A stretch of 64,000 bases of DNA. It comes from Morinoia aosen. Taxonomy: Eukaryota > Arthropoda > Malacostraca > Amphipoda > Talitridae. Position 1 is the first letter of the stretch. Each line of letters begins with the position of its first letter. A model generated the notes under the pieces. That model worked only from the letters and a program-made list of their open reading frames with translations. It made no database searches and was not told the origin of the DNA. A program made the position numbers and the translations under genes. The stretch is from the NCBI GenBank assembly GCA_030386875.1, contig CM059563.1, forward strand, positions 19,537,982-19,601,981, given 5' to 3'. Shown in pieces: positions 1-64,000 of this stretch.

Positions 1-312
1 TTGCGTACGGTTGTGCGTGGTTGCCCGTGATGTCGTGTGGTTGCACCTGGTTCCGTTATCGTTCGTGGTTGTACACCATTGCGTACGGTTGTGCGTGGTT
101 GTCCGTGATGTCGTGTGGTTGAACCTGGTTCCATTATCGTTCGTGGTTGTACACCGTTGCGTACGGTTGTGCGTGGTTGCCCGTGATGTCGTGTGGTTGC
201 ACCTGGTTCCGTTATCGTTCGTGGTTGTACACCGTTGCGTACGGTTGTGCGTGGTTGCCCGTGATGTCGTGTGGTTGCGAGTGATTGCGTTGTCGCAATG
301 GTTGCACGTGGT
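1..312. repeat. 78-bp tandem repeat, 4 copies
   Basis: Units begin at 1, 79, 157 and 235, each opening with TTGCGTACGGTTGTGCGTGG. Copies differ at only a few bases, so the array is young or recently homogenised. The last unit degrades after about 285. It starts at the window edge and may extend upstream. The period is a multiple of three, so one frame stays open for 107 codons, but the product is only a 26-residue echo of the unit and I do not treat it as a gene. Confidence 0.92.
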
Positions 313-1315
313 CGCGCGTGCGTGCGTTGTCTAGCGCATCTCCAGCTCGAGGGCCGCGACGCTCGCATCTGAAGCACAGCATCGATTTTAAAATCCTCTT
401 CGTTTCGAGCCTCCGTTGGGAACCGGCGTCGTGCGTGAGGGTGGAGCTGTCCTTACTAGCGATTGTTCATCCTTTGGTTTAATGTTGCTGCTTTGCCTAC
501 TAAGTTATGATTGTTATTATTTCAATAGTGGGACAGTCAAAGGAAATTTCTTATATTATGCTCGTTTGCGACTAGGGGTATTTGCTATATATGAACTCTG
601 GGCAAATTATTATTGGTTGTTTTATTATTTTTTGGCACGCTTTTCACTTTCCTTTCTGATTTCATCTTATTTCGTCTAGCGTCCAATGAATAATTATGTT
701 TTTAATGACCCGATCATCTTGTTGGTTGCTTTATTTTTGTGGTCATCTTCTTTTTGAAGTGTTTCTTATTTTGCTTCTTAACTACGAATAATTTTGTTCT
801 TCAATAAATCGTTTGCGGTTTTTTTAAAACCATTTTCCTTTCGAAATAGTACTTATAATTTTTACGCTCAATGAATAACTCCATTCTTCAATGAACCGTT
901 CGTTACTATATTTTTGAGACCAACCTCCTTTCAAAATGTTCCCCATGGACGTTTTAGTTTTTAAATCAAATAAACAAACCCATCTCTGTTCGCTTGTCTC
1001 ACGACTTGTCAACATATGTCGTCGCTCGGACCGAATAATATTACCTATTTAATGGCACATTTTCCCTTTCATTTCATCCCTCACGCCCCGGTATGTATGA
1101 TACGGCAGCTTTAGGGACCCCGTATGCATTTCCGATAGCATTTATGGGAATCCGTGATCGATTCCGAGTCCCCGGGAATGGACTGATTCCCTTTCCTGAT
1201 CTGCATCCGCTCCTTCCATTTCCTGGAGGTGGATCGCGGGCTGCGATATTCCAGGTGTTCGGTGGAGAGCGGCGAGCAAGTTCTCCGCTGTGGTGCGAGC
1301 TAAACGCACACAGAA
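313..1315. other. No gene seen; T-rich unique DNA
   Basis: T-rich sequence on the plus strand with only short reading frames. I see no coding-like codon use, RNA gene or recognisable transposon end. Confidence 0.6.
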
Positions 1316-1490
1316 GTAGATGTTTGTATAAGTATGTTTGTATAAGTGTTATTCGTATGTTGCATACACATGAGTGTATGTTGTTTACACATACGTGTAT
1401 GTTTTATAAGTGTTATGTGTATGTTTGTATAAGTGTTATGTGTATGTTGTGTAAACATAGTGTATGTTGTATAAGTGTAAGATTTTATTG
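1316..1490. repeat. Degenerate TG-rich repeat
   Basis: Irregular reiteration of GTATGTTGTATAAGTGTTAT-like segments of about 20-24 bp. Copies are too diverged for one clean period. It resembles a decayed minisatellite. Confidence 0.6.
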
Positions 1491-2080
1491 ATTTCGTTGT
1501 TTTGTTTGCTTAGCTGTTGTTAGAAATAAAACTATCATAGAAAGAATGCATCACTGTTGTATCGTTCTTGAAATAAATTCTTATTTGAATGAATGAATCC
1601 AGGTTCCATGGCGCCGATAGTTCGACTTCAGCTTGCGAGGCATTGAAAAGAACCAGGAAGGCGGCTTTGAATGGAGACCACCTGATTTATCGTGTCTTGG
1701 TCATAAAATTGGTCCGTTTGGTTTGTTTAATCTTGTTGAGCTGCTCACCTTAGAGCAGAAACTCTGATGGCATTGATCTCGAGGTCGGTGTGCTTTTCTT
1801 GTGGAAGTCTCACGCCTCATTATGTTCTGCAAAGCACAATGGGAGGGCGTGACTTCTTCGAGCTCTCGATCGACTCGAGTCCTTTTAAGGCTCCCACAAA
1901 CCCAATCTCGTGATGGAAGCGCGGTCTGCGGCTCGCCTTCTTGTTTGCCATACAGACCCAGGTCGAATTATTATCTAGATTGTGATGTTTCTGATATGAA
2001 ATTATGCTGCTCACTCGCCGTTTCGTCGATTGCTCTGAAAGGATTAGGCAGGGATGACAGTTTCGTGATTTGGCAACTGT
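1491..2080. other. No gene seen; unique DNA
   Basis: Mixed-composition sequence. The longest frame (starting near 1801) runs on into the 90-bp repeats, shows no recognisable domain, and is probably chance. Confidence 0.55.
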
Positions 2081-2084
2081 GGAA

Positions 2085-2750
2085 ATTTGTTATTTACATT
2101 GCTGAGTCACAGCGTAGCATGTATACACAACTGGTGACGCAGCTTGAAAATAACATCTCTTACGAATGCTTAAAATTGGTCATTTACGTTGCTCATTCAC
2201 CAGCGTAGCATGTACACACGACTCTTGACTCAACCTGAAAATAACATTTTTCTCATTCACCACCCCTCAGGGTGATACAACTATTGTATCTATGGGAATT
2301 AGCGCTTCCAGGGGGACAATGTGAGGACCCGAGCTAAAGGTTAGGTAGGCTTTCTTTTTGTTAAAATAACATAGGTTTTTGTTTTGTTACGGACCATCTT
2401 TTTTCGGTTCATTGCTGACCTGCTTTTCAGCACCTGCTACTTTCTTCTTCAACTTTGATCTTGTTTCATAAACTTCTTTCTCATCTTACTATTTCTGTGC
2501 TCTTTCTGCATAGATTCCACGTTCCCATAACTCCAAACTAAATGGTACCTTCTTCCTTCCTCTCTTTGGATCTCATTTGTTGAGGATTAGGAGGCTTAAA
2601 CTAACTAATAATCTAACCTGCTCATTCGCCAGCCTAGCATGTATACACAACTAGTGACGCTACTTGAAAATAACAACTTTCACCATTGCAGAAAGTTGGT
2701 GATTTACATTGTTGTGTCCTTCGTACCGCTGATACGCGACTAGTGACGCA
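2085..2750. repeat. About 90-bp tandem repeat interrupted by a family A insertion
   Basis: Landmark AGCATGTA recurs near 2117, 2207 and 2636, each followed by CACAAC or CACGAC and then GAAAATAACA. The third unit is split: its opening bases (CTCATTCACCA) stand at 2252-2262 and the unit resumes as CTCATTCGCCA at 2621. The 358 bp between are a family A element, which is therefore younger than this repeat. Confidence 0.75.
2263..2620 (+). mobile_element. Family A SINE-like element, full-length copy A1
   Basis: Begins CCCCTCAGGGTGATACAAC and ends with the family tail GGAGGCTTAAACTAAC plus a few A/T-rich bases. It is flanked by CTCATTCACCA (2252-2262) and CTCATTCGCCA (2621-2631), an 11-bp duplication with one mismatch. 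Because it interrupts a tandem repeat, part of that match could be repeat homology, but the reading frame of the repeat is resumed as expected for a duplication. It has no long open frame and no poly-A tail. Confidence 0.85.
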
Positions 2751-2751
2751 G

Positions 2752-3299
2752 TGGATAAATGATGGCCGTCACGAATACTAATCTCTTGAATAGCGACTCA
2801 CGGAATTGTGTCTGCATTGACGTGTAACTTGGAACGTTAGTGGCGACAAGCATGTGGTAATGATAGGTCTTCCTGCGGAATATTTATTCTGAAAATATTT
2901 ATACATAAGGAGCGTAAATTCCAGGTACGTTGGGCGATGCGAAGCTTTCGAATTATTCGTCAATTACTGCAACGTGTGTTTGGTCATTCGTCATGTGTTC
3001 ATTTGCATGCGATAGCCCACCTATCCACAGTCCATTGCCCTTGAGGTGCGCTGAGCTGAGCGTGAGAGAGATTGCGGAGATCAGTTCAACGAATTATTTG
3101 CTTGACATCCATTCGTTGAGAGCACAGTGAACGTTTTCATCTAATTACAGCAGTTACCTCGGCGTGATTTCAGTAAATATTTTCGTAATTTTTAAGTTCG
3201 CTCTCTGTTTTTTATCTCGAGCTATTGATCAAAACACCTGCAGCATGCATTCAGTCCCGAGGAGAAAGTTGAGTTTCTATTCATGAAATTAGATATTTT
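2752..3299. other. No gene seen; unique DNA
   Basis: No reading frame above 66 codons and no recognised repeat. A diverged family A fragment may begin somewhere in the last 60 bases. Confidence 0.5.
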
Positions 3300-3575
3300 T
3301 TGTGACGTACCGTATATTTTCAGTTCATTGCTGTTCTTTTTTCAGCACGTATTAATTTATTTTTCAACTTTTATCTTGCTTCATAAATTTTTTCACTCAT
3401 GTTGTCTTTATGCCCAGGGTGTGGGGACACATCTTGTGCACAGATTCCCCGTTTCCTCAATTCCAAGCAACAAAAATGTTTTTTCTCCCTTTCCATTCTT
3501 AGGAACGCCTTTGTTATGGTTAGGGGTTATGGTTAAGGGGTTATAACATTGCAGGAACCTGATGTGGATTTAAAT
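3300..3575 (+). mobile_element. Family A, diverged partial copy A2
   Basis: Recognised by family landmarks in order: TTCAGTTCATTGCTGTTC, TTTTTCAGCAC, TCAACTTTTATCTTG, CACATCTTGTGCACAGATTC and AGGAACGCCTTTGTTATGG. It carries the extra CCCAGGGTGTGGGGACAC block seen in only some copies. The 5' head is not recognisable. Confidence 0.6.
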
Positions 3576-4165
3576 TCATAGTGGTGTAAGCCTTGTCTTT
3601 CATCTTTACTTCTCTCCTTCTCTTGAAGGCCTGCGTACCGTACAACCGACCTCCGAACAACCCCTCGTTCTCATGCAGTACACCTTATCGTCTCATCCAG
3701 ATGCTAGCGTAGGGAGCTAGCAAAAACCGTAGCCAGAATAAGGAAATGTTTTGCCTTGTGGTTTTGTTCAATTTTAGCAGAGTATAAATTCAATATTAAA
3801 ATCTGATAATATAAATTTTATATTATTTATTCAATATTGTAAATTGGATAATAAAAATTCAATTTTATATGTTCTATATTAGAGAACTATAAATTCTAAT
3901 TGCACAAATTAAAGGCCAGTGTTCCGTCGTCGGCAGCAAAGGTCTATACAGAACAATCTCCCTGTCTCCATGTTAAGGGATCACCTCATGCAGTTTTTAA
4001 CACACGTATTGAGCATTTGAAACTGAATTAACTGTAGCTTCCTTCATGTTCTTAATATTAAGTGTGTTGCGCGTAAGACTCCACTCGAGTGTGTTGTCCT
4101 ACAGCTAAAAGAAAAATTAAAATCCGATTGTCTTTTTAAAAATGTTATTCTCGTGAAATTTAACC
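3576..4165. other. No gene; AT-rich segment
   Basis: Holds a strongly AT-rich patch (about 3780-3900) with irregular ATAAATT and AATATT repeats. No reading frame or mobile-element end is recognised. Confidence 0.5.
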
Positions 4166-4330
4166 CATTCGAGCATTAGCTACCCCCTAAAGTTATTACC
4201 TATTAAATATATTACCCACTAAATTTATTACCTATTATAGATATCCTCCACTAAATTTATTACCTATTAAATAAATATATAACCCACTAAATTTATTATC
4301 CCCAGAATTTCATGTCTCAAAGTTTGCTAT
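4166..4330. repeat. Degenerate AT-rich repeat
   Basis: Irregular copies of ACTAAATTTATTACCTATTA, about 34-44 bp apart. It leads straight into the 87-bp array, whose sub-units (AAATTTACTATTCC) are similar, so the array may have grown from this simpler repeat. Confidence 0.65.
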
Positions 4331-4750
4331 TTACCCCCAAAATTTACCATTCCTAAAATTGACCACCTCATAATTCACCATTACTCAGTCCCAATGTTAA
4401 AATTTACTATTCCTAAAATTGACCCAAAATTTACTATTCCTAAAATTGACCACCTCATAATTCACCATTACTCAGTCCCAATGTTAAAATTTACTATTCC
4501 TAAAATTGACCCAAAATTTACTATTCCTAAAATTGACCACCTCATAATTCACCATTACTCAGTCCCAATGTTAAAATTTACTATTCCTAAAATTGACCCA
4601 AAATTTACTATTCCTAAAATTGACCACCTCATAATTCACCATTACTCAGTCCCAATGTTAAAATTTACTATTCCTAAAATTGACCCAAAATTTACTATTC
4701 CTAAAATTGACCACCTCATAATTCACCATTACTCAGTCCCAATGTTAAGA
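4331..4750. repeat. 87-bp tandem repeat, about 4.6 copies
   Basis: CAGTCCCAATG recurs at 4386, 4473, 4560, 4647 and 4734, exactly 87 bp apart, with almost no differences between copies. Each unit contains an internal duplication of AAATTTACTATTCCTAAAAT. Near-identity points to recent expansion. Confidence 0.93.
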
Positions 4751-5505
4751 GTTAAGACTTTCCCCGTCTTGAGTTCGTTGGGAGGATTCTAGCCTCAGTG
4801 AGGATAATAAATTGCAGAAGACACGAAAATTAAATATTAAAGCAAGTTGGATTTGCAAAATAGTTTGCCAATAGAATGCGCAAAGTCAGACTTATTTGGT
4901 CTGCGGATTGAAATTCCAGAAGCGTTGAGTTTAATAAATGAAAACAATTAACATGCATTGGGTCGTTTGGGCATAGAGTTGCAGGTAAGGGTAAGGAGAC
5001 GTCGTGCGCGTGTAACGATCCCTAAAACAAAAAAGAAATACAATACAGAAATAAGAAACGGAACGCTTACCCTCGCACTGACCACAATATTATTACAAAT
5101 TGAACTTCAAAGCTTACTTCACACACTGAGCATTGTATTAAGACAAATTAAACTAGAGACACCAAAATAAAGAAATAATCACATACAGTAAGGCTTACCA
5201 GCAGCATGGACGTCACAGGCACAAAGGAAGAAACAGAGCGACCGTCACACGCCGCTTGGCTACGAACTAAGGTGACACAGAAAAAGGGATTTACCTCGAG
5301 ATGTCAAAGGTATTTTGAAACTACCTTATTCTCACCAACAAATCCTAACACCCAAAATTTAGTACCTTTACTATTTAGCAGCGCTGGTGCTTTCTTTCCT
5401 CATATCATGAGCTGTGGTGCTGTTTTAAAAACTATATCATCCTCACAGTAGTGGTCTCCCTATTTGCAGAATTCTATAGTTTCAAAACGAGCGCAATTCG
5501 ACCGA
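4751..5505. other. No gene seen; unique DNA
   Basis: Two frames of 70-81 codons occur here without any recognisable motif. I see nothing else. Confidence 0.5.
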
Positions 5506-5506
5506 A

Positions 5507-5700
5507 TAAGTCACACAGACTCCCTATCCTACGAACAAGTCGCATGCAGTGACTCCCTATCCTACGAACAAGTCGCAGTGACTCCCTATCCTACGAACAA
5601 GTCACAGTGACTCCTTATCCTACGAACAAGTCACAGTGACTCCACCTCCTTCGAACAACTCACCACCTCACCATCCTACAAACAACCCTCACCAGCTCAC
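5507..5700. repeat. 29-bp tandem repeat
   Basis: GACTCCCTATCCTACGAACA recurs at about 29-bp spacing (landmarks 5525, 5558, 5587, 5616; the first interval is 33). Degenerate CACCATCCTACAAACAAC copies follow to 5700. Confidence 0.88.
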
Positions 5701-5930
5701 CATCCGAACGCTAGCGCAGACATTCCAACTCGTGCCAGCGCGGACATTCCAACTCGCGCACGCCGATGCGGCGCCCCACACAACTATGTAACAATAGCTC
5801 ATAAATAAGGAAACTTCGGAGGGCCCCTCGCCGCTGTATCATAGATACGCCGCGCTATTGCTAAACGATGTTCCCGAACGCTCGGTCCGCGCAGTTCCTG
5901 CCGGGCTGGGATTCCAGGTGGATTTTTTGA
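5701..5930. other. GC-richer unique stretch, no gene called
   Basis: More GC-rich than its surroundings, with CpG-containing words such as GCGCGGACATTCC and CCGCGCTATTGC. No long frame spans it. It could be a decayed exon or regulatory patch, but nothing supports that directly. Confidence 0.35.
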
Positions 5931-6200
5931 GCAATTTCTGGGAAGGGTATTTGTTGTTTACTAAAGCGAGCTTATTTACTTGGGTTATCCTATATTCGCG
6001 GTATTTTTGAAATGTGCAGTCGTAAGTTTGCGGGTGATGGTTTTCAAATGTGATGCCGCTGATTTTTTGAGCTATTTCCGGGAAGAGTAGTATTTTCTGT
6101 TCACTAAAGCGAGCTTATGTACTTGGGTTATCCTATGTTCGAGGTATTTTTGAAATATGCAGCCATAACTTTCTGGGTGATTGCTTCCATATGTGATGCT
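5931..6200. repeat. 130-bp direct duplication
   Basis: The segments starting at 5931 and 6061 both open GATTTTTTGAGC and stay alignable for about 130 bp, sharing CTAAAGCGAGCTTAT and ACTTGGGTTATCCTAT. A third, much more diverged relative may follow to about 6420. Confidence 0.8.
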
Positions 6201-6875
6201 GGTTACGAAGGCTGGAATGTGCACTGAGGTGATTCTAGGTGAGTTTAGCAAAGTGATGTTGTTTACTGAGACGAGGTTGTGTTACGACGCTTTTGAGTTC
6301 AAAATTTCGAGTATTTACGATCAGGATATTCACTCCGGAGAGGTGGTTTTGTGAGTTTACTAAAGTTTCGAAGGTGTGTTAGAAAAAATTACTGAGGCGA
6401 GATTGAGGCTGTTGTATTACTAAGATGATTGGATTTATTAACCTGATACTTCCTTTGGTGATGGCATTAACTGGAAATGTACAATGCTAGTAATAACACA
6501 CTTTAATACTTCATTTCTATTTTTGCCTATTGTCTCATTCATTTTTACTAACGTCCTCAGCCTCACTTAGCCAATCTTTTTTAGCGCACATTTATGTACA
6601 ATATTCCAATTTATTTGAGTTGTTTTCATGAACTCACAAGAAGTTTTCTTTCGACTTTTTCGAAAAATGTTCTTATCCTAGGGATATTTTTGATCCAAAA
6701 AATACTGTTATGGATAAAGAGTGGCCTAGTCATTGTAATTCTACCTACTTATATCCGTAATATTCTACGGATATATTTCCGTAGTGTTCGACGTACATAC
6801 AGGCATATATATTTTTCATTGCAGATTTATTTTTCATTTTTCATACATGCATATATAGTTTCTTTCGCACTCATT
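6201..6875. other. No gene seen; unique or diverged repeat DNA
   Basis: Contains a weak third copy of the 130-bp repeat at its left end. A 103-codon frame lies in AT-rich sequence and has no recognisable motif. Confidence 0.45.
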
Positions 6876-7024
6876 CCTCTGAGAGCGCCAGTGCCCTCAG
6901 CGTAGGGTAAACAAACGTAACTAGACGAAGCCTATTGCCTATCCTATGCCCCTGAGGAGGGTTTGAAAATATCAAAATGTTAAAAAGGAAATACATTAGA
7001 ACTAAATTTAATGTAGCGATCGAC

Positions 7025-7070
<46 letters not shown>

Positions 7071-7259
7071 GTCATTCGCGATCGACGTGTATATATATAT
7101 ATATATATACGTCGATCGCTACATTAAATTTAGTTCTAATGTATTTCCTTTTTAACATTTTGATATTTTCAAACCCTCCTCAGGGGCATAGGATAGGCAA
7201 TAGGCTTCGTCTAGTTACGTTTGTTTACCCTACGCTGAGGGCACTGGCGCTCTCAGGGG
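6876..7259. repeat. Long hairpin: about 152-bp inverted repeat around an AT core
   Basis: The left arm (6876-7027) and right arm (7107-7259) are reverse complements with only a few differences. The core is two (TA)n runs separated by a short GTCATTCGCGATCGACG segment that itself repeats the arm ends. The right arm continues directly into a family A-like sequence, and the arms resemble the 5' part of another family A-like copy near 9000-9090. It looks like a foldback version of a dispersed element. No coding capacity. Confidence 0.9.
7028..7106. repeat. (TA)n microsatellites in the hairpin core
   Basis: Two alternating TA tracts at about 7028-7069 and 7091-7108 lie between the hairpin arms. 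The tracts are themselves self-complementary, so the structure could extrude as a cruciform. Confidence 0.9.
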
Positions 7260-7515
7260 CGATACAACTAGGTTACCTCGGCTGCAGAGAGGCCTTTGAA
7301 ACTTCTTTCTTCCGCGTTCAACTCATTTCATGCAGGGTCTATGATTTTCTCCTATGTTTTTTTTTGCCTTTTCTTCGTCTTTTCTTTTTCATCCTTTCAA
7401 ACTTAACGCACCTTGTGCATAGATTCATCCTATTTTGGAGTCGACTCTAATTGGTCCCTTCTCTTCATCTTTTTAAGAACGCTTGTGTTAAAACTCGGAG
7501 TTTAAAATTAGCAAT
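7252..7515 (+). mobile_element. Family A-like diverged copy A3
   Basis: Starts CTCAGGGGCGATACAACT, close to the family head. Further on it carries CACCTTGTGCATAGATTC and TTTTTAAGAACGC in the family order. The first part (TTACCTCGGCTG) matches the copy at 9000-9350 better than the main family, suggesting a separate subfamily. Confidence 0.55.
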
Positions 7516-8997
7516 AAAAATAATAACAGTAATCACAATAATAATTATAGAAAGTAATGGTGAACATAAAAAAATTAGGTTTATTGGCACCCGAATACTA
7601 TTGATTCATTAGTTTAAGTACACTGACACCATTATAGAACTAGTACTGGCACACTAGCACACCACCTAAATATTGGAACACTGATACAATTGATTTATCA
7701 CTTTCAGTACATTGGCACTATTGTAGTGCTAGTACTGGCACACCAGCACTCCACCTATCACCTGCACACGTCTCCCCCACATCCACCACAGCCCCCCCCC
7801 CCCTCCCTCCAAGACTCCAGCCGTGCGACTGCGACGCTCTATCCCCTTCGATGTTCACTTCAGCTAAAATAATAGCCGAATTAGTTTAGCTCTTGATTGC
7901 CTAAGGGGCTGAGCTGCTCGAGCAAGTTAGTTTATTTTCAAATTGAACTTTGTTATTTCCTTAACCCAGTAACGGCAAGATTGTGTTGCTGTTGAACGAA
8001 ATGTTTCGGTTATTTAACTTGAATTATTAGTCATGAAAGCTAGTGCTGTGAGAACTTCGCATCGAAGTGTACCAAATATAAGAACGAATAGGTGAGTGAA
8101 TTCTTAAGGTCCTTCAAAATGGACGTTGGCCCATTAGGTGCAATTGAAGGTGAACTGTGTTCTTTTTTAAGCATTTTAATAGTAGTGTTTATCATCTATC
8201 TAATATGAAATGATCGATGTAGAGGTTACCTGCTTTCCTTTATGGTCAGGCTGTTATCACTTTCATATGAAGGGTCGTCGGTTCGATATGAGGCTCTTGC
8301 TTGACCCGAGTCGTCATGAAACCACGTATGAAGGAAGAAACGAGTCAGTTGTATCTACATATATCTACAACTTACGCATTTGTAACTATATATATATATA
8401 TTATATATATATATATATCCAATTGATTTATGTCAACTCAGTCATATAAGTTTAATTATATGCAAATGAGGCACCAAACCGATGAGTCAAAAAATCAAAT
8501 GACCTTATGGGGACATCCTCATTCCTCACATCATCCTTTGGAAGCGCTGTAGATAGGAATGCTTGATCTAACTTATCTAATCCCTCGCCGGTAAATTCAC
8601 AAAGTACTTTCAGCGGCTACGGACGTAAGATGCGATAACTTTAAATATTTTCGTCGTTATTTTTTTATTATTTTGGATTACGTTGTACTAACGACTTAGG
8701 AAAAATATAACATCGTCTTTGTTGAAACACTTCAAGAGTTACGATGTTAAGTCCCATTCATTTCGATAAGCACCCTAATCTATTATGTATAGAGTAGCGT
8801 AAAAGTTTTCAACATTTCGCAATTTGCTAGGATGTTCGATGCATCGATGTCTTCCAAACAGGACCAGAGGGCTGTCGATTTCGCGGTGCAGGCCGCAATC
8901 AATGATCCTGTACCGGGAAAGGCCAATAAATTGCCATCCAATGTTAGAAAACGGACTCCATGCAAGTACGGTGGTGATCAGGTGTCCCTTCAGAGAG
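7516..8997. other. No gene seen; microsatellites
   Basis: Holds two CACTGGCAC or ACTGGCACAC-rich segments (about 7620-7760), a C-rich run at 7787-7812 and a TA microsatellite at about 8383-8418. Frames are 60-80 codons and unconvincing. Confidence 0.5.
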
Positions 8998-9355
8998 CGT
9001 CGGATAGGGAATACTGTAGATTAAGGTTAGTTAGGTTTGTCTATCCTATCCTTTGGGGACTGGCGGCCTATATATAGGAGGGATTCTGTTAAATTACCTC
9101 AGCCGTCGGAAACTTTTTCTCCCCCAACCACTTTACTCGATTTAGTTTTCACGCCTTCGTCGTTACTTCTTCTTTTTCATTTTTTAGTTCTTTGCATTTA
9201 CCTTATCGCCTTTTTTCTTCATTTCTTTTCATTTGTTTTTTTCTATGCGAAGGGTATCCTGTGTGGGAACACGCCTTGACATTTATATTCTTTGTTTTCT
9301 ACAGTTCATACTAAGTAGTATTTTTTTACTCTTCTTGAGATTGAATTTATTGTAC
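8998..9355 (+). mobile_element. Family A-like diverged copy A4
   Basis: GGTTAGTTAGGTTTGTCTAT, CTTTGGGGACTGGCG and TTACCTCAGCCG align with the right arm of the 6876-7259 hairpin and its downstream sequence. Later it carries GAAGGGTATCCTGTGTGGGA and ACACGCCTTG, corresponding to the family A block before CATAGATTC. Confidence 0.55.
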
Positions 9356-9610
9356 GATGGAATCTGATAGAGCCACATGGCGAACATGAGTCACATAATC
9401 ATAACGCAAGTCTCCCAACCAATGTCCACAATACATCCTGTTGCAGCATCTATTACTTACACCAGAAGAAGAACTAATCAACAGGTATAAATTAGAGTTT
9501 ACCTACTAAGCGTATTCCATTTTTACATCGCATGTGAGTCGAAAGTCGATCCAGGTCTTCTCTTTTTGCAGTACTGCAGCTGTACTCCAGTTGTATCTCA
9601 CTCGGAAATA
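9356..9610. other. No gene seen
   Basis: Unique AT-leaning sequence without a recognisable feature. Confidence 0.5.
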
Positions 9611-9614
9611 GAGG

Positions 9615-9820
9615 TCATTTATGCACATTATTTTTTCTCTTCCCGTAATTCCGTTCCTTAAATTCCTGTTGTCGCGTTCCTTGATATACCTGTGATTCAG
9701 CTACTTGATTTCCTAGTAATTCCAGTTTTTTCGTTTCTCTGTTTTTCCGTCTCATGATTTCCGTATTATTTTGCTCTTTCGTTTCCCCGTAATTCCGCTC
9801 CTTGATTTCCCTGGCGCAGA
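9615..9820. repeat. Degenerate repeat, CGTAATTCCGTTCCTTGATT type
   Basis: The words CCCGTAATTCCG and TTCCTTGATTTCC recur irregularly at about 9645, 9690 and 9785. On the minus strand this gives a Lys/Glu/Asn-rich frame, which I attribute to the repeat. Confidence 0.55.
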
Positions 9821-10140
9821 GCAGCCACGGCAGCCATTTCAGACCGCATTTTTCTTGCCCTGAACGCCATGTCTGATGTGGAACGCTGCGTTCCAGCGCG
9901 GTTTTTGCGCCCAAAACCCTGCGCTGAGCCGCTGAAAACGCGGCCCTACGCCGCCCTAACGCTCTCTCCATCAGTGCCTTGTGTGCTTGCCAAAAAATTT
10001 GCGCTGTTAGGGCCAATTTCCCGGTTTTTTTGGTGCGCTCACGCTCCAAAACTCGCTCAGCATGTTGGTGTCTTTTGCTGGATTTGGCCAAAGCTTGTTC
10101 TGTGTGCTGGTTTTTACGGCCCGGCCAACTCCGTCTGCTA
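9821..10140. other. GC-rich island with overlapping open frames, no gene called
   Basis: Locally GC-rich DNA with open frames on both strands. The minus frame running through 10091-9615 is 158 codons, with a basic, Ala/Arg-rich first half. I recognise no domain, and the second half is repeat-derived. It could be an exon fragment or a decayed transferred piece; evidence is thin. Confidence 0.25.
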
Positions 10141-10543
10141 AATATTGATGCACGGTTGCTCTTGATGTAAAAACGAGCTTTTCTTATGGAGTGCGCGAGT
10201 TAGTTAGCTGTGCAAGGTAATGAATTGCATTTTACATACAGTAGAAGTTACAGGCTTCAGTGAAGTCATTGGCACCATTGTAATCGCGAAATATTCTGGT
10301 ACTATTGAGAAGCAATATTCTTTCCTCTATTTTCAATGACGATTTTCTCCGATAATTTTTCAGCTCGCTGGAACTGGTCAGTCATGCTCAAGTTCTTTGT
10401 GTTAGTTACACTTTGGAGCCTATGACCTTACTTATCACTTCGTACTTATTGACCCAATGAACAACACGTATAGCTCTTTGTGGAGAACACAGAGCTGGTA
10501 TTGATCAGGTGTGCTATTTGTAGGAGTCTTATAGAGGTATGCT
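10141..10543. other. No gene seen
   Basis: Unique sequence with no supported feature. Confidence 0.5.
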
Positions 10544-10855
10544 GCTGAGTGATTTGTTATTTAGACTTGCTCTTGTTATTTAGACTTGCTCTTGTTATTT
10601 AGACTTGCTCTTGTTATTTAGACTCACTCTTGTTATTTAGACTTGCTCTTGTTATTTAGACTTGCTCTTGTTATTTAGACTTGCTCATGTTATTTAGACC
10701 TGCTCTTGTTATTTAGACCTGCTCTTGTTATTTTGACCTGCTCCTGTTATTTTGACCTGCTCATGTTATTTAGACTGGCCCTTGTTACTTAGACCTGCTC
10801 ATGTTATTTAGACCTGCTCATGGTATTTAGACCTGCTCTTGTTATTTAGACCGAC
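10544..10855. repeat. 19-bp tandem repeat, about 16 copies
   Basis: Unit TTGTTATTTAGACTTGCTC. GACTTGC recurs every 19 bp (10564, 10583, 10602 and on). The right half shifts to GACCTGCTC variants, so the array has two sub-variants. Confidence 0.95.
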
Positions 10856-10938
10856 GTAAGAAGCGAGTTGACCTTAAATTGTGTAATTCTGCACCTTAGT
10901 GCAGTTTAAAAGAATAAAAAACCTTGACACAAATCTGT

Positions 10939-11168
10939 TTAACCCTTTAACGCCCCAGAGGACACCAGTGTCCTCTTTCAAAATTCCCCTTCAATATATT
11001 TTATTTCTTATTCAATTAGTTCCCTAATGTGTTCTTTGAAGTTCTCTGCCGAGTGGCAGTTCTTATCCCATCCTGATATCGGTGACTGCCAGATGCCAGC
11101 GCCAGTTTAGTGACGGTGGTTGTGTTAACGGTAATATGAGTACAAAAATTCGGACGTTAAAGGGTTAA
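10939..11168. mobile_element. piggyBac-like MITE, 222 bp, with TTAA duplications
   Basis: TTAA stands at 10939-10942 and again at 11165-11168. Between them the element begins CCCTTTAACGCC and ends GGACGTTAAAGGG, an imperfect terminal inverted repeat. A subterminal palindrome, GAGGACACCAGTGTCCTC, lies at 10958-10975. TTAA targets and CCC-starting ends are characteristic of the piggyBac superfamily. At 222 bp it is non-autonomous and carries no transposase. Confidence 0.85.
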
Positions 11169-11603
11169 GAGTATAACTCGACGTTTGTCTCAGCAAAGAT
11201 TTTTTTGGACTTATTGAACTCACATATTAACTAACCGAACAGTTAAATTGTTTCATCGATAATGTAGGTCAAAGTCCTCCACGATTAATATCTTATTTAC
11301 CATGCAACGTCGGTGTACAATGTCGTTTGACAAAAAACGTTTGAATGAATATTTTTTTTATTCAAACTTTCATTTTCGCTGAAATTTGAAACTCTAAAAT
11401 TGCATTTCCGATTCAGGAATAGCAAGGAGCTAAACTTTAAATATGAGTATAGTGTTACATTTATATTACTTCTACCTCTGAAACGTAAAAAAAAGGTTTG
11501 AGAGACGCATTTAACAACTCATGATCGCCTCCTCACTTTCTTGCATCAATAATTGCAAACAGTATGATGTGAAATATATATGCATAATACTTACAAATGT
11601 ATG
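11169..11603. other. No gene seen; AT-rich
   Basis: AT-rich unique sequence with no supported feature. Confidence 0.5.
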
Positions 11604-11765
11604 CCACTTTCTCTCGTAATTCAACGTGTTGAATCATTTTTCAAATTCCCATGGATGGTTCCACTTTCTCATGTAATTCAATACAAGGAATCATTTTCAA
11701 CTTCCCATGGATGGTTCCACTTCATCTTGTTATTCAACGCGAGGAATCACTCGTTGTTATTCAAT
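11604..11765. repeat. About 57-bp tandem repeat, 2.8 copies
   Basis: CCACTTTCTC or CCACTTCATC recurs at 11604, 11661 and 11717, with CCCATGGATGGTT shared by units 1-2 and 2-3. Copies are moderately diverged. Confidence 0.85.
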
Positions 11766-11769
11766 CTTT

Positions 11770-12084
11770 GTGTTAATCTTTTCTCTTTGTTTCCATTTCA
11801 GGTAATGATTGGAGCGCGAGGTTGCATGGCGGTGCTTCTTTGAGTCGGTAACGTAACCATTGCATTACTTTCCCTTGTTTCTTCGGTGTTCGAAAGCAAC
11901 TCGATTGAGTCATGTCGTGGGGCCTCTTCCTTCCGACCGGTACCCTGACATGACCGCCTGCGGGCGTGGTTGTCTCTTTTGACGAAGTCTGCGGCGTGTA
12001 AAGTTTTACTGGACTTCGATGCTCATACAACATGCTTCTGTCCCCACGAAGCGCATTTTTACGCGGCATGTCCATACCATTCCA
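11770..12084. other. Unique stretch, weak exon-like look
   Basis: A pyrimidine-rich run ending TTTCCATTTCAG (near 11792-11803) precedes mixed, GC-richer sequence. A 104-codon minus-strand frame overlaps it. Neither is enough to call an exon. Confidence 0.25.
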
Positions 12085-12169
12085 CATACGCTCTCTCGCC
12101 AGAAACCATTTAGGTCAATATTCTCGCGTGGATGTGACCTAAGGTGGTTCTTAGGTGAGAAAGCGTATG
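12085..12169. repeat. 85-nt imperfect hairpin
   Basis: The left arm 12085-12118 (CATACGCTCTCTCGCC onward) pairs with the right arm 12135-12169, leaving a loop of about 16 nt. The outer eight base pairs and an inner TTAGGTCA/TGACCTAA block are perfect, with mismatches and a small bulge between. Size and shape resemble a pre-miRNA foldback, but it could equally be a short MITE remnant. Confidence 0.6.
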
Positions 12170-13040
12170 CAGAATAGTGCGGACTGGACGCGTAGAAAGG
12201 TGCTTCGTGGAATAGATTTAAGGAATAAAGGAGAGGAATAATAGAAAGGAAAGGAATAGATTCGAGTTGCGCAGCAATCTAATCTTTTCTCGGAAATAGA
12301 AGTATTTTGAGCAGGAATAGACGTGTGTTGGTAGAAATTTTAGTAATTCGATTGAGCATTGGCATTAAAAAGTAATCAGAGGTCATGTGATTTTACGCGG
12401 GATAGTGATCAATCCCGGTGGTTCAACTACCAAAACGTATTAGGGCGTTCTGCATAGTTTTCACATGCTTTTAATCTTAGTGTAATTCCGGTGGAAAATA
12501 TGCGCGTCTTGTCTTCGCGTGAAATGAAAATTTTCGGTGTTTGAGTACACAGGATACGTGCTTGGATAACTCAACTGGTCATTTTTTAGCGGATCATGTG
12601 ACTTACCGAGTGTGGTGTCGTTGTTATGCCATAGTTACGCCGTAGTCCTTTAATTTAATTTAATTAAAAACTTTAAGTTTTTAATTCCCATTTGTGTGTT
12701 TCCCCACGGGCGTACCCTTCACGCTAAAAATAAAATAGAAACAGAGGTGCTCTGGGCTCCTAATTTTATCTTTGGCGTCTGTACCCTGCACGTGTGATGG
12801 ATGAATACTACAATTTAAATATTAAGCACACTTCATTCTTGCTTGCGCAGGGGTAGAGGGAGGAGGGGGGCTTTACATTTTTGCTTGCTCTTGCGACTCT
12901 GTGGGTGAGATGTCAGTACTAAAGGTTTGGGTTGATTTTAGTCCTGTTTTCTTCTTTTTTTTAACTCATTACAGGATGCAGAAATGCGTTACGCTCTCGT
13001 CTTTATCTGAAAAATTTTGTCACGATATGTTTATCTTATC
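12170..13040. other. No gene seen; short palindrome inside
   Basis: Contains a 25-bp palindrome at 12662-12686 (AATTAAAAACTT on each strand around one T). Otherwise unique sequence with short frames. Confidence 0.5.
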
Positions 13041-13050
13041 GATCTTATGT

Positions 13051-13406
13051 TTCCCCTGAGGGGTATACATCTATTTTATCTGTCGTAATTAGCGCTCACA
13101 GGGAGTATATGTGATATCCCGAGCTCGAGGTTAGGTTAACCCTGCTTGTGATAAAATACAATAGGTTTTTTGTTTCGTTACGAACCATCTTTCATTGGTT
13201 CACTGCTGTCTTGTTTTTCAGCCCATACTACCGTCATCTTCAACTTTATTCATGTTTCATGAACTTATCTTCACCTTTGCCATTTTTATGCACCCCGTGT
13301 ATAGATTCTGCGTTCGCTCAAGTCCATACTAAATGGTGCTTTCCTCTCTTTAGAACGCCTTTGTTGCGGTTAAAGGAGGCTCAAACTAATTTCTAATCCA
13401 AATCTT
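13051..13406 (+). mobile_element. Family A full-length copy A5
   Basis: Head CCCCTGAGGGGTATACAT, then CGAGGTTAGGTTAAC, TTCACTGCTGTC, CGTGTATAGATTC and tail GGAGGCTCAAACTAAT. Flanked by GATCTTATGT at 13041-13050 and 13407-13416, a perfect 10-bp target-site duplication. More diverged inside than A8 or A14. Confidence 0.88.
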
Positions 13407-13416
13407 GATCTTATGT

Positions 13417-14022
13417 GGAAAATAGTTTTTAATACATCGATATAAACTGTATTTATTAAGTCAGTTTTGAATATACAGCTTGCACTACAATTTGTTTTCG
13501 CATTTCAAATGTTTGTACCCCTTTTAATTTTATATAATTTAATTCAGTACTGTTTGTAGTGTTTTTCTTATTACGTTGGTGACGTGCGGTTTGTCATTTT
13601 TAATATTCAATACATTGACCTCGGGCTTATAAAACGCTTTGATGCAGACGTTAGAACAACAAAGCTAAATTTACCCAAGTATCTCATTTTCATAAGCAAC
13701 AATAAATTGAGATTTCATGTGACGTGAAATTATGTATTCGTTTGCTCATTTATAAATTGTGTCGTAGTTTTTCTTGCGCGAATTGAAATTGTCTTCATTG
13801 CCCCTTACTTTCGGGCGATGGTGCGTCACTTGAGGGCATTTTACCCTCATTTACTACCCTCACGAAGGAAGTGATGCGCAATTTCACTTTTTCGAACCGT
13901 GTCTCGTCACGTCCCAAAATTTACCTCGTTCAAAAGATCTAGGTTAAAACCTCCTGTTTCAGGGAATGTAAAACTGCTAAGTATACCCGTTTATTTGACG
14001 CCAAATTCACAAGGCTCTACTG
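13417..14022. other. No gene seen
   Basis: AT-rich then mixed unique sequence. No supported feature. Confidence 0.5.
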
Positions 14023-14850
14023 TTTGTCAAGGCCTATATTTGTTTGAATGCGTTTGTCAAGACCTCTTTTTGTGTGCGTTTGTCAAGACCTCTTTTTGTG
14101 TGCGTTTGTCAAGACCTCTATCTGTTTGTGTGCGTTTGTCAAGACCTTTATCTGTTTGAATGTCTTTGTCAAGACATTTTTCTGTTTGAACGTCTTTGTC
14201 AAGACCTTTATCTGTTTGAATGCGTTTGTCAAGACCTTTATCTGTTTGAATGCGTTTGTCAAGACCTTTATTTGTTTGAATGCGTTTGTCAAGACCTTCA
14301 TCGATTTGAATGTGTTTTTCAAGACTTTTATCTGTTTGAATGCGTTTGTCAAGACCTTTATCGATTTGAATGTGTTTTTCAAGACTTTTATCTGTTTGAA
14401 TGTTTTTGTCAAGACCTTTATCTGTTTGAATGTCTTTGTCAAGACCTTTATCTGTTGAATGCGTTTTTCAAGACCTTTATCTGTTTGAATGCGTTTGTCA
14501 AGACCTTTATCTGTTTGAATGCGTTTGTCAAGACCTTTATCTGTTTGAATGTCTTTGTCAAGTCCTTTGTTTGTTTAAATGTCTTTGTCAAGACCTTTAT
14601 CTGTTTGAATGCGTTTGTCAAGACCTGTATCTGTTTGAATGCGTTTGTCAAGACCTGTATCTGTTTGAATGTCTTTGTCAAAACCTTTATTTGTTTAAAT
14701 GTCTTTGTCAAGACCTTTATCTGTTTTAATGCGTTTGTCAAGACCTTTATCTGTTTGAATGCGTTTGTCAAGACCGTTAGTTGTTTGAATGCGTTTGTCA
14801 AGACTTTTATCTGTGTGAATGCGTTTGTCAGGCGTTTGTTTATGGGCACA
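14023..14850. repeat. 30-bp tandem repeat, about 27 copies
   Basis: Unit reads AATGCGTTTGTCAAGACC followed by TTTATCTGTTTG. The period is strict except where single-base changes of length shift the frame near 14456. Since 30 is divisible by three, frames up to 272 codons stay open on both strands, with plus products repeating a decapeptide like CQDLYLFECV. Changes between copies fall without regard to codon position and no start context or splice signal is evident, so I regard it as a non-coding minisatellite. Confidence 0.94.
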
Positions 14851-15425
14851 GGCGTACAGTAGAGGGACGGTCGTGCCGCGGTTGTTTTTGCCGCGTTTTT
14901 TCGGAGGCGGCATCGACCAACGCGCGCCCTCGAGGTATATTTAAGACCACAAGATCTTATTTTGTTCCCAACGCTGTAGTTTTTGTGCCTCTGTCTCTTG
15001 TGTCTTCGTTGTGTTCTGCTGTGCGTTTTGTTCAGCTGGTGGTGTGTCCTATTCTGTATTTTTTATTTCTCCCCTCTTCGTGTTGTTATTTTGTTCTATT
15101 CCGTGTTTCTGGTCATACGTATGTTGGTCTGTATTCTACTTTTTTCTTTATTTCTATGATGATGGTTTTATTAATTTTTGATTATTTTAATATTAAAATT
15201 TTAGTTTATTTCTCTGTGTCTCATTATCTTTATTAGTTTTTAGTCGTAAATTTACTCTACAATCGTTTGTGTGTGTTCAGTTTCCGTAGTATTTTTTTTT
15301 ACTTCTAAATTTTTACTTTTTATTGTGTTATTCTCCACCTCACAAGTTTTTTTTTTAAATAATTTCTTGACATTTTGTACCTAATATTTCCCTGTAGGAT
15401 AAAAACTGATATTTTTCTGTAGGCT
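14851..15425. other. No gene seen; T-rich
   Basis: Short GC-richer start (14851-14940), then T-rich sequence. Frames here continue from the preceding array and carry no motif. Confidence 0.45.
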
Positions 15426-15735
15426 TTCTGCAAAAGATTCTCCTTGGGACATGTGAGGTCCCTACGTAAAAGTTAAGAACACTCTCCGTCTGTTGTAATA
15501 TAGAACAGTTTTTTTATTTAATAACGAATCATCGTTTTCCGATTCACTTTCGTATTTTCTTCATTACCTATCAATTTCAGCAATATTTTTTCGCTTCATA
15601 AACTATTTACATTTTTGCCGTCTCTATGCATAGATTCCTTTAATTTCATACTAGATGGGGCCTTTCCCCTTTCTCTGTTGATCACACCTTCGTCGGGTAA
15701 GTGAGACGTTAGCTATTCGATAATCGGACCTGCAT
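15426..15735 (+). mobile_element. Family A diverged copy A6
   Basis: Landmarks in order: GGGACATGTGAGGTCCC, AAAGTTAAGAACAC, CGATTCACTTTCG, CTATGCATAGATTCC and CATACTAGATGGGGCC. No duplications recognisable; an old copy. Confidence 0.6.
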
Positions 15736-15939
15736 AAGATCACATCACCTTTCTCCAGAAAATTAGCAGTCGAATTTTTAAATTGAAACCGTGTCGACGA
15801 TTTCGTTGATTGACCTTGTAATGATCACTAAATTCATCTTTTATGATTGTGATAAATGATAAATATTGTGTGTAGATTCTCGCTGAAAAATATCTTGTAC
15901 TCAGCTATGCAGGGTGTGGAAGAAAAATGTTTAGACTGA

Positions 15940-16145
15940 ATTTAAATAGTACGATATTATGTTTCTATGATATTGTACAAAAGTACAGTTCTAAAGGGCT
16001 TAATATTGTGACATTATGTATCGATGATACAGTACAAAAGTATAGTTCCAAAGTGTTTGATACTGTGATATTATGTACCAATGATACAGTACAAAAGTAC
16101 AATTCCAAAATTTTTCTTTATTGTTGTGATATTTTGAGTCTATAA
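15940..16145. repeat. About 57-bp tandem repeat, 3.5 copies
   Basis: GTACAAAAGTA recurs at about 15975, 16032 and 16089, each preceded by a TATGATA or GATGATAC word. Copies are diverged. The 72-codon plus frame follows the repeat. Confidence 0.8.
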
Positions 16146-17806
16146 TAACATGCAAAAGTTTCATAAGGAAATATTTATCTGGCTTTAATCCCTTCGAAAG
16201 GCACCTTAAAGCTCGCGATGAGATAATATTGTATTACCAATACTTAAAATCAGCGGATGCATTTTTTCGAGAACAGCCTGTACACACATGAAATACAATG
16301 TAAACAATGTAAAATATGTCCCAAAAAAAACAATCATGCGACACAAAAACCTGAACCAAAAACCCGATCGGAAAAATGCCATAAGCATTTAATTTCCAGC
16401 AAAATTATCCTTCATAATTAGCCTATAGAAAAGGTATTACTGATTATGATGGTTTTATACTGATACGGGAAAATAAATACTCGGCTAGAGTTTTTGTGGG
16501 ACATACTATGTGTATCCCACACGACGCGGATTACGGGCTTACGAGGGTTGGCTGAACTATTCATCATCACCTGACATGTTGTAGCTGACAATTAGAAAGG
16601 ATCGCGGCGGACTTGGACGCGTGATTGAAAGATTTTCATTGACGAATTATGTCGTAATCCTGGATCGCCTAAAGCCAACTTGCAAATTTTTATTCAGTCC
16701 TGACTTTCCTCAATAGCTCTAGGTTATCGCAATTGGTGTTATTCAAGCCATTTAAGCTTCATTTTGTCGAAGGAAACAATCAATTTTCAACAAACTTACA
16801 TTCAGATCGTGCAATAGATCTTTTAGAAAGTTGTCACCAGCGAAAGACGTTCTACTCGAGCTGCAATCGCGTCATGGCGTGTATGCATTTTATGCAGAGC
16901 GTTTTTTTCAAAATGTTTGAGTACTTGATAATTTAAATGCATTGTGGACTATTTAAAATGTTTTATGTGTACTTAATGTAAAAAAATCGCTAAAAATTAA
17001 GCCTTAGTCACACTGAACATAAATTATAAATAATAAATTTCATAACCCAATTTTCAAAATTTTCAATTGTTTCATTAGTCTAAATTTTGTTGGGAATTGG
17101 AATTCATCGTCTAACGAAACGAATCATTTAGTACATTTTTTTTGTCACGAAGTCAGTTTTTTCGTCAAATAAAAGGATGCGCTCGTTTGATCAGACGAAA
17201 ACATAGACGCGGTATACAAGATACTCACGCGAAATCGATTTTGCGTCTGAGTATTTTATTCCTTTATTTATTATAAGCCTACGTGTATGTGGAACGTAAG
17301 TTTGAATTTGCGTATGTGCTGTGTGTGTGCATGCTAGAGATTCAGGGTTGCGGTGAATGGAAAACTGGGCAGCTGAAAAATACAGTTTCAGTTCTAGATC
17401 AGTTAACGATCGGCTCGTTCATTTCGAAATTCGTGGTTCACCAGAGGCAATGACATCAAATTTATAAAATTTGTGTGGAATTTCAGTGACGTCGAAAAAG
17501 TGTCTAATGGAAAAAATTCTTTTGAGCGAACATTTACCCTAGAAATCCGTATTAGGTTTTTTTGCATTGGAAATTGCGTGAAAAGAATAACTTATGAAAT
17601 GTAAAGTGAAGTAGTCCCATGCAGTGCGGCTGTTAGGCGGTGTTTTGAGAGGCCGAAGATTTTGTGAGTGTTGCCTGCGGGGAGTCTTGGGAGCCTGGTT
17701 TTCCCTCCGGTTTTTCTTGGGAGGGAGGGGGGTAAGGGCTGGGAGTCTTTCTGGGTACGGGCACACAAGAACATAAGCGATATGTTTAACATAAGACAAA
17801 ACTACT
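16146..17806. other. No gene seen; longest featureless stretch on the left
   Basis: Unique AT-leaning DNA. A loose hairpin GTGGGACATA...TGTATCCCAC lies near 16497-16522. Reading frames are 86 codons or fewer; the two overlapping minus frames near 17540-17800 are Pro-rich and look like chance. Confidence 0.45.
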
Positions 17807-17819
17807 ATTAAAATGGCTA

Positions 17820-18148
17820 CTCCTTACGTGGATACTACTATTGTATCTATAGGAATTGGCACTCCCAAGGGATAATGTGTGAGAGCCCGAGCTGAGAGTT
17901 AGGTAGGCCTTCTTTTTGTTGATATGTTTTTTTGTCATGTTATTGGTTCACTGCTTTCCTGTTTTTCAGCACCTTCTTCAACTTTCATGTTTTTTCATGA
18001 ACTTCTTTCTCAACTTACTGTTTCTATGCCCTTCTGCATGGATTCCGCATTCCCTTATCTCCATACTAAATGCCTTCCTCCTTCCTCTCTTCGATACGCT
18101 TTTTTAGTAGCGGTTAGGGATGCTTGAACTAACATATGATCTAATCGA
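17820..18148 (+). mobile_element. Family A full-length copy A7
   Basis: The head is altered (GTGGATACTACTATTGTATC) but aligns, followed by GAGCCCGAGCTGAGAGTTAG, TTCACTGCTTTCCTG and tail GGGATGCTTGAACTAAC. Flanks ATTAAAATGGCTA (17807-17819) and ATTACAATGGCTA (18149-18161) form a 13-bp duplication with one mismatch. It lies about 290 bp upstream of copy A8 in the same orientation. Confidence 0.87.
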
Positions 18149-18161
18149 ATTACAATGGCTA

Positions 18162-18426
18162 TCGGTACACCAGTTGATGAACAACGAAACCAATCGAAGG
18201 AACTCAAGATAAATTTAGCTAACATATGGGACTCCGTAATTGCTACAAGGCCATTGAGGCTAATCTAGAATAACATAATTCATCGTAGCAACATGTTTCA
18301 CGAGGCACTTACACGCGAATATCGAGCTTCACAACGAGCTTCCTCTTATGAAATAGAATGGAAGTACCCAGAAGTAAAATAATGTTACAAAAACCTGTAT
18401 TTGCCAAAATATATATAATCTAAACT
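18162..18426. other. No gene seen
   Basis: Unique spacer between two family A copies. Confidence 0.5.
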
Positions 18427-18440
18427 TGTTATATAATGAT

Positions 18441-18800
18441 CCCCTCAGGGGGATACAACTATTGTATCTATGGGAATTAGCGCTCCCAGGGGAAAAATGT
18501 GAGGGCCCGAGCTGAGAGTTAGGTAGGTTTTTTTTTGTTGAAATAAAATAGTTTTTGTTATGTTGAGGACCACCTTTTTTCGGTTCACTACTGTCCTGTT
18601 TTTCAGCACCTCTGACTTTCTTCTTCAACTTTTATCTTATTTCATGAACTTCTTTCTTATCTTACTGTTTCTATGCCCTTTCTGCATAGATTCCTCATTC
18701 ACTTATCTCCATACTAAATGGTGCCTTCCCCCTACCTCTTTTCGATACGCTCTTTTTTTATAGCGGTTAGGGAGGCTTAAACTAACTTATAATCTTAATC
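18441..18800 (+). mobile_element. Family A full-length reference copy A8
   Basis: This 360-bp copy best shows the family. Head CCCCTCAGGGGGATACAAC is followed by a GATACAA...TTGTATC palindrome, GGGAATTAGCGCTCCC, the GGGCCCGAGCTGAGAGTTAG segment, a T-rich stretch, CGGTTCACTACTGTCCTG, TCTTCTTCAACTTTTATCTT, TGCATAGATTCC and tail GGAGGCTTAAACTAAC. TGTTATATAATGAT flanks it perfectly (18427-18440 and 18801-18814). Duplications of this length fit LINE-mediated insertion. It lacks a poly-A tail, terminal inverted repeats and coding capacity. I do not know its ancestral RNA. Confidence 0.92.
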
Positions 18801-18814
18801 TGTTATATAATGAT

Positions 18815-19144
18815 TATGTTATTCATTTAAAATCAGTTAAACATTAATCCAGAGCTTACCACAATGAAGTTGGTGATACTGAACGCGATAACATCGTTCA
18901 GCGACCTGTAAATTTAACTTGCTGGCACTGTATATCACTTGTCTACGCATCTTTAAAACCAGATTTACAAGTGCCATCTAATCCCAAAATAATACTAATG
19001 CTAATACTAATACTAATAATAATGCAATAATAGGCACAAGCACCACTTACCCTTGCGATCTATGGCGTAGTACACTGTGGAAATGCTATCAGTGGAGCGA
19101 GTTGCAGTTGAGTGGCTGCAAGTGTCGCCGACGAGCCTTATTGG
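18815..19144. other. No gene seen
   Basis: Unique sequence with a short TAATACTAATAC run near 18993-19020. Confidence 0.5.
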
Positions 19145-19460
19145 AGATTTAGGACCGAATGTAGGGGTTTGACCGAATGTAGGGGTTTGACCGAATGTAG
19201 GGGCTTGACCGATGTGGGGGCACGACCGAATGTGGTGGGGCACGACCGAATGTGGGGGGGGATTGACCGAATGTGGGGGCTTGACCGAATGTGGGGGCAC
19301 GACCGAATGTGGGGGGCTTGACCGAATGTGGGGGCTTGACCGAATGTGGGGGCACGACCGAATGTGGGGGGCTTGACCGTATGTGGGGGGCTTGACCGTA
19401 TGTGGGGGCTTGACCGAATCTGGGGCAAGCCCTAATGTGGGGACATGACTGGATGGGGGT
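19145..19460. repeat. 17-19-bp tandem repeat, about 18 copies
   Basis: Unit CTTGACCGAATGTGGGGG. GACCGAATGT recurs every 17-19 bp, with length changes in the G run and alternation of CTTGACC and CACGACC variants. G runs of 4-7 on the plus strand could form G-quadruplexes. Length variation lets minus frames of up to 121 codons stay open; these are artefacts. Confidence 0.93.
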
Positions 19461-20394
19461 CAAAGCCCCATTTGAGGCAATGGGAATTCTAGACTTTTGC
19501 ATATTATAATTCATTACAAAATTGTTAGCTTCATTTCTGGGTCACACATTGGAAAGGAGAGCATGAAGTGAGTGGAAGAAAGATAAGTGTCGAAAAGGGA
19601 CTAATGAAATGTGTAGGTAGAGGCTTTCTGAAGTAGGAGGAGAGGGAATTTGTGAGGGAAACTTACTGACAAAAACGGGAGGGATAAAGGGGGAGTAGGT
19701 TCACTGGGGACGGTTGGGGAGGATGAAATGGGTGAGGGGGAAATGGGTGAGGGGGAAATGGGCGAGGAAGGCTTCAGTAAAGGTATCTCTAAAAATGACC
19801 TGGGGGCGCAAATGGTATTGCAGAGGGATGATGGAGGTGCGTGCAAACCTCGTGGGAGCTGAAATGGAACGTTGAGGAATGTACGGACGACGGAGGACTG
19901 TTTGAGTCATGAAGCATGCGGTGAAGAGCACACAACATTCGATACACGGTGCAGATGTGAACAGTATATGAAATATGGCTGATTTGGGTCAAGAAGTATG
20001 CGATTGATAAGTGGAGCATGGGGAACGTGGAGCACGATGTACGTGGAGCGCAAAGTACGTGGACCACGCAGTATGCTGTCTACATGACATAACAAACCTC
20101 AGAGCGGCAAAAAAAACCTTTAAACACGACGTTTCAGTACATTTTCCTTCATCTTGCACAAAGCACGACAACGCTCCTGCCCACACGCCGCCATCGATCA
20201 CATGACGCGCGCTGTAATGAACTGCCAGAACTGAAATATGACAACAGAGCGCTACTAGCAGCTCTCTTGTTTTCCTGGCCCGGCTACACGACGCTCTTGT
20301 CTGTGATAAAAACCCGTGGCAGCTCAAAGTATTTCTTCAGTTTGTGGCGACAGGCTGGGCTTCTGCCTCGCTTGACAGGACTAGCGCGGTGTAG
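19461..20394. other. No gene seen; purine-rich then mixed
   Basis: 19550-19790 is G/A-rich and includes a 17-bp triplicate AAATGGGTGAGGGGG near 19726-19770. 20005-20070 repeats GGAGCAYGNNGTACGTGGA-like words. Overlapping short minus frames (60-112 codons) have no recognised domain. Confidence 0.45.
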
Positions 20395-20660
20395 CTGGTG
20401 TGATGGTGTGTTGCTAGTGCGATGGTATGTTGCTAGTGCTATGGTATGTTGCTAGTGCGATGGTATGTTGCTAGTGCTATGGTATGTTGCTAGTACGATG
20501 GAATGCTGCTAGTGCGATGGTATGTTGCTAGTACGATGGAATGTTTCTAGTGCGATGGTATGTTGCTAGAACGATAGAATGTTACTAGTGTGATGGTATG
20601 TTGCAAGTGCGATGATATTTTGCTAGTGTGATGGTATGGTGGTAGGTGGGATGGTGTGTA
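20395..20660. repeat. 19-bp tandem repeat, about 13 copies
   Basis: Unit GCTAGTGCGATGGTATGTT, spaced 19 bp at the left (20413, 20432 and on) and increasingly diverged towards 20660. Confidence 0.93.
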
Positions 20661-20730
20661 GATGTGAACAGTGTATCTCTGAAAATGGGCAGCTGGATGG
20701 TAGTTGATGCGCGTAGATGTTATGTGATCG

Positions 20731-21158
20731 ATTAGATCAAATAAGTGATCGAGTTTAAGCCTCCAGTTTCACCGCATTCGACCTAGGAAACTACCTAAGA
20801 CGCGATTTTCACCACATTCAACACCACTTCAAGAGTGTTCAAAAAAAAAAGAACAGCATCAGTTTGTTTGAGATTTGTGGAACTGGAAATTTATAGACAA
20901 GTTGTATTTCTCCATAAAATCCATTATACACAGAGACACTAAGTTAATAAGTATATGAAATAAGTAGAAGTTGGAAAAGAAAGTAGCAGTCACTGAAAAA
21001 CAGGATAGCGGTGAAACGGGAAAAGGTTCTCCGTAACAAAATAAAAACTTATTATATTACAGCAAAAAGAAAGCTAACCGAACATTCAGCTCGGACCTTT
21101 CATCATCCCCCTTATGGTGCAAAGTCCCATGGTTACAATAGTTGTGCCCCCTGAGAGG
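20731..21158 (-). mobile_element. Family A copy A9, minus strand, with internal divergence
   Basis: Read on the minus strand, the head CCTCTCAGGGGGCACAAC ends at 21158. The body (CTGTTTTTCAGTGACTGC, AACTTCTAC) follows and the tail complement GTTTAAGCCTCC lies at 20754-20765. The stretch between about 20766 and 20930 does not align well and may be replaced or inserted sequence. It stops 14 bp before the 35-bp array. Confidence 0.65.
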
Positions 21159-21171
21159 ATGAATGGTAATA

Positions 21172-21905
21172 CTTAGTGCGTGTGGATGTACTGAGGCAGT
21201 GAGGCATTTAGTGCGTGTGGATGTACTGAGGCAGTGAGGCATTTAGTGCGTGTGGATGTACACAGGCAGTGAGGTATTTAGTGCGTGTGGATGTACTGAG
21301 GCAGTGAGGCATTTAGTGCGTGTGGATGTACTGAGGCAGTGAGGCATTTAGTGCGTGTGGATGTACACAGGCAGTGAGGCATTTAGTGCGTGTGGATGTA
21401 CTGAGGCAGTGAGGCATTTAGTGCGTGTGGATGTACACAGGCAGTGAGGTATTTAGTGCGTGTGGATGTACTGAGGCATTTAGTGCGCGTGGATGTACTG
21501 AGGCAGTGATGCATTTAGGGCGTGTGGATATACTGAGGCAGTGAGGCATTTAGTGCGCGTGGATGTACACAGGCAGTGAGGCATTTAGTGCGTGTGGCTG
21601 TACTGAGGCAGTGAGGCATTTAGTGCGCGTGGATGTACCCAGGCAGTGAGGCATTTAGTGCGCGTGGATGTACACAGGCAGTGAGGCATTTAGTGCGTGT
21701 GGATGTACTGAGGCAGTGAGGCATTTAGTGCGTGTGGATGTACTGAGGCAGTGAGGCATTTAGTGCGTGTGGATGTACTGAGGCAGTGAGGCATTTAGTG
21801 CGTGTGGATGTACTGAGGCAGTGAGGCATTTAGTGCGTGTGGATGTACTGAGGCAGTGAGGCATTTAGTGCGTGTGGATGTACCAAGGCAGTGAGGCATT
21901 CAGTC
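21172..21905. repeat. 35-bp tandem repeat, about 21 copies
   Basis: Unit is GTGCGTGTGGATGTACTGAG plus GCAGTGAGGCATTTA. Two variants (GTACTGAGG and GTACACAGG) alternate irregularly, and one unit near 21475 is shortened. High identity suggests recent turnover. Confidence 0.95.
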
Positions 21906-22899
21906 AGCATGGATGTTTCAGTCGACATTTTAGAAAATTACGCCCTGCTGAAACTGCATCTTTGTTCCTTTTTCTTTTGAGATTCAAATTGATGTTGGCT
22001 GCTTTTAGCATTCACGATTCACTACTAAAGCGGCTTTGTGTTATAAGTGTGAGCCTTTGTGCCGTGTGGCTGTGTATACACACACACACACGGGTGTGCT
22101 GTATGAAGTATGAGTGCGAGTTGAACGCTACCGTTCATTACGAGTCTGCGTTATGAAAACATCAAACGTCGACCGCTTTGCTCTATTATTTAGCGTTCAT
22201 TTATGCGTCCTACATCAGTGCCTTTGTCAGCGAACTGAGGTGTGCTGTTCAGGCGAATGTTCTCGGTCCATCATCTCTTTCTTGAAAGAACTCATGCTCT
22301 TGAGACTTGGGTGCAGCTGTTGTGTTGCGACGTTCTCGTACTTTACATGTCTTATCCCCTCATGTCTTATCTCATGTCTTGTCCCCTCTACACGCTCACA
22401 CTCGAATGTGTTTGTTAAGTTTGTTTGTTATCCATCACTAAGAGCTGGGTTACTCGTTGTGAAACTTTTTGGTTGCAGAAACCTGTCGTGATTTTAGTTC
22501 TTTAAATGCTGAGATTGATTTGTTTGCACTAAGCTGTTTCGTTCTTAGGTGTCTTCGAGTCGCTAGTTATATTGATCACAGGAAATTTATTTTAGCTTCT
22601 TTTTCCGTGAATTTCGTTTTTAGACATCATAATACCAGAATTGTTGTTTTGTGTAATTGAATGCTATTGGATATTAGGGTTATATAGAAGTTAAAGTTTC
22701 GTGCAATTTTTATTGTCGTCCATTAGCACTCAACATGGCGTTGGCGTTACGCCCAGTGAAACCCTTGTGTATGATAAACTAATATCTCAAAGCATTAAGT
22801 GACGTAAACGACACTGTCATAAGTATTAATAATTGCATACTCTTAACCCACGTCACTGTGGGTAAAACGAAAGTTCTCATTATGCACATCACCACATCA
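21906..22899. other. No gene seen; short CA repeat
   Basis: Contains (CA)n at about 22077-22091. Frames of 94 and 125 codons overlap in the 21872-22491 interval; both begin in or just after the array and show no recognisable domain. An exon cannot be excluded but nothing supports one. Confidence 0.4.
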
Positions 22900-23840
22900 C
22901 CATTGCCAGAACATAAGTTCTAATGAAACGCACCACCGCCACATCACCACACCTCATAACCACGACATAACTTCCCATCAAGCAACACCGCCACATCACC
23001 ACACCTCATAACCACAACATAACTTCCCATCAAACACCACGCCACATCACCACACCTCATAACCACAACATAACTTCCCATCAAACACCACGCCACATCA
23101 CCACACCTCATAACCACAACATAACTTCCCATCAAATAACACCGTCACATCACCACACCTCATAACCACAACATAACTTCCCATCAAACACCACGCCACA
23201 TCACCACACCTCATAACCACAACATAACTTCCCATCAAATAACACCGCCACATCACCACACTTCATAACCACAACATAACTTCCCATCAAACACCACGCC
23301 ACATCACCACACCTCATAACCACAGCATAACTTCCCATCAAACACCACGCCACATCACCACACCTCATAACCACAACATAACTTCCCATCAAATAACACC
23401 GTCACATCACCACACCTCATAACCACAACATAACTTCCCATCAAACATCACCACACCTCATAAACACAACATAACTTCCCATCAAGCAGCACCGCCACAT
23501 CACCACACCTCATAACCACAACATAACTTCCCATCAAATAACACCGTCACATCACCACACCTCATAACCACAACATAACTTTCCATCAAACAACACCACC
23601 ACATCACCACACCCCCATAACCACAACATAACTTCCCATCAAACAACACCACCACATCACCACACCTCATAACCACAACATAACTTCCCATCAAACAACA
23701 CCACCACATCACCACACCTCATAACCACAACCTAACTTCCCATCAAATAACACCGTCACATCACCACACCTCATAACCACAACATAACTTCCCATCAAAC
23801 AACACCGCCACATCACCACACCCCATAACCACAACCAGAC
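22900..23840. repeat. 50-52-bp tandem repeat, about 18 copies
   Basis: Core CATAACCACAACATAACTTC then CCATCAAA, followed by either CACCACGCCACAT (50-bp form) or TAACACCGCCACAT (52-bp form), then CACCACACCT. The two forms are interspersed in runs, showing block duplication. Minus-strand frames of 63-71 codons are repeat echoes. Confidence 0.95.
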
Positions 23841-23892
23841 AACTAAGCAGGAGCCCGGCAGCGAAGACTATCTACTGTTGCTCGCAAATTTA

Positions 23893-24390
23893 TAGGTCCC
23901 TACGTCGTGGGGATGCTGCTATTGTAGGTATGTCGCATTCGGCTCCCTTAGGGGGAGAGTGGGAAGAGAAAATCTTTCGGATGGTGGCGTGAACATACGA
24001 GGAAGAGAAAGAATGAGAACAAAAGACAGAAAATGTATTTTTTCAATAAAGGGCTTCTAATTTCTTTCCGTTTTGAACGGAAGGTTTGGGTTTTTATTAT
24101 TATTTCTCTCTTGTTCGGTAAAAATTAAAGGTATATGCTGTCCTAACTGCTATATTCCATTAGCGTTATTGTTATTCTACGTAGGTTTCTCCTTTCAAGA
24201 AGCACAAGATGGGATATAGGTTCAGGTTGGTCAAGTTTAGCTGTCGTATGATGAGGTGAACAAAATTCAATTCGCCTTGCACATAGATTCCCCGTTCCCT
24301 CAACTCAATATTGCATGAAGCCGTACTCCTTCTCTTAACCCTTTTGCTATGGTTAGAATGGCTTTAATCAGCTTGTTTCTAATCTAAGAT
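23893..24390 (+). mobile_element. Family A diverged copy A10
   Basis: Head CGTGGGGATGCTGCTATTGT and CTCCCTTAGGGGGA align with the family start. After a diverged interval, CCTTGCACATAGATTCCCCG and TTTTGCTATGGTTAG mark the 3' half, and it ends near TTTCTAATCTAAG. About 500 bp long, so probably carries internal insertion. It begins about 50 bp after the 52-bp array. Confidence 0.6.
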
Positions 24391-24479
24391 ATTCCACAAT
24401 TCTCCTGGTGTCCACAGTTGAATACTGTTAGGTCACTTCAGTTGTAGATAGACCTTTGGAACTTCCATAATTCGCTTTC

Positions 24480-24735
24480 GAGACCAATTTTTTTTCAATT
24501 TTCATGCCATCTTCGCACTCTCATCTTCGTATTTTCTGTCTCTTCTTTCTTAACTTGTACTCCGCGCAGCGCATCTTGTATGGGATATACACATAGCGCA
24601 TCTTGTATGGGGTACACACATAGAGTTTGGAATATCCGTTTCATACAGTCCACACTAATTGGTACTTTCCTTCCGATTGCGTGAGATCGTTTTTTGGGGT
24701 TGTGGAGTTTTGAGCTAACTTATATAATCTGCTTC
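24480..24735 (+). mobile_element. Family A diverged 3' fragment A11
   Basis: GCGCATCTTGTATGGG occurs twice (near 24576 and 24597) at the place of the family CACCTTGTGCATAG block, followed by CACACTAATTGGTACTTTCC and TTTTGAGCTAACTTATATAA. The internal 25-bp duplication is specific to this copy. Confidence 0.5.
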
Positions 24736-25199
24736 GGCTTCGTCCATGTAAAGTTCGCCTAGTAGATTTTCCAAGCCTATCTATCCATAGAAGAGCGCTT
24801 GAATATCGGTGAATACCAGATTTTACAATCCTGTATCGTCAGTTCTGTTTATTTAAAAGTCTGATAAAATAATTTACCTTCCAGTCCCTATTGATAAATT
24901 TCATGTCTAACGCACTTTTTCATTTCGGAATCCCTTGTGTATTTTCATTTTAAATTCTCAAAACCACCTCAAATTTGCATTTCACTTCAGAAAACCTTTA
25001 ACAGTTCTTTTTTTCGAACCGTCATACATTTCTCACCATCATGGCACATTCTCATTTCCCTGCGGCGCATCTCTTTTGGGAACGCATCTCTTCTCATCCC
25101 TTTTCATCAGCACTGGATTTATCATAATTTCCACATTTAATCCCCTCATTACCGGTCGCCTTGTGTGGACTCTGCAGCTGGTGGGTTAGCGGGCTTTAG
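24736..25199. other. No gene seen
   Basis: Unique T/C-leaning sequence. Overlapping 67-84-codon frames have no motif. Confidence 0.45.
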
Positions 25200-25412
25200 A
25201 GAAACATTCCTCCCTCCCTTTCTTCTACCCTCCTCCCCCCTCTTCTTCTCCTTCCCTTCTTCCCTCCTCACTTCTCTTCCTCCTCCCTCCCCTTCCTCCT
25301 CCCTCCCCTTCTTTTTCCCTCCTCCCTCCCCTTATTCTTCCCTCTTCTCTCCCCTTCTGCCCTCCCCTCCCCTCCCCTCCCCTCAGCTCCCTCCCCTCAG
25401 CTCCCTCCCCCC
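25200..25412. repeat. Polypyrimidine tract
   Basis: Nearly pure C/T on the plus strand, mostly CCCTCCTCC and CCTTCTTCCCTCC words ending in a CCCCTCCCCTCAG run. Such mirror-like homopurine/homopyrimidine DNA can form triplex structures. Confidence 0.9.
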
Positions 25413-25509
25413 GGCGAGGGCCTGTGATGCATGGGGTGGTGGCGGTGACAGCATAACAGCTCCCCCCGAAAGAGGGCAATGGTCCGGAAGAGATAAGACC
25501 GGGCCAAGC

Positions 25510-26012
25510 ATTGGGTGCAGGGCGAGGGTTTCTTGAACCCTTGGAATGCCGAAGACAGGGAGCGGGTTTCTTGAACCTTTGAAATGCCGAAGACAGGGAG
25601 CGGGTTTCTTGAACCCTTGAAATGCCGAAGACAGGGAGCGGGCTTCTTGAACCTTTGAAATGCCGGAGACAGGGAGCGGGTTTCTTGAACCTTTGAAATG
25701 CCGAAGACGGGAAGCGGGCTTCTTGAACCTTTGAAATGCCGAAGACGGGAAGCGGGCTTCTTGAACCCGTATAAAACAGATTTTTTGAACCGTTGAAGTG
25801 TCGAAGACAGGGAGCGGGTTTCTTGAACCTTTGAAATGCCGAAGACGGGAAGCGGGCTTCTTGAACCCGTAAAAAACAGATTTTTTGAACCGTTGAAGTG
25901 TCGAAGACATGGACCGGGTTTCTTGAACACTTGAAATGCCGAAGACGGGAAGCAGGTTTTTCAAACCCATGAAAACGGGTTTCTTGAACACTTGAAATGC
26001 CGAAGAACGTCG
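25510..26012. repeat. 38-bp tandem repeat with a longer variant unit
   Basis: Core GAACCCTTGAAATGCCGAAG then ACAGGGAGCGGGTTTCTT (38 bp). A variant block containing CCGTATAAAACAGATTTTTT and TTGAAGTGTCGAAGAC occurs at about 25767 and 25867, so 38-bp units are organised in a higher-order pattern. Minus-strand frames of up to 266 codons translate a repeated RFKKPAPCLRHF-type motif; they run without distinction into the pyrimidine tract, which argues against a gene. Confidence 0.92.
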
Positions 26013-26282
26013 GTGTTGCCGCCAATGACAGTCAGTCCTTACTAAGGAGTAGATGGACGGCGTCTAAGGAGTTGTGCGGATGGAAAAAGCATACCACTGA
26101 ACTGTGGCTTTTATGCAGCATCTCGCCGTACCAAGGATTGCATTAAGGAATTTTTCTAAAAAATTGTTAAATGACACGCCAGTGCATTGGTGTGGTTCTC
26201 GACAAGCATCTAACCTCATTAATGAGTGCATAAAGGGCTTCTAAAAAGTAGTTCATGGCATACCGTAATGGGGTTACGATCA
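26013..26282. other. No gene seen
   Basis: Unique sequence between the 38-bp array and a family A copy. Confidence 0.5.
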
Positions 26283-26665
26283 TTATATACGTTTATTTAT
26301 TTTTGGGAATCCGTTTATTTTATCTGTGGGAATTAGCACCACTCCAGAAGGGAAGATGCGAGGTTTCGAGCTGGTGGGTAGTGGACCTTTTTTGTTGAAA
26401 TAAAATACGTTTTTCGTTCTGTTGCAATTTTTCTCTTCTTTCGAATCACTGGTGTCTTTTTCAGCCCCCATTACTTTCTTCTTCAATTTTTGTTTGTTTC
26501 ACTAATTTCCTTCAATATTGCTGTTTCAGTGAGCAGGACGTGAGAACACATTTTGTGCATAGATTCCTAGGACCTTTAACCTAATACTGTATGGAGCCTT
26601 GCTCTTTCCCTTAGCCCTTTTGTTACTGTTAGAGATTCTTAAATTAGCTAGTTTTTAATCTAATC
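26283..26665 (+). mobile_element. Family A diverged copy A12
   Basis: ATCTGTGGGAATTAGCACC, CGAGCTGGTGGGTAG, TTGTTGAAATAAAATACG, TTACTTTCTTCTTCAATTTT, TTTGTGCATAGATTCC and TTTTTAATCTAATCTAAG follow the family order. The first head hairpin is eroded. Confidence 0.7.
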
Positions 26666-26696
26666 TAAGATAATTTAATCCACCGAATACATATAT

Positions 26697-26800
26697 TTAA
26701 ATGTACGAGGAGTTCGGAGACTCGAACTCCTCGTACCTCGAACTCCCGTACCAGATTCATTATCTGTTTCTGGGGGTGACTTGACTTTGAACTCTTGATA
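26697..26800. mobile_element. Small foldback remnant related to the 27.8-kb SINE
   Basis: GTACGAGGAGTTCG and CGAACTCCTCGTAC face each other around GAGACT at about 26703-26736. Downstream is CCGTACCAGATTC...GTTTCTGGGGGTGACTT, the same 3' sequence that ends the 27757-28197 element. It therefore looks like an internally deleted relative of that SINE, keeping only the tips of the inverted arms. Confidence 0.7.
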
Positions 26801-26876
26801 TATATATTCATAAATATGTATATCCCCATAATATATACATATATATAAATACAGAATATATATATATATATTTTTC
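26801..26876. repeat. AT-rich TA/TATA tracts
   Basis: Imperfect ATATAT runs (26801-26876), probably a decayed dinucleotide repeat next to the SINE remnant. Confidence 0.75.
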
Positions 26877-26884
26877 TGATGGAA

Positions 26885-26961
26885 ACACATATGAGGGGGT
26901 CCTCGGCCTATTTTCTTTAATAAAAGGAGTCCTTGGTTGAAAAAAGTTTGAGAACCCCTGT
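26885..26961. mobile_element. hAT-like terminus (solo end)
   Basis: The stretch ends GTTTGAGAACCCCTG at 26961, preceded by an A-rich run. Its complement, CAGGGGTTCTCAAAC followed by T-rich DNA, is the typical tip of many hAT transposons. No matching opposite end is seen upstream, so only one end or a rearranged fragment remains. Confidence 0.5.
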
Positions 26962-27190
26962 TCTATAATACTCGTACATGCTAAATGGTTTCTTCTCCGG
27001 CTTGACCGAGGGTAACCGTCATTGCGCCATGATGGTGGTTATAAGAGATTTGAAAAACCAGTGTACAAGATGACGTGTACCAGGATTGATTGGAATACGA
27101 AAAAAACATCCTTTCCTTCTTTCTCTTTATTTCCTTGAGGTGGACTTTGCCATGGTTAGGGAGCTCACTCGAACTAATAATAACACAATA
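26962..27190 (+). mobile_element. Possible family A 3' fragment A13
   Basis: ACATGCTAAATGGTTTCTTC recalls the family CATACTAAATGGTGCCTTC segment. After about 100 unrelated bases, CTTTGCCATGGTTAGGGAG and CTCGAACTAATAATAACAC recall the tail. The match is weak and interrupted. Confidence 0.35.
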
Positions 27191-27743
27191 ATTTAGCGCG
27201 GCGAAGCAGAATTTACTTGTACAACTTATGTTCTGTTAGAGTGACAGTTCGTTGAATAATTAGGAAAAGTCGAAGGTGTTTACGAAGTCGTCATTCCTGT
27301 ACACGACCGCTTTGTACGCAGCTTACTGTCAGTCGCCGCTTTTTCCGGTGTTCTAAAATTTGTCAGGAATTTTTTGCGTCCGTCGCGTTTTTCTTGTTCT
27401 AAAATTTGTCATGATTTTTTACGTCTACTTCGTGGGGTTCGTTTTCATCCTTGTTTATTTTCTTTAAATTTTCTTTTTTTGTCCGTGTTTTTTTTTTCAA
27501 GTAACGTTTAGCGATACTCTATTTTAGATCAGGTTGATTATTTTTGTAGTTGAGATGTATTTTTGAAATTTTTGTATGTTACTCGTCGAAGTTAGTTTAT
27601 TAATTGCGAGGGTGTACTTTCAAAATTAAAACTTGACCACAAAAAATTTACGTTCGTATTCCTACTGCTTCAGCTTTTTATTGCGAACAAAGGCTCTGTA
27701 TTCAGAATAAAGTAATATTTTATTTACTAAAACAAAGGAGAAA
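27191..27743. other. No gene seen
   Basis: T-rich unique sequence. CTAAAATTTGTCA occurs twice (near 27353 and 27400), a short local duplication. Confidence 0.5.
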
Positions 27744-27777
27744 AGTCTTGATTGAAATAAATGTACGAGGAGTTCGT

Positions 27778-27831
27778 GGACTCGAACTCAGGACTAGAGA
27801 TCACCGCGCCGACACGCTATTGACTGCGCTA
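27778..27831 (-). promoter_or_regulatory. Mirror-image pol III promoter in the left arm
   Basis: The exact complement of the right-arm promoter: box B complement GGACTCGAACT is at 27778-27788. Two identical promoters therefore diverge outward from the loop towards the element's ends. Confidence 0.7.
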
Positions 27832-28051
27832 TCGATCACCCTAAAAGGTGACCGAAGCACAACGAAAGCAATGTTTGGCACAGTGAAAGCAGGCGCACTG
27901 TCCTGACAGATATTGACTAGACTAGGGGGTGACTAGACTTTGAGCTCTCGATATAAAATGGGAATAAAAATATCTGTCAGGACAGTGCGCCTGCTTTCAC
28001 TGTGCCAAACATTGCTTTCGTTGTGCTTCGGTCACCTTTTAGGGTGATCGA

Positions 28052-28105
28052 TAGCGCAGTCAATAGCGTGTCGGCGCGGTGATCTCTAGTCCTGAGTTCG
28101 AGTCC
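28052..28105 (+). promoter_or_regulatory. Internal pol III promoter (box A and box B) of the SINE
   Basis: Box A-like TAGCGCAGTCAATAGCG lies at 28052-28068 and box B-like AGTTCGAGTCC at 28095-28105, about 27 bp apart as in tRNA genes. Box B differs from GGTTCGANTCC at one base. The T-arm stem does not pair well, so this is a SINE head rather than a working tRNA. Confidence 0.75.
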
Positions 28106-28210
28106 ACGAACTCCTCGTACATTTATTTCATTTGAAAAAACCTTGTGGAAGCAGTGTCTTCCCGTACCAGATTCTTCAATTGTTTCTGGGGGTGACTAGT
28201 CTTGATTGAA

Positions 28211-29186
28211 TTGCAATGAGAACTTAACGGCTTCTTTTTTTGTATCGTGTTCGTTTTACATCTATTTGATTCATGATGCAAAATCTGGTAACTCAGTGAG
28301 AGCTAACCATACGAACACTCCTCTCATTCTTCCTCAAATTTCCTCCCATCCAAAAAAATCAGTTGCAGCCTCCCCTAAAGTGCGTAATTATTGTAGCCAG
28401 GATACAGAAGGTCGGCGTCCATATTTAACGTCCTTTCGCCGGTCCGTGACCCGTGGCTTAACCAAAGCAAATAAGTTTACTGCTGCTGACTGAAGACAAA
28501 AGTGCTGCCTTAAGCAGACTCCGGGGGCTCAATGCCCTGCAAAAGCCTCTAAATGGGCGCGCTGTTGGGGGCACCTCGACTTACGGGAGTCAGTCACGCG
28601 AGCGCCTCCTCTCCCTTCCCACACCTTCTGCATACTACGTACGCAGCTCAGGACTGGCTTCTGTTGGCGCTTGTGTAGATCACGGGTATTTTCCGACTGA
28701 GATGCCTAGCTCGTTTATTGAATAAAGGTTAAATTAGGTTGAATAAATCATTTAGTTTATTGAGGTTATTTAGGGATGATTTTTCATAAGCTACTTTGGG
28801 TGTCATAGTGGGTTAATTGATATTTCTCGGCGTAAAATTATGTTTTAGATTGTTTTCAATAGTGTTATTTGATTTGAGTTTTTTGGGTACCAATGTTTTT
28901 ATAGTGACACTATTGCAAAAACGCAAGAAAATTACGGCGTCTCATGGAAAGATTCGAATATTACTTCGCCGAATATTCTGCTGCCGCGAGAGGAGACAAG
29001 GGATGTGAGTTGCCTAATGGCACAGCGTGGTGTTTAAGGTAACTGAAGGAGATGAAGCGTGGGGAACTCTCCTTTAGACAGATTTTGTGGGAAAATTGGA
29101 CTTTGAGATATTTAATGATATAAATTCAATTCTGATTTGAGGGGTGCGCAACACTTAGAGATGAGAGTAATAAATTGCTTATAAAA
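28211..29186. other. No gene seen
   Basis: Mixed unique sequence with a GC-richer patch at about 28490-28680. The 95-codon frame at 28206-28493 begins on the edge of the SINE duplication and carries no recognised domain. Confidence 0.45.
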
Positions 29187-29429
29187 TTTAGATGTTGACT
29201 TCAACACAGTTCCTGCGAAGTGACCCACCGGTGGTCACTTAGATGATTTTCATAGTGCTGCTGACCCACCTGCAGTCACTATCTCATTTTTTTATTAATA
29301 CTTAATGAAAGCTAAATAAAGGCGCGATCCAGTTAATATTTACTATTTTCAAAGTTGATCGCCACGATTGACTTTAAATTTGAATTGAATATTAAATTTC
29401 AATTTAATCCAATGCAATTAACGTGCTAA
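29187..29429 (+). mobile_element. Family B TTAA-type MITE, copy B1
   Basis: Alignable along its length with four other copies: GTGACCCACCGGTGGTCAC palindrome near the left end, TTTTCATAGTGCTGCTGACC, CGCGATCCAGTTAAT, and TTGAATATTAAATTTCAATT near the right end. Ends are eroded (TTAG left, CTAA right). About 240 bp, non-coding. Confidence 0.75.
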
Positions 29430-29976
29430 GGAATGTTGAGGGATGGCTTGAGGGTTAGTCAGAACGCGAGAATGGGCGTCGGCCTTTCGAGAAGGATCTA
29501 GAACAAAGGGCTGATTCGGTAAATAAGGTGGAGGTTAACAGCACATGGATTCTTTTATTAAGTGAAGTCTGCAAGTGTTGCTAACCGCTGTGTTATACTA
29601 ATCGACGCTTTGTAGAACCTAAACTTTTTTGAACAGGAAATACGTAATTAGCGTTTTTCGTTGTTTTAAAAAATTTGTCGTGTACGTTTTATTTAGTGAA
29701 CTAAAAAAGAGAGTTATTTTGTGCATCGTTAAGTACATTTCAATTTTACATTGTAACCAACAGGTGAGGGTGGCGACGCCATCTTGGGTTGATTAAAACG
29801 TCAGTGACTGAGTGAAAGTCAAACTTTCAGTTTAGTCTCTATTTCTTCATCAATTTGTATGAGAGCATGAAGGATTTCTTCATCGTCAATTTCGATTTAG
29901 TTTAGTTTATAAGAGACAAAATGGGAGTAAAAAGAAGAAAATTTAAACTGAATGCTAACATAAATTAAATTAAAAT
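29430..29976. other. No gene seen
   Basis: Unique AT-leaning sequence up to the duplication of family A copy A14. Confidence 0.5.
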
Positions 29977-29989
29977 TCCTGTTACAAAG

Positions 29990-30343
29990 CCCCCTCAGGG
30001 GGATACAATTATTGTATCTATGGGAACTAGCGCTCCCAGGGGGACAATGTGAGGGCCCGAGCTAAAGGTTAGGTAGGCTTTCTTTTGTTAAAATAGAATA
30101 GGTTTTTGTTGTGTTACGGACCATCTTTTTTCGGTTCACTGCTGTCCTGTTTTTCACCGCCTACCACTTTCTTCTTCAACTTTTTCTTGTTTCATGAACT
30201 TCTTTCTTAGCTTTCTGTTTCTGTGCCCTTTCTGCATAGATTCCACGTTCCCTTAACTCCATACTAAATGGTGCCTTCTTCCTTCCTCTCTTTACATCTC
30301 ATTGTTGAGGATAGGGAGGCTTAAACTAACTAATAAACTAAAC
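29990..30343 (+). mobile_element. Family A full-length copy A14
   Basis: A 354-bp copy very close to A8 and A1, with head CCCCTCAGGGGGATACAAT, GGGCCCGAGCTAAAGGTTAG, CGGTTCACTGCTGTCCTG and tail GGAGGCTTAAACTAAC. TCCTGTTACAAAG flanks it exactly at 29977-29989 and 30344-30356. The intact duplication and low divergence mark one of the youngest copies here. Confidence 0.92.
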
Positions 30344-30356
30344 TCCTGTTACAAAG

Positions 30357-30725
30357 TCGGCACATATTACAGTAAGAATATTAAATAAAAATATAACATC
30401 GTTCTGCATTTGAAAAATAGCAAAATTATCAATTTATTGATCACAGGGAATAAATTAAACATGAATAGGGAATAACAGGAAAATGTAGTTCTCAGGAAAA
30501 GGTGGGCAAGAAAGCAGCCCAACAAAACCGCTTTAAACACACAGAACGCAAACAAGAAGATGCAGCTACGCGGTAAAAATTCGAAAGGGTCATTCAGCTC
30601 AGCCATTTCCAGTGATACCTAGGAAGAGGGTGACCATCTCCTTCCCTGCATTGATGATGAGGGTGAAACCTACACAACAGATAGAAATGAGGGATTTGGG
30701 ACTCCATACGAAATGGTTTGAGACA
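30357..30725. other. No gene seen
   Basis: AT-rich then mixed unique sequence between copy A14 and the 13-bp array. Frames in it either read into the array or lack motifs. Confidence 0.5.
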
Positions 30726-30727
30726 TC

Positions 30728-32405
30728 TCACTCGATCCCTCTCTCGATCCCTCACTCGATCCCTCACTCGATCCCTCACTCGATCCCTCACTCGAACCCT
30801 CACTCGAACCCTCACTCGATCCCTCACTCGAACCCTCACTCGAACCCTCACTCGAACCCTCACTCGAACCCTCACTCGAACCCCTCACTCGAACCCTCAC
30901 TCGAACCCTCGCTCGAACCCTCGCTCGAACCCTCGCTCGAACCCTCACTCGAACCCCTCACTCGAACCCCTCACTCGAACCCCTCACTCGAACCCCTCAC
31001 TCGAACCCCTCACTCGAACCCCTCACTCGAACCCCTCACTCGAACCCCTCACTCGAACCCCTCACTCGAACCCCTCACTCGAACCCCCCACTCGAACCCC
31101 CCCCACTCGAACCCCCCCACTCGAACCCCCCCACTCGAACCCCCCCACTCGAACCCCCCACTCGAACCCCCCCACTCGAACCCCCCCACTCGAACCCCCC
31201 CACTCGAACCCCCCCACTCGAACCCCCCCACTCGAACCCGCCCCCACTCGAACCCTCCACTCGAACCCTCCGCTCGAACCCTCCACTCGAACCCCCCTAC
31301 TCGAACCCTCCGCTCGAACCCTCCGCTCGAACCCTCCACTCGAACCCTCCACTCGAACCCTCCACTCGAACCCTCCACTCGAATCCTCCACTCGAACCCT
31401 CCACTCGAACCCTCCACTCGAACCCTCCACTCGAACCCTCCACTCGAACCCTCCACTCGAACCCTCCACTCGAACCCTCCACTCAAACCCTCCACTCGAA
31501 CCCTCCACTCGAACCCTCCACCCGAACCCTCCACTCGAACCCTCCACTCGAACCCTCCACTCGAACCCTTCACTCGAACCCTCCACTCGAACCCTCCCCT
31601 CGAACCCTCCCCTCGAACCCTCCACTCGAACCCTCCACTCGAACCCTCCACTCGAACCCTCCACTCGAACCCTCCACTCGAACCCTCCACTCGAACTCTC
31701 CACTCGAACCCTCCACTCGAACCCTCCACTCGAACCCTCCACTCGAACCCTCCACTCGAACCCTCCACTCGAACCCTCCACTCGAACCCTCCACTCGAAC
31801 CCTCCACTCGAACCCTCCACTCGAACCCTCCACTCGAACCCTCCGCTCGAACCCTCCGCTCGAACCCTCCACTCGAACCCTCCGCTCGAACCCTCCACTT
31901 GAACCCTCCACTCGAACCCTCCACTCGAACCCTCCACTCGAACCCTCCACTCGAACCCTCCACTCGAACCCTCCACTCGAACCCTCCACTCGAACCCTCC
32001 ACTCGAACCCTCCACTCGAACCCTCCACTCGAACCCTCCACTCGAACCCTCCACTCGAACCCTCCACTCGAACCCTCCACTCGAACCCTCCACTCGAACC
32101 CTCCACTCGAACCCTCCACTCGAACCCTCCACTCGAACCCTCCACTCGAACCCTCCACTCGAACCCTCCACTCGAACCCTCCACTCGAACCCTCCACTCG
32201 AACCCTCCACTCGAACCCTCCACTCGAACCCTCCACTCGAACCCTCCACTCGAACCCTCCACTCGAACCCTCCACTCGAACCCTCCACTCGAACCCTCCA
32301 CTCGAACCCTCCACTCGAACCCTCCACTCGAACCCTCCACTCGAACCCTCCACTCGAACCCCCCACTCGAACCCCCCACTCGAACCCCCCACTCGAACCC
32401 TCACC
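30728..32405. repeat. 12/13-bp satellite-like array, about 130 units
   Basis: Starts with a 12-bp form (CTCGATCCCTCA, then CTCGAACCCTCA), moves to 13-bp CTCGAACCCCTCA, then 13-14-bp C-rich forms (31080-31250), and ends in a long homogeneous run of 13-bp CTCGAACCCTCCA. No phase contains a stop codon, so frames up to 654 codons (plus) and 504 (minus) stay open, translating to peptides such as LEPSTRTLHSNPP. The blockwise change of unit length is what replication slippage would leave; I do not call a gene. Confidence 0.95.
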
Positions 32406-33100
32406 CCACCCCTCACTACACCCCCCCCCCCCACACACCCCCGCGAGACAATGCCGTCTCTGATATACGACCACATCAGCGGCACTGATAGCTCCGTCTC
32501 GTGGGCGCATCTCGCGAGCGTCTGCAGTCTCGGGCTCGTTTCCGAGACATCCTTTCTGCCCACTGCAGACGCTTAGTGCACCGCTTATTTCCTGTCAATC
32601 TTTTCTTCTCTTAACTAACCTCTACAGAGAAAAGATGGACAAAAAATAATAAATGTTGACATGATCGGTTATTTCTGGATTATGATGACTTTCTTTAATA
32701 AACAAGTCTGAGTCAAACCTTAGTCTTTAGATAATCGGTTATTCGTTTTTTGCTCACTATATTCCTCAGTCGTTTTGCCAATCACGTTTTTTGTGTGAGT
32801 TGTCTTCGATCGTTCGATATTTCTTATGCACTACAATAGTTAAAATCGCGGCTAATTATCTTTTTGGTTTGAATTTTCATCGTTCGTTTGATGTTTTTAT
32901 TTACTGTATATGTTGAGTATTCGGCTAATCACTTTTTTAACAATTTTCTATTTATCGTAAGACATATACCTCATTTTTGAAAAACGTGCGAGTTCATGTA
33001 AATTACTTCAGGAGGGAATTAGCGTGAACTGCGTCTCACCCACCACAACTGGCGCTGTAAAATGGGCTCCAATTTTTGTATGATGAGTCCCAACCCGCAA
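32406..33100. other. No gene seen
   Basis: A C-rich fringe of the array (to about 32445), a short GC-rich piece, then AT-rich unique DNA. Confidence 0.5.
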
Positions 33101-33101
33101 G

Positions 33102-33415
33102 TGATTGAGTATAAGTTAGTTTTAGCCTCCTCCACCAAGACATAGATGTTCGAAGGAAAGAAGAATGAATGTTCCTTTAAGTATGGACTTAGGGAACGCA
33201 TAATCTCTACACAAACTAGATTCCTGCACAGGATCCCATACGCATAGAAACAATAAGTTATGGAGGAAGGTTATTAAAGAAGCTAAAACTTGAAGAAGAA
33301 AGTCAAAGTTGCTGAAAAACAGGACAGCAGTAAACCGAAAGAAAGATGGTCCTTAACAAATCAAAAAACATTTTATTTCAACCAAAAAAAGGCATGCTTA
33401 ACTCTCATCTCAGGT
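33102..33415 (-). mobile_element. Family A copy A15, minus strand
   Basis: On the minus strand the tail complement TAAGTTAGTTTTAGCCTCCT is at the left end, then TTTAAGTATGGACTTAGGGA, AACTTGAAGAAGAAAGT, GCTGAAAAACAGGACAGCAG and GATGGTCCTTAACAAA follow in exact reverse family order. The 5' head is missing or diverged beyond about 33415. Confidence 0.75.
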
Positions 33416-33844
33416 TCAACTTTCAAGACTAGGCATGTCGTTGCATTTTTGTACAATGTTTCAAAGTTTTTTGCAAGAAAATGAACTACGCAAAGGTTCA
33501 CCTTATATGAACAGCACAGGAACCTGTGTTGCACCTGTGACATCATGAAATATTCAAATTTGTAATAAATTGAAATGAATGTTTGTAGGGAAAACTTTCG
33601 GAGGTTTTAGTCAACGACGTTGAGTAGTTTTTTGAGACAAAGATGGATTTTTGCTGGTCCCAGTTATAGTTCGCTCGAGTACTTTGCATGGACAGAAAAG
33701 TTGATTCAGAAGAAGGGCTTAGAGTGAAGGTTGCCTTCCTACTGTAAATGAACGGGTGTAAGTGATGTTCTTACGGAAGAAAATGCCATAGATTACTGTA
33801 AATCGAGGCGACTTGTGTCTGCAAGCGGCATACAGGGCTATAAT
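33416..33844. other. No gene seen
   Basis: Unique sequence without a supported feature. Confidence 0.5.
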
Positions 33845-34385
33845 AACTAGCGGATATCAAAGACGCGTTCTGAACAAGCCTACTAAAGATTTGATCTGGC
33901 CTCGCGTATCACAGAAATTTTATACCTTGCCTCAATGACACTCTATATCTTAGCGTATCAATGACACGTTCTACACCATTGCATCAAAGATATGTTATGC
34001 CCAGGGTATCAGACATGTTCTGCTCAATGTATCAAAGATAAGTTCTGTCCAACAAATCAAAGGTACTTTCTGTCCAATTTATCAAAGGTACTTTCTGTCC
34101 AATTTATCAAAGGTACTTTCTGTCCAATTTATCAAAGGTACTTTCTGTCCAATTTATCAAAGGTACTTTCTGTCCAATTTATCAAAGGTACTTTCTGTCC
34201 AATTTATCAAAGGTACTTTCTGTCCAATTTATCAAAGGTACTTTCTGTCAAATTTATCAAGGATACTTTCTGTCCAATTTATCAAAGATACGTTCTATCC
34301 AACGTATCAAAGGTACGTTCTGTCCAACGTATCATAGGTACGTTCTGCCCAACGTATCAAAGAAACGTTCTGTCCCACGTATTGT
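33845..34385. repeat. 25-bp tandem repeat, about 21 copies
   Basis: Unit TATCAAAGGTACTTTCTGTC plus CAATT. The centre (34055-34260) is nearly perfect at 25 bp (34081, 34106, 34131 and on), and both flanks are diverged. The 144-codon plus frame is a repeat echo. It ends in a short palindrome GTTATATC/GATATAAC at 34384-34404. Confidence 0.94.
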
Positions 34386-35584
34386 TATATCCTCATGATA
34401 TAACCTTCCTACATCTATATTCATAAAGGAATCGCTATGAGGAATACTGAAATGCTTCGTCTGGCCCACGACTTTCATCTCCTTGAAAAGAACCGCACTT
34501 AGAATCAACTCCACAACATGCCTCTCATGCTATTTCCTTCAACAACATCGTCAGACGACGCTACGCCTTACCATCATCGTGCTACCCTCTTAACATCATC
34601 ACCACGACGCAACCGGAGGACTACGAGATCAAGTTATCAGATACCTCTTTCTCTTTTCTCTGCCACAATGTATTTATCTTTCTAATCTTAATCATCTAGG
34701 ATGTTATAGTATTCATTTATAAAGATTGAATGCAGGAACGTAATTATTGTTAGTCAGTATTGTGGGTTTTTAACTTATTATTGAGTAGCTACTGTCGTAA
34801 CGTGTTTGTTCTCGGAGGTAGAGACGCGCCCTCATTTCCTTCAAGCGAGCGGGCAACGGTTAGTCTTGCGCGGGGAGGCAGTCGAGAAGGTTCCTTCATT
34901 CAAGTTCGATATTGAAGAGTAACATTACGAGATCATCTAACTTATTGGTGTCTTCACCTGCGGTTCATCGCCTTTGGCGATGAACCCGCTTCACTTTAAA
35001 CGATTGTAAAAGTGACAGTTGTCTCTAAATTACCTGGAAATCCATCTTGCTCCAATCATTCATTATAAATGGATCGCAAAGGCACCAGCCTCCTCGCAAA
35101 TACTTCGACAACGCCCAAACTGGATTCTGCAGATAAGTTAACATGTTTACTATATGTCTAACCAGCTTCTCTCTCGACAGCATTGTGATGTATTAGGTGT
35201 CTGCGTTAATAACGAACCTTTGTAAACTTTCGTGTCTTCAATTTCCTTTGTCAGTTAGAGAGAGATGATAAAGAGATGATGATAATGATGATGATATAAA
35301 ATGATGCACATACGTAATAGTATTCCGCTCTTATACCAACGTTACCGAATATCTTGAAAATATGTCTTATAAATATAAATATTCTTTGCCCAAGGGGCTG
35401 GTGGCAGCGCTGAAAAGCTATCGTGATTAATAAAGACTAGAAAATAAAAGGTAGTAACAAATAATTACGAATGTCACGAAATAACATGCATCACAACAAC
35501 GAACGTCGGCAGCGATATGGAATAGGATCTAGCGATCATTACAAAATGATGGGACATAGGTAGGATAAAATATAGGAAACCATT
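34386..35584. other. No gene seen; spacer between two related arrays
   Basis: About 1.2 kb of unique sequence with a short GATGAT microsatellite near 35263-35305. No long frame. Confidence 0.5.
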
Positions 35585-35870
35585 ACAGTATCAAAGGTAC
35601 GTTTTGCCCAATGTATCAAAGATATGTTTTTTCTAACTTATAAAAAATATGTGGTGCCAGCGTATCAAAGACATGGTAACTCCCAGCGTTTCAAAAACAG
35701 CACGTTATGCCACGATGTATTAAAGACACGTGATGCCACGACGTATCAAAGACACGTCATGCTGCAGCGTATGAAAGAAAAGACGCGTTATCCCTGCATA
35801 TCAAAGACACGTTCTGCATCGGCGTATATCAAAGACATAGTCTGCGCTCGCGTCTCAAAGACTTACCTTC
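35585..35870. repeat. Diverged block of the same 25-bp repeat
   Basis: GTATCAAAGGTACGTTTTGC, CGTATCAAAGACACG and similar words recur at about 24-30 bp. The unit is recognisably that of the 33845-34385 array but far more diverged. Confidence 0.75.
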
Positions 35871-35934
35871 TCCATAATCCCTTAGTGCCAATCGCTTCCC
35901 GGCCTGAGGTGGGATAAGGTGAAGTGGAGAGAGG

Positions 35935-36422
35935 GCGGGAAGAGGGAGATGTCAGTGAACGAGTGTGAGAGGGCAGGGAGTATTTGAGGACAGGGATTAT
36001 GAGAGAGCAGGGAGTGAGTGAGAGAGCAGGGAGTGAGTGAGAGGGCAGGGAGTGAGTGAGAGAGCAGGGAGTGAGTGAGAGAGCAGGGAGTGAGTGGGAG
36101 AGCAGGGAGTGAGTGAGAGAGCAGGGAGTGAGTGAGAGAGCAGGGAGTGAGTGAGAGAGCAGGGAGTGAGTGAGAGGGCAGGGAGTGTGTGAGAGGGCAG
36201 GGAGTGTGTGAGAGGGCAGCGAGTGAGTGAGAGGCCAGGGAGTGTGTGAGAGGGCAGCGAGGAAATGAGAGGATAGGGAGTGTGAGAGTGTTGGTAGTGA
36301 GCAGGGATTGTGTGAGAGGGCAGGGAGTGTGAGAGTGTTGGGAGTGAGAGGGTATTGTGTGAGAGGGCAGGGAGAGTGAGAAGGCAGGGAGTGAGAGTGT
36401 GAGGGCAGGGAGTTAGAGGGCT
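35935..36422. repeat. 19-bp purine-rich tandem repeat, about 25 copies
   Basis: Unit GAGTGAGTGAGAGAGCAGG, near-perfect from 36000 to 36180, then mixed with GAGTGTGTGAGAGGGCAGG forms. The plus strand is almost free of C and T apart from fixed positions. Minus frames up to 187 codons (LTPCSLTHSLLSH-type) are repeat echoes. Confidence 0.94.
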
Positions 36423-37594
36423 GCACAAAGTGCGATCATTTCCCCCCGAGATGCTGCCTGTAATTCCCTTAAAAGCCTCGTGAGCGCCAGTGTCGCTCCA
36501 AACGCGCTTTTGTGACGCTTCAGGACCCAACGAAAACATTCACGTCGAAGGTGCAAGTCTTTGCTAAATACACTGTAAATATGGAAAACTGGTGTGCTAG
36601 TTCGACATCCTTTGAACAGTAAGCGGTCCTCTGTTTTGACGGTAGGGCAAGATAGGATTTTTAAGCTGGTAGGAGTTATACGATTGAATCATTCTGTTTC
36701 GGAGGTGTGAACTGTTATAAACGCTACCATAGGGAGTGAGTTGTTCTGATGATTAGAAATTTTCAGTAGGTATGAAGAGAACAGTTTATGAACTGGCAGT
36801 TGAATGAATGTACTTGAGTCACGCATTCTCCGATGCGTATTCGTGGTTAACTGACAATAGCGCTAAAATTGTTGGCGATTAAAGGGGACGCTATCTTTCA
36901 GTAGGATTGTTGGTTTCTTTTCACGATATTGATTTTTCAGAAAAAATGCTGGCTTTCAAACTTAGAATTTGGATGCTGAGCTTATTTATACAGAAGGAAT
37001 AAATTTTTTCTTAGGCCCGGTGTAAACAAATTAAAGTTTTGGCAATCACCTGATTATTTCATCAAACGGGTATTTTCTACCTCTAGGGAAAAAGCAATGT
37101 CTTTAAATTAAAATTGTTATAGAACAATTTCTAAGAATTTGCAATTTTCGGCTCACATCTCAGATCTGCCAGTCCCCACACAGCCGGTGAAGGAACTGCA
37201 CATCAATCAAACTTCAAACAACTGCTATATTTTTTCTTTTCTTTCTATCTTTTTTATTTGATTTTTTCTCTTTTCTTCTCCCTCTCATTTTTTCTTTTGA
37301 CTTCTTCTCTTTTTTTATTGTTGTCTTTTTGTTTTCTTATTCTTTTATCTGTTCTTTTTTTCTCCTATTTTATTTTCTCTGTTATTTCCTTTCCTTTTTT
37401 CTTCTCATTTTTCTTTTCATTTTGTTAGCCACTCAAACACGAAATAAGAGAGGAATCACATAGACGCTACCGAGCAGACAACCGCGAAATGGTGAGGTGC
37501 ACAAACGGCCGCGTGCTTCTGATGCGCTGGTGTTCTCCGGAGGCGCACCTCGCTAGGTGCGGGCACACACGGCTCTTGGAGGCGCGTCTGTGGT
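36423..37594. other. No gene; polypyrimidine patch
   Basis: Unique sequence, then a T/C-rich tract (about 37226-37428), then a GC-richer 37460-37590 patch. No recognised gene. Confidence 0.5.
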
Positions 37595-37860
37595 TGTTAC
37601 CTAAACGAATTATTCCCCGAATAAAACAGCTGCCCTTTTAAAAAAAATGTATACTCGGTTATGAAAATGTTTATTCCCAGAAGAAAATGGTTGTTAACTG
37701 TAGAAAATTGTTACTGTCTGATCGAATTATTCCCCGAAGTAAATGGTTGTTCTCTTAAAGAAAATGAATATTCGGTGACTGAAATGCTTATTTCCTGAAG
37801 AAAATGGTTATTCCATAAAGAAAATGGTTATTCCCGGAAGAGAATGGAATAGAAAGGGTG
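37595..37860. repeat. Degenerate 25-30-bp repeat
   Basis: Words of the form GAAAATGGTTATTCC and GAATTATTCCCCGAA recur about ten times with irregular spacing. An old minisatellite. Confidence 0.7.
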
Positions 37861-38237
37861 CTGCAAAAAATAAAGCGTTCGCTAGACGTATGTCTACTCT
37901 ATTTCTCATTATGACGTACAGTGAGCTTCAGATCAATTTTTACTACCTTTTTTGCAAATTGTATGGTTAAAGCCGTAGTTGTGTCAGAACTGTTGGACTA
38001 CTGGTAAAATGGTAGCGGTATCGACACAACAGTAACGATCTTGGCAAAACGGCTACGGTCTCGGCATGGCTACGGCCTTGTGTAAATGAGAATGGTTTAG
38101 TATTTGAAAAACAGAAGAGTCTGGGTAATATGGGGGCAACGGTGGTTTTAAAATGAGTACAGTCTCGGTGTTTGGTGGAACGGTTTGAGGCTTACGAAAT
38201 TTTTATTTAGCGATAATAATTATGCATCTACTCACCA
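37861..38237. other. No gene seen
   Basis: Unique sequence. Short GGCTACGGTCTCGGC-like reiterations occur near 38040-38075. Confidence 0.5.
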
Positions 38238-38505
38238 AATCTTATTCATTAATTTACTTGCCGGATACATTTCTCTGGTTAACTTGCCGGATACATTTCC
38301 CTGGTTTACTCGCCGGATACATTTCCCTGGTTAACTCGCCGGACACGTTACCCTTATTTACTTACCGGATACATTACCCTCGTTTACTAGCCGAAAAGAT
38401 TTCCCTCATTTCCCTGCTGGACACATTACCCTCGTTTACCTGCCGGACACATTACCCTCGTTTACCTGCCGGCCACATTACCCTCGTTTAGTTGCAGGGT
38501 GCATT
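38238..38505. repeat. 26-bp tandem repeat, about 10 copies
   Basis: Unit GCCGGATACATTTCCCTGGT plus TTACTC. CCGG landmarks at 38287, 38313 and 38339 give the 26-bp period. Right-hand copies read GCCGGACACATTACCCTCGT. Further degenerate copies reach about 38620. Confidence 0.92.
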
Positions 38506-38794
38506 TCATTCACTATCTCTCAGCCGAAACCTTTGATTCGCTTAACTCTACCCTGATCCATTTCACTCCTTTACAAACTAGATACATTTCCCTCGCTATC
38601 TCTCTGCCGATACCTATGCCTCACCCTAACCTGATGTAAGCACCTCGGCCTCCACCGTCAGCGGGCGCACGCCGGCAGCAATCTGCGCTCCCGCAACACC
38701 GCGGACGCGGGGCCGCATTTGCGGATTGCATTGGCCCCCTGAGGCGGGCATATCATTCCGCCGAGAGCTCCCCTGGGTAGGCTCTCTTCCTCAA
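38506..38794. other. No gene seen; GC-richer
   Basis: Decayed copies of the preceding repeat, then a GC-rich patch at about 38640-38780. No supported frame. Confidence 0.4.
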
Positions 38795-38875
38795 CACGAG
38801 GGGAGTAGGAGGGGAGTAGGAAGGGGAGTAGGAAGGGAGTGGGAAGGGAAGCAGAGGAGGTGGGAGGCAGGTGCT
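38795..38875. repeat. Short purine-rich repeat
   Basis: GGGGAGTAGGA and GGGAGTGGGAAG words repeated about six times. Confidence 0.8.
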
Positions 38876-39007
38876 GCAATTTACTGAGTGAGGAGCGCTT
38901 CTTCTACAACCTGAATTGGAGACTCTGACGCTTAGTGTAAGCGCAAAAATTCTCCATAATTTTTTGGTGATGGAAGTCTGTGAGAAAATCTGATCTGATC
39001 CGTGCAC

Positions 39008-39078
39008 GGTGTTGCCTGCGGCACTTTGGTGATGCGTGCGGCATTTTGGTGATCCGTGGAGCACTTTGGTGATGTCAG
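39008..39078. repeat. 24-bp tandem repeat, 3 copies
   Basis: GCGGCACTTTGGTGATGCGT, GCGGCATTTTGGTGATCCGT and GAGCACTTTGGTGATG follow one another at 24-bp spacing. Confidence 0.85.
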
Positions 39079-39658
39079 GAAGCATGAGGTTAAGCGTGGA
39101 TTCGAAACGTGTATCTCATAGCAATTTCTGGGATGGAGAGTTTTTAAGCCCAAATCTGTGAACTTCAATGACTTGGTAAAAGATTCCTTAGTTGAGGTAC
39201 CGATTTGACCGACTGCGCAAGAACATAGGTACGCATAACCTCTTTTGATTATACTGTATAACCATTATTGAATGCCTTCCAAGTGCGAAAATTTCTTATT
39301 TAATCATTATTGATTAAATTTTGATTTTATATCATTGAGTTTACTTTATTTTTTGAAGTTTAAGCCATCTTATAGTTGATGAGAAGTTGGGGAATTGAAA
39401 ATGTTTCACTCATTAATTATGGTTGTAAGTTTTTTTTGGCTTGCGTGGGGCATTTCTAAAGTTTTCAATGGATAAACGATAATATTTTGATTCAAGTTGG
39501 GAACTTTCGTTCTGAAGCAAAAATCACTATCAATGGCATTTCAATTTTGCTCGATTGATCATATATTTCTTCACATGATTTCTTTTGCGTAGTGGTGCAT
39601 GTTCTTAACTAAAGAAATATTTCGTGTAGCTACTTCCATGTAATCTCATTTTAGTCGC
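39079..39658. other. No gene seen
   Basis: Unique AT-leaning sequence. Confidence 0.5.
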
Positions 39659-39885
39659 TTAACACGCTGATTGCGATGGGTTAAACTGAAGTTCGATATT
39701 CAACTCAAATTTAACTTCAACTGCAGTGTGTAATATTGAAAACAGCACGTATTAACTGGAAAATGCCTTCATCTAGTTTCAAGTACAATATTGGTGAAAA
39801 TATGAATTTGTGACTACTGGTCGGTCAGCAGCACTTATAAGTCCCCTCCGTGTGCGTCGGCGGTTCACACCACGACTTACGCGTT
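39659..39885 (-). mobile_element. Family B TTAA-type MITE, copy B2, minus strand
   Basis: Begins TTAACACGCTGATTGCGATG and continues GGGTTAAACTGAAG and GATATTCAACTCAAATTTAA, the reverse of the family right end. Further on are GTGACTACTGGTCGGTCAGC and CACTTATAAGTCCC. The far end is diverged. It faces copy B3 in inverted orientation about 65 bp away. Confidence 0.7.
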
Positions 39886-39949
39886 TTTACACATCGTCGC
39901 ATGATATGACCTCCGCACATGCATGTGTAACTCCGAAAAATGCTAAATT

Positions 39950-40177
39950 TTAACGCTTTGACTGCAACGTGCGCCACCTGTGACCACGAAAGGGATTTTC
40001 ATAGTTCTGCTGACCGACCAGTAGTCACAAACCCAATTTTCATAAATACTTAGTTAAAGCAGAGTGAAAGCACGGTCCAGTTAATGTTTGCTGCTTGCAA
40101 AATTGCTAACTACATTTAACTTCAATTTCGAGTTGAATATTAAACTTCAGCTTAACCAATTGCGTTCAAAGTGTCAA
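39950..40177 (+). mobile_element. Family B TTAA-type MITE, copy B3
   Basis: TTAACGCTTTGACTGCAACG at the left end mirrors CGTTCAAAGTGTCAA at the right end, a terminal inverted repeat of about 16 bp. In between are CCACCTGTGACC, TTTTCATAGTTCTGCTGACC, GCACGGTCCAGTTAATG and GAGTTGAATATTAAACTTCA. Left TTAA and right TCAA look like a TTAA duplication with one mutated base. 228 bp, non-coding. Confidence 0.8.
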
Positions 40178-40979
40178 TGGAAACAGTTAACTGTCTTTTT
40201 AAGAATTTTATTGTTCACGGGTGTGAAAAGTTACCGTGAGCTTCAATTTTTGACGCCGTGTGAGCCACATTCGCAGCCTTCCAATCTCTAAAAATCGTTT
40301 TGGCGCGGCTTGCTTCTGGCAACTTTGTCCTCATCATCATCTGTGTGAGTGATGATGGCAGCAGAGCATGATGTAGAGTGATGAGATGCAGTGAGCAGCC
40401 CGAGTGTTACGGTGAGGGAAGTAAGTCAACCAAAAATCTATTTTAAAGTGTCTTTAATGACGCACAAGAAACATTGTTCAAGTGGCGTACAAGAAACAGT
40501 ATCAGGGGGAAATACTACATGTTACAGTCGCGGTGTGTATTGACGTTTCCCTTTTTTTCCAAGGCGGGTGGATTGCCAGAAAGGATTAAGTAATATAAGA
40601 GCAGGGAGTAGAAAACTTGCCCTTGTAATATCTGGAAACCCTACTTTCCCGTATTTTCTATTCGCTAGAGGAGCTGCTTTAATCATGGTAAAAACTGCAG
40701 TTTCAGAACTGGAATCGAATCAGGATTTTAATCAGGATCTTTCTTGCCAAGTTGAGAGCTTAATTTTCGTGCCATCGGAAAAAAAATTCTCCAAAAAGTA
40801 GGTTATCTGGTAATATTTTGAACTGGATGTGAAGTTCTGTGTTAGTAAATGCAATTATCGGGACCCCAAAGTGTATGTATGACATCGCTTTTCTCTCGGT
40901 TGTTGGTAGGGTTGTGTCACACTTAAATGGTGTGTATAATAAAACTGAAAATATCTAAATATCACAGGGAAGTAGGATG
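40178..40979. other. No gene seen
   Basis: Unique sequence. A 77-codon frame at 40568-40801 has no recognisable domain. Confidence 0.45.
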
Positions 40980-41150
40980 CTGCTTGGACAAAACTGGTCA
41001 CGCAAACTGGTCGTGTGAAACTGGTTGTGCGAAATTGGACGTACGAAAAATAAGTTGCACGAAACTGGTCGCTCAAAACTAGTCGGACGAAGGCAACTGT
41101 GTAAAGTTAGACGTGCAAAGCTAGCTCAGGGAAACTGGTCCCGGTTCAAT
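40980..41150. repeat. Degenerate 16-18-bp repeat
   Basis: GAAACTGGTCGTGC-like words recur about nine times with substitutions (AAACTGGTCACGC, GAAATTGGACGTAC, AAAACTAGTCGGACG). Confidence 0.8.
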
Positions 41151-41954
41151 ATTTTAAAATTCTATATTAAACCATGCATAATTCGCCCGATGGTTTGATA
41201 CCATCTCTGCTTCGTTATCCCACAAATGGTAATCGATGCATAATAACAGTGCCCACTCGAGCTATTTTTGCAATTTTTCCTGCCCATTATTGCTTCCTTA
41301 AGACCTTGCGCTTCACCAATCACCTCTCACTTCAGTTCCCTGCCTTGCACACCTCCTATCGCCTTCAACTCCAGTCAGCTGCACACAGAAGCTATTTTTC
41401 CTGAGAGTTTCGTTTTTTATCATTGCTAACTTCCCACTGTTTCCTTTCATTGTTATTCAAAGAAACCATTTCCTCTTTTTCCCGCAGAGCGACGCTTTTT
41501 TCCATTTCTCCTCACAGTTTATTATGCCATCGCCTAGCATCGCTTTAAGCTCGTCTGCATAGAAGCCCTCAACTGTTTTATTCTCTTCTGATCCTTTGGA
41601 ATTAACTCTATTCGAAGAACTCTTTTCAAGGTGCAACGGAACTAATTTATTTCGTTTTGCCACACTTCCAAATAAATAACATCCATGGGTATAATTGTTC
41701 ACAGACCTTTTCGTTTGTTTTTTTTAACAGAACTCTTTTCGCGATGCTACTGGATTCTCTCTTTTGAAATACTTCAAGAGAAATAATTTCCATACGCATT
41801 TCCATTTTACTGGGGAACTCGCGTGCAGGCGCTCCAAACGAACCGTTCAAACGACCGTTTTCTGAAGCGGCTCTTCTTTTCCGGCCGAACTTTCTTACAG
41901 AGAACCGCTCACGGCCGCCGTTACGGCCGTTCTTGCTGATGACGGCCGCCTGCG
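41151..41954. other. No gene seen
   Basis: Unique sequence. Two overlapping minus frames of 67-81 codons (41457-41850) lack a recognised domain. GC-richer at 41820-41950 with GCGGCC-type words. Confidence 0.4.
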
Positions 41955-42372
41955 TTTGGGGAATTGCTTGGCGGGGTTAGTGGTGGTGGGGTTGGTGGTG
42001 GTGGTGGTGGTGGTGGTGGGGTTGTTGTTAGTGGTGGTGGGGTTGTTGGTGATGGTGGTGGGGTTGTTGGTGATGGTGGTGGGGTTGTTGGTGGTGGGGT
42101 TGTTGGTGGTGGGGTTGTTGGTGGTGGGGTTGTTGGTGGTGGGGTTGTTGGTGGTGGGGTTGTTGGTGGTGGGGTTGTTGGTGGTGGGGTTGTTGGTGGT
42201 GGGGTTGTTGGTGGTGGCGTTGTTGGTGGTGGTGTTGTTGGTGGTGGTGTTGTTGGTGAGGTTGGTGGTGGGGTTGGTGGTGGTGGTGGTGGGGTTGTTG
42301 TTGATGGTGGGGTTGTTGGTGGTGGTGGGGTTGTTGGTGGTGGGGTTGTTGGTGGTGGTGGGGTTAGGTTTT
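41955..42372. repeat. 15-bp GT-rich tandem repeat
   Basis: Unit GGTGGTGGGGTTGTT, cleanest at 42080-42220, with GGTGATGGTGGTGGGG variants before it. The plus strand lacks C almost entirely. Frames of up to 187 codons (poly Leu-Val or Gly-Val) are repeat echoes. Confidence 0.94.
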
Positions 42373-42534
42373 TTTGGTTGGTTTTTAGTTTTATTGGTTT
42401 TATCGTTATCAGGCTTCGATATTCAGTTATATTTTGTAGATGACAAGCAAGTTATTCCCCACTCAAATCAAACTGAGATAGTGAAATGCTATTTCCTTGG
42501 CTGTAAACCAAAACACTAAGTTTACAAAGGCACG

Positions 42535-42665
42535 CGCAACGTTACAGCGTTGTAATGTTAGTGTTGCAACGACGTAACGTTACATACAACACCACAGCAT
42601 TACAGCGATATACTACAAGTGTTGCAATATCGGAACTTAACAACACCGCAACGTTCAACGTAATA
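42535..42665. repeat. Degenerate repeat of AACGTTACAGCG/TGTTGCAA words
   Basis: Short words such as CAACGTTACAGCGTTGTAA and GTGTTGCAACGACGTAACG recur, several of them self-complementary. No clean period. Confidence 0.5.
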
Positions 42666-42836
42666 CAACCTTCCATTGCTCATCAGCAACCTCCGTTTTT
42701 TTTTGTTTTTGAGCGACGTCTCCGAGAGCGCTGTAGAGGTCATGAAAGTGCGGACTATAGGTGCGAGTTGTAATGATAGTTAAAGTAATCGCCTCCAGGC
42801 AAGGCAGTGATGACTACATCGATATGGAGTGACATG

Positions 42837-43062
42837 AACTGTTGCCTGACGCCTCACCTGTTGCCTGCAGCCTCACCTGTTGCCTGCAGCCTCACCTGTT
42901 GCCTGCAGCCTCACCTGTTGCCTGCAGCCTCACCTGTTGCCTGCAGCCTCACCTGTTGCCTGCTGCCTCACCTGTTGCCTGCAGCCTCACCTGTTGCCTG
43001 CAGCCTCCCCTGTTGCCTGCAGCCTCATCTGTTGCCTGCAGCCTCACCTGTTGCCTAAATTA
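42837..43062. repeat. 19-bp tandem repeat, about 12 copies
   Basis: Unit CCTCACCTGTTGCCTGCAG, almost perfect, with single variants (CTGCTGCC, CCTCCCCTG, CCTCATCTG). It ends 70 bp before the giant 12-bp array. Confidence 0.95.
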
Positions 43063-43134
43063 TTGGTCAATGTACCCTAGAATATCAAACTACTCGCAAC
43101 TTGAATGCATTTCAATGCTTTCGAAGAAGCGTAC

Positions 43135-46100
43135 TGCGAGGGGTGCGATGAGGGGTGCGATGAGGAGTGCGATGAGGGGTACGATGAGGGGTGCGATGAG
43201 GGGTGCGATGAGGGGTACGATGAGGGGTGTGATGAGGGGTACGATGAGGTGTACGATGAGGGGTGCGATGAGGGGTGCGATGAGGGGTGCGATGAGGGGT
43301 GCAATGAGGGGTTCGATGAGGGGTGCGATGAGGAGTGCGATGAGGTGTACGATGAGGGGTGCGATGAGGGGTGCGATGAGGGGTACGATGAGGGGTGTGA
43401 TGAGGGGTACGATGAGGTGTACGATGAGGGGTGCGATGAGGGGTGCGATGAGGGGTGCAATGAGGGGTTCGATGAGGGGTGCGATGAGGGGTGCGATGAG
43501 GGGTACGATGAGGGGGGCGATGAGGTGTACGATGAGGTGTACGATGAGGAGTGCGATGAAGAGTGCGATGAGGGGTGCAATGAGGGGTACGATGAGGGGT
43601 ACGATGAGGGGTACGATGAGGGGTACGATGAGGGGTGCGATGAGGTGTACGATGAGGTGTACGATGAGGAGTGCGATGAAGAGTGCGATGAGGGGTGCAA
43701 TGAGGGGTACGATGAGGGGTACGATGATGGGTACGATGAGGGGTACGATGAGGGGTACGATGAGGGGTACGATGAGGGGTGCAATGAGGGGTACGATGAG
43801 GGGTACGATGAGGTGTACGATGAGGAGTGCGATGAAGAGTGCGATGAGGGGTGCAATGAGGGGTACGATGAGGGGTACGATGATGGGTACGATGAGGGGT
43901 ACGATGAGGGGTACGATGAGGGGTGCGATGAGGTGTACGATGAGGTGTACGATGAGGTGTACGATGAGGGGTGCGATGAGGGGTGCGATGAGGGGTGCGA
44001 TGAGGGGTGCGATGAGGTGTACGATGAGGGGTGCGATGAGGGGTACGATGAGGTGTACGATGAGGTGTACGATGAGGGGTGCGATGAGGGGTGCGATGAG
44101 GGGTGCGATGAGGGGTACGATGAGGTGTACGATGAGGTGTACGATGAGGGGTGCGATGAGGGGTGCGATGAGGGGTGCGATGAGGGGTGCGATGAGGTGT
44201 ACGATGAGGGGTGCGATGAGGGGTGCGATGAGGGGTGCGATGAGGGGTACGATGAGGTGTACGATGAGGTGTACGATGAGGGGTGCGATGAGGGGTGCGA
44301 TGAGGGGTGCGATGAGGGGTGCGATGAGGTGTACGATGAGGGGTGCGATGAGGGGTGCGATGAGGTGTACGATGAGGTGTACGATGAGGGGTGCGATGAG
44401 GGGTGCGATGAGGTGTACGATGAGGGGTGCGATGAGGGGTGCGATGAGGGGTGCGATGAGGGGTGCGATGAGGTGTACGATGAGGGGTGCGATGAGGGGT
44501 ACGATGAGGTGTACGATGAGGTGTACGATGAGGGGTACGATGAGGTGTACGATGAGGGGTGCGATGAGGGGTGCGATGAGGTGTACGATGAGGGGTGCGA
44601 TGAGGCGTGCGATGAGGGGTGCGATGAGGGGTACGATGAGGTGTACGATGAGGGGTGCGATGAGGGGTACGATGAGGTGTACGATGAGGTGTACGATGAG
44701 GGGTGCGATGAGGGGTACGATGAGGTGTACGATGAGGTGTACGATGAGGGGTACGATGAGGTGTACGATGAGGGGTGCGATGAGAGGTGCGATGAGGGGT
44801 ACGATGAGGTGTACGATGAGGTGTACGATGAGGGGTACGATGAGGTGTACGATGAGGGGTGCGATGAGAGGTGCGATGAGGGGTACGATGAGGTGTACGA
44901 TGAGGTGTACGATGAGGGGTACGATGAGGTGTACGATGAGGGGTGCGATGAGGGGTGCGATGAGGTGTACGATGAGGTGTACGATGAGGGGTGCGATGAG
45001 GGGTGCGATGAGGTGTACGATGAGGGGTGCGATGAGGGGTGCGATGAGGGGTGCGATGAGGGGTACGATGAGGTGTACGATGAGGGGTGCGATGAAGGGT
45101 ACGATGAGGTGTACGATGAGGTGTACGATGAGGTGTACGATGAGGGGTGCGATGAGGGGTACGATGAGGTGTACGATGAGGTGTACGATGAGGGGTACGA
45201 TGAGGTGTACGATGAGGGGTGCGATGAGAGGTGCGATGAGGGGTACGATGAGGTGTACGATGAGGTGTACGATGAGGGGTACGATGAGGTGTACGATGAG
45301 GGGTGCGATGAGAGGTGCGATGAGGGGTACGATGAGGTGTACGATGAGGTGTACGATGAGGGGTGCGATGAGGGGTACGATGAGGGGTGCGATGAGAGGT
45401 GCGATGAGGGGTACGATGAGGTGTACGATGAGGTGTACGATGAGGGGTGCGATGAGGTGTACGATGAGGTGTACGATGAGGAGTGCGATGAGGGGTGCAA
45501 TGAGGGGTACGATGAGGGGTACGATGATGGGTACGATGATGGGTACGATGAGGGGTACGATGAGGTGTACGATGAGGTGTACGATGAGGGGTACGATGAG
45601 GGGTACGATGAGGTGTACGATGAGGTGTACGATGAGGGGTACGATGAGGTGTACGATGAGGGGTACGATGAGGGGTACGATGAGGTGTACGATGAGGGGT
45701 GCGATGAGAGGTGCGATGAGGGGTACGATGAGGTGTACGATGAGGTGTACGATGAGGGGTGCGATGAGGTGTACGATGAGGTGTACGATGAAGAGTGCGA
45801 TGAGGGGTGCAATGAGGGGTACGATGAGGGTTACGATGATGGGTACGATGAGGGGTACGATGAGGTGTACGATGAGGTGTACGATGAGGGGTACGATGAG
45901 GGGTACGATGAGGTGTACGATGAGGTGTACGATGAGGGGTACGATGAGGGGTACGATGAGGTGTACGATGAGGTGTACGATGAGGGGTGCGATGAGAGGT
46001 GCGATGAGGGGTACGATGAGGTGTACGATGAGGTGTACGATGAGGGGTGCGATGAGGGGTACGATGAGGTGTACGATGAGGGGTGCGATGAGAGGTGCGA

Positions 46101-48272
46101 TGAGGGGTACGATGAGGTGTACGATGAGGGGTGCGATGAGAGGTGCGATGAGGTGTACGATGAGGTGTACGATGAGGGGTGCGATGAGAGGTGCGATGAG
46201 GGGTACGATGAGGTGTACGATGAGGGGTACGATGAGAGGTGCGATGAGAGGTGCGATGAGGGGTACGATGAGGTGTACGATGAGGTGTACGATGAGGGGT
46301 GCGATGAGAGGTGCGATGAGGGGTACGATGAGGTGTACGATGAGGGGTACGATGAGGTGTACGATGAGGGGTACGATGAGGGGTGCGATGAGAGGTGCGA
46401 TGAGGGGTACGATGAGGGGTACGATGAGGTGTACGATGAGGGGTACGATGAGGGGTACGATGAGGTGTACGATGAGGTGTACGATGAGGGGTACGATGAG
46501 GGGTGCGATGAGAGGTGCGATGAGGGGTACGATGAGGTGTACGATGAGGGGTACGATGAGGTGTACGATGAGGGGTGCGATGAGAGGTGCGATGAGGGGT
46601 ACGATGAGGTGTACGATGAGGTGTACGATGAGGGGTACGATGAGGTGTACGATGAGGGGTGCGATGAGGTGTACGATGAGGTGTACGATGAGGGGTGCGA
46701 TGAGAGGTGCGATGAGGGGTACGATGAGGTGTACGATGAGGTGTACGATGAGGGGTGCGATGAGGTGTACGATGAGGTGTACGATGAGGAGTGCGATGAG
46801 GGGTGCAATGAGGGGTACGATGAGGGGTACGATGATGGGTACGATGAGGGGTACGATGAGGGGTACGATGAGGGGTGCGATGAGGGGTGCGATGAGGGGT
46901 GCGATGAGGGGTGCGATGAGGGGTGCGATGAGGGGTGCGATGAGGGGTGCGATGAGGGGTGCGATGAGGGGTGCGATGAGGGGTGCGATGAGGTGTACGA
47001 CGAGGTGTACGACGAGGGGTGCGATGAGGTGTACGACGAGGGGTGCGATGAGGTGTACGACGAGGGGTGCGATGAGGTGTACGACGAGGGGTGCGATGAG
47101 GGGTCCGATGAGGGGTGCGATGAGGTGTACGACGAGGGGTGCGATGAGGTGTACGACGAGGGGTGCGATGAAGTGTACGACGAGGGGTGCGATGAGGTGT
47201 ACGACGAGGGGTGCGATGAGGGGTGCGATGAGGGGTGCGATGAGGTGTACGACGAGGGGTGCGATGAGGTGTACGACGAGGGGTGCGATGAGGTGTACGA
47301 CGAGGGGTGCGATGAGGTGTACGACGAGGGGTGCGATGAGGTGTACGACGAGGGGTGCGATGAGGTGTACGACGAGGGGTGCGATGAGGTGTACGACGAG
47401 GGGTGCGATGAGGTGTACGACGAGGGGTGCGATGAGGTGTACGACGAGGGGTGCGATGAGGTGTACGACGAGGGGTGCGATGAGGTGTACGACGAGGGGT
47501 GCGATGAGGGGTCCGATGAGGGGTGCGATGAGGTGTACGACGAGGGGTGCGATGAGGTGTACGACGAGGGGTGCGATGAGGTGTACGACGAGGGGTGCGA
47601 TGAGGTGTACGACGAGGGGTGCGATGAGGTGTACGACGAGGGGTGCGATGAGGTGTACGACGAGGGGTGCGATGAGGGGTCCGATGAGGGGTGCGATGAG
47701 GGGTGCGATGAGGGGTGCGATGAGGTGTACGATGAATGGTGCGATGAAGGGTGCGATGAGGGGTACGATGAGGGGTGCGATGAGGGGTCCGATGAGGGGT
47801 GCGATGAGGGGTCCGATTAGGGGTGCGATGAGGGGTACGATGAGGGGTGCGATGAGGGGTACGATGAGGGGTGCGATGAGGTGTACGATGAATGGTGCGA
47901 TGAAGGGTGCGATGAGGGGTACGATGAGGGGTGCGATGAGGGGTGCGATGAGGGGTGCGATGAGGGGTGCGATGAGGGGTGCGATGAGGGGTGCGATGAG
48001 GTGTACGGTGAGGGGTGCGATGAGGGGTACGATGAGGTGTACGATGAATGGTGCGATGAAGGGTGCGATGAGGGGTACGATGAGGGGTGCGATGAGGGGT
48101 GCGATGAGGTGTACGACGAGGGGTGCGACGAGGGGTACGATGAGGGGTACGATTAGGTGTACGACGAGGGGTGCGATGAGGGGTGCGATGAGGGGTCCGA
48201 TGAGGGGTGCGATGAGGGGTGCGATGAGGGGTGCGATGAGGGGTGCGATGAGGGGTGCGATGAGGGGTGCGA
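43135..48272. repeat. 5.1-kb satellite-like array of a 12-bp unit, about 428 copies
   Basis: Units are GATGAGGGGTGC, GATGAGGGGTAC, GATGAGGTGTAC and rarer forms (GAGAGGTGC, GAGGAGTGC, GATGGGTAC, GAATGGTGC, GAGGGGTCC). Length is strictly conserved at 12. Higher-order blocks exist: a seven-unit 84-bp period around 44770-45330, a recurring motif with GAAGAGTGC and GGGTGCAATGAG at about 43560, 43680, 43830, 45480, 45790 and 46800, and a 24-bp dimer domain at 46990-47690. Frames of 1,827, 1,571 and 1,726 codons stay open on both strands because no phase contains a stop. Variation hits all codon positions alike, so I do not call a protein. Confidence 0.96.
46990..47690. repeat. 24-bp dimer sub-domain within the 12-bp array
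   Basis: Here the pattern is mainly GTGTACGACGAGGGGTGC plus GATGAG, with GACGAG replacing GATGAG after each GTGTAC. The GAC variant is almost absent elsewhere in the array apart from a few units near 48110-48170, so this domain was amplified as a dimer. Confidence 0.88.
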
Positions 48273-48675
48273 TGATGGAGAAACAGCAACAATCATTGCG
48301 ATATTCCCATTTTACACTCGTTTAATCAAGGCTTCATAAACGCTTGAAGAGATTTTTCATCGGTATAATCTCGTTTAAAACCGTTTCATGCTTCCGTTTT
48401 TCCATCCTTTTCCTGTTATTGTTGTAATAATAATGCTACGAGAAAGCCTTCAATTACATGAGTCCTGTAATACAGTAATTATTTCCGTGATTTTCCTCAC
48501 TGCTATTTATTTGTTTTCAGCTCACGGTATCTTTAAACTCGAAGCATCCTCAGGTGACATCGAGCTACGAAATCTGCTTGCTTCTCCGCTGTCTGTTCTT
48601 CTGGCTGATAATTTTTTTGAATTTATATTTACAAGATTACACGTTCTCTGTACTACGTTATTCTCACATGAACAA
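48273..48675. other. No gene seen
   Basis: Unique AT-leaning sequence between two arrays. The 118-codon frame at 48388-48744 runs into the 23-bp repeat and has hydrophobic stretches but no recognised family. Confidence 0.4.
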
Positions 48676-49275
48676 TTTGTAACAGTTCAGACTATTGCAA
48701 CAGTTTGGACTATTGCAATTGTTCTGTTTGGAATATTGCAATAGATCTGTTTGTAATATTGCAATAGTTCTGTTTGGACTATTGCAATAGTTCTGTTTGG
48801 ACTATTGCAATAGTTCTGTTTGGACTATTGCAATAGTTCTGTTTGGACTATTGCAATAGTTCTGTTTGGACTATTGCAATAGTTCTGTTTGGACTATTGC
48901 AATAGTTTTGTTTGGACTATTGCAATAGTTCTGTTTGGACTATTGCAATAGTTCTGTTTGGACTATTGCAATAGTTCTGTTTGGACCATTGCAATAGTTC
49001 TGTTTGGACTATTGCAATAGTTCTGTTTGGACTATTGCAATAGTTCTGTTTGGACTATTGCAATAGTTTTGTTTGGACTATTGCAATAGTTCTGTTTGGA
49101 CTATTGCAATAGTTCTGTTTGGACTATTGCAATAGTTCTGTTTGGACTACTGCAATAGTTCTGTTTGGACTATTGCAATAGTTCTGTTTGGACTACTGCA
49201 ATAGTTCTATTTGGACTATTGCAATAGTTCTGATTGGACTACTGCAATAATTCTGTTTGGTTTAGACTATTTTCA
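48676..49275. repeat. 23-bp tandem repeat, about 26 copies
   Basis: Unit TTCTGTTTGGACTATTGCAA plus TAG. Every unit holds the perfect palindrome CTATTGCAATAG, whose core ATTGCAAT resembles a C/EBP-type binding site. Unit length is constant (48781, 48804 and on), and most copies are identical. Confidence 0.95.
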
Positions 49276-49425
49276 ATAGTTGGGTGCATTATCAGTTGTA
49301 GAATTTATATTTTGCGAGTGGAATTCAATTTTCGTTAATCTGGCAGTGGTTGGTGCTACCTCAACTATGTCTCATCGAAAATGTCGTTGAGTGATAATTT
49401 TATTTCGCATGAATGACGGCAAGTT
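49276..49425. other. No feature seen
   Basis: Short unique spacer. Confidence 0.5.
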
Positions 49426-49590
49426 ATGGTGTCACAAACAGGAGAGAGAATGATGGTGTCACAAACAGGAGAGAGCATAATGGTGTCACAAACAGGAGAG
49501 AGAATGATGGTGTCGCAAATAGGACGGCGAGTTATGGTGTGTCACATGCGATAAGGTGAGTAATGATGTTGTGTCCCAAACACGACGGAA
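49426..49590. repeat. 27-bp tandem repeat, about 5 copies
   Basis: Unit GGTGTCACAAACAGGAGAGA plus GAATGAT, with the last two copies diverged (GGTGTCGCAAATAGGACGGC). Confidence 0.88.
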
Positions 49591-49900
49591 GTTAAAAATT
49601 TATCATCAACAGTAATTTCTCTGCTAAAAAAAACGCTGTAGGCTTCCAAAAGCTCCGCAATTAAACTCGGTGAGTTGATTTCCGAAGAAAACCTGATTAA
49701 TTTTGAAACTCATCGCCAGAAACTGCTTTGTTCTCAACGCACAGCTTGAGTTTGTACGTTTATTTGATTGGAGAACTAAGGCGGTCCTTGTAATGTTAGA
49801 AGTCCAGGGCCTTCCTGGTTTGGTGACTTGGCTTCCGTGCCTTCCTTGTCTGGTCTTCGACTCTTTCGTGAATTGCTGCTTGCTTCTTACCATTGGTTGA
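49591..49900. other. No gene seen
   Basis: Mixed unique sequence. Opposing 65- and 89-codon frames overlap completely, so at most one could be real; neither is recognised. Confidence 0.4.
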
Positions 49901-50115
49901 TAGACCTCGAATCATGGGTGTTCGTGCCTTTGAACTTCAGTGGTAGACTTCTAAGCTTCGGCGTGTAGACCTCTATGCTCAAGTACGCAGACCTCTCAAC
50001 TTAGGTGCATAAGCATCTGAACTTTGTGGGCGTAGGCATTTGGACTTGAGGAAGTAGACCTCCAAACTTCGGCGGGTAGACCTCAAAACTACGGTGCGTA
50101 GAACCCAAAACATTC
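49901..50115. repeat. Degenerate 26-28-bp repeat
   Basis: GTAGACCTCYAAACTTCGGCG-like words recur about eight times (GTAGACTTCTAAGCTTCGGC, GCAGACCTCTCAACTTAGG, GTAGACCTCCAAACTTCGGC). Confidence 0.8.
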
Positions 50116-50394
50116 GCACGCGAGCCTCCAAATACCCGCAGCTTAAGCGCTTGAGCTCAGGGTGTATCCTGACTACCGCGTTGCACATACCCGCAAAGCA
50201 CAAGGTAAGCATTCCTATAGCGGCCAAAAGAGCAGCAGCGGCAACAGGAGCTCTAATTTGGCTGGCCGCACCTGCGCGCCGGTAATTATAGTCTGCACGT
50301 CTCAGGTAGGTACGTTATAGCGCAGCTTGGCAACACAACGACCGCGATACGGCCAAGATCTCGCTGAAAAACGTGCCCCGAATTACGGTAGTGG

Positions 50395-50645
50395 AGTGGC
50401 GTGCAGGTGGAGGGAGGAGTGGTGGAGGGAGGAGTGGTGGAGGGAGGAGTGGTGGAGGGAGGAGTGGTGGAGGGAGGAGTGGTGGAGGGAGGAGTAGTGG
50501 AGGGAGTGGCGTGCTGGTGGAGGGAGGAGTGGTGGAGGGGGTGGCGTGCAGATGGAGGGAGGAGTGGTACAGGGAGTGGCGTGCTGGTGGAGGGAGAAGT
50601 GGTGGAGGGAGTGGAGTGCTGGTTAAGGTAGGAGTAATGGGGGGA
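50395..50645. repeat. 15-bp purine-rich tandem repeat
   Basis: Unit GGAGTGGTGGAGGGA, perfect for six copies (50410-50500), then mixed with GGCGTGCTGGTGGAGG variants to about 50645, and traces beyond. Confidence 0.92.
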
Positions 50646-50839
50646 GTGACATGCTGGTGGAGAGAGCTATGGAGGGAGTCGCGTGTTGGTATAGAAAAAC
50701 TTGTGTGCTAGTGGAGGGAAATGGAGTGTCATGCTTGCGAAGGGAGAAAGACTATGTGCTTTGAGGAGGGTACTGATACTTGAATTGAGTGTCTGTCCTT
50801 TACATCTAAAGGCATCTACGTTTACTGTTGCTTGTGCGC

Positions 50840-51330
50840 GGTGATGGATGTGTGCAGGCAGTGTGCACACGGTGTGCGGGCAGTGTGCACACGGTGTGCA
50901 CACGGTGTGCAGGCAGTGTGTACACGGTGTGTAGCCCGTGTGTACACGGTGTGTAGCCTGTGTGCACACGGTGTGTAACTTGACACACACTGTAATGGGC
51001 TCATACTGTACATGGTGTGCACTGTATTACGAATACACTGCACATTGTAGGTACTGTAATAAGTACACTCTGTACGTTATGCTCCCTTTACTTTTTACTG
51101 GCGGTACTTGGTACGCATTGAAAGAAATGCACACTGTTCTTCGGCACTTTCTGTACTGTACTTGGCACACGTTGTACATGGCACCCACCGTATCTACGAC
51201 ACTCTGTACATGGTACACATTGTACTTTTTATGCACTATACTTGGCACACATGCAAATTGGTTCTCTTGCTATTTGTTACGCGCAGTACTTGGAATGCCG
51301 ATGTTTGGCACACAGAGACGTGGCGTATGC
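50840..51330. repeat. 10-20-bp TGTGCACACGG repeat, decaying to the right
   Basis: CAGTGTGCACACGGTGTGC-type words are regular to about 50990. They then decay into TGTACATGG and TTGGCACAC words spaced about 20-25 bp. Many words are near-palindromic (GTGCACAC). Confidence 0.8.
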
Positions 51331-52282
51331 AATAATCCCCTCGATTGTAGCATTTAAACTTTAGCGATGCGAACGAATTGTAATGATCAGCTTCATAAGA
51401 GGGTATAAGTGATACCCGCGCGTCGTGGGAGGGTATAAGTGAGACATGACGCATCATAGAGAAGTTTACGAAATGCTGAGTATATGAAATGATACTAAAG
51501 ATGCCTGAGCATCAAGTGGCTCTCACTATGTAGATGAAGTACGTTGAGTAACAACAATAACATCGTAGCACGGTTTAGTAGTCGAGGAGCATTGCGTAGA
51601 GGTATAGGTCGATTAATCACTTAACGTTTCAAATATGAAACCTCATTAGGAAGCAAGGGTGGGGAAGATGGAGGGGATTCTGAGGTAAATTAGCTCAGTT
51701 GTGGAGGAAGAGGTTGGGGAAACTGTTTAGGGGCGAGGAGGAAGAGCGTCATGAGGCAAATGAAGTTCGTAATGCGTGAGATCGCGGCGATGATAAAGAA
51801 AATGTCATCAGCAGACTGAGCTGCTCCGTGAAAGGCGCGCTTCGTTAACAGTTTCCTGCTCGAGTTGCGTCGAGGGCAAAAAGTAAATACGATGCTTCAA
51901 CGCCTGCGGAGTTAGCCTTTTTTTGTTCACGTTGTCGTTAGGCTTCGGATGTAGAGATAATGTCTTCCTTCTCTGAAAAGATAGTGTTGTCTTTCTCTAA
52001 TCTAAGAAAATGCTGAGAATTGTGCGAGTTTGAATACTCATGAAGGTGTTTTTTTTGTGTTTGAATAGTGTTTGGAAATAGAGATGTTTACTTTCTCTGA
52101 GCATCTGAAAATTGTGCCTGTTTGAATTTTGAGGATATTATTTTTTGATCGTTTCAAAAGAAGGAATGTTTTCATTGTATACCCAACTTTGTCATAGGAA
52201 ACGTGAAAAATCTGGTGTTTAATTTGGTAAAATGACTTTGTTTTTAACTTGAGACGTAAATAAAGACCCTGTTGTTCCCAGG
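51331..52282. other. No gene seen
   Basis: Unique sequence. GGGAGGGTATAAGTGAGAC and AGAGGGTATAAGTGATAC form a short direct repeat near 51399-51446. No recognised frame. Confidence 0.5.
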
Positions 52283-52333
52283 TTCAATCAGCTACACGGT
52301 GTGTAGCTGATTGAATGTATGGGCCCCCCATAC
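52283..52333. repeat. Two adjacent perfect hairpins
   Basis: TTCAATCAGCTACAC and its exact complement (52283-52297, 52301-52315) close a 3-nt loop. One base later GTATGGG and CCCATAC (52317-52323, 52327-52333) close another 3-nt loop. Both stems are perfect. Confidence 0.92.
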
Positions 52334-52800
52334 TTCATCTGAGAAAATGTAGAAGTAATACTGTTTTAATTATACACGCATGAGCGGCATCGCAATTCAT
52401 TTCTAATCGAAAAGCGAAACACAATCTAAATTAGAAATAAGCGTTTGAAATTTATCTTGGGAACTTTGGAATCAGTTTCTCTTCTACATGGTCGGCAAGA
52501 GTGGCTCAGAAACAGTGTTTTTCTATTTGTTGTTTTTGAAAACTACCGATTTAATAACTAGTTTGATATCCACAATTAGGCGCACATTTCAATCTATTGT
52601 TAATGATTCCTAATTGGTCGCTTAGGAACATAAATTAGATGGTATTGATTCTAAATTGTTTAATTTGTCTCAACGTAAATTGTAAATTATAAATTGTAAC
52701 TGGTTTTCAACTGCCACTTTATATTGTACTGATTTTTCGCTATTTTTATTATTGATGGATGCAATTTCAACTTTGAACTTACAGCTGAAGGTTTTTTGGT
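52334..52800. other. No gene seen
   Basis: AT-rich unique sequence. Confidence 0.5.
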
Positions 52801-53060
52801 GCTAAAAGGTTCTTAATGAGTATTTAATGGTTCTCAATGAGAGGTTAATGGAATTTGATGGCTGGCTGATGTTTTTTTTTATAAGCAGCTTATGGTTCTT
52901 AATGGGGCTTAATGATTCTTAATGGGCAATTAGTGATTATTTGAGATTTTAATGTTTCTTAATGAACGGTCTATGGTCATCATTGAATGGTTTGTGATTC
53001 TTAATGTGGGGTCAACGGGTGCTGAAAAGGGGTTATTGACTCCCATTAAAGGGTCTTCAG
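52801..53060. repeat. Degenerate TTCTTAATG repeat
   Basis: TGGTTCTTAATG, TGATTCTTAATGGG and related words recur about 12 times over 250 bp at irregular 14-22-bp spacing. Confidence 0.75.
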
Positions 53061-53285
53061 TTTGTATTGGATGCTAAAAATCTCATTGAATGTCTCCTTC
53101 AGTTCGTTTTATAAACTTCGTTTTTATTTATTAACGATTGTGTAATGATTCTTGAGCATTTTTGAATAGTCGAAGATTTTTTCGCAATTGGGATCAGCGA
53201 TTGTAGATGAATTTAGCGCGCCGACTCTGGCACGGAACTTACAAGCTATGCATGCCCTGGAACAGCCTATTAGGTCAGCGTATGC

Positions 53286-53408
53286 ATTTTTTTATTAGAC
53301 ATGTGCCCAAGATTTTATTAAACTTATGTTAAACTAATAAAGTTAAATTATTTTTTTTATTAGACTTATGTTAAACTAATAAAATAGAATAAGTATTTTA
53401 TTAGACCT
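53286..53408. repeat. About 45-55-bp AT-rich repeat
   Basis: TTATTAGACTTATGTTAAAC, CTAATAAA and TTATTAGAC segments recur three times. Confidence 0.75.
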
Positions 53409-53861
53409 ACCGTATGCTCGTATAGCAGGTTTCTTTGTTCTGTGTTCAACAAGCACTTGTGTTAGGCGTGTGTATAACAGGGGCGGCTGTTAGACTTGTG
53501 TATAAATGATGCCTCCCATAGATATGTTTTAAAAACGCCTTTATTTGCCCTTTTATAAGATTTTTTCTACCTCGCCTGTGCGTGGCAGGTGTATTCGGCC
53601 TATGTATAACACATTTAAGGTAGGTTGCCACCACCGATGCTAACATTCTTACTGATCTACGGAATGCTTGTGATGAACAGGACACGAATCAATCAGAGCT
53701 TCTCTCAGACCCTTCGTTGTCGTGCGTGTAAAAAAGCGACGCATGCCTGTGCTACTGCCGTTGCTGTTTTGATCAGGGCGAGCAGGTTGGAATTTTAGGT
53801 CAAAATTTTTAAAACTGTTTTTTTATATTTTTGGCTGAACGCTTCAGATAGCAAATTTTCT
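53409..53861. other. No gene seen
   Basis: Unique sequence. A 79-codon minus frame (53446-53685) has no recognised domain. GTGTATAACAG/GTGTATAAATGA/TGTATAACAC words recur. Confidence 0.4.
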
Positions 53862-54088
53862 CCAACACTTTAACTGCGGCAGGTAAAACTGAAGATTAAT
53901 GTTCTACTCGAATTTATACCCGTTTGTGGTAGACGACGTTGAAAATAAACATTAACTTGATCATGTCCTCACCCATAGCTGTGACTAAGTGTTCATGAAT
54001 GTTGAGTTTGTAACTAATGATCGGTCAGTAGCTTTATGAAAACTCCCTCAGTGACCACCGGTGGCTCATGTTGCAGTCAAAGTGTCAA
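53862..54088 (-). mobile_element. Family B TTAA-type MITE, copy B4, minus strand
   Basis: Ends CACTTTAACTGCGGC (left) and TTGCAGTCAAAGTG (right) are inverted repeats. The TTAA target is degraded to CCAA and TCAA. Internal markers in reverse order: GAGTTTGTAACTAATGATCG, GTCAGTAGCTTTATGAAAAC and GTGACCACCGGTGGCTCA, the last a near-perfect palindrome. 227 bp, non-coding. Confidence 0.8.
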
Positions 54089-54339
54089 GGAATGGCCATT
54101 TTGAATTACTCCTGATAACTAAATTTTGGTTCAAACAGTGCTGACTCAGGCAACTTTGGTCAATAAAAATATCAGTCTGGCCACTCATATTCTAGTAATG
54201 ATCTCAAATGGGGACCGAGGGATGCGACGGGTGACACGTTCGCTATAAAACACGACCGCGCGATACAACTTCGACAAAATTTCTCAATTGAGACCCGTAT
54301 TTAGGATAGTATATTCCTTCCCCGTAATTTTTTGTGCCT
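54089..54339. other. No gene seen
   Basis: Unique sequence without a supported feature. Confidence 0.5.
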
Positions 54340-54600
54340 TTACTCGTGTTTGTTTTTAGTGAGTTGACTCGACTGAATTTACTGCTGTGAATGTTAGTAT
54401 GAGTTAATGTGTGTCATTTCTTTTACAGGAGTAGTAAAATGGCCGATTAATTAAAAAAAAAGATTGTTGTGAATGTTCGTATAAGTTAATCTGCGTCGTA
54501 TCAATCACAAGAGGTGTAGAAAAGCCGCTGACGAGAAAAAATTTATCTTAGTATGAGTTAGTACGTCATGTCAATCAAAGGAGTGGTAAACGAAGATAAT
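54340..54600. repeat. About 90-100-bp diverged direct repeat, 3 copies
   Basis: GTGAATGTTAGTATGAGTTA, GTGAATGTTCGTATAAGTTA and TTAGTATGAGTTAGTACG mark successive copies, each followed by CAnnAGNNGTNGNAAA-type sequence (AGGAGTAGTAAA, AGAGGTGTAGAAA, AGGAGTGGTAAA). Confidence 0.75.
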
Positions 54601-54989
54601 CTTCCGAAGCACTCAAGAGCCCACGATTTCACCCTGTGTGAAATTTTTGTAAAGTCTACGGACTTTACTTCGAATATTCAATTTACTCTGCCAATTTTTT
54701 TGCAGAAATAGGATGGAGTTTGTGAGCTTGCATCATGCTCATAAAATATAAGCAATGTTTAAACCTGTTTTCTCTTTTATGCAACATGCTTTGCACATCA
54801 ATCTCTCTACTACGGTTATGTGTCATGTTTCATGTGCCAAACACATCTCTCTTTACTCTGCTGCGCGCTACATCGCACCTGTACACACACAACGAATCCT
54901 GGTAGTACGAGCTACGCTCAAGCCAATGACCAAACTTTTCTAATTCAGGTTCAATGAGCAAAACTTCGGTGACGTGCCGGTGCCGCTCT
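54601..54989. other. No gene seen
   Basis: Unique sequence. A 62-codon frame is unremarkable. Confidence 0.45.
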
Positions 54990-55310
54990 GCCAAATTGCT
55001 GCAAGCTTTTGCTCAATTCTCATTACGTAGTGTTGGAATAAGGCCTGGTTGTTGCTGATTGGCTAAATTCTGATGGAATTGACTTTATTTTTGGTGCTGT
55101 AGACCTTCGGGCAATTTTCCCTTTCTATTGCGTAGTGATGGAATAAGGGCGGATTCTAGTTGATTGGCTAAATTTTGATGTAATTTGGAGTATTTTTGGT
55201 TACGTAAGCTTTTGCTCTATTCTCATTACACACTTTGTAATGTTGGAAAAACAAATGCTTGTTGATTGGCTTACTTTTAGTGAAATGAGGTAGATTTATA
55301 GAACCTTTTT
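54990..55310. repeat. About 110-bp direct repeat, 3 diverged copies
   Basis: AAGCTTTTGCTCAATTCTCA, TTGGAATAAGGCC and TTGATTGGCTAAATTTTGAT-type landmarks recur near 55003/55206, 55031/55137 and 55056/55158/55261. Differences between copies are numerous. Confidence 0.8.
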
Positions 55311-56079
55311 CTTTCGACAGATTTAGCATCGTTGACTTTTTGAACGTCAAGGGGTTGAAATTTTCTTATTTTTCTTCAAGATGAAATTTCGTTCAGTGAA
55401 TTTAAAAAATTTCGCTGAACTAATTCATAAAATTTCATTCATTTAGGCAGACTGAAAATTACATGAGAAAAATTTTCTAGTTTTTTTCCCGCTAGCTTTT
55501 TGCGAGAATACAACTACTTAAAAAGCACAAAAAGCTCTGTGTTCCACTTCATAATTTTGTGAAGGAACCTTTCCTCACATTGTACAGCAACTCTGCCATA
55601 CATATTACAGCTGCGTATCATACAGCACACCAGCACTGTTCATTACACAGTTTCGTATCTCCACAACATCGCCATCCTTTCATTGTATTCGAATTATGCA
55701 GGATTGCAGCGCGCTGGTTCTAATCTTTCACGTCGTGCATCATAACGTCCTAAAACGCACATGCTTGAGCTGTTGCGTGATTATCTTTCTTTGATGTTCA
55801 GCAGTCGAGTCTCTGAACGAACGCCGGTTTAGCGGTGATGTATTTGGCTAAATGGAGGGTCTGACTTGAGATATAGCCTCCTCCTTCGACGGGGTGCCAA
55901 CAGTCTAAACATTTTCTTGAAAGAACGAACGTATTCTATTTGGATTTTATAACAAACATTTCCTAAAAGCCGAAAATATTCTCTGTTTGGTTTTTCTATC
56001 TTGTTACAAAAGCTGCGGATTTTAAGAATGCAGGAAGTATATCGTCAAATTTAGCACTTTAAGCCTTTATTATTTTGTC
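55311..56079. other. No gene seen
   Basis: Unique AT-leaning sequence with a self-similar TTCGTTCAGTGAATTTAAAA/TTTCGCTGAACTAATTCA patch near 55385-55430. No frame of note. Confidence 0.45.
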
Positions 56080-56084
56080 ATGGC

Positions 56085-56760
56085 TTTAATTTGTAATATG
56101 TTACCTATTTTGCAATGGCTTACCCTATTTTGCAATGGCTTGCCCTATTTTGCAATGGCTTGCCCTATTTTGCAATGGCTTGCCCTATTTTGCAATGGCC
56201 TGCTCTATTTTGCAATGGCTTGCCCTATTTTGCAATGGCTTGCCCTATTTTGCAATGGCTTGCCCTATTTTGCAATGGCTTGCCCTATTTTGCAATGGCT
56301 TGCCCTATTTTGCAATGGCTTGCCCTATTTTGCGATGGCCTGCCCTATTTGGCGATGCCTTGCCCTATTTTGCGATGGCTTGCCCTATTTTGCAATGGCT
56401 TGCCCTATTTTGCAATGGCTTGCCCTATTTTGTAATGGCTTGCCCTATTTCTCAATGGCTTGCCCTATTTTTCAATGGCTTGCCCTATTCTGCAATGGCT
56501 TGCCCTATTTTGCAATGGCTTGCCCTATTTTGCAATGGCTTGCCCTATTTTGCAATGGCTTGCCCTATTTTTCAATGGCCTGCCCAATTTTGCAATGGCC
56601 TGCCCTATTTTGCAATGGCCTGCCCTATTTTGCAATGGCTTGCCCTATTTTGCAATGGCCTGCCCTATTTTGCAATGGCTTGCCCTATTTTGCAATAACT
56701 TGCCTTATTTTGCAATGGCTTGCCCTATTTTGCAATGGCTTGAATGCCTTGGCTTGAATG
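56085..56760. repeat. 20-bp tandem repeat, about 33 copies
   Basis: Unit TGCCCTATTTTGCAATGGCT, in perfect 20-bp register, with rare variants (TTCAATGG, GCGATGGCC, GGCGATGCC). Three plus frames stay open, up to 225 codons, each repeating a 20-residue peptide; these are repeat echoes and would look like hydrophobic, membrane-type proteins to a gene finder. Confidence 0.96.
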
Positions 56761-57544
56761 TAATGTCTTTGCAGTGATCTAAACTCCGATTGACATTACA
56801 GCAATGTGACATCAATTGCTTACCAATTTCGGTGGTTGAGTGTCGTATAAAATTATAGTATAAAATAATGGTAGAGTAATAATTATACTTATGGTAATAA
56901 TAATAAAATTACTGGCCAGTTTTGGCCTATCTTGTCCCTCCTGGCATGGCTTACCTACCATTCTTGGCTTGTCGTGTCAACTGTGCAATTCTCCTATGCA
57001 GATAACAAAGCTCATTGTCTTTCAGCTTTCTTATCTCAGCGTTATTCCAGCGCCAGCTCCATAACCTCAAGCCAAATGAGTTAGTTTTATGGAAGTTTTA
57101 CCAAACTTTGAAACTATCCTAACTACGCTAAATATTATCATCGCACACTCCCTTTAAAACCAAATCGACTTTGGTTGCGATCTGTGGTTGGGTCTTAACG
57201 CTTCTGGGACATCATCCATTAGGGACTTGGCTGCTTTGGAAGATCGCTCTAATCGTGTCCTTTGTGCCTCTTGAAGACGCTGATGCGCCTCCTTAGGGAA
57301 CTTGTCGAAGTCGCTGATGAGTCCCACGGGGAAGTTTTCTCCGATTGGTCCCAGATGCCGTGTCCCCGGCCTTTGTTTTCAAAGAGGGCTGTCAAATTAG
57401 GGAAAGCGAGTCGGGCTTGTGCCTCGGCCTGGGCCAATAGTCGTTAGGATAATCGAACTGCGATGCCACAGCCATGCAAATGAGGGGACGTGGTGAGGGG
57501 AGGCGCAGCTGCCGAGGGTGGGGAGGTGAGGACGGTTCGATATG
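56761..57544. other. No gene called; possible decayed coding patch at 57249-57447
   Basis: 57249-57447 is GC-richer with opposing frames of 61-62 codons. The minus product (Ala/Gln/Arg-rich then Ser/Thr-rich) is not recognised. The rest is unique AT-leaning DNA. Confidence 0.35.
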
Positions 57545-57840
57545 AGCGTCTGTTTTCAAGAGCAAGAAAATTTCGGCGTGCGTTGTGAAGTAACTCAGAA
57601 TGCGTCGAATTTCAGTTATAGTGAATGTGGGTTTAGTGGATGACCTTATGTGTTCTACGTATTGAGGGAACTGGTATTGTCGATGAATTAGATGTGACTG
57701 TTTTCATGAGCAAGAAAATTTGAGTGTGGGCTGTAGAGGAACTCAGAGTGGGAGTTGATTGGGGGTTTTAGTGAATGACCTTGTGAGTTCTAGGTATTGA
57801 GGAAATAAGTATTGTCGATGGGTTATTTGTGACTGCAAGA
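57545..57840. repeat. 148-bp direct duplication, 2 copies
   Basis: CTGTTTTCAAGAGCAAGAAA (57550) and CTGTTTTCATGAGCAAGAAA (57698) start two copies that share AACTCAGA, TAGTGAATG, GACCTTATG/GACCTTGTG and GGTATTGTCGATG/AGTATTGTCGATG. A third start appears at about 57832. Confidence 0.82.
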
Positions 57841-58425
57841 AGCGGCTCCAAAAAGAAAAATTAAAGGCTATGATGACGGAGTATTTGCACTAGTAGGAAG
57901 AGGAAAGTATAAAAAAATTATTATTTTAGAGGTTAACCTGAAAATGTTTGAGTTCCAATTGAGGACATGACAAGTATTGAGATTTTATGGACAAGAAATG
58001 ATAAAGCGAAGATTGCAGAATCGGTGGCGCTAAAGGCCAACGTTGAAGATTCTGACAAAGTCGGATTCTAAGCCCTTGTTCTGTCAATGAATCTTAACTC
58101 GAGACCTTGAATTTATTGGTTTTGGAAAATCTTTTGTCTCGAACGCGACCTTTTCATCAATTTGTCCTCAAGATCGTGTATTCAGCTAAAAATTGTCACA
58201 ATTTTAAGGGGTAAATTCGATAAAATTGTGCCTCATGCCCTTCATGTTCGGTTTGCTGGAATGTATTCGAATGATAATTGATAATTATGGGGGATTGACG
58301 TAGAAATAATTCTCTTGCTGCAACCATGCTCGACTTGCATGAGAAACAAACATTTACTCCCCAGTCATACATCTCACATCTTCCAACTGAACTGACAAGA
58401 TACTGACTTGTTACTAAACGCTTTA
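57841..58425. other. No gene seen
   Basis: Unique sequence. The 141-codon minus frame at 58196-58621 draws its first half from the 58-bp repeat and has no recognised domain. Confidence 0.45.
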
Positions 58426-58429
58426 TATT

Positions 58430-58695
58430 TAGGCATGCGTCGTCCTCCTGAACTTCTTGCAGGATACAGATTTTACAGCAACCGTATTTCCGCTTGTCGC
58501 CCAACTGAACTTCCGACATGACAGATTTTTTAGTAACCGTATTTGTATCTTGTGTCGTCCAACTGCACTTTTTGCAAGATACGGACTCGTAACTAAACGT
58601 ATTCCAGCTCGTGTCGTCCAACTGAACTCCCTACATGACACTGGCTTTAAAGTAATTGTATTTGAGTTCGCGTCGTCCAGCAGCGTTTAAGACGT
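58430..58695. repeat. About 58-bp tandem repeat, 4.5 diverged copies
   Basis: GTCGTCCAACTGAACTYC-type words recur near 58438, 58496, 58554, 58613 and 58673, each followed by a CATGACA or CAAGATAC word and a GTAACYGTATT word. Confidence 0.85.
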
Positions 58696-60335
58696 AACAC
58701 TGACTTCTTACTTGACGCGTTCCTGATGAATTTTTGATACCGCTTCTAAGCGCCGAACTTTTCCAGAACACTTTGTAGATCTTAGCGTGCAACAACTCGT
58801 GAAGATCCTTAAATGCTTTTAGAATGCCTTTGTCCGTCGTAAAATGTGTGTGAAACTCTTTGTTATGAGTTGCGCGAGGGATGAGGGTTGAATGAGGGAA
58901 ACGAAAGGGGTGTGAGGGGAGTTATGTGCGGGGTCGGGTGAGGGTTGAGGCTAGAAGAGGCATATTGATGAGAAAAGTTGGGAAGCCGGAGCCTGATAAA
59001 ATCATATAAATTTATTTAGCTTCACAAAGTCCGCGGCAAAATGCGCATAACGGAAACTTTTTGGGGTAAAGCGCTTGTTGGCTTCGCGATATTTTCTCCC
59101 TCGTGAGCAAGTGGGCGGGCTGCTGGAGCAAGAAAATTGCGTTCCTGCATGTCAGTGCTACGAAAACGGCCAGCGTAAATTAACAGTTGTAGAATATATA
59201 CCAACTTGCTATTGACACAATCGACGTATCGCTAGATTTTCGATATAGCAGAGGCCATCGGCGCCTCAAACAAGTAAACTTAATAGGAATAGACAAACTC
59301 TTGTTTTTTTTGCTTTCTTGTCACGAAGGTATCGTCACTCCTCAATGCCATCACCCTAAATTATTCCATTTAGCGGTGATTATTGGCGTAAGGTGATATT
59401 GATGTGCTTATATGGGCGGTAATAATGTAGTGGGATTCTTGCATGTTCTGATTTGCGTTGTCGGGATACAAAATATTAGCTCGTTCATTTTTTACGAACG
59501 TGTAATTGTTTCATCAAAATACGGACTGCTGACCCACGTTTTGCTGTGAAATGAATAACTATTGCATCCAGATTGTGGACGTCTGTGTCATGTGCGATAA
59601 ACCTCTTGCACTAAAAATATCATTTACAAATATTACCATTTTATCTCAAAGAGTGAATGTAATCCCTTCGAAACTATAATTAAAAGCTTTGTCTGTGCAT
59701 GATCCCCTCATCTATATCATACCTAGGTTTCATTTGGCTATGAAGATTCCTGAAATAGAACGCCATTACTATCTGCGTTTTGTCAATGCACTTTAGGAAT
59801 GGTCAACTCGGACCATTTTACTGCTTTTGTACCCTTCTAGTTTCAGTGAGGCTTCTCACATCAGGGCTGCTGATGCGTATGCGTGTGACCAAGAATTTCG
59901 TGTATTTAAGTCCGTTTTAATGCAGCAGTATTTTTATCGACACCGCCCGTACGCTGACGTGCGCAATGTTGAACAAGCTGTTATTACGTTGAGAATCCTC
60001 GCACTTTGAATTGAGAGTCAATGACTGTTAGTCTCTCCATTTGAGAATCCTTCTTAGAATCCTAAACTTATTTCTAGAATCTGGAACCTGGGATCCTCGT
60101 TGCCAACTTGGATTGTGAAATAGGTACTGTAAATGAGCGTGCGTACCTGGAAATACAATGTCATCATCTCTGCATTCATTTCGTAGCATTTTAATTCAGT
60201 GAAAATAAGGAAAAGGGAGCAGGAGAATGTCCTCAGTGAGGCATACTTACTTTTCGAGTACGCGATAAGTTTTCCAATATTTTCCCCCATTTTGACTCAA
60301 TCGCACAAAACCAGTTAAAATTTAAGGTCTTTAAT
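58696..60335. other. No gene seen; longest featureless stretch on the right
   Basis: Unique mixed sequence, with a GAGGG-rich patch at 58868-58940. Frames are 60-78 codons without motifs. Confidence 0.45.
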
Positions 60336-60565
60336 TTAGCATTTTGACTGAGACTTCACCCAACAGTGGTCACTGAAGCAGTTTTCATAATGCAGTAGAC
60401 CGATTAGCAGTCGCTGACTTAATTTTCAGAAACTAACCTAATAAAAACCAAACGAAGGCACGATCTATACTTAATGTCTGTTTTTTTTAAATTGATCTCT
60501 AAAATTATCTCTTATTTGAGTCGAATATTGAACTTCGGTTAAACCCGCCGCAGTTAATGGGTTAA
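60336..60565 (+). mobile_element. Family B TTAA-type MITE, copy B5
   Basis: Left TTAGCATTTTGACTGAGAC and right CCGCAGTTAATGGGTTAA are imperfect inverted repeats ending in TTAG and TTAA. Internal landmarks in family order: CAGTGGTCACTGAAGC, TTTTCATAATGCAGTAGACC, GGCACGATCTATACTTAATG and GTCGAATATTGAACTTCGG. About 230 bp. Confidence 0.8.
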
Positions 60566-60968
60566 ATGTTATAACATGGCTGTTCGTCCAGCTCGAACTA
60601 ATCAGCAAGAAATTTGTCACCCACGCAATGTAAATAAGATCACGTGAGCAACGCTGTGATACGAGCTTACACACTTTCTTTATAATGGAAGCAGTCCTCA
60701 GCAAATTCGGCTAACTTTCTTCTAGTAGAGCCATCCTGCCTCAAACAAGCTTTGAAATTCTGGTTCAACACAGAAGAGCACATAAGCTAGAAGCAAAACT
60801 ATAATATTTCACATGAACTACAAAAATCCTTTCAATTTGAAGGAAAAAACAAGAATATTTCAAATGAACAGGAAAAATTTCACATGGACTAGAAGGTTGA
60901 TAAAAATATTAGCCAATTTTTGCAGTGCATGCGCCTGTTTTTTTATTGGATTTAGCACGTTTGGTGGT
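60566..60968. other. No gene seen
   Basis: Unique AT-leaning sequence. TTTCACATG/TTTCAAATGAAC words recur near 60805-60885. Confidence 0.45.
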
Positions 60969-61078
60969 GTAGCGACCGTTTGATTGAAGGGCGACCGTTT
61001 GATGGAAGGGAGGCCATTTGATGGAAGGGAGGCCATTTGATGGAAGGGAGGCCGCTTGATGGTTTTTAGGCCCGTCTT
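60969..61078. repeat. 19-bp tandem repeat, about 5 copies
   Basis: Unit TTTGATGGAAGGGAGGCCA, with GCGACCG and GCCGC variants at the ends. Confidence 0.92.
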
Positions 61079-61590
61079 TATTGCAACAAAGCTAGGCCGA
61101 TGATGCGCCTTTGTGCTCTGATTGATGTCCGCTCGGAGTTTTTCCGATTTAGGCGATTGCATTTTTTTGCTGATTTATTGGTCTTATCCATCTAGATTTT
61201 TCAAATTTTTTATTCCCTCTTTTTTATTGTACTCGATTTGTGCCATTTATTTGGTTTGTGGGTTTTATTCTTGGATGGGTTAAAGATTTTGTTTTATTTT
61301 CACGAGTTCTGCTTTTTTCTGAATTTAGCTATGCGAAAACTACATTAAGACCTGAAACAAAGTTTATATAGAAGTGGAAATGAAGAAACTTCTCTGGCTC
61401 AATTTTATGACGACCTTCTGTTGGTTAACCTCCCCATGTTGTTCGATTTTGCATTCTTCACTATGTTTTCACTATATTTCCTTCTTTACCTTTTTTTCTC
61501 AGTCCTCATTTATTTTCTTCTCATCCTTACCCTTTTTTTCATTCTTCTCTTCTCTTCTTCAGTTTCTCTTCCTTTTCATCTTTTTCTTCT
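61079..61590. other. No gene; T/C-rich
   Basis: Unique sequence becoming strongly T/C-rich at 61455-61590, just upstream of copy A16. Confidence 0.45.
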
Positions 61591-61591
61591 A

Positions 61592-61965
61592 TCCCCCTGA
61601 GAGCATGTAAGTGTTTCTCTGGAAATTAGCGCTTCTCATAGCAATATACGAGTATAAGGTCCCAAGTTTAGCGTTGAATAGACCTTCTTTTCGATAAATG
61701 CAATCTTTATTTACTTCGTTGAATACCATCATTTTCCGGTTCACGGCTGTCCTGCCTTTAAAGCACGTCCAACTTTCTTTTTCGACTTTTATTTTGTTTG
61801 CTAACCTTCCATCTCAACTTGCTGTTGCTGTGCGCAAGGGGTCCTTTGCGGGAACACACCTTGTGCATTGATTCCGCCTTCACTCAATTCCATACTAAAT
61901 GGGCCCCCATCCTTCTTCTCTTTGTACTTCTTAGTTATGCTAGAGGAGGCTCATAATCATTTCTC
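61592..61965 (+). mobile_element. Family A copy A16 (longer subtype)
   Basis: Head TCCCCCTGAGAGCATG, AAATTAGCGCTTCTCA, CCGGTTCACGGCTGTCCTG, GCAAGGGGTCCTTTGCGGGA, ACACACCTTGTGCATTGATT and CATACTAAATGGGCCC follow the family order. It has the extra block before the TGCATNGATT motif found in A2 and A4. No clear duplications. Confidence 0.78.
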
Positions 61966-62110
61966 TTTTTTCGTATTATGTTCCATGCTCTCATTTTTAT
62001 CTCTCCCATTTTCCCTCCTCCAGCTTTCCCTCCCCCCTCCAGCTTTCCCTCCCCCCTTCTATTTCCCTCCCCCTTTCCCCTCCCCCCCCCCCCCCCCCCG
62101 AGGGCCCACC
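61966..62110. repeat. C-rich tract with a poly-C run
   Basis: CCCTCCCCCCTCCAGCTTT-type words, then a nearly pure C run at about 62076-62099. On the minus strand this is a G run with clear quadruplex potential. Confidence 0.92.
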
Positions 62111-62189
62111 ATTCTAGTGTCCCACTAATCCCCCCGTATTAGGGCTGCTAAATGAACGCTAGACTCTGCCCTAGAGATTATATTGGGAT

Positions 62190-62332
62190 CTGTGGTGTAA
62201 TGGTGTGCCGCCTGGTGTGTTGTATCTCCTGGTGTGGTGTGGCTGCTGGTGTGGTGTGGCTGCTGGTGTGGTGTGTGGTGGTGTTGTGTGCCTGTTGGTG
62301 TGGCGTGTGGGCTACCTGGTGTGGTGTGCCTC
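62190..62332. repeat. Short GT-rich repeat
   Basis: TGGTGTGGTGTGGCTGC words (15-18 bp) recur about seven times on the plus strand, with variants ending GTGTGCC. Confidence 0.85.
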
Positions 62333-62690
62333 CCCAAAACTAGGAATTGATTTTGCGATTTGATGATTTTTTTGTTTGTTCAGTCTTAAATTAGTAGCGG
62401 CAAACGCTTGATTTTTTGGTGCATGACGATCTCAACTAAAAATATGATCCATCAGACCTGAATAGTGGAGAGCAATAGGAGTAAACACTAGCTGATATCA
62501 GGGATGCTTTGTTGCTTCTGCTTTCGGGAAATGGAGATTTATAAGAATGTAGCTCTGTCGGTTGGGGCGGCCTAACTTATAATTTTTGTTTATATTCAGG
62601 AGTCGAAGAGCCAAGGATCTATGAGATTTACACGCTTGTGCGAATCCTTCGCACCGAGATATCCTTCTGCAGATCTTCCTGTATCGTTCA
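62333..62690. other. No gene seen
   Basis: Unique sequence, no supported feature. Confidence 0.5.
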
Positions 62691-62775
62691 TCTTCATCCT
62701 GCCATCTATCCTTCGTCCGTCCTTCCATCTTCCAGCCTTCCATTCATCCTTCCATCCTTCCATCTTCATCCTCCA
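62691..62775. repeat. CCTTCCATC-type microsatellite
   Basis: Irregular TTCCATCCTTCCATC reiteration, about 85 bp, pyrimidine-rich. Confidence 0.8.
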
Positions 62776-62904
62776 TTCTTCTGCAGATCCTGCTTTCTCT
62801 TCTTCTCTACCAATTCTACTCTGTGCCTGCTCACCATACCTTTTACCGTGTTCTCATTATTTCTCCCCCCCATGGAAGTACAACCATCGTAATTATGTGA
62901 ATTA

Positions 62905-63100
62905 CCGGTAACACGAGGAATACTTGAGGTCTCTAGCTAAAGCTTAGATAGGCTTTCTTTTTGTTGAAATAAATAGGTTTTTTATTAAGTTAACGACAAT
63001 CTTTTTCGATTCACTGTTGTCTTTTTTTCACGAACCACTGCATTCCTCTTCTAGTTTTATCTTGTTTCATGAAATTTTTCTCACCTGTCCGACCTCATGA
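62905..63100 (+). mobile_element. Family A copy A17, cut off by the terminal array
   Basis: GAGGTCTCTAGCTAAAGCTT, AGATAGGCTTTCTTTTTGTT, GATTCACTGTTGTC and TTTATCTTGTTTCATGAAAT follow the family order. The copy stops near 63100, where the 20-bp array begins in place of its 3' half. The head hairpins are missing. Confidence 0.78.
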
Positions 63101-63104
63101 TTTT

Positions 63105-64000
63105 TAGCCCTCCCTACCCTCCCCTATCCCTCCCTACCCTCCCCTATCCCTCCCTACCCTCCCCTATCCCTCCCTACCCTCCCCTATCCCTCCCTACCCT
63201 CCCCTATCCCTCCCTACCCTCCCCTATCCCTCCCTACCCTCCCCTATCCCTTCCTACCCTCTCCTATCCCTCCCTACCCTCCCCTATCCCTCCCTACCCT
63301 CCCCTATCCCTCCCTACCCTCCCCTATCCCTTCCTACCCTCCCCTATCCCTTCCTACCCTCCCCTATCCCTCCCTACCCTCCCCTATCCCTCCCTACCCT
63401 CCCCTATCCCTCCCTACCCTCCCCTATCCCTCCCTACCCTCCCCTATCCCTCCCTACCCTCCCCTATCCCTCCCTACCCTCCCCTATCCCTTCCTACCCT
63501 CCCCTATCCCTCCCTATCCTCCCCTATGCCTCCCTACCCTCCCCTATCCCTCCCTACCCTCCCCTATCCCTCCCTACCCTCCCCTATCCCTCCCTACCCT
63601 CCCCTATCCCTCCCTATCCTCCCCTATCCCTCCCTATCCTCCCCTATCCCTCCCTATCCTTCACTATCCCTCCCTATCCTTCACTATCCTTCACTATCCC
63701 TCCCTATCCTTCACTATCCCTCCCTATCCTCCCCTATCCCTCCCTACCCTCTCCTATCCCTCCCTACCCTCCCCTATCCCTCCCTACCCTCCCCTATCCC
63801 TCCCTACCCTCCCCCTATCCCTTCCTACCCTCCCCTATCCCTCCCTACCCTCCCCTATCCCTCCCTACCCTCTCCTATCCCTTCCTACCCTCCCCTATCC
63901 CTCCCTATCCTCCCCTATCCCTCCCTATCCTTCACTATCCCTCCCTATCCTTCACTATCCCTCCCTACCCTCCCCTATCCCTCCCTACCCTCCCCTATCC
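63105..64000. repeat. 20-bp C-rich tandem array, about 45 copies, open at the window end
   Basis: Unit CCTCCCTACCCTCCCCTATC in tight register. Variants change CCC to TCC or CTCCCC to TTCAC in the stretch 63600-63720 and again at 63915-63960, a block duplication. The minus strand has G3-G4 runs every 4-6 bases and should form G-quadruplexes. The array continues beyond 64000. It is not a canonical TTAGGG or TTAGG telomere repeat. Confidence 0.96.

What the first reader, a model, noticed from the sequence alone, without database searches (positions are those of the whole stretch)
18427..18814. Dispersed SINE-like family with intact target-site duplications and unknown ancestry (family A)
Seventeen full or partial copies lie in 64 kb. 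Five have recognisable duplications: TGTTATATAATGAT (18427/18801), TCCTGTTACAAAG (29977/30344), GATCTTATGT (13041/13407), a 13-bp pair with one mismatch (17807/18149) and an 11-bp pair with one mismatch (2252/2621). The boundaries CCCCTCAGGGGG...GGAGGCTTAAACTAAC are consistent. There is no poly-A tail, no inverted termini, no coding capacity, and no tRNA, 5S or 7SL head that I can recognise. Variable 10-14-bp duplications are what LINE-mediated insertion produces (established); that family A uses a partner LINE with a matching 3' end is inference.
Basis: partly seen in the sequence, partly recalled or inferred. Interest (0 to 1): 0.75.

Follow-up and report, generated by a model that had tools for sequence, protein, structure and literature searches.

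The report
Short copied element without usual promoter
A roughly 350-base non-coding element has been copied many times through this stretch of animal-like DNA, apparently by borrowing the copying machinery of larger retrotransposons, but no trace of the promoter that normally drives such short elements was found; it is a plausible new family of a kind already known.

Summary
The observation largely holds. One copy finds 13 other stretches (nhmmer). A family profile gives 15 hits with E<0.001 and none in the reversed window: about 15 copies, not 17. All five reported duplications are real: scores 8-14, against at most 7 in 42 mismatched pairings. One copy sits in a ~90-bp tandem array that shows the unfilled site. 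Correction: the element runs 13-16 bases past the stated ...CTAAC end, with a TAATAATCTAATC-like tail before the duplication.

LINE-mediated insertion is well supported; "SINE" in the strict sense is not. No tRNA or Rfam head and no A/B boxes above chance. All 12 good copies carry a T4+ run at consensus 89-118, which should stop Pol III. The runs are no more frequent than the T-rich make-up predicts, and the argument depends on orientation.

Best reading: a non-autonomous, probably Pol II-transcribed LINE parasite that works like a SIDE (cf. Persaeus), with a head of unknown origin. Partner LINE and host were not testable: no genome is held, and no Dfam/Repbase tool was on hand.

The parts
18427..18440 (+). 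5' target-site duplication TGTTATATAATGAT
   Evidence: score 14
18441..18800 (+). full-length copy (the reported one), 360 bp including tail TTATAATCTTAATC
18801..18814 (+). 3' target-site duplication TGTTATATAATGAT
29977..29989 (+). 5' duplication TCCTGTTACAAAG (one extra C before the element)
29991..30343 (+). full-length copy with tail TAATAAACTAAAC
30344..30356 (+). 3' duplication TCCTGTTACAAAG
2252..2262 (+). 5' duplication CTCATTCACCA
2263..2620 (+). full-length copy inserted in a ~90-bp tandem array that continues beyond it
2621..2631 (+). 3' duplication CTCATTCGCCA (one mismatch)
17807..17819 (+). 5' duplication ATTAAAATGGCTA
17820..18148 (+). full-length copy with internal deletions
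18149..18161 (+). 3' duplication ATTACAATGGCTA (one mismatch)
13041..13050 (+). 5' duplication GATCTTATGT (two extra T before the element)
13053..13406 (+). full-length copy, more diverged
13407..13416 (+). 3' duplication GATCTTATGT
15439..15729 (+). copy lacking most of the head; candidate 11-bp duplication CTGCAAAAGAT/CTGCATAAGAT abuts both ends
   Evidence: 22 of 4000 random pairs reach this score under the abutting rule; chosen from ten entries
26298..26662 (+). older copy, no clear duplication
33101..33417 (-). older copy without the first ~62 positions
20806..21158 (-). older copy, reaches profile position 339
61593..61974 (+). older copy carrying the extra 24 bases
62866..63106 (+). copy of profile positions 1-240; a minisatellite follows at 63108
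3241..3548 (+). older copy without the first ~50 positions
24263..24376 (+). 3' fragment (profile 242-348)
   Evidence: E=2.4e-13
24630..24724 (+). 3' fragment (profile 253-349)
   Evidence: E=4.2e-4
7392..7490 (+). decayed copy (profile 221-321); head-like CTCTCAGGGGCGATACAACTA upstream near 7250, seen by eye
   Evidence: E=1.2e-4; sequence printed

Best explanation
Family A is a non-autonomous retroposon of about 355 bp that is copied through RNA by a LINE-type (non-LTR) reverse transcriptase. SHOWN: consistent ends; a short TAATAATCTAATC-like 3' tail; variable 10-14-bp target-site duplications on five copies; a paralogous empty site for one; subfamilies of different age; no known RNA-gene head; no Pol III boxes above chance; T4+ runs inside all 12 good copies. 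INFERRED: full-length RNA is made by Pol II, because Pol III should stop within about 120 bases. A partner LINE recognises the 3' end and primes reverse transcription at a nicked target. The most likely origin is an internally deleted LINE (a SIDE: 5' and 3' LINE ends joined), which would supply both promoter and 3' recognition site. The LINE-mobilised, non-Pol III part is the firmer claim (about 0.75); the SIDE origin is weaker (about 0.5).
For: Copies and the reversed-window control. Duplications against mismatched pairings and under a masked, abutting rule (8 in 22 and 10 in 4 of 4000 random pairs). Paralogous empty site at 2263. Tail before the duplication in the five copies. No tRNA and no Rfam family at threshold; the 17 relaxed hits lie in palindromic stretches outside the family, and copy 29991 alone gave two chance-level hits, E 4.2 and 8.8. 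A/B-box pairs are matched by 13-60 of 60 shuffles. T4+ runs at consensus 89-118 in 12 of 12 copies, five T or longer in 11 of 12, and another T4+ run at 158-162 in 11 of 12. Pol III commonly stops at four or more T; in B2 tests one T more than TTTT gave nearly 100% termination (PMC8466645, passages). Precedent: Persaeus, 263-317 bp in the table rows seen, no RNA-gene head, no Pol III promoter (PMC6740152, passages, Discussion). Subfamily split 19:1:0.
Against: No partner LINE was seen. 5' truncation, a usual mark of LINE copying, is weak: five hits keep the 3' end but lack about 50 or more 5' positions, one does the reverse; divergence could mimic this, and only 15439 has a candidate duplication. 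In one search, 9 of 10 entries lack one above background. T4+ runs are not enriched: in all 12 copies 35-194 of 200 shuffles have as many, so they follow from T-richness and are not a conserved signal in themselves. On the opposite strand there are only 0-2 such runs per copy, none in 4 of 12, so if the element were read the other way the terminator argument would mostly fall; A/B boxes are at chance there too. Persaeus has a poly-A tail, unlike family A. Pol II transcription is inferred, not shown.
Confidence: 0.68

Rival explanations
1. A true SINE whose Pol III promoter has diverged beyond recognition, lies upstream (type 3-like), or is on the other strand, with a LINE-derived 3' end.
For: Size, duplications, and a central segment more conserved than the rest: seven older copies match the young consensus at 77-80% over positions 121-200, against 58-74% in other segments. 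A weak B-box-like GGTTCACTGCT at position 144. Few T4+ runs on the opposite strand.
Against: A/B pairs do not exceed shuffles on either strand. T4+ runs before position 120 in 12 of 12 copies in the preferred orientation. No Rfam or tRNA match. T-rich make-up (140 of 355 consensus bases) may inflate the apparent central conservation.
Confidence: 0.2
2. Retrocopies of one unknown host non-coding RNA gene, not a self-sustaining element lineage.
For: A consistent 5' end (alignment) and no recognised RNA-gene head are compatible with copies of an undescribed RNA.
Against: Subfamilies with shared diagnostic changes (19:1:0) and a shared internal length difference point to changing source copies. 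No poly-A tail. No stable RNA fold was found: 8 heads gave z from -0.65 to 0.87, and RNAalifold gave 0 pairs on the gapped 12-copy alignment (an insensitive test).
Confidence: 0.08
3. A DNA transposon relic (MITE, Mutator-like) or a solo LTR.
For: Dispersed, apparently non-coding, with consistent ends.
Against: The first and last bases are not inverted repeats (best 3-5 of 10 matches in five copies). Duplications vary from 10 to 14 bp. The tail varies between copies.
Confidence: 0.03

Closest known systems
Persaeus, a SIDE (short internally deleted element) from the CR1 LINE Zenon in Lepidoptera (PMC6740152; passages, Discussion)
   Same: About the same size (263-317 bp in the rows seen), no tRNA/5S/7SL head, no Pol III promoter, dispersed, non-autonomous.
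   Different: Persaeus has a poly-A tail and ends that match Zenon. Family A has a TAATC-like tail, and no LINE match could be tested.
BuceSINE and ManaSINE2 (GC-rich heads of unknown origin on bipartite RTE sequences, birds; PMC4844689 legend seen, PMC7245038 Discussion)
   Same: A head of unknown origin, richer in GC than the body (here 51% in the first 90 bases against 33-42% in the other segments).
   Different: Theirs carry recognisable AviRTE 5' and 3' UTR pieces; family A's head is only mildly GC-rich and its body T-rich and unmatched.
Pol III SINEs with tRNA, 5S, 7SL or snRNA heads (PMC7245038, passages)
   Same: Size, dispersal, target-site duplications.
   Different: No such head, no A/B boxes, and internal T-runs in the preferred orientation.
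Maque of Anopheles gambiae (recalled only; the 12 papers listed included none about it by title)
   Same: As recalled, a very short retroposon with duplications and no clear Pol III promoter.
   Different: No sequence comparison was possible.

Membership tests
SINE (strict, Pol III-transcribed) | head derived from tRNA, 5S, 7SL or snRNA | tested here: not met
   ARAGORN 0 genes; Rfam 0 at gathering threshold, none in the family at E<=1, two chance-level matches at E 4.2 and 8.8 for copy 29991
SINE (strict, Pol III-transcribed) | internal A and B boxes | tested here: not met
   best A+B scores 11-13 of 17; 13-60 of 60 shuffles reach them, both strands, 6 copies plus consensus
SINE (strict, Pol III-transcribed) | no Pol III terminator ahead of the 3' end | tested here: not met
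   T4+ runs at consensus 89-118 in 12 of 12 copies, at the frequency expected from composition; holds for the preferred orientation only
LINE-mobilised retroposon | variable-length target-site duplications abutting the ends | tested here: met
   five copies, 10-14 bp; most other copies lack a clear one
LINE-mobilised retroposon | short 3' tail before the 3' duplication | tested here: met
   13-16-base TAATAATCTAATC-like tails in five copies
LINE-mobilised retroposon | 5'-truncated copies | tested here: inconclusive
   5 hits 3'-anchored, 1 5'-anchored; one with a candidate duplication
SIDE (internally deleted LINE) | 5' and 3' ends homologous to a LINE of the same genome | not testable with these tools
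   no host genome; no RT or endonuclease among 105 window ORFs
SIDE (internally deleted LINE) | no RNA-gene head and no Pol III promoter | tested here: met
MITE / DNA transposon | terminal inverted repeats and fixed duplication length | tested here: not met
   end match 3-5 of 10 in five copies; duplications 10-14 bp

The most novel reading that the evidence does not exclude
Family A is a long-lived class of short retroposon with a non-Pol III promoter head unrelated to any known RNA gene and a conserved T-rich central domain, which amplified through several subfamilies without the Pol III system that SINEs depend on.
Probability: 0.2. Interest if true: 0.6.

Novelty: new member of a known kind. 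Interest (0 to 1): 0.35.

Why it matters
Successful short retroposons are usually explained by Pol III promoters, and LINE-derived SIDEs are described as rare (PMC6740152). A dense family (about 15 copies in 64 kb), with copies 9-34% diverged from the consensus and lacking Pol III signals, would be a good test of how such parasites are transcribed and how they recruit a LINE.

Tried and rejected
Own-genome search: no genome is held. Collection scans: 2 scans of viral contigs and 2 of genome contigs, 0 matches; these collections are viral and prokaryotic, so this says little. Phage records: no match. Six k-mers of the element in the paper library: 0 papers. Literature searches: one search gave nothing useful and no paper; some searches gave the papers cited. 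Host: CpG observed/expected is 0.98 outside tandem arrays, which suggests a lineage with little CpG methylation such as an arthropod; this is inference, and no species was identified.

RNA structure or ribozyme at the 5' end: 8 heads folded no better than shuffles (z -0.65 to 0.87), RNAalifold gave 0 pairs on 12 copies, and Rfam found no ribozyme. Rejected as unsupported. An inverted repeat CTATGC...GCATAG around the variable 24-base stretch was seen by eye in young copies but not tested. T-runs as a conserved signal: rejected, since shuffles have as many; only their presence is used. Reverse orientation was considered and not preferred, because of the tail and the 3'-anchored fragments. Partner LINE in the window: Pfam on 10 ORFs gave one match below its cut-off, and on 105 of the 183 ORFs of the filtered list gave four families, one ORF each, E 0.004-0.007; I take these as chance.

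Full report
WHAT IS THERE. The copy at 18441 found 14 nhmmer matches (itself included) with E<0.01 in the window. The iterated profile found 15 with E<1e-3, 12 of them below 1e-50, and none in the reversed window at E<=10 (the 12 best built the profile). The copies lie on both strands. The five best-preserved copies are 329-360 bp with tail. No Pfam family at E<=0.01 explains the ORFs tested, beyond four weak single matches.

INSERTION MARKS. All five reported duplications are real (scores 8-14; 42 mismatched pairings gave 3-7). Unmasked random pairs reach 8 in 71 of 3000 and 14 in 27 of 3000, probably through tandem arrays. With arrays masked and both ends required to abut, 8 is reached in 22 and 10 in 4 of 4000. 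Copy 2263 sits in a ~90-bp tandem array whose units are seen on both sides and show the site unfilled; about 30 bases of array sequence are also missing on the 5' side, at an unknown time. A sixth, head-less copy at 15439-15729 has a candidate 11-bp duplication with one mismatch. It was picked from ten entries, so its weight is modest; the other nine scored at background.

HISTORY. Twelve copies are 66-91% identical to their consensus. Four young copies split into 18441+17820 and 29991+2263 at 19 sites, against 1 and 0 for the alternative groupings. Five of seven older copies carry 17 or 24 bases that the five best-preserved copies lack. Older copies match the young consensus best at positions 121-200 (77-80%, against 58-74% in other segments); T-rich sequence may explain part of this.

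WHY IT IS NOT A STANDARD SINE. No tRNA gene and no Rfam family at the curated threshold; relaxed searches gave only hits outside the family or at chance level. A/B-box pairs do not exceed 60 shuffles in six copies and the consensus on either strand. All 12 good copies have a T4+ run at consensus 89-118, 11 of them five T or longer, and 11 of 12 have another at 158-162. Pol III commonly stops at four or more T (PMC8466645, passages), so a full-length Pol III transcript is unlikely. That orientation is supported by the tail and by five 3'-anchored hits against one 5'-anchored hit.

MECHANISM. The most likely picture is a Pol II transcript (inferred), 3'-end recognition by a LINE protein (inferred), nicking and target-primed reverse transcription with a 10-14-bp duplication (supported by the marks). 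The nearest described kind is the SIDE: Persaeus is 263-317 bp in the table rows seen, has no RNA-gene head and no Pol III promoter, and carries LINE ends (PMC6740152). Bird SINEs with GC-rich heads of unknown origin are another precedent (PMC4844689 legend; PMC7245038 Discussion). Whether family A's ends match a LINE is untested, so it is not filed as a SIDE, only said to work like one.

NOVELTY. The family was not found in the collections scanned or in text. None of these is a repeat database and no host genome was available, so novelty at family level is likely but unproven. As a kind it is known.

Noticed in passing
43139-48275: A 5.1-kb G-rich array built on 12-bp units (GGGGTACGATGA-like) keeps frames of 1571-1830 codons open, two on each strand; it accounts for the extreme GC skew of 44-48 kb.
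   Followed up: no
27753-28130 and 6876-7259: Two near-perfect palindromes with arms of 162 nt (100%) and 170 nt (99%); they could be recent inverted duplications or an assembly artefact.
   Followed up: no
29182-29373, 39659-40196, 53846-54114, 60316-60563: A second dispersed family, partly self-inverted at 39659-40177, looking like a fold-back or MITE-type element.
   Followed up: no
whole window: Tandem repeats mask 18,973 of 64,000 bases, and CpG observed/expected of the rest is 0.98: minisatellite-rich, apparently unmethylated eukaryote DNA.
   Followed up: partly
consensus positions 78 and 322 of family A: The motif GTTAGG(T/G)AGGCTT occurs near both ends of the consensus; it is weak in older copies and may be chance.
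   Followed up: partly
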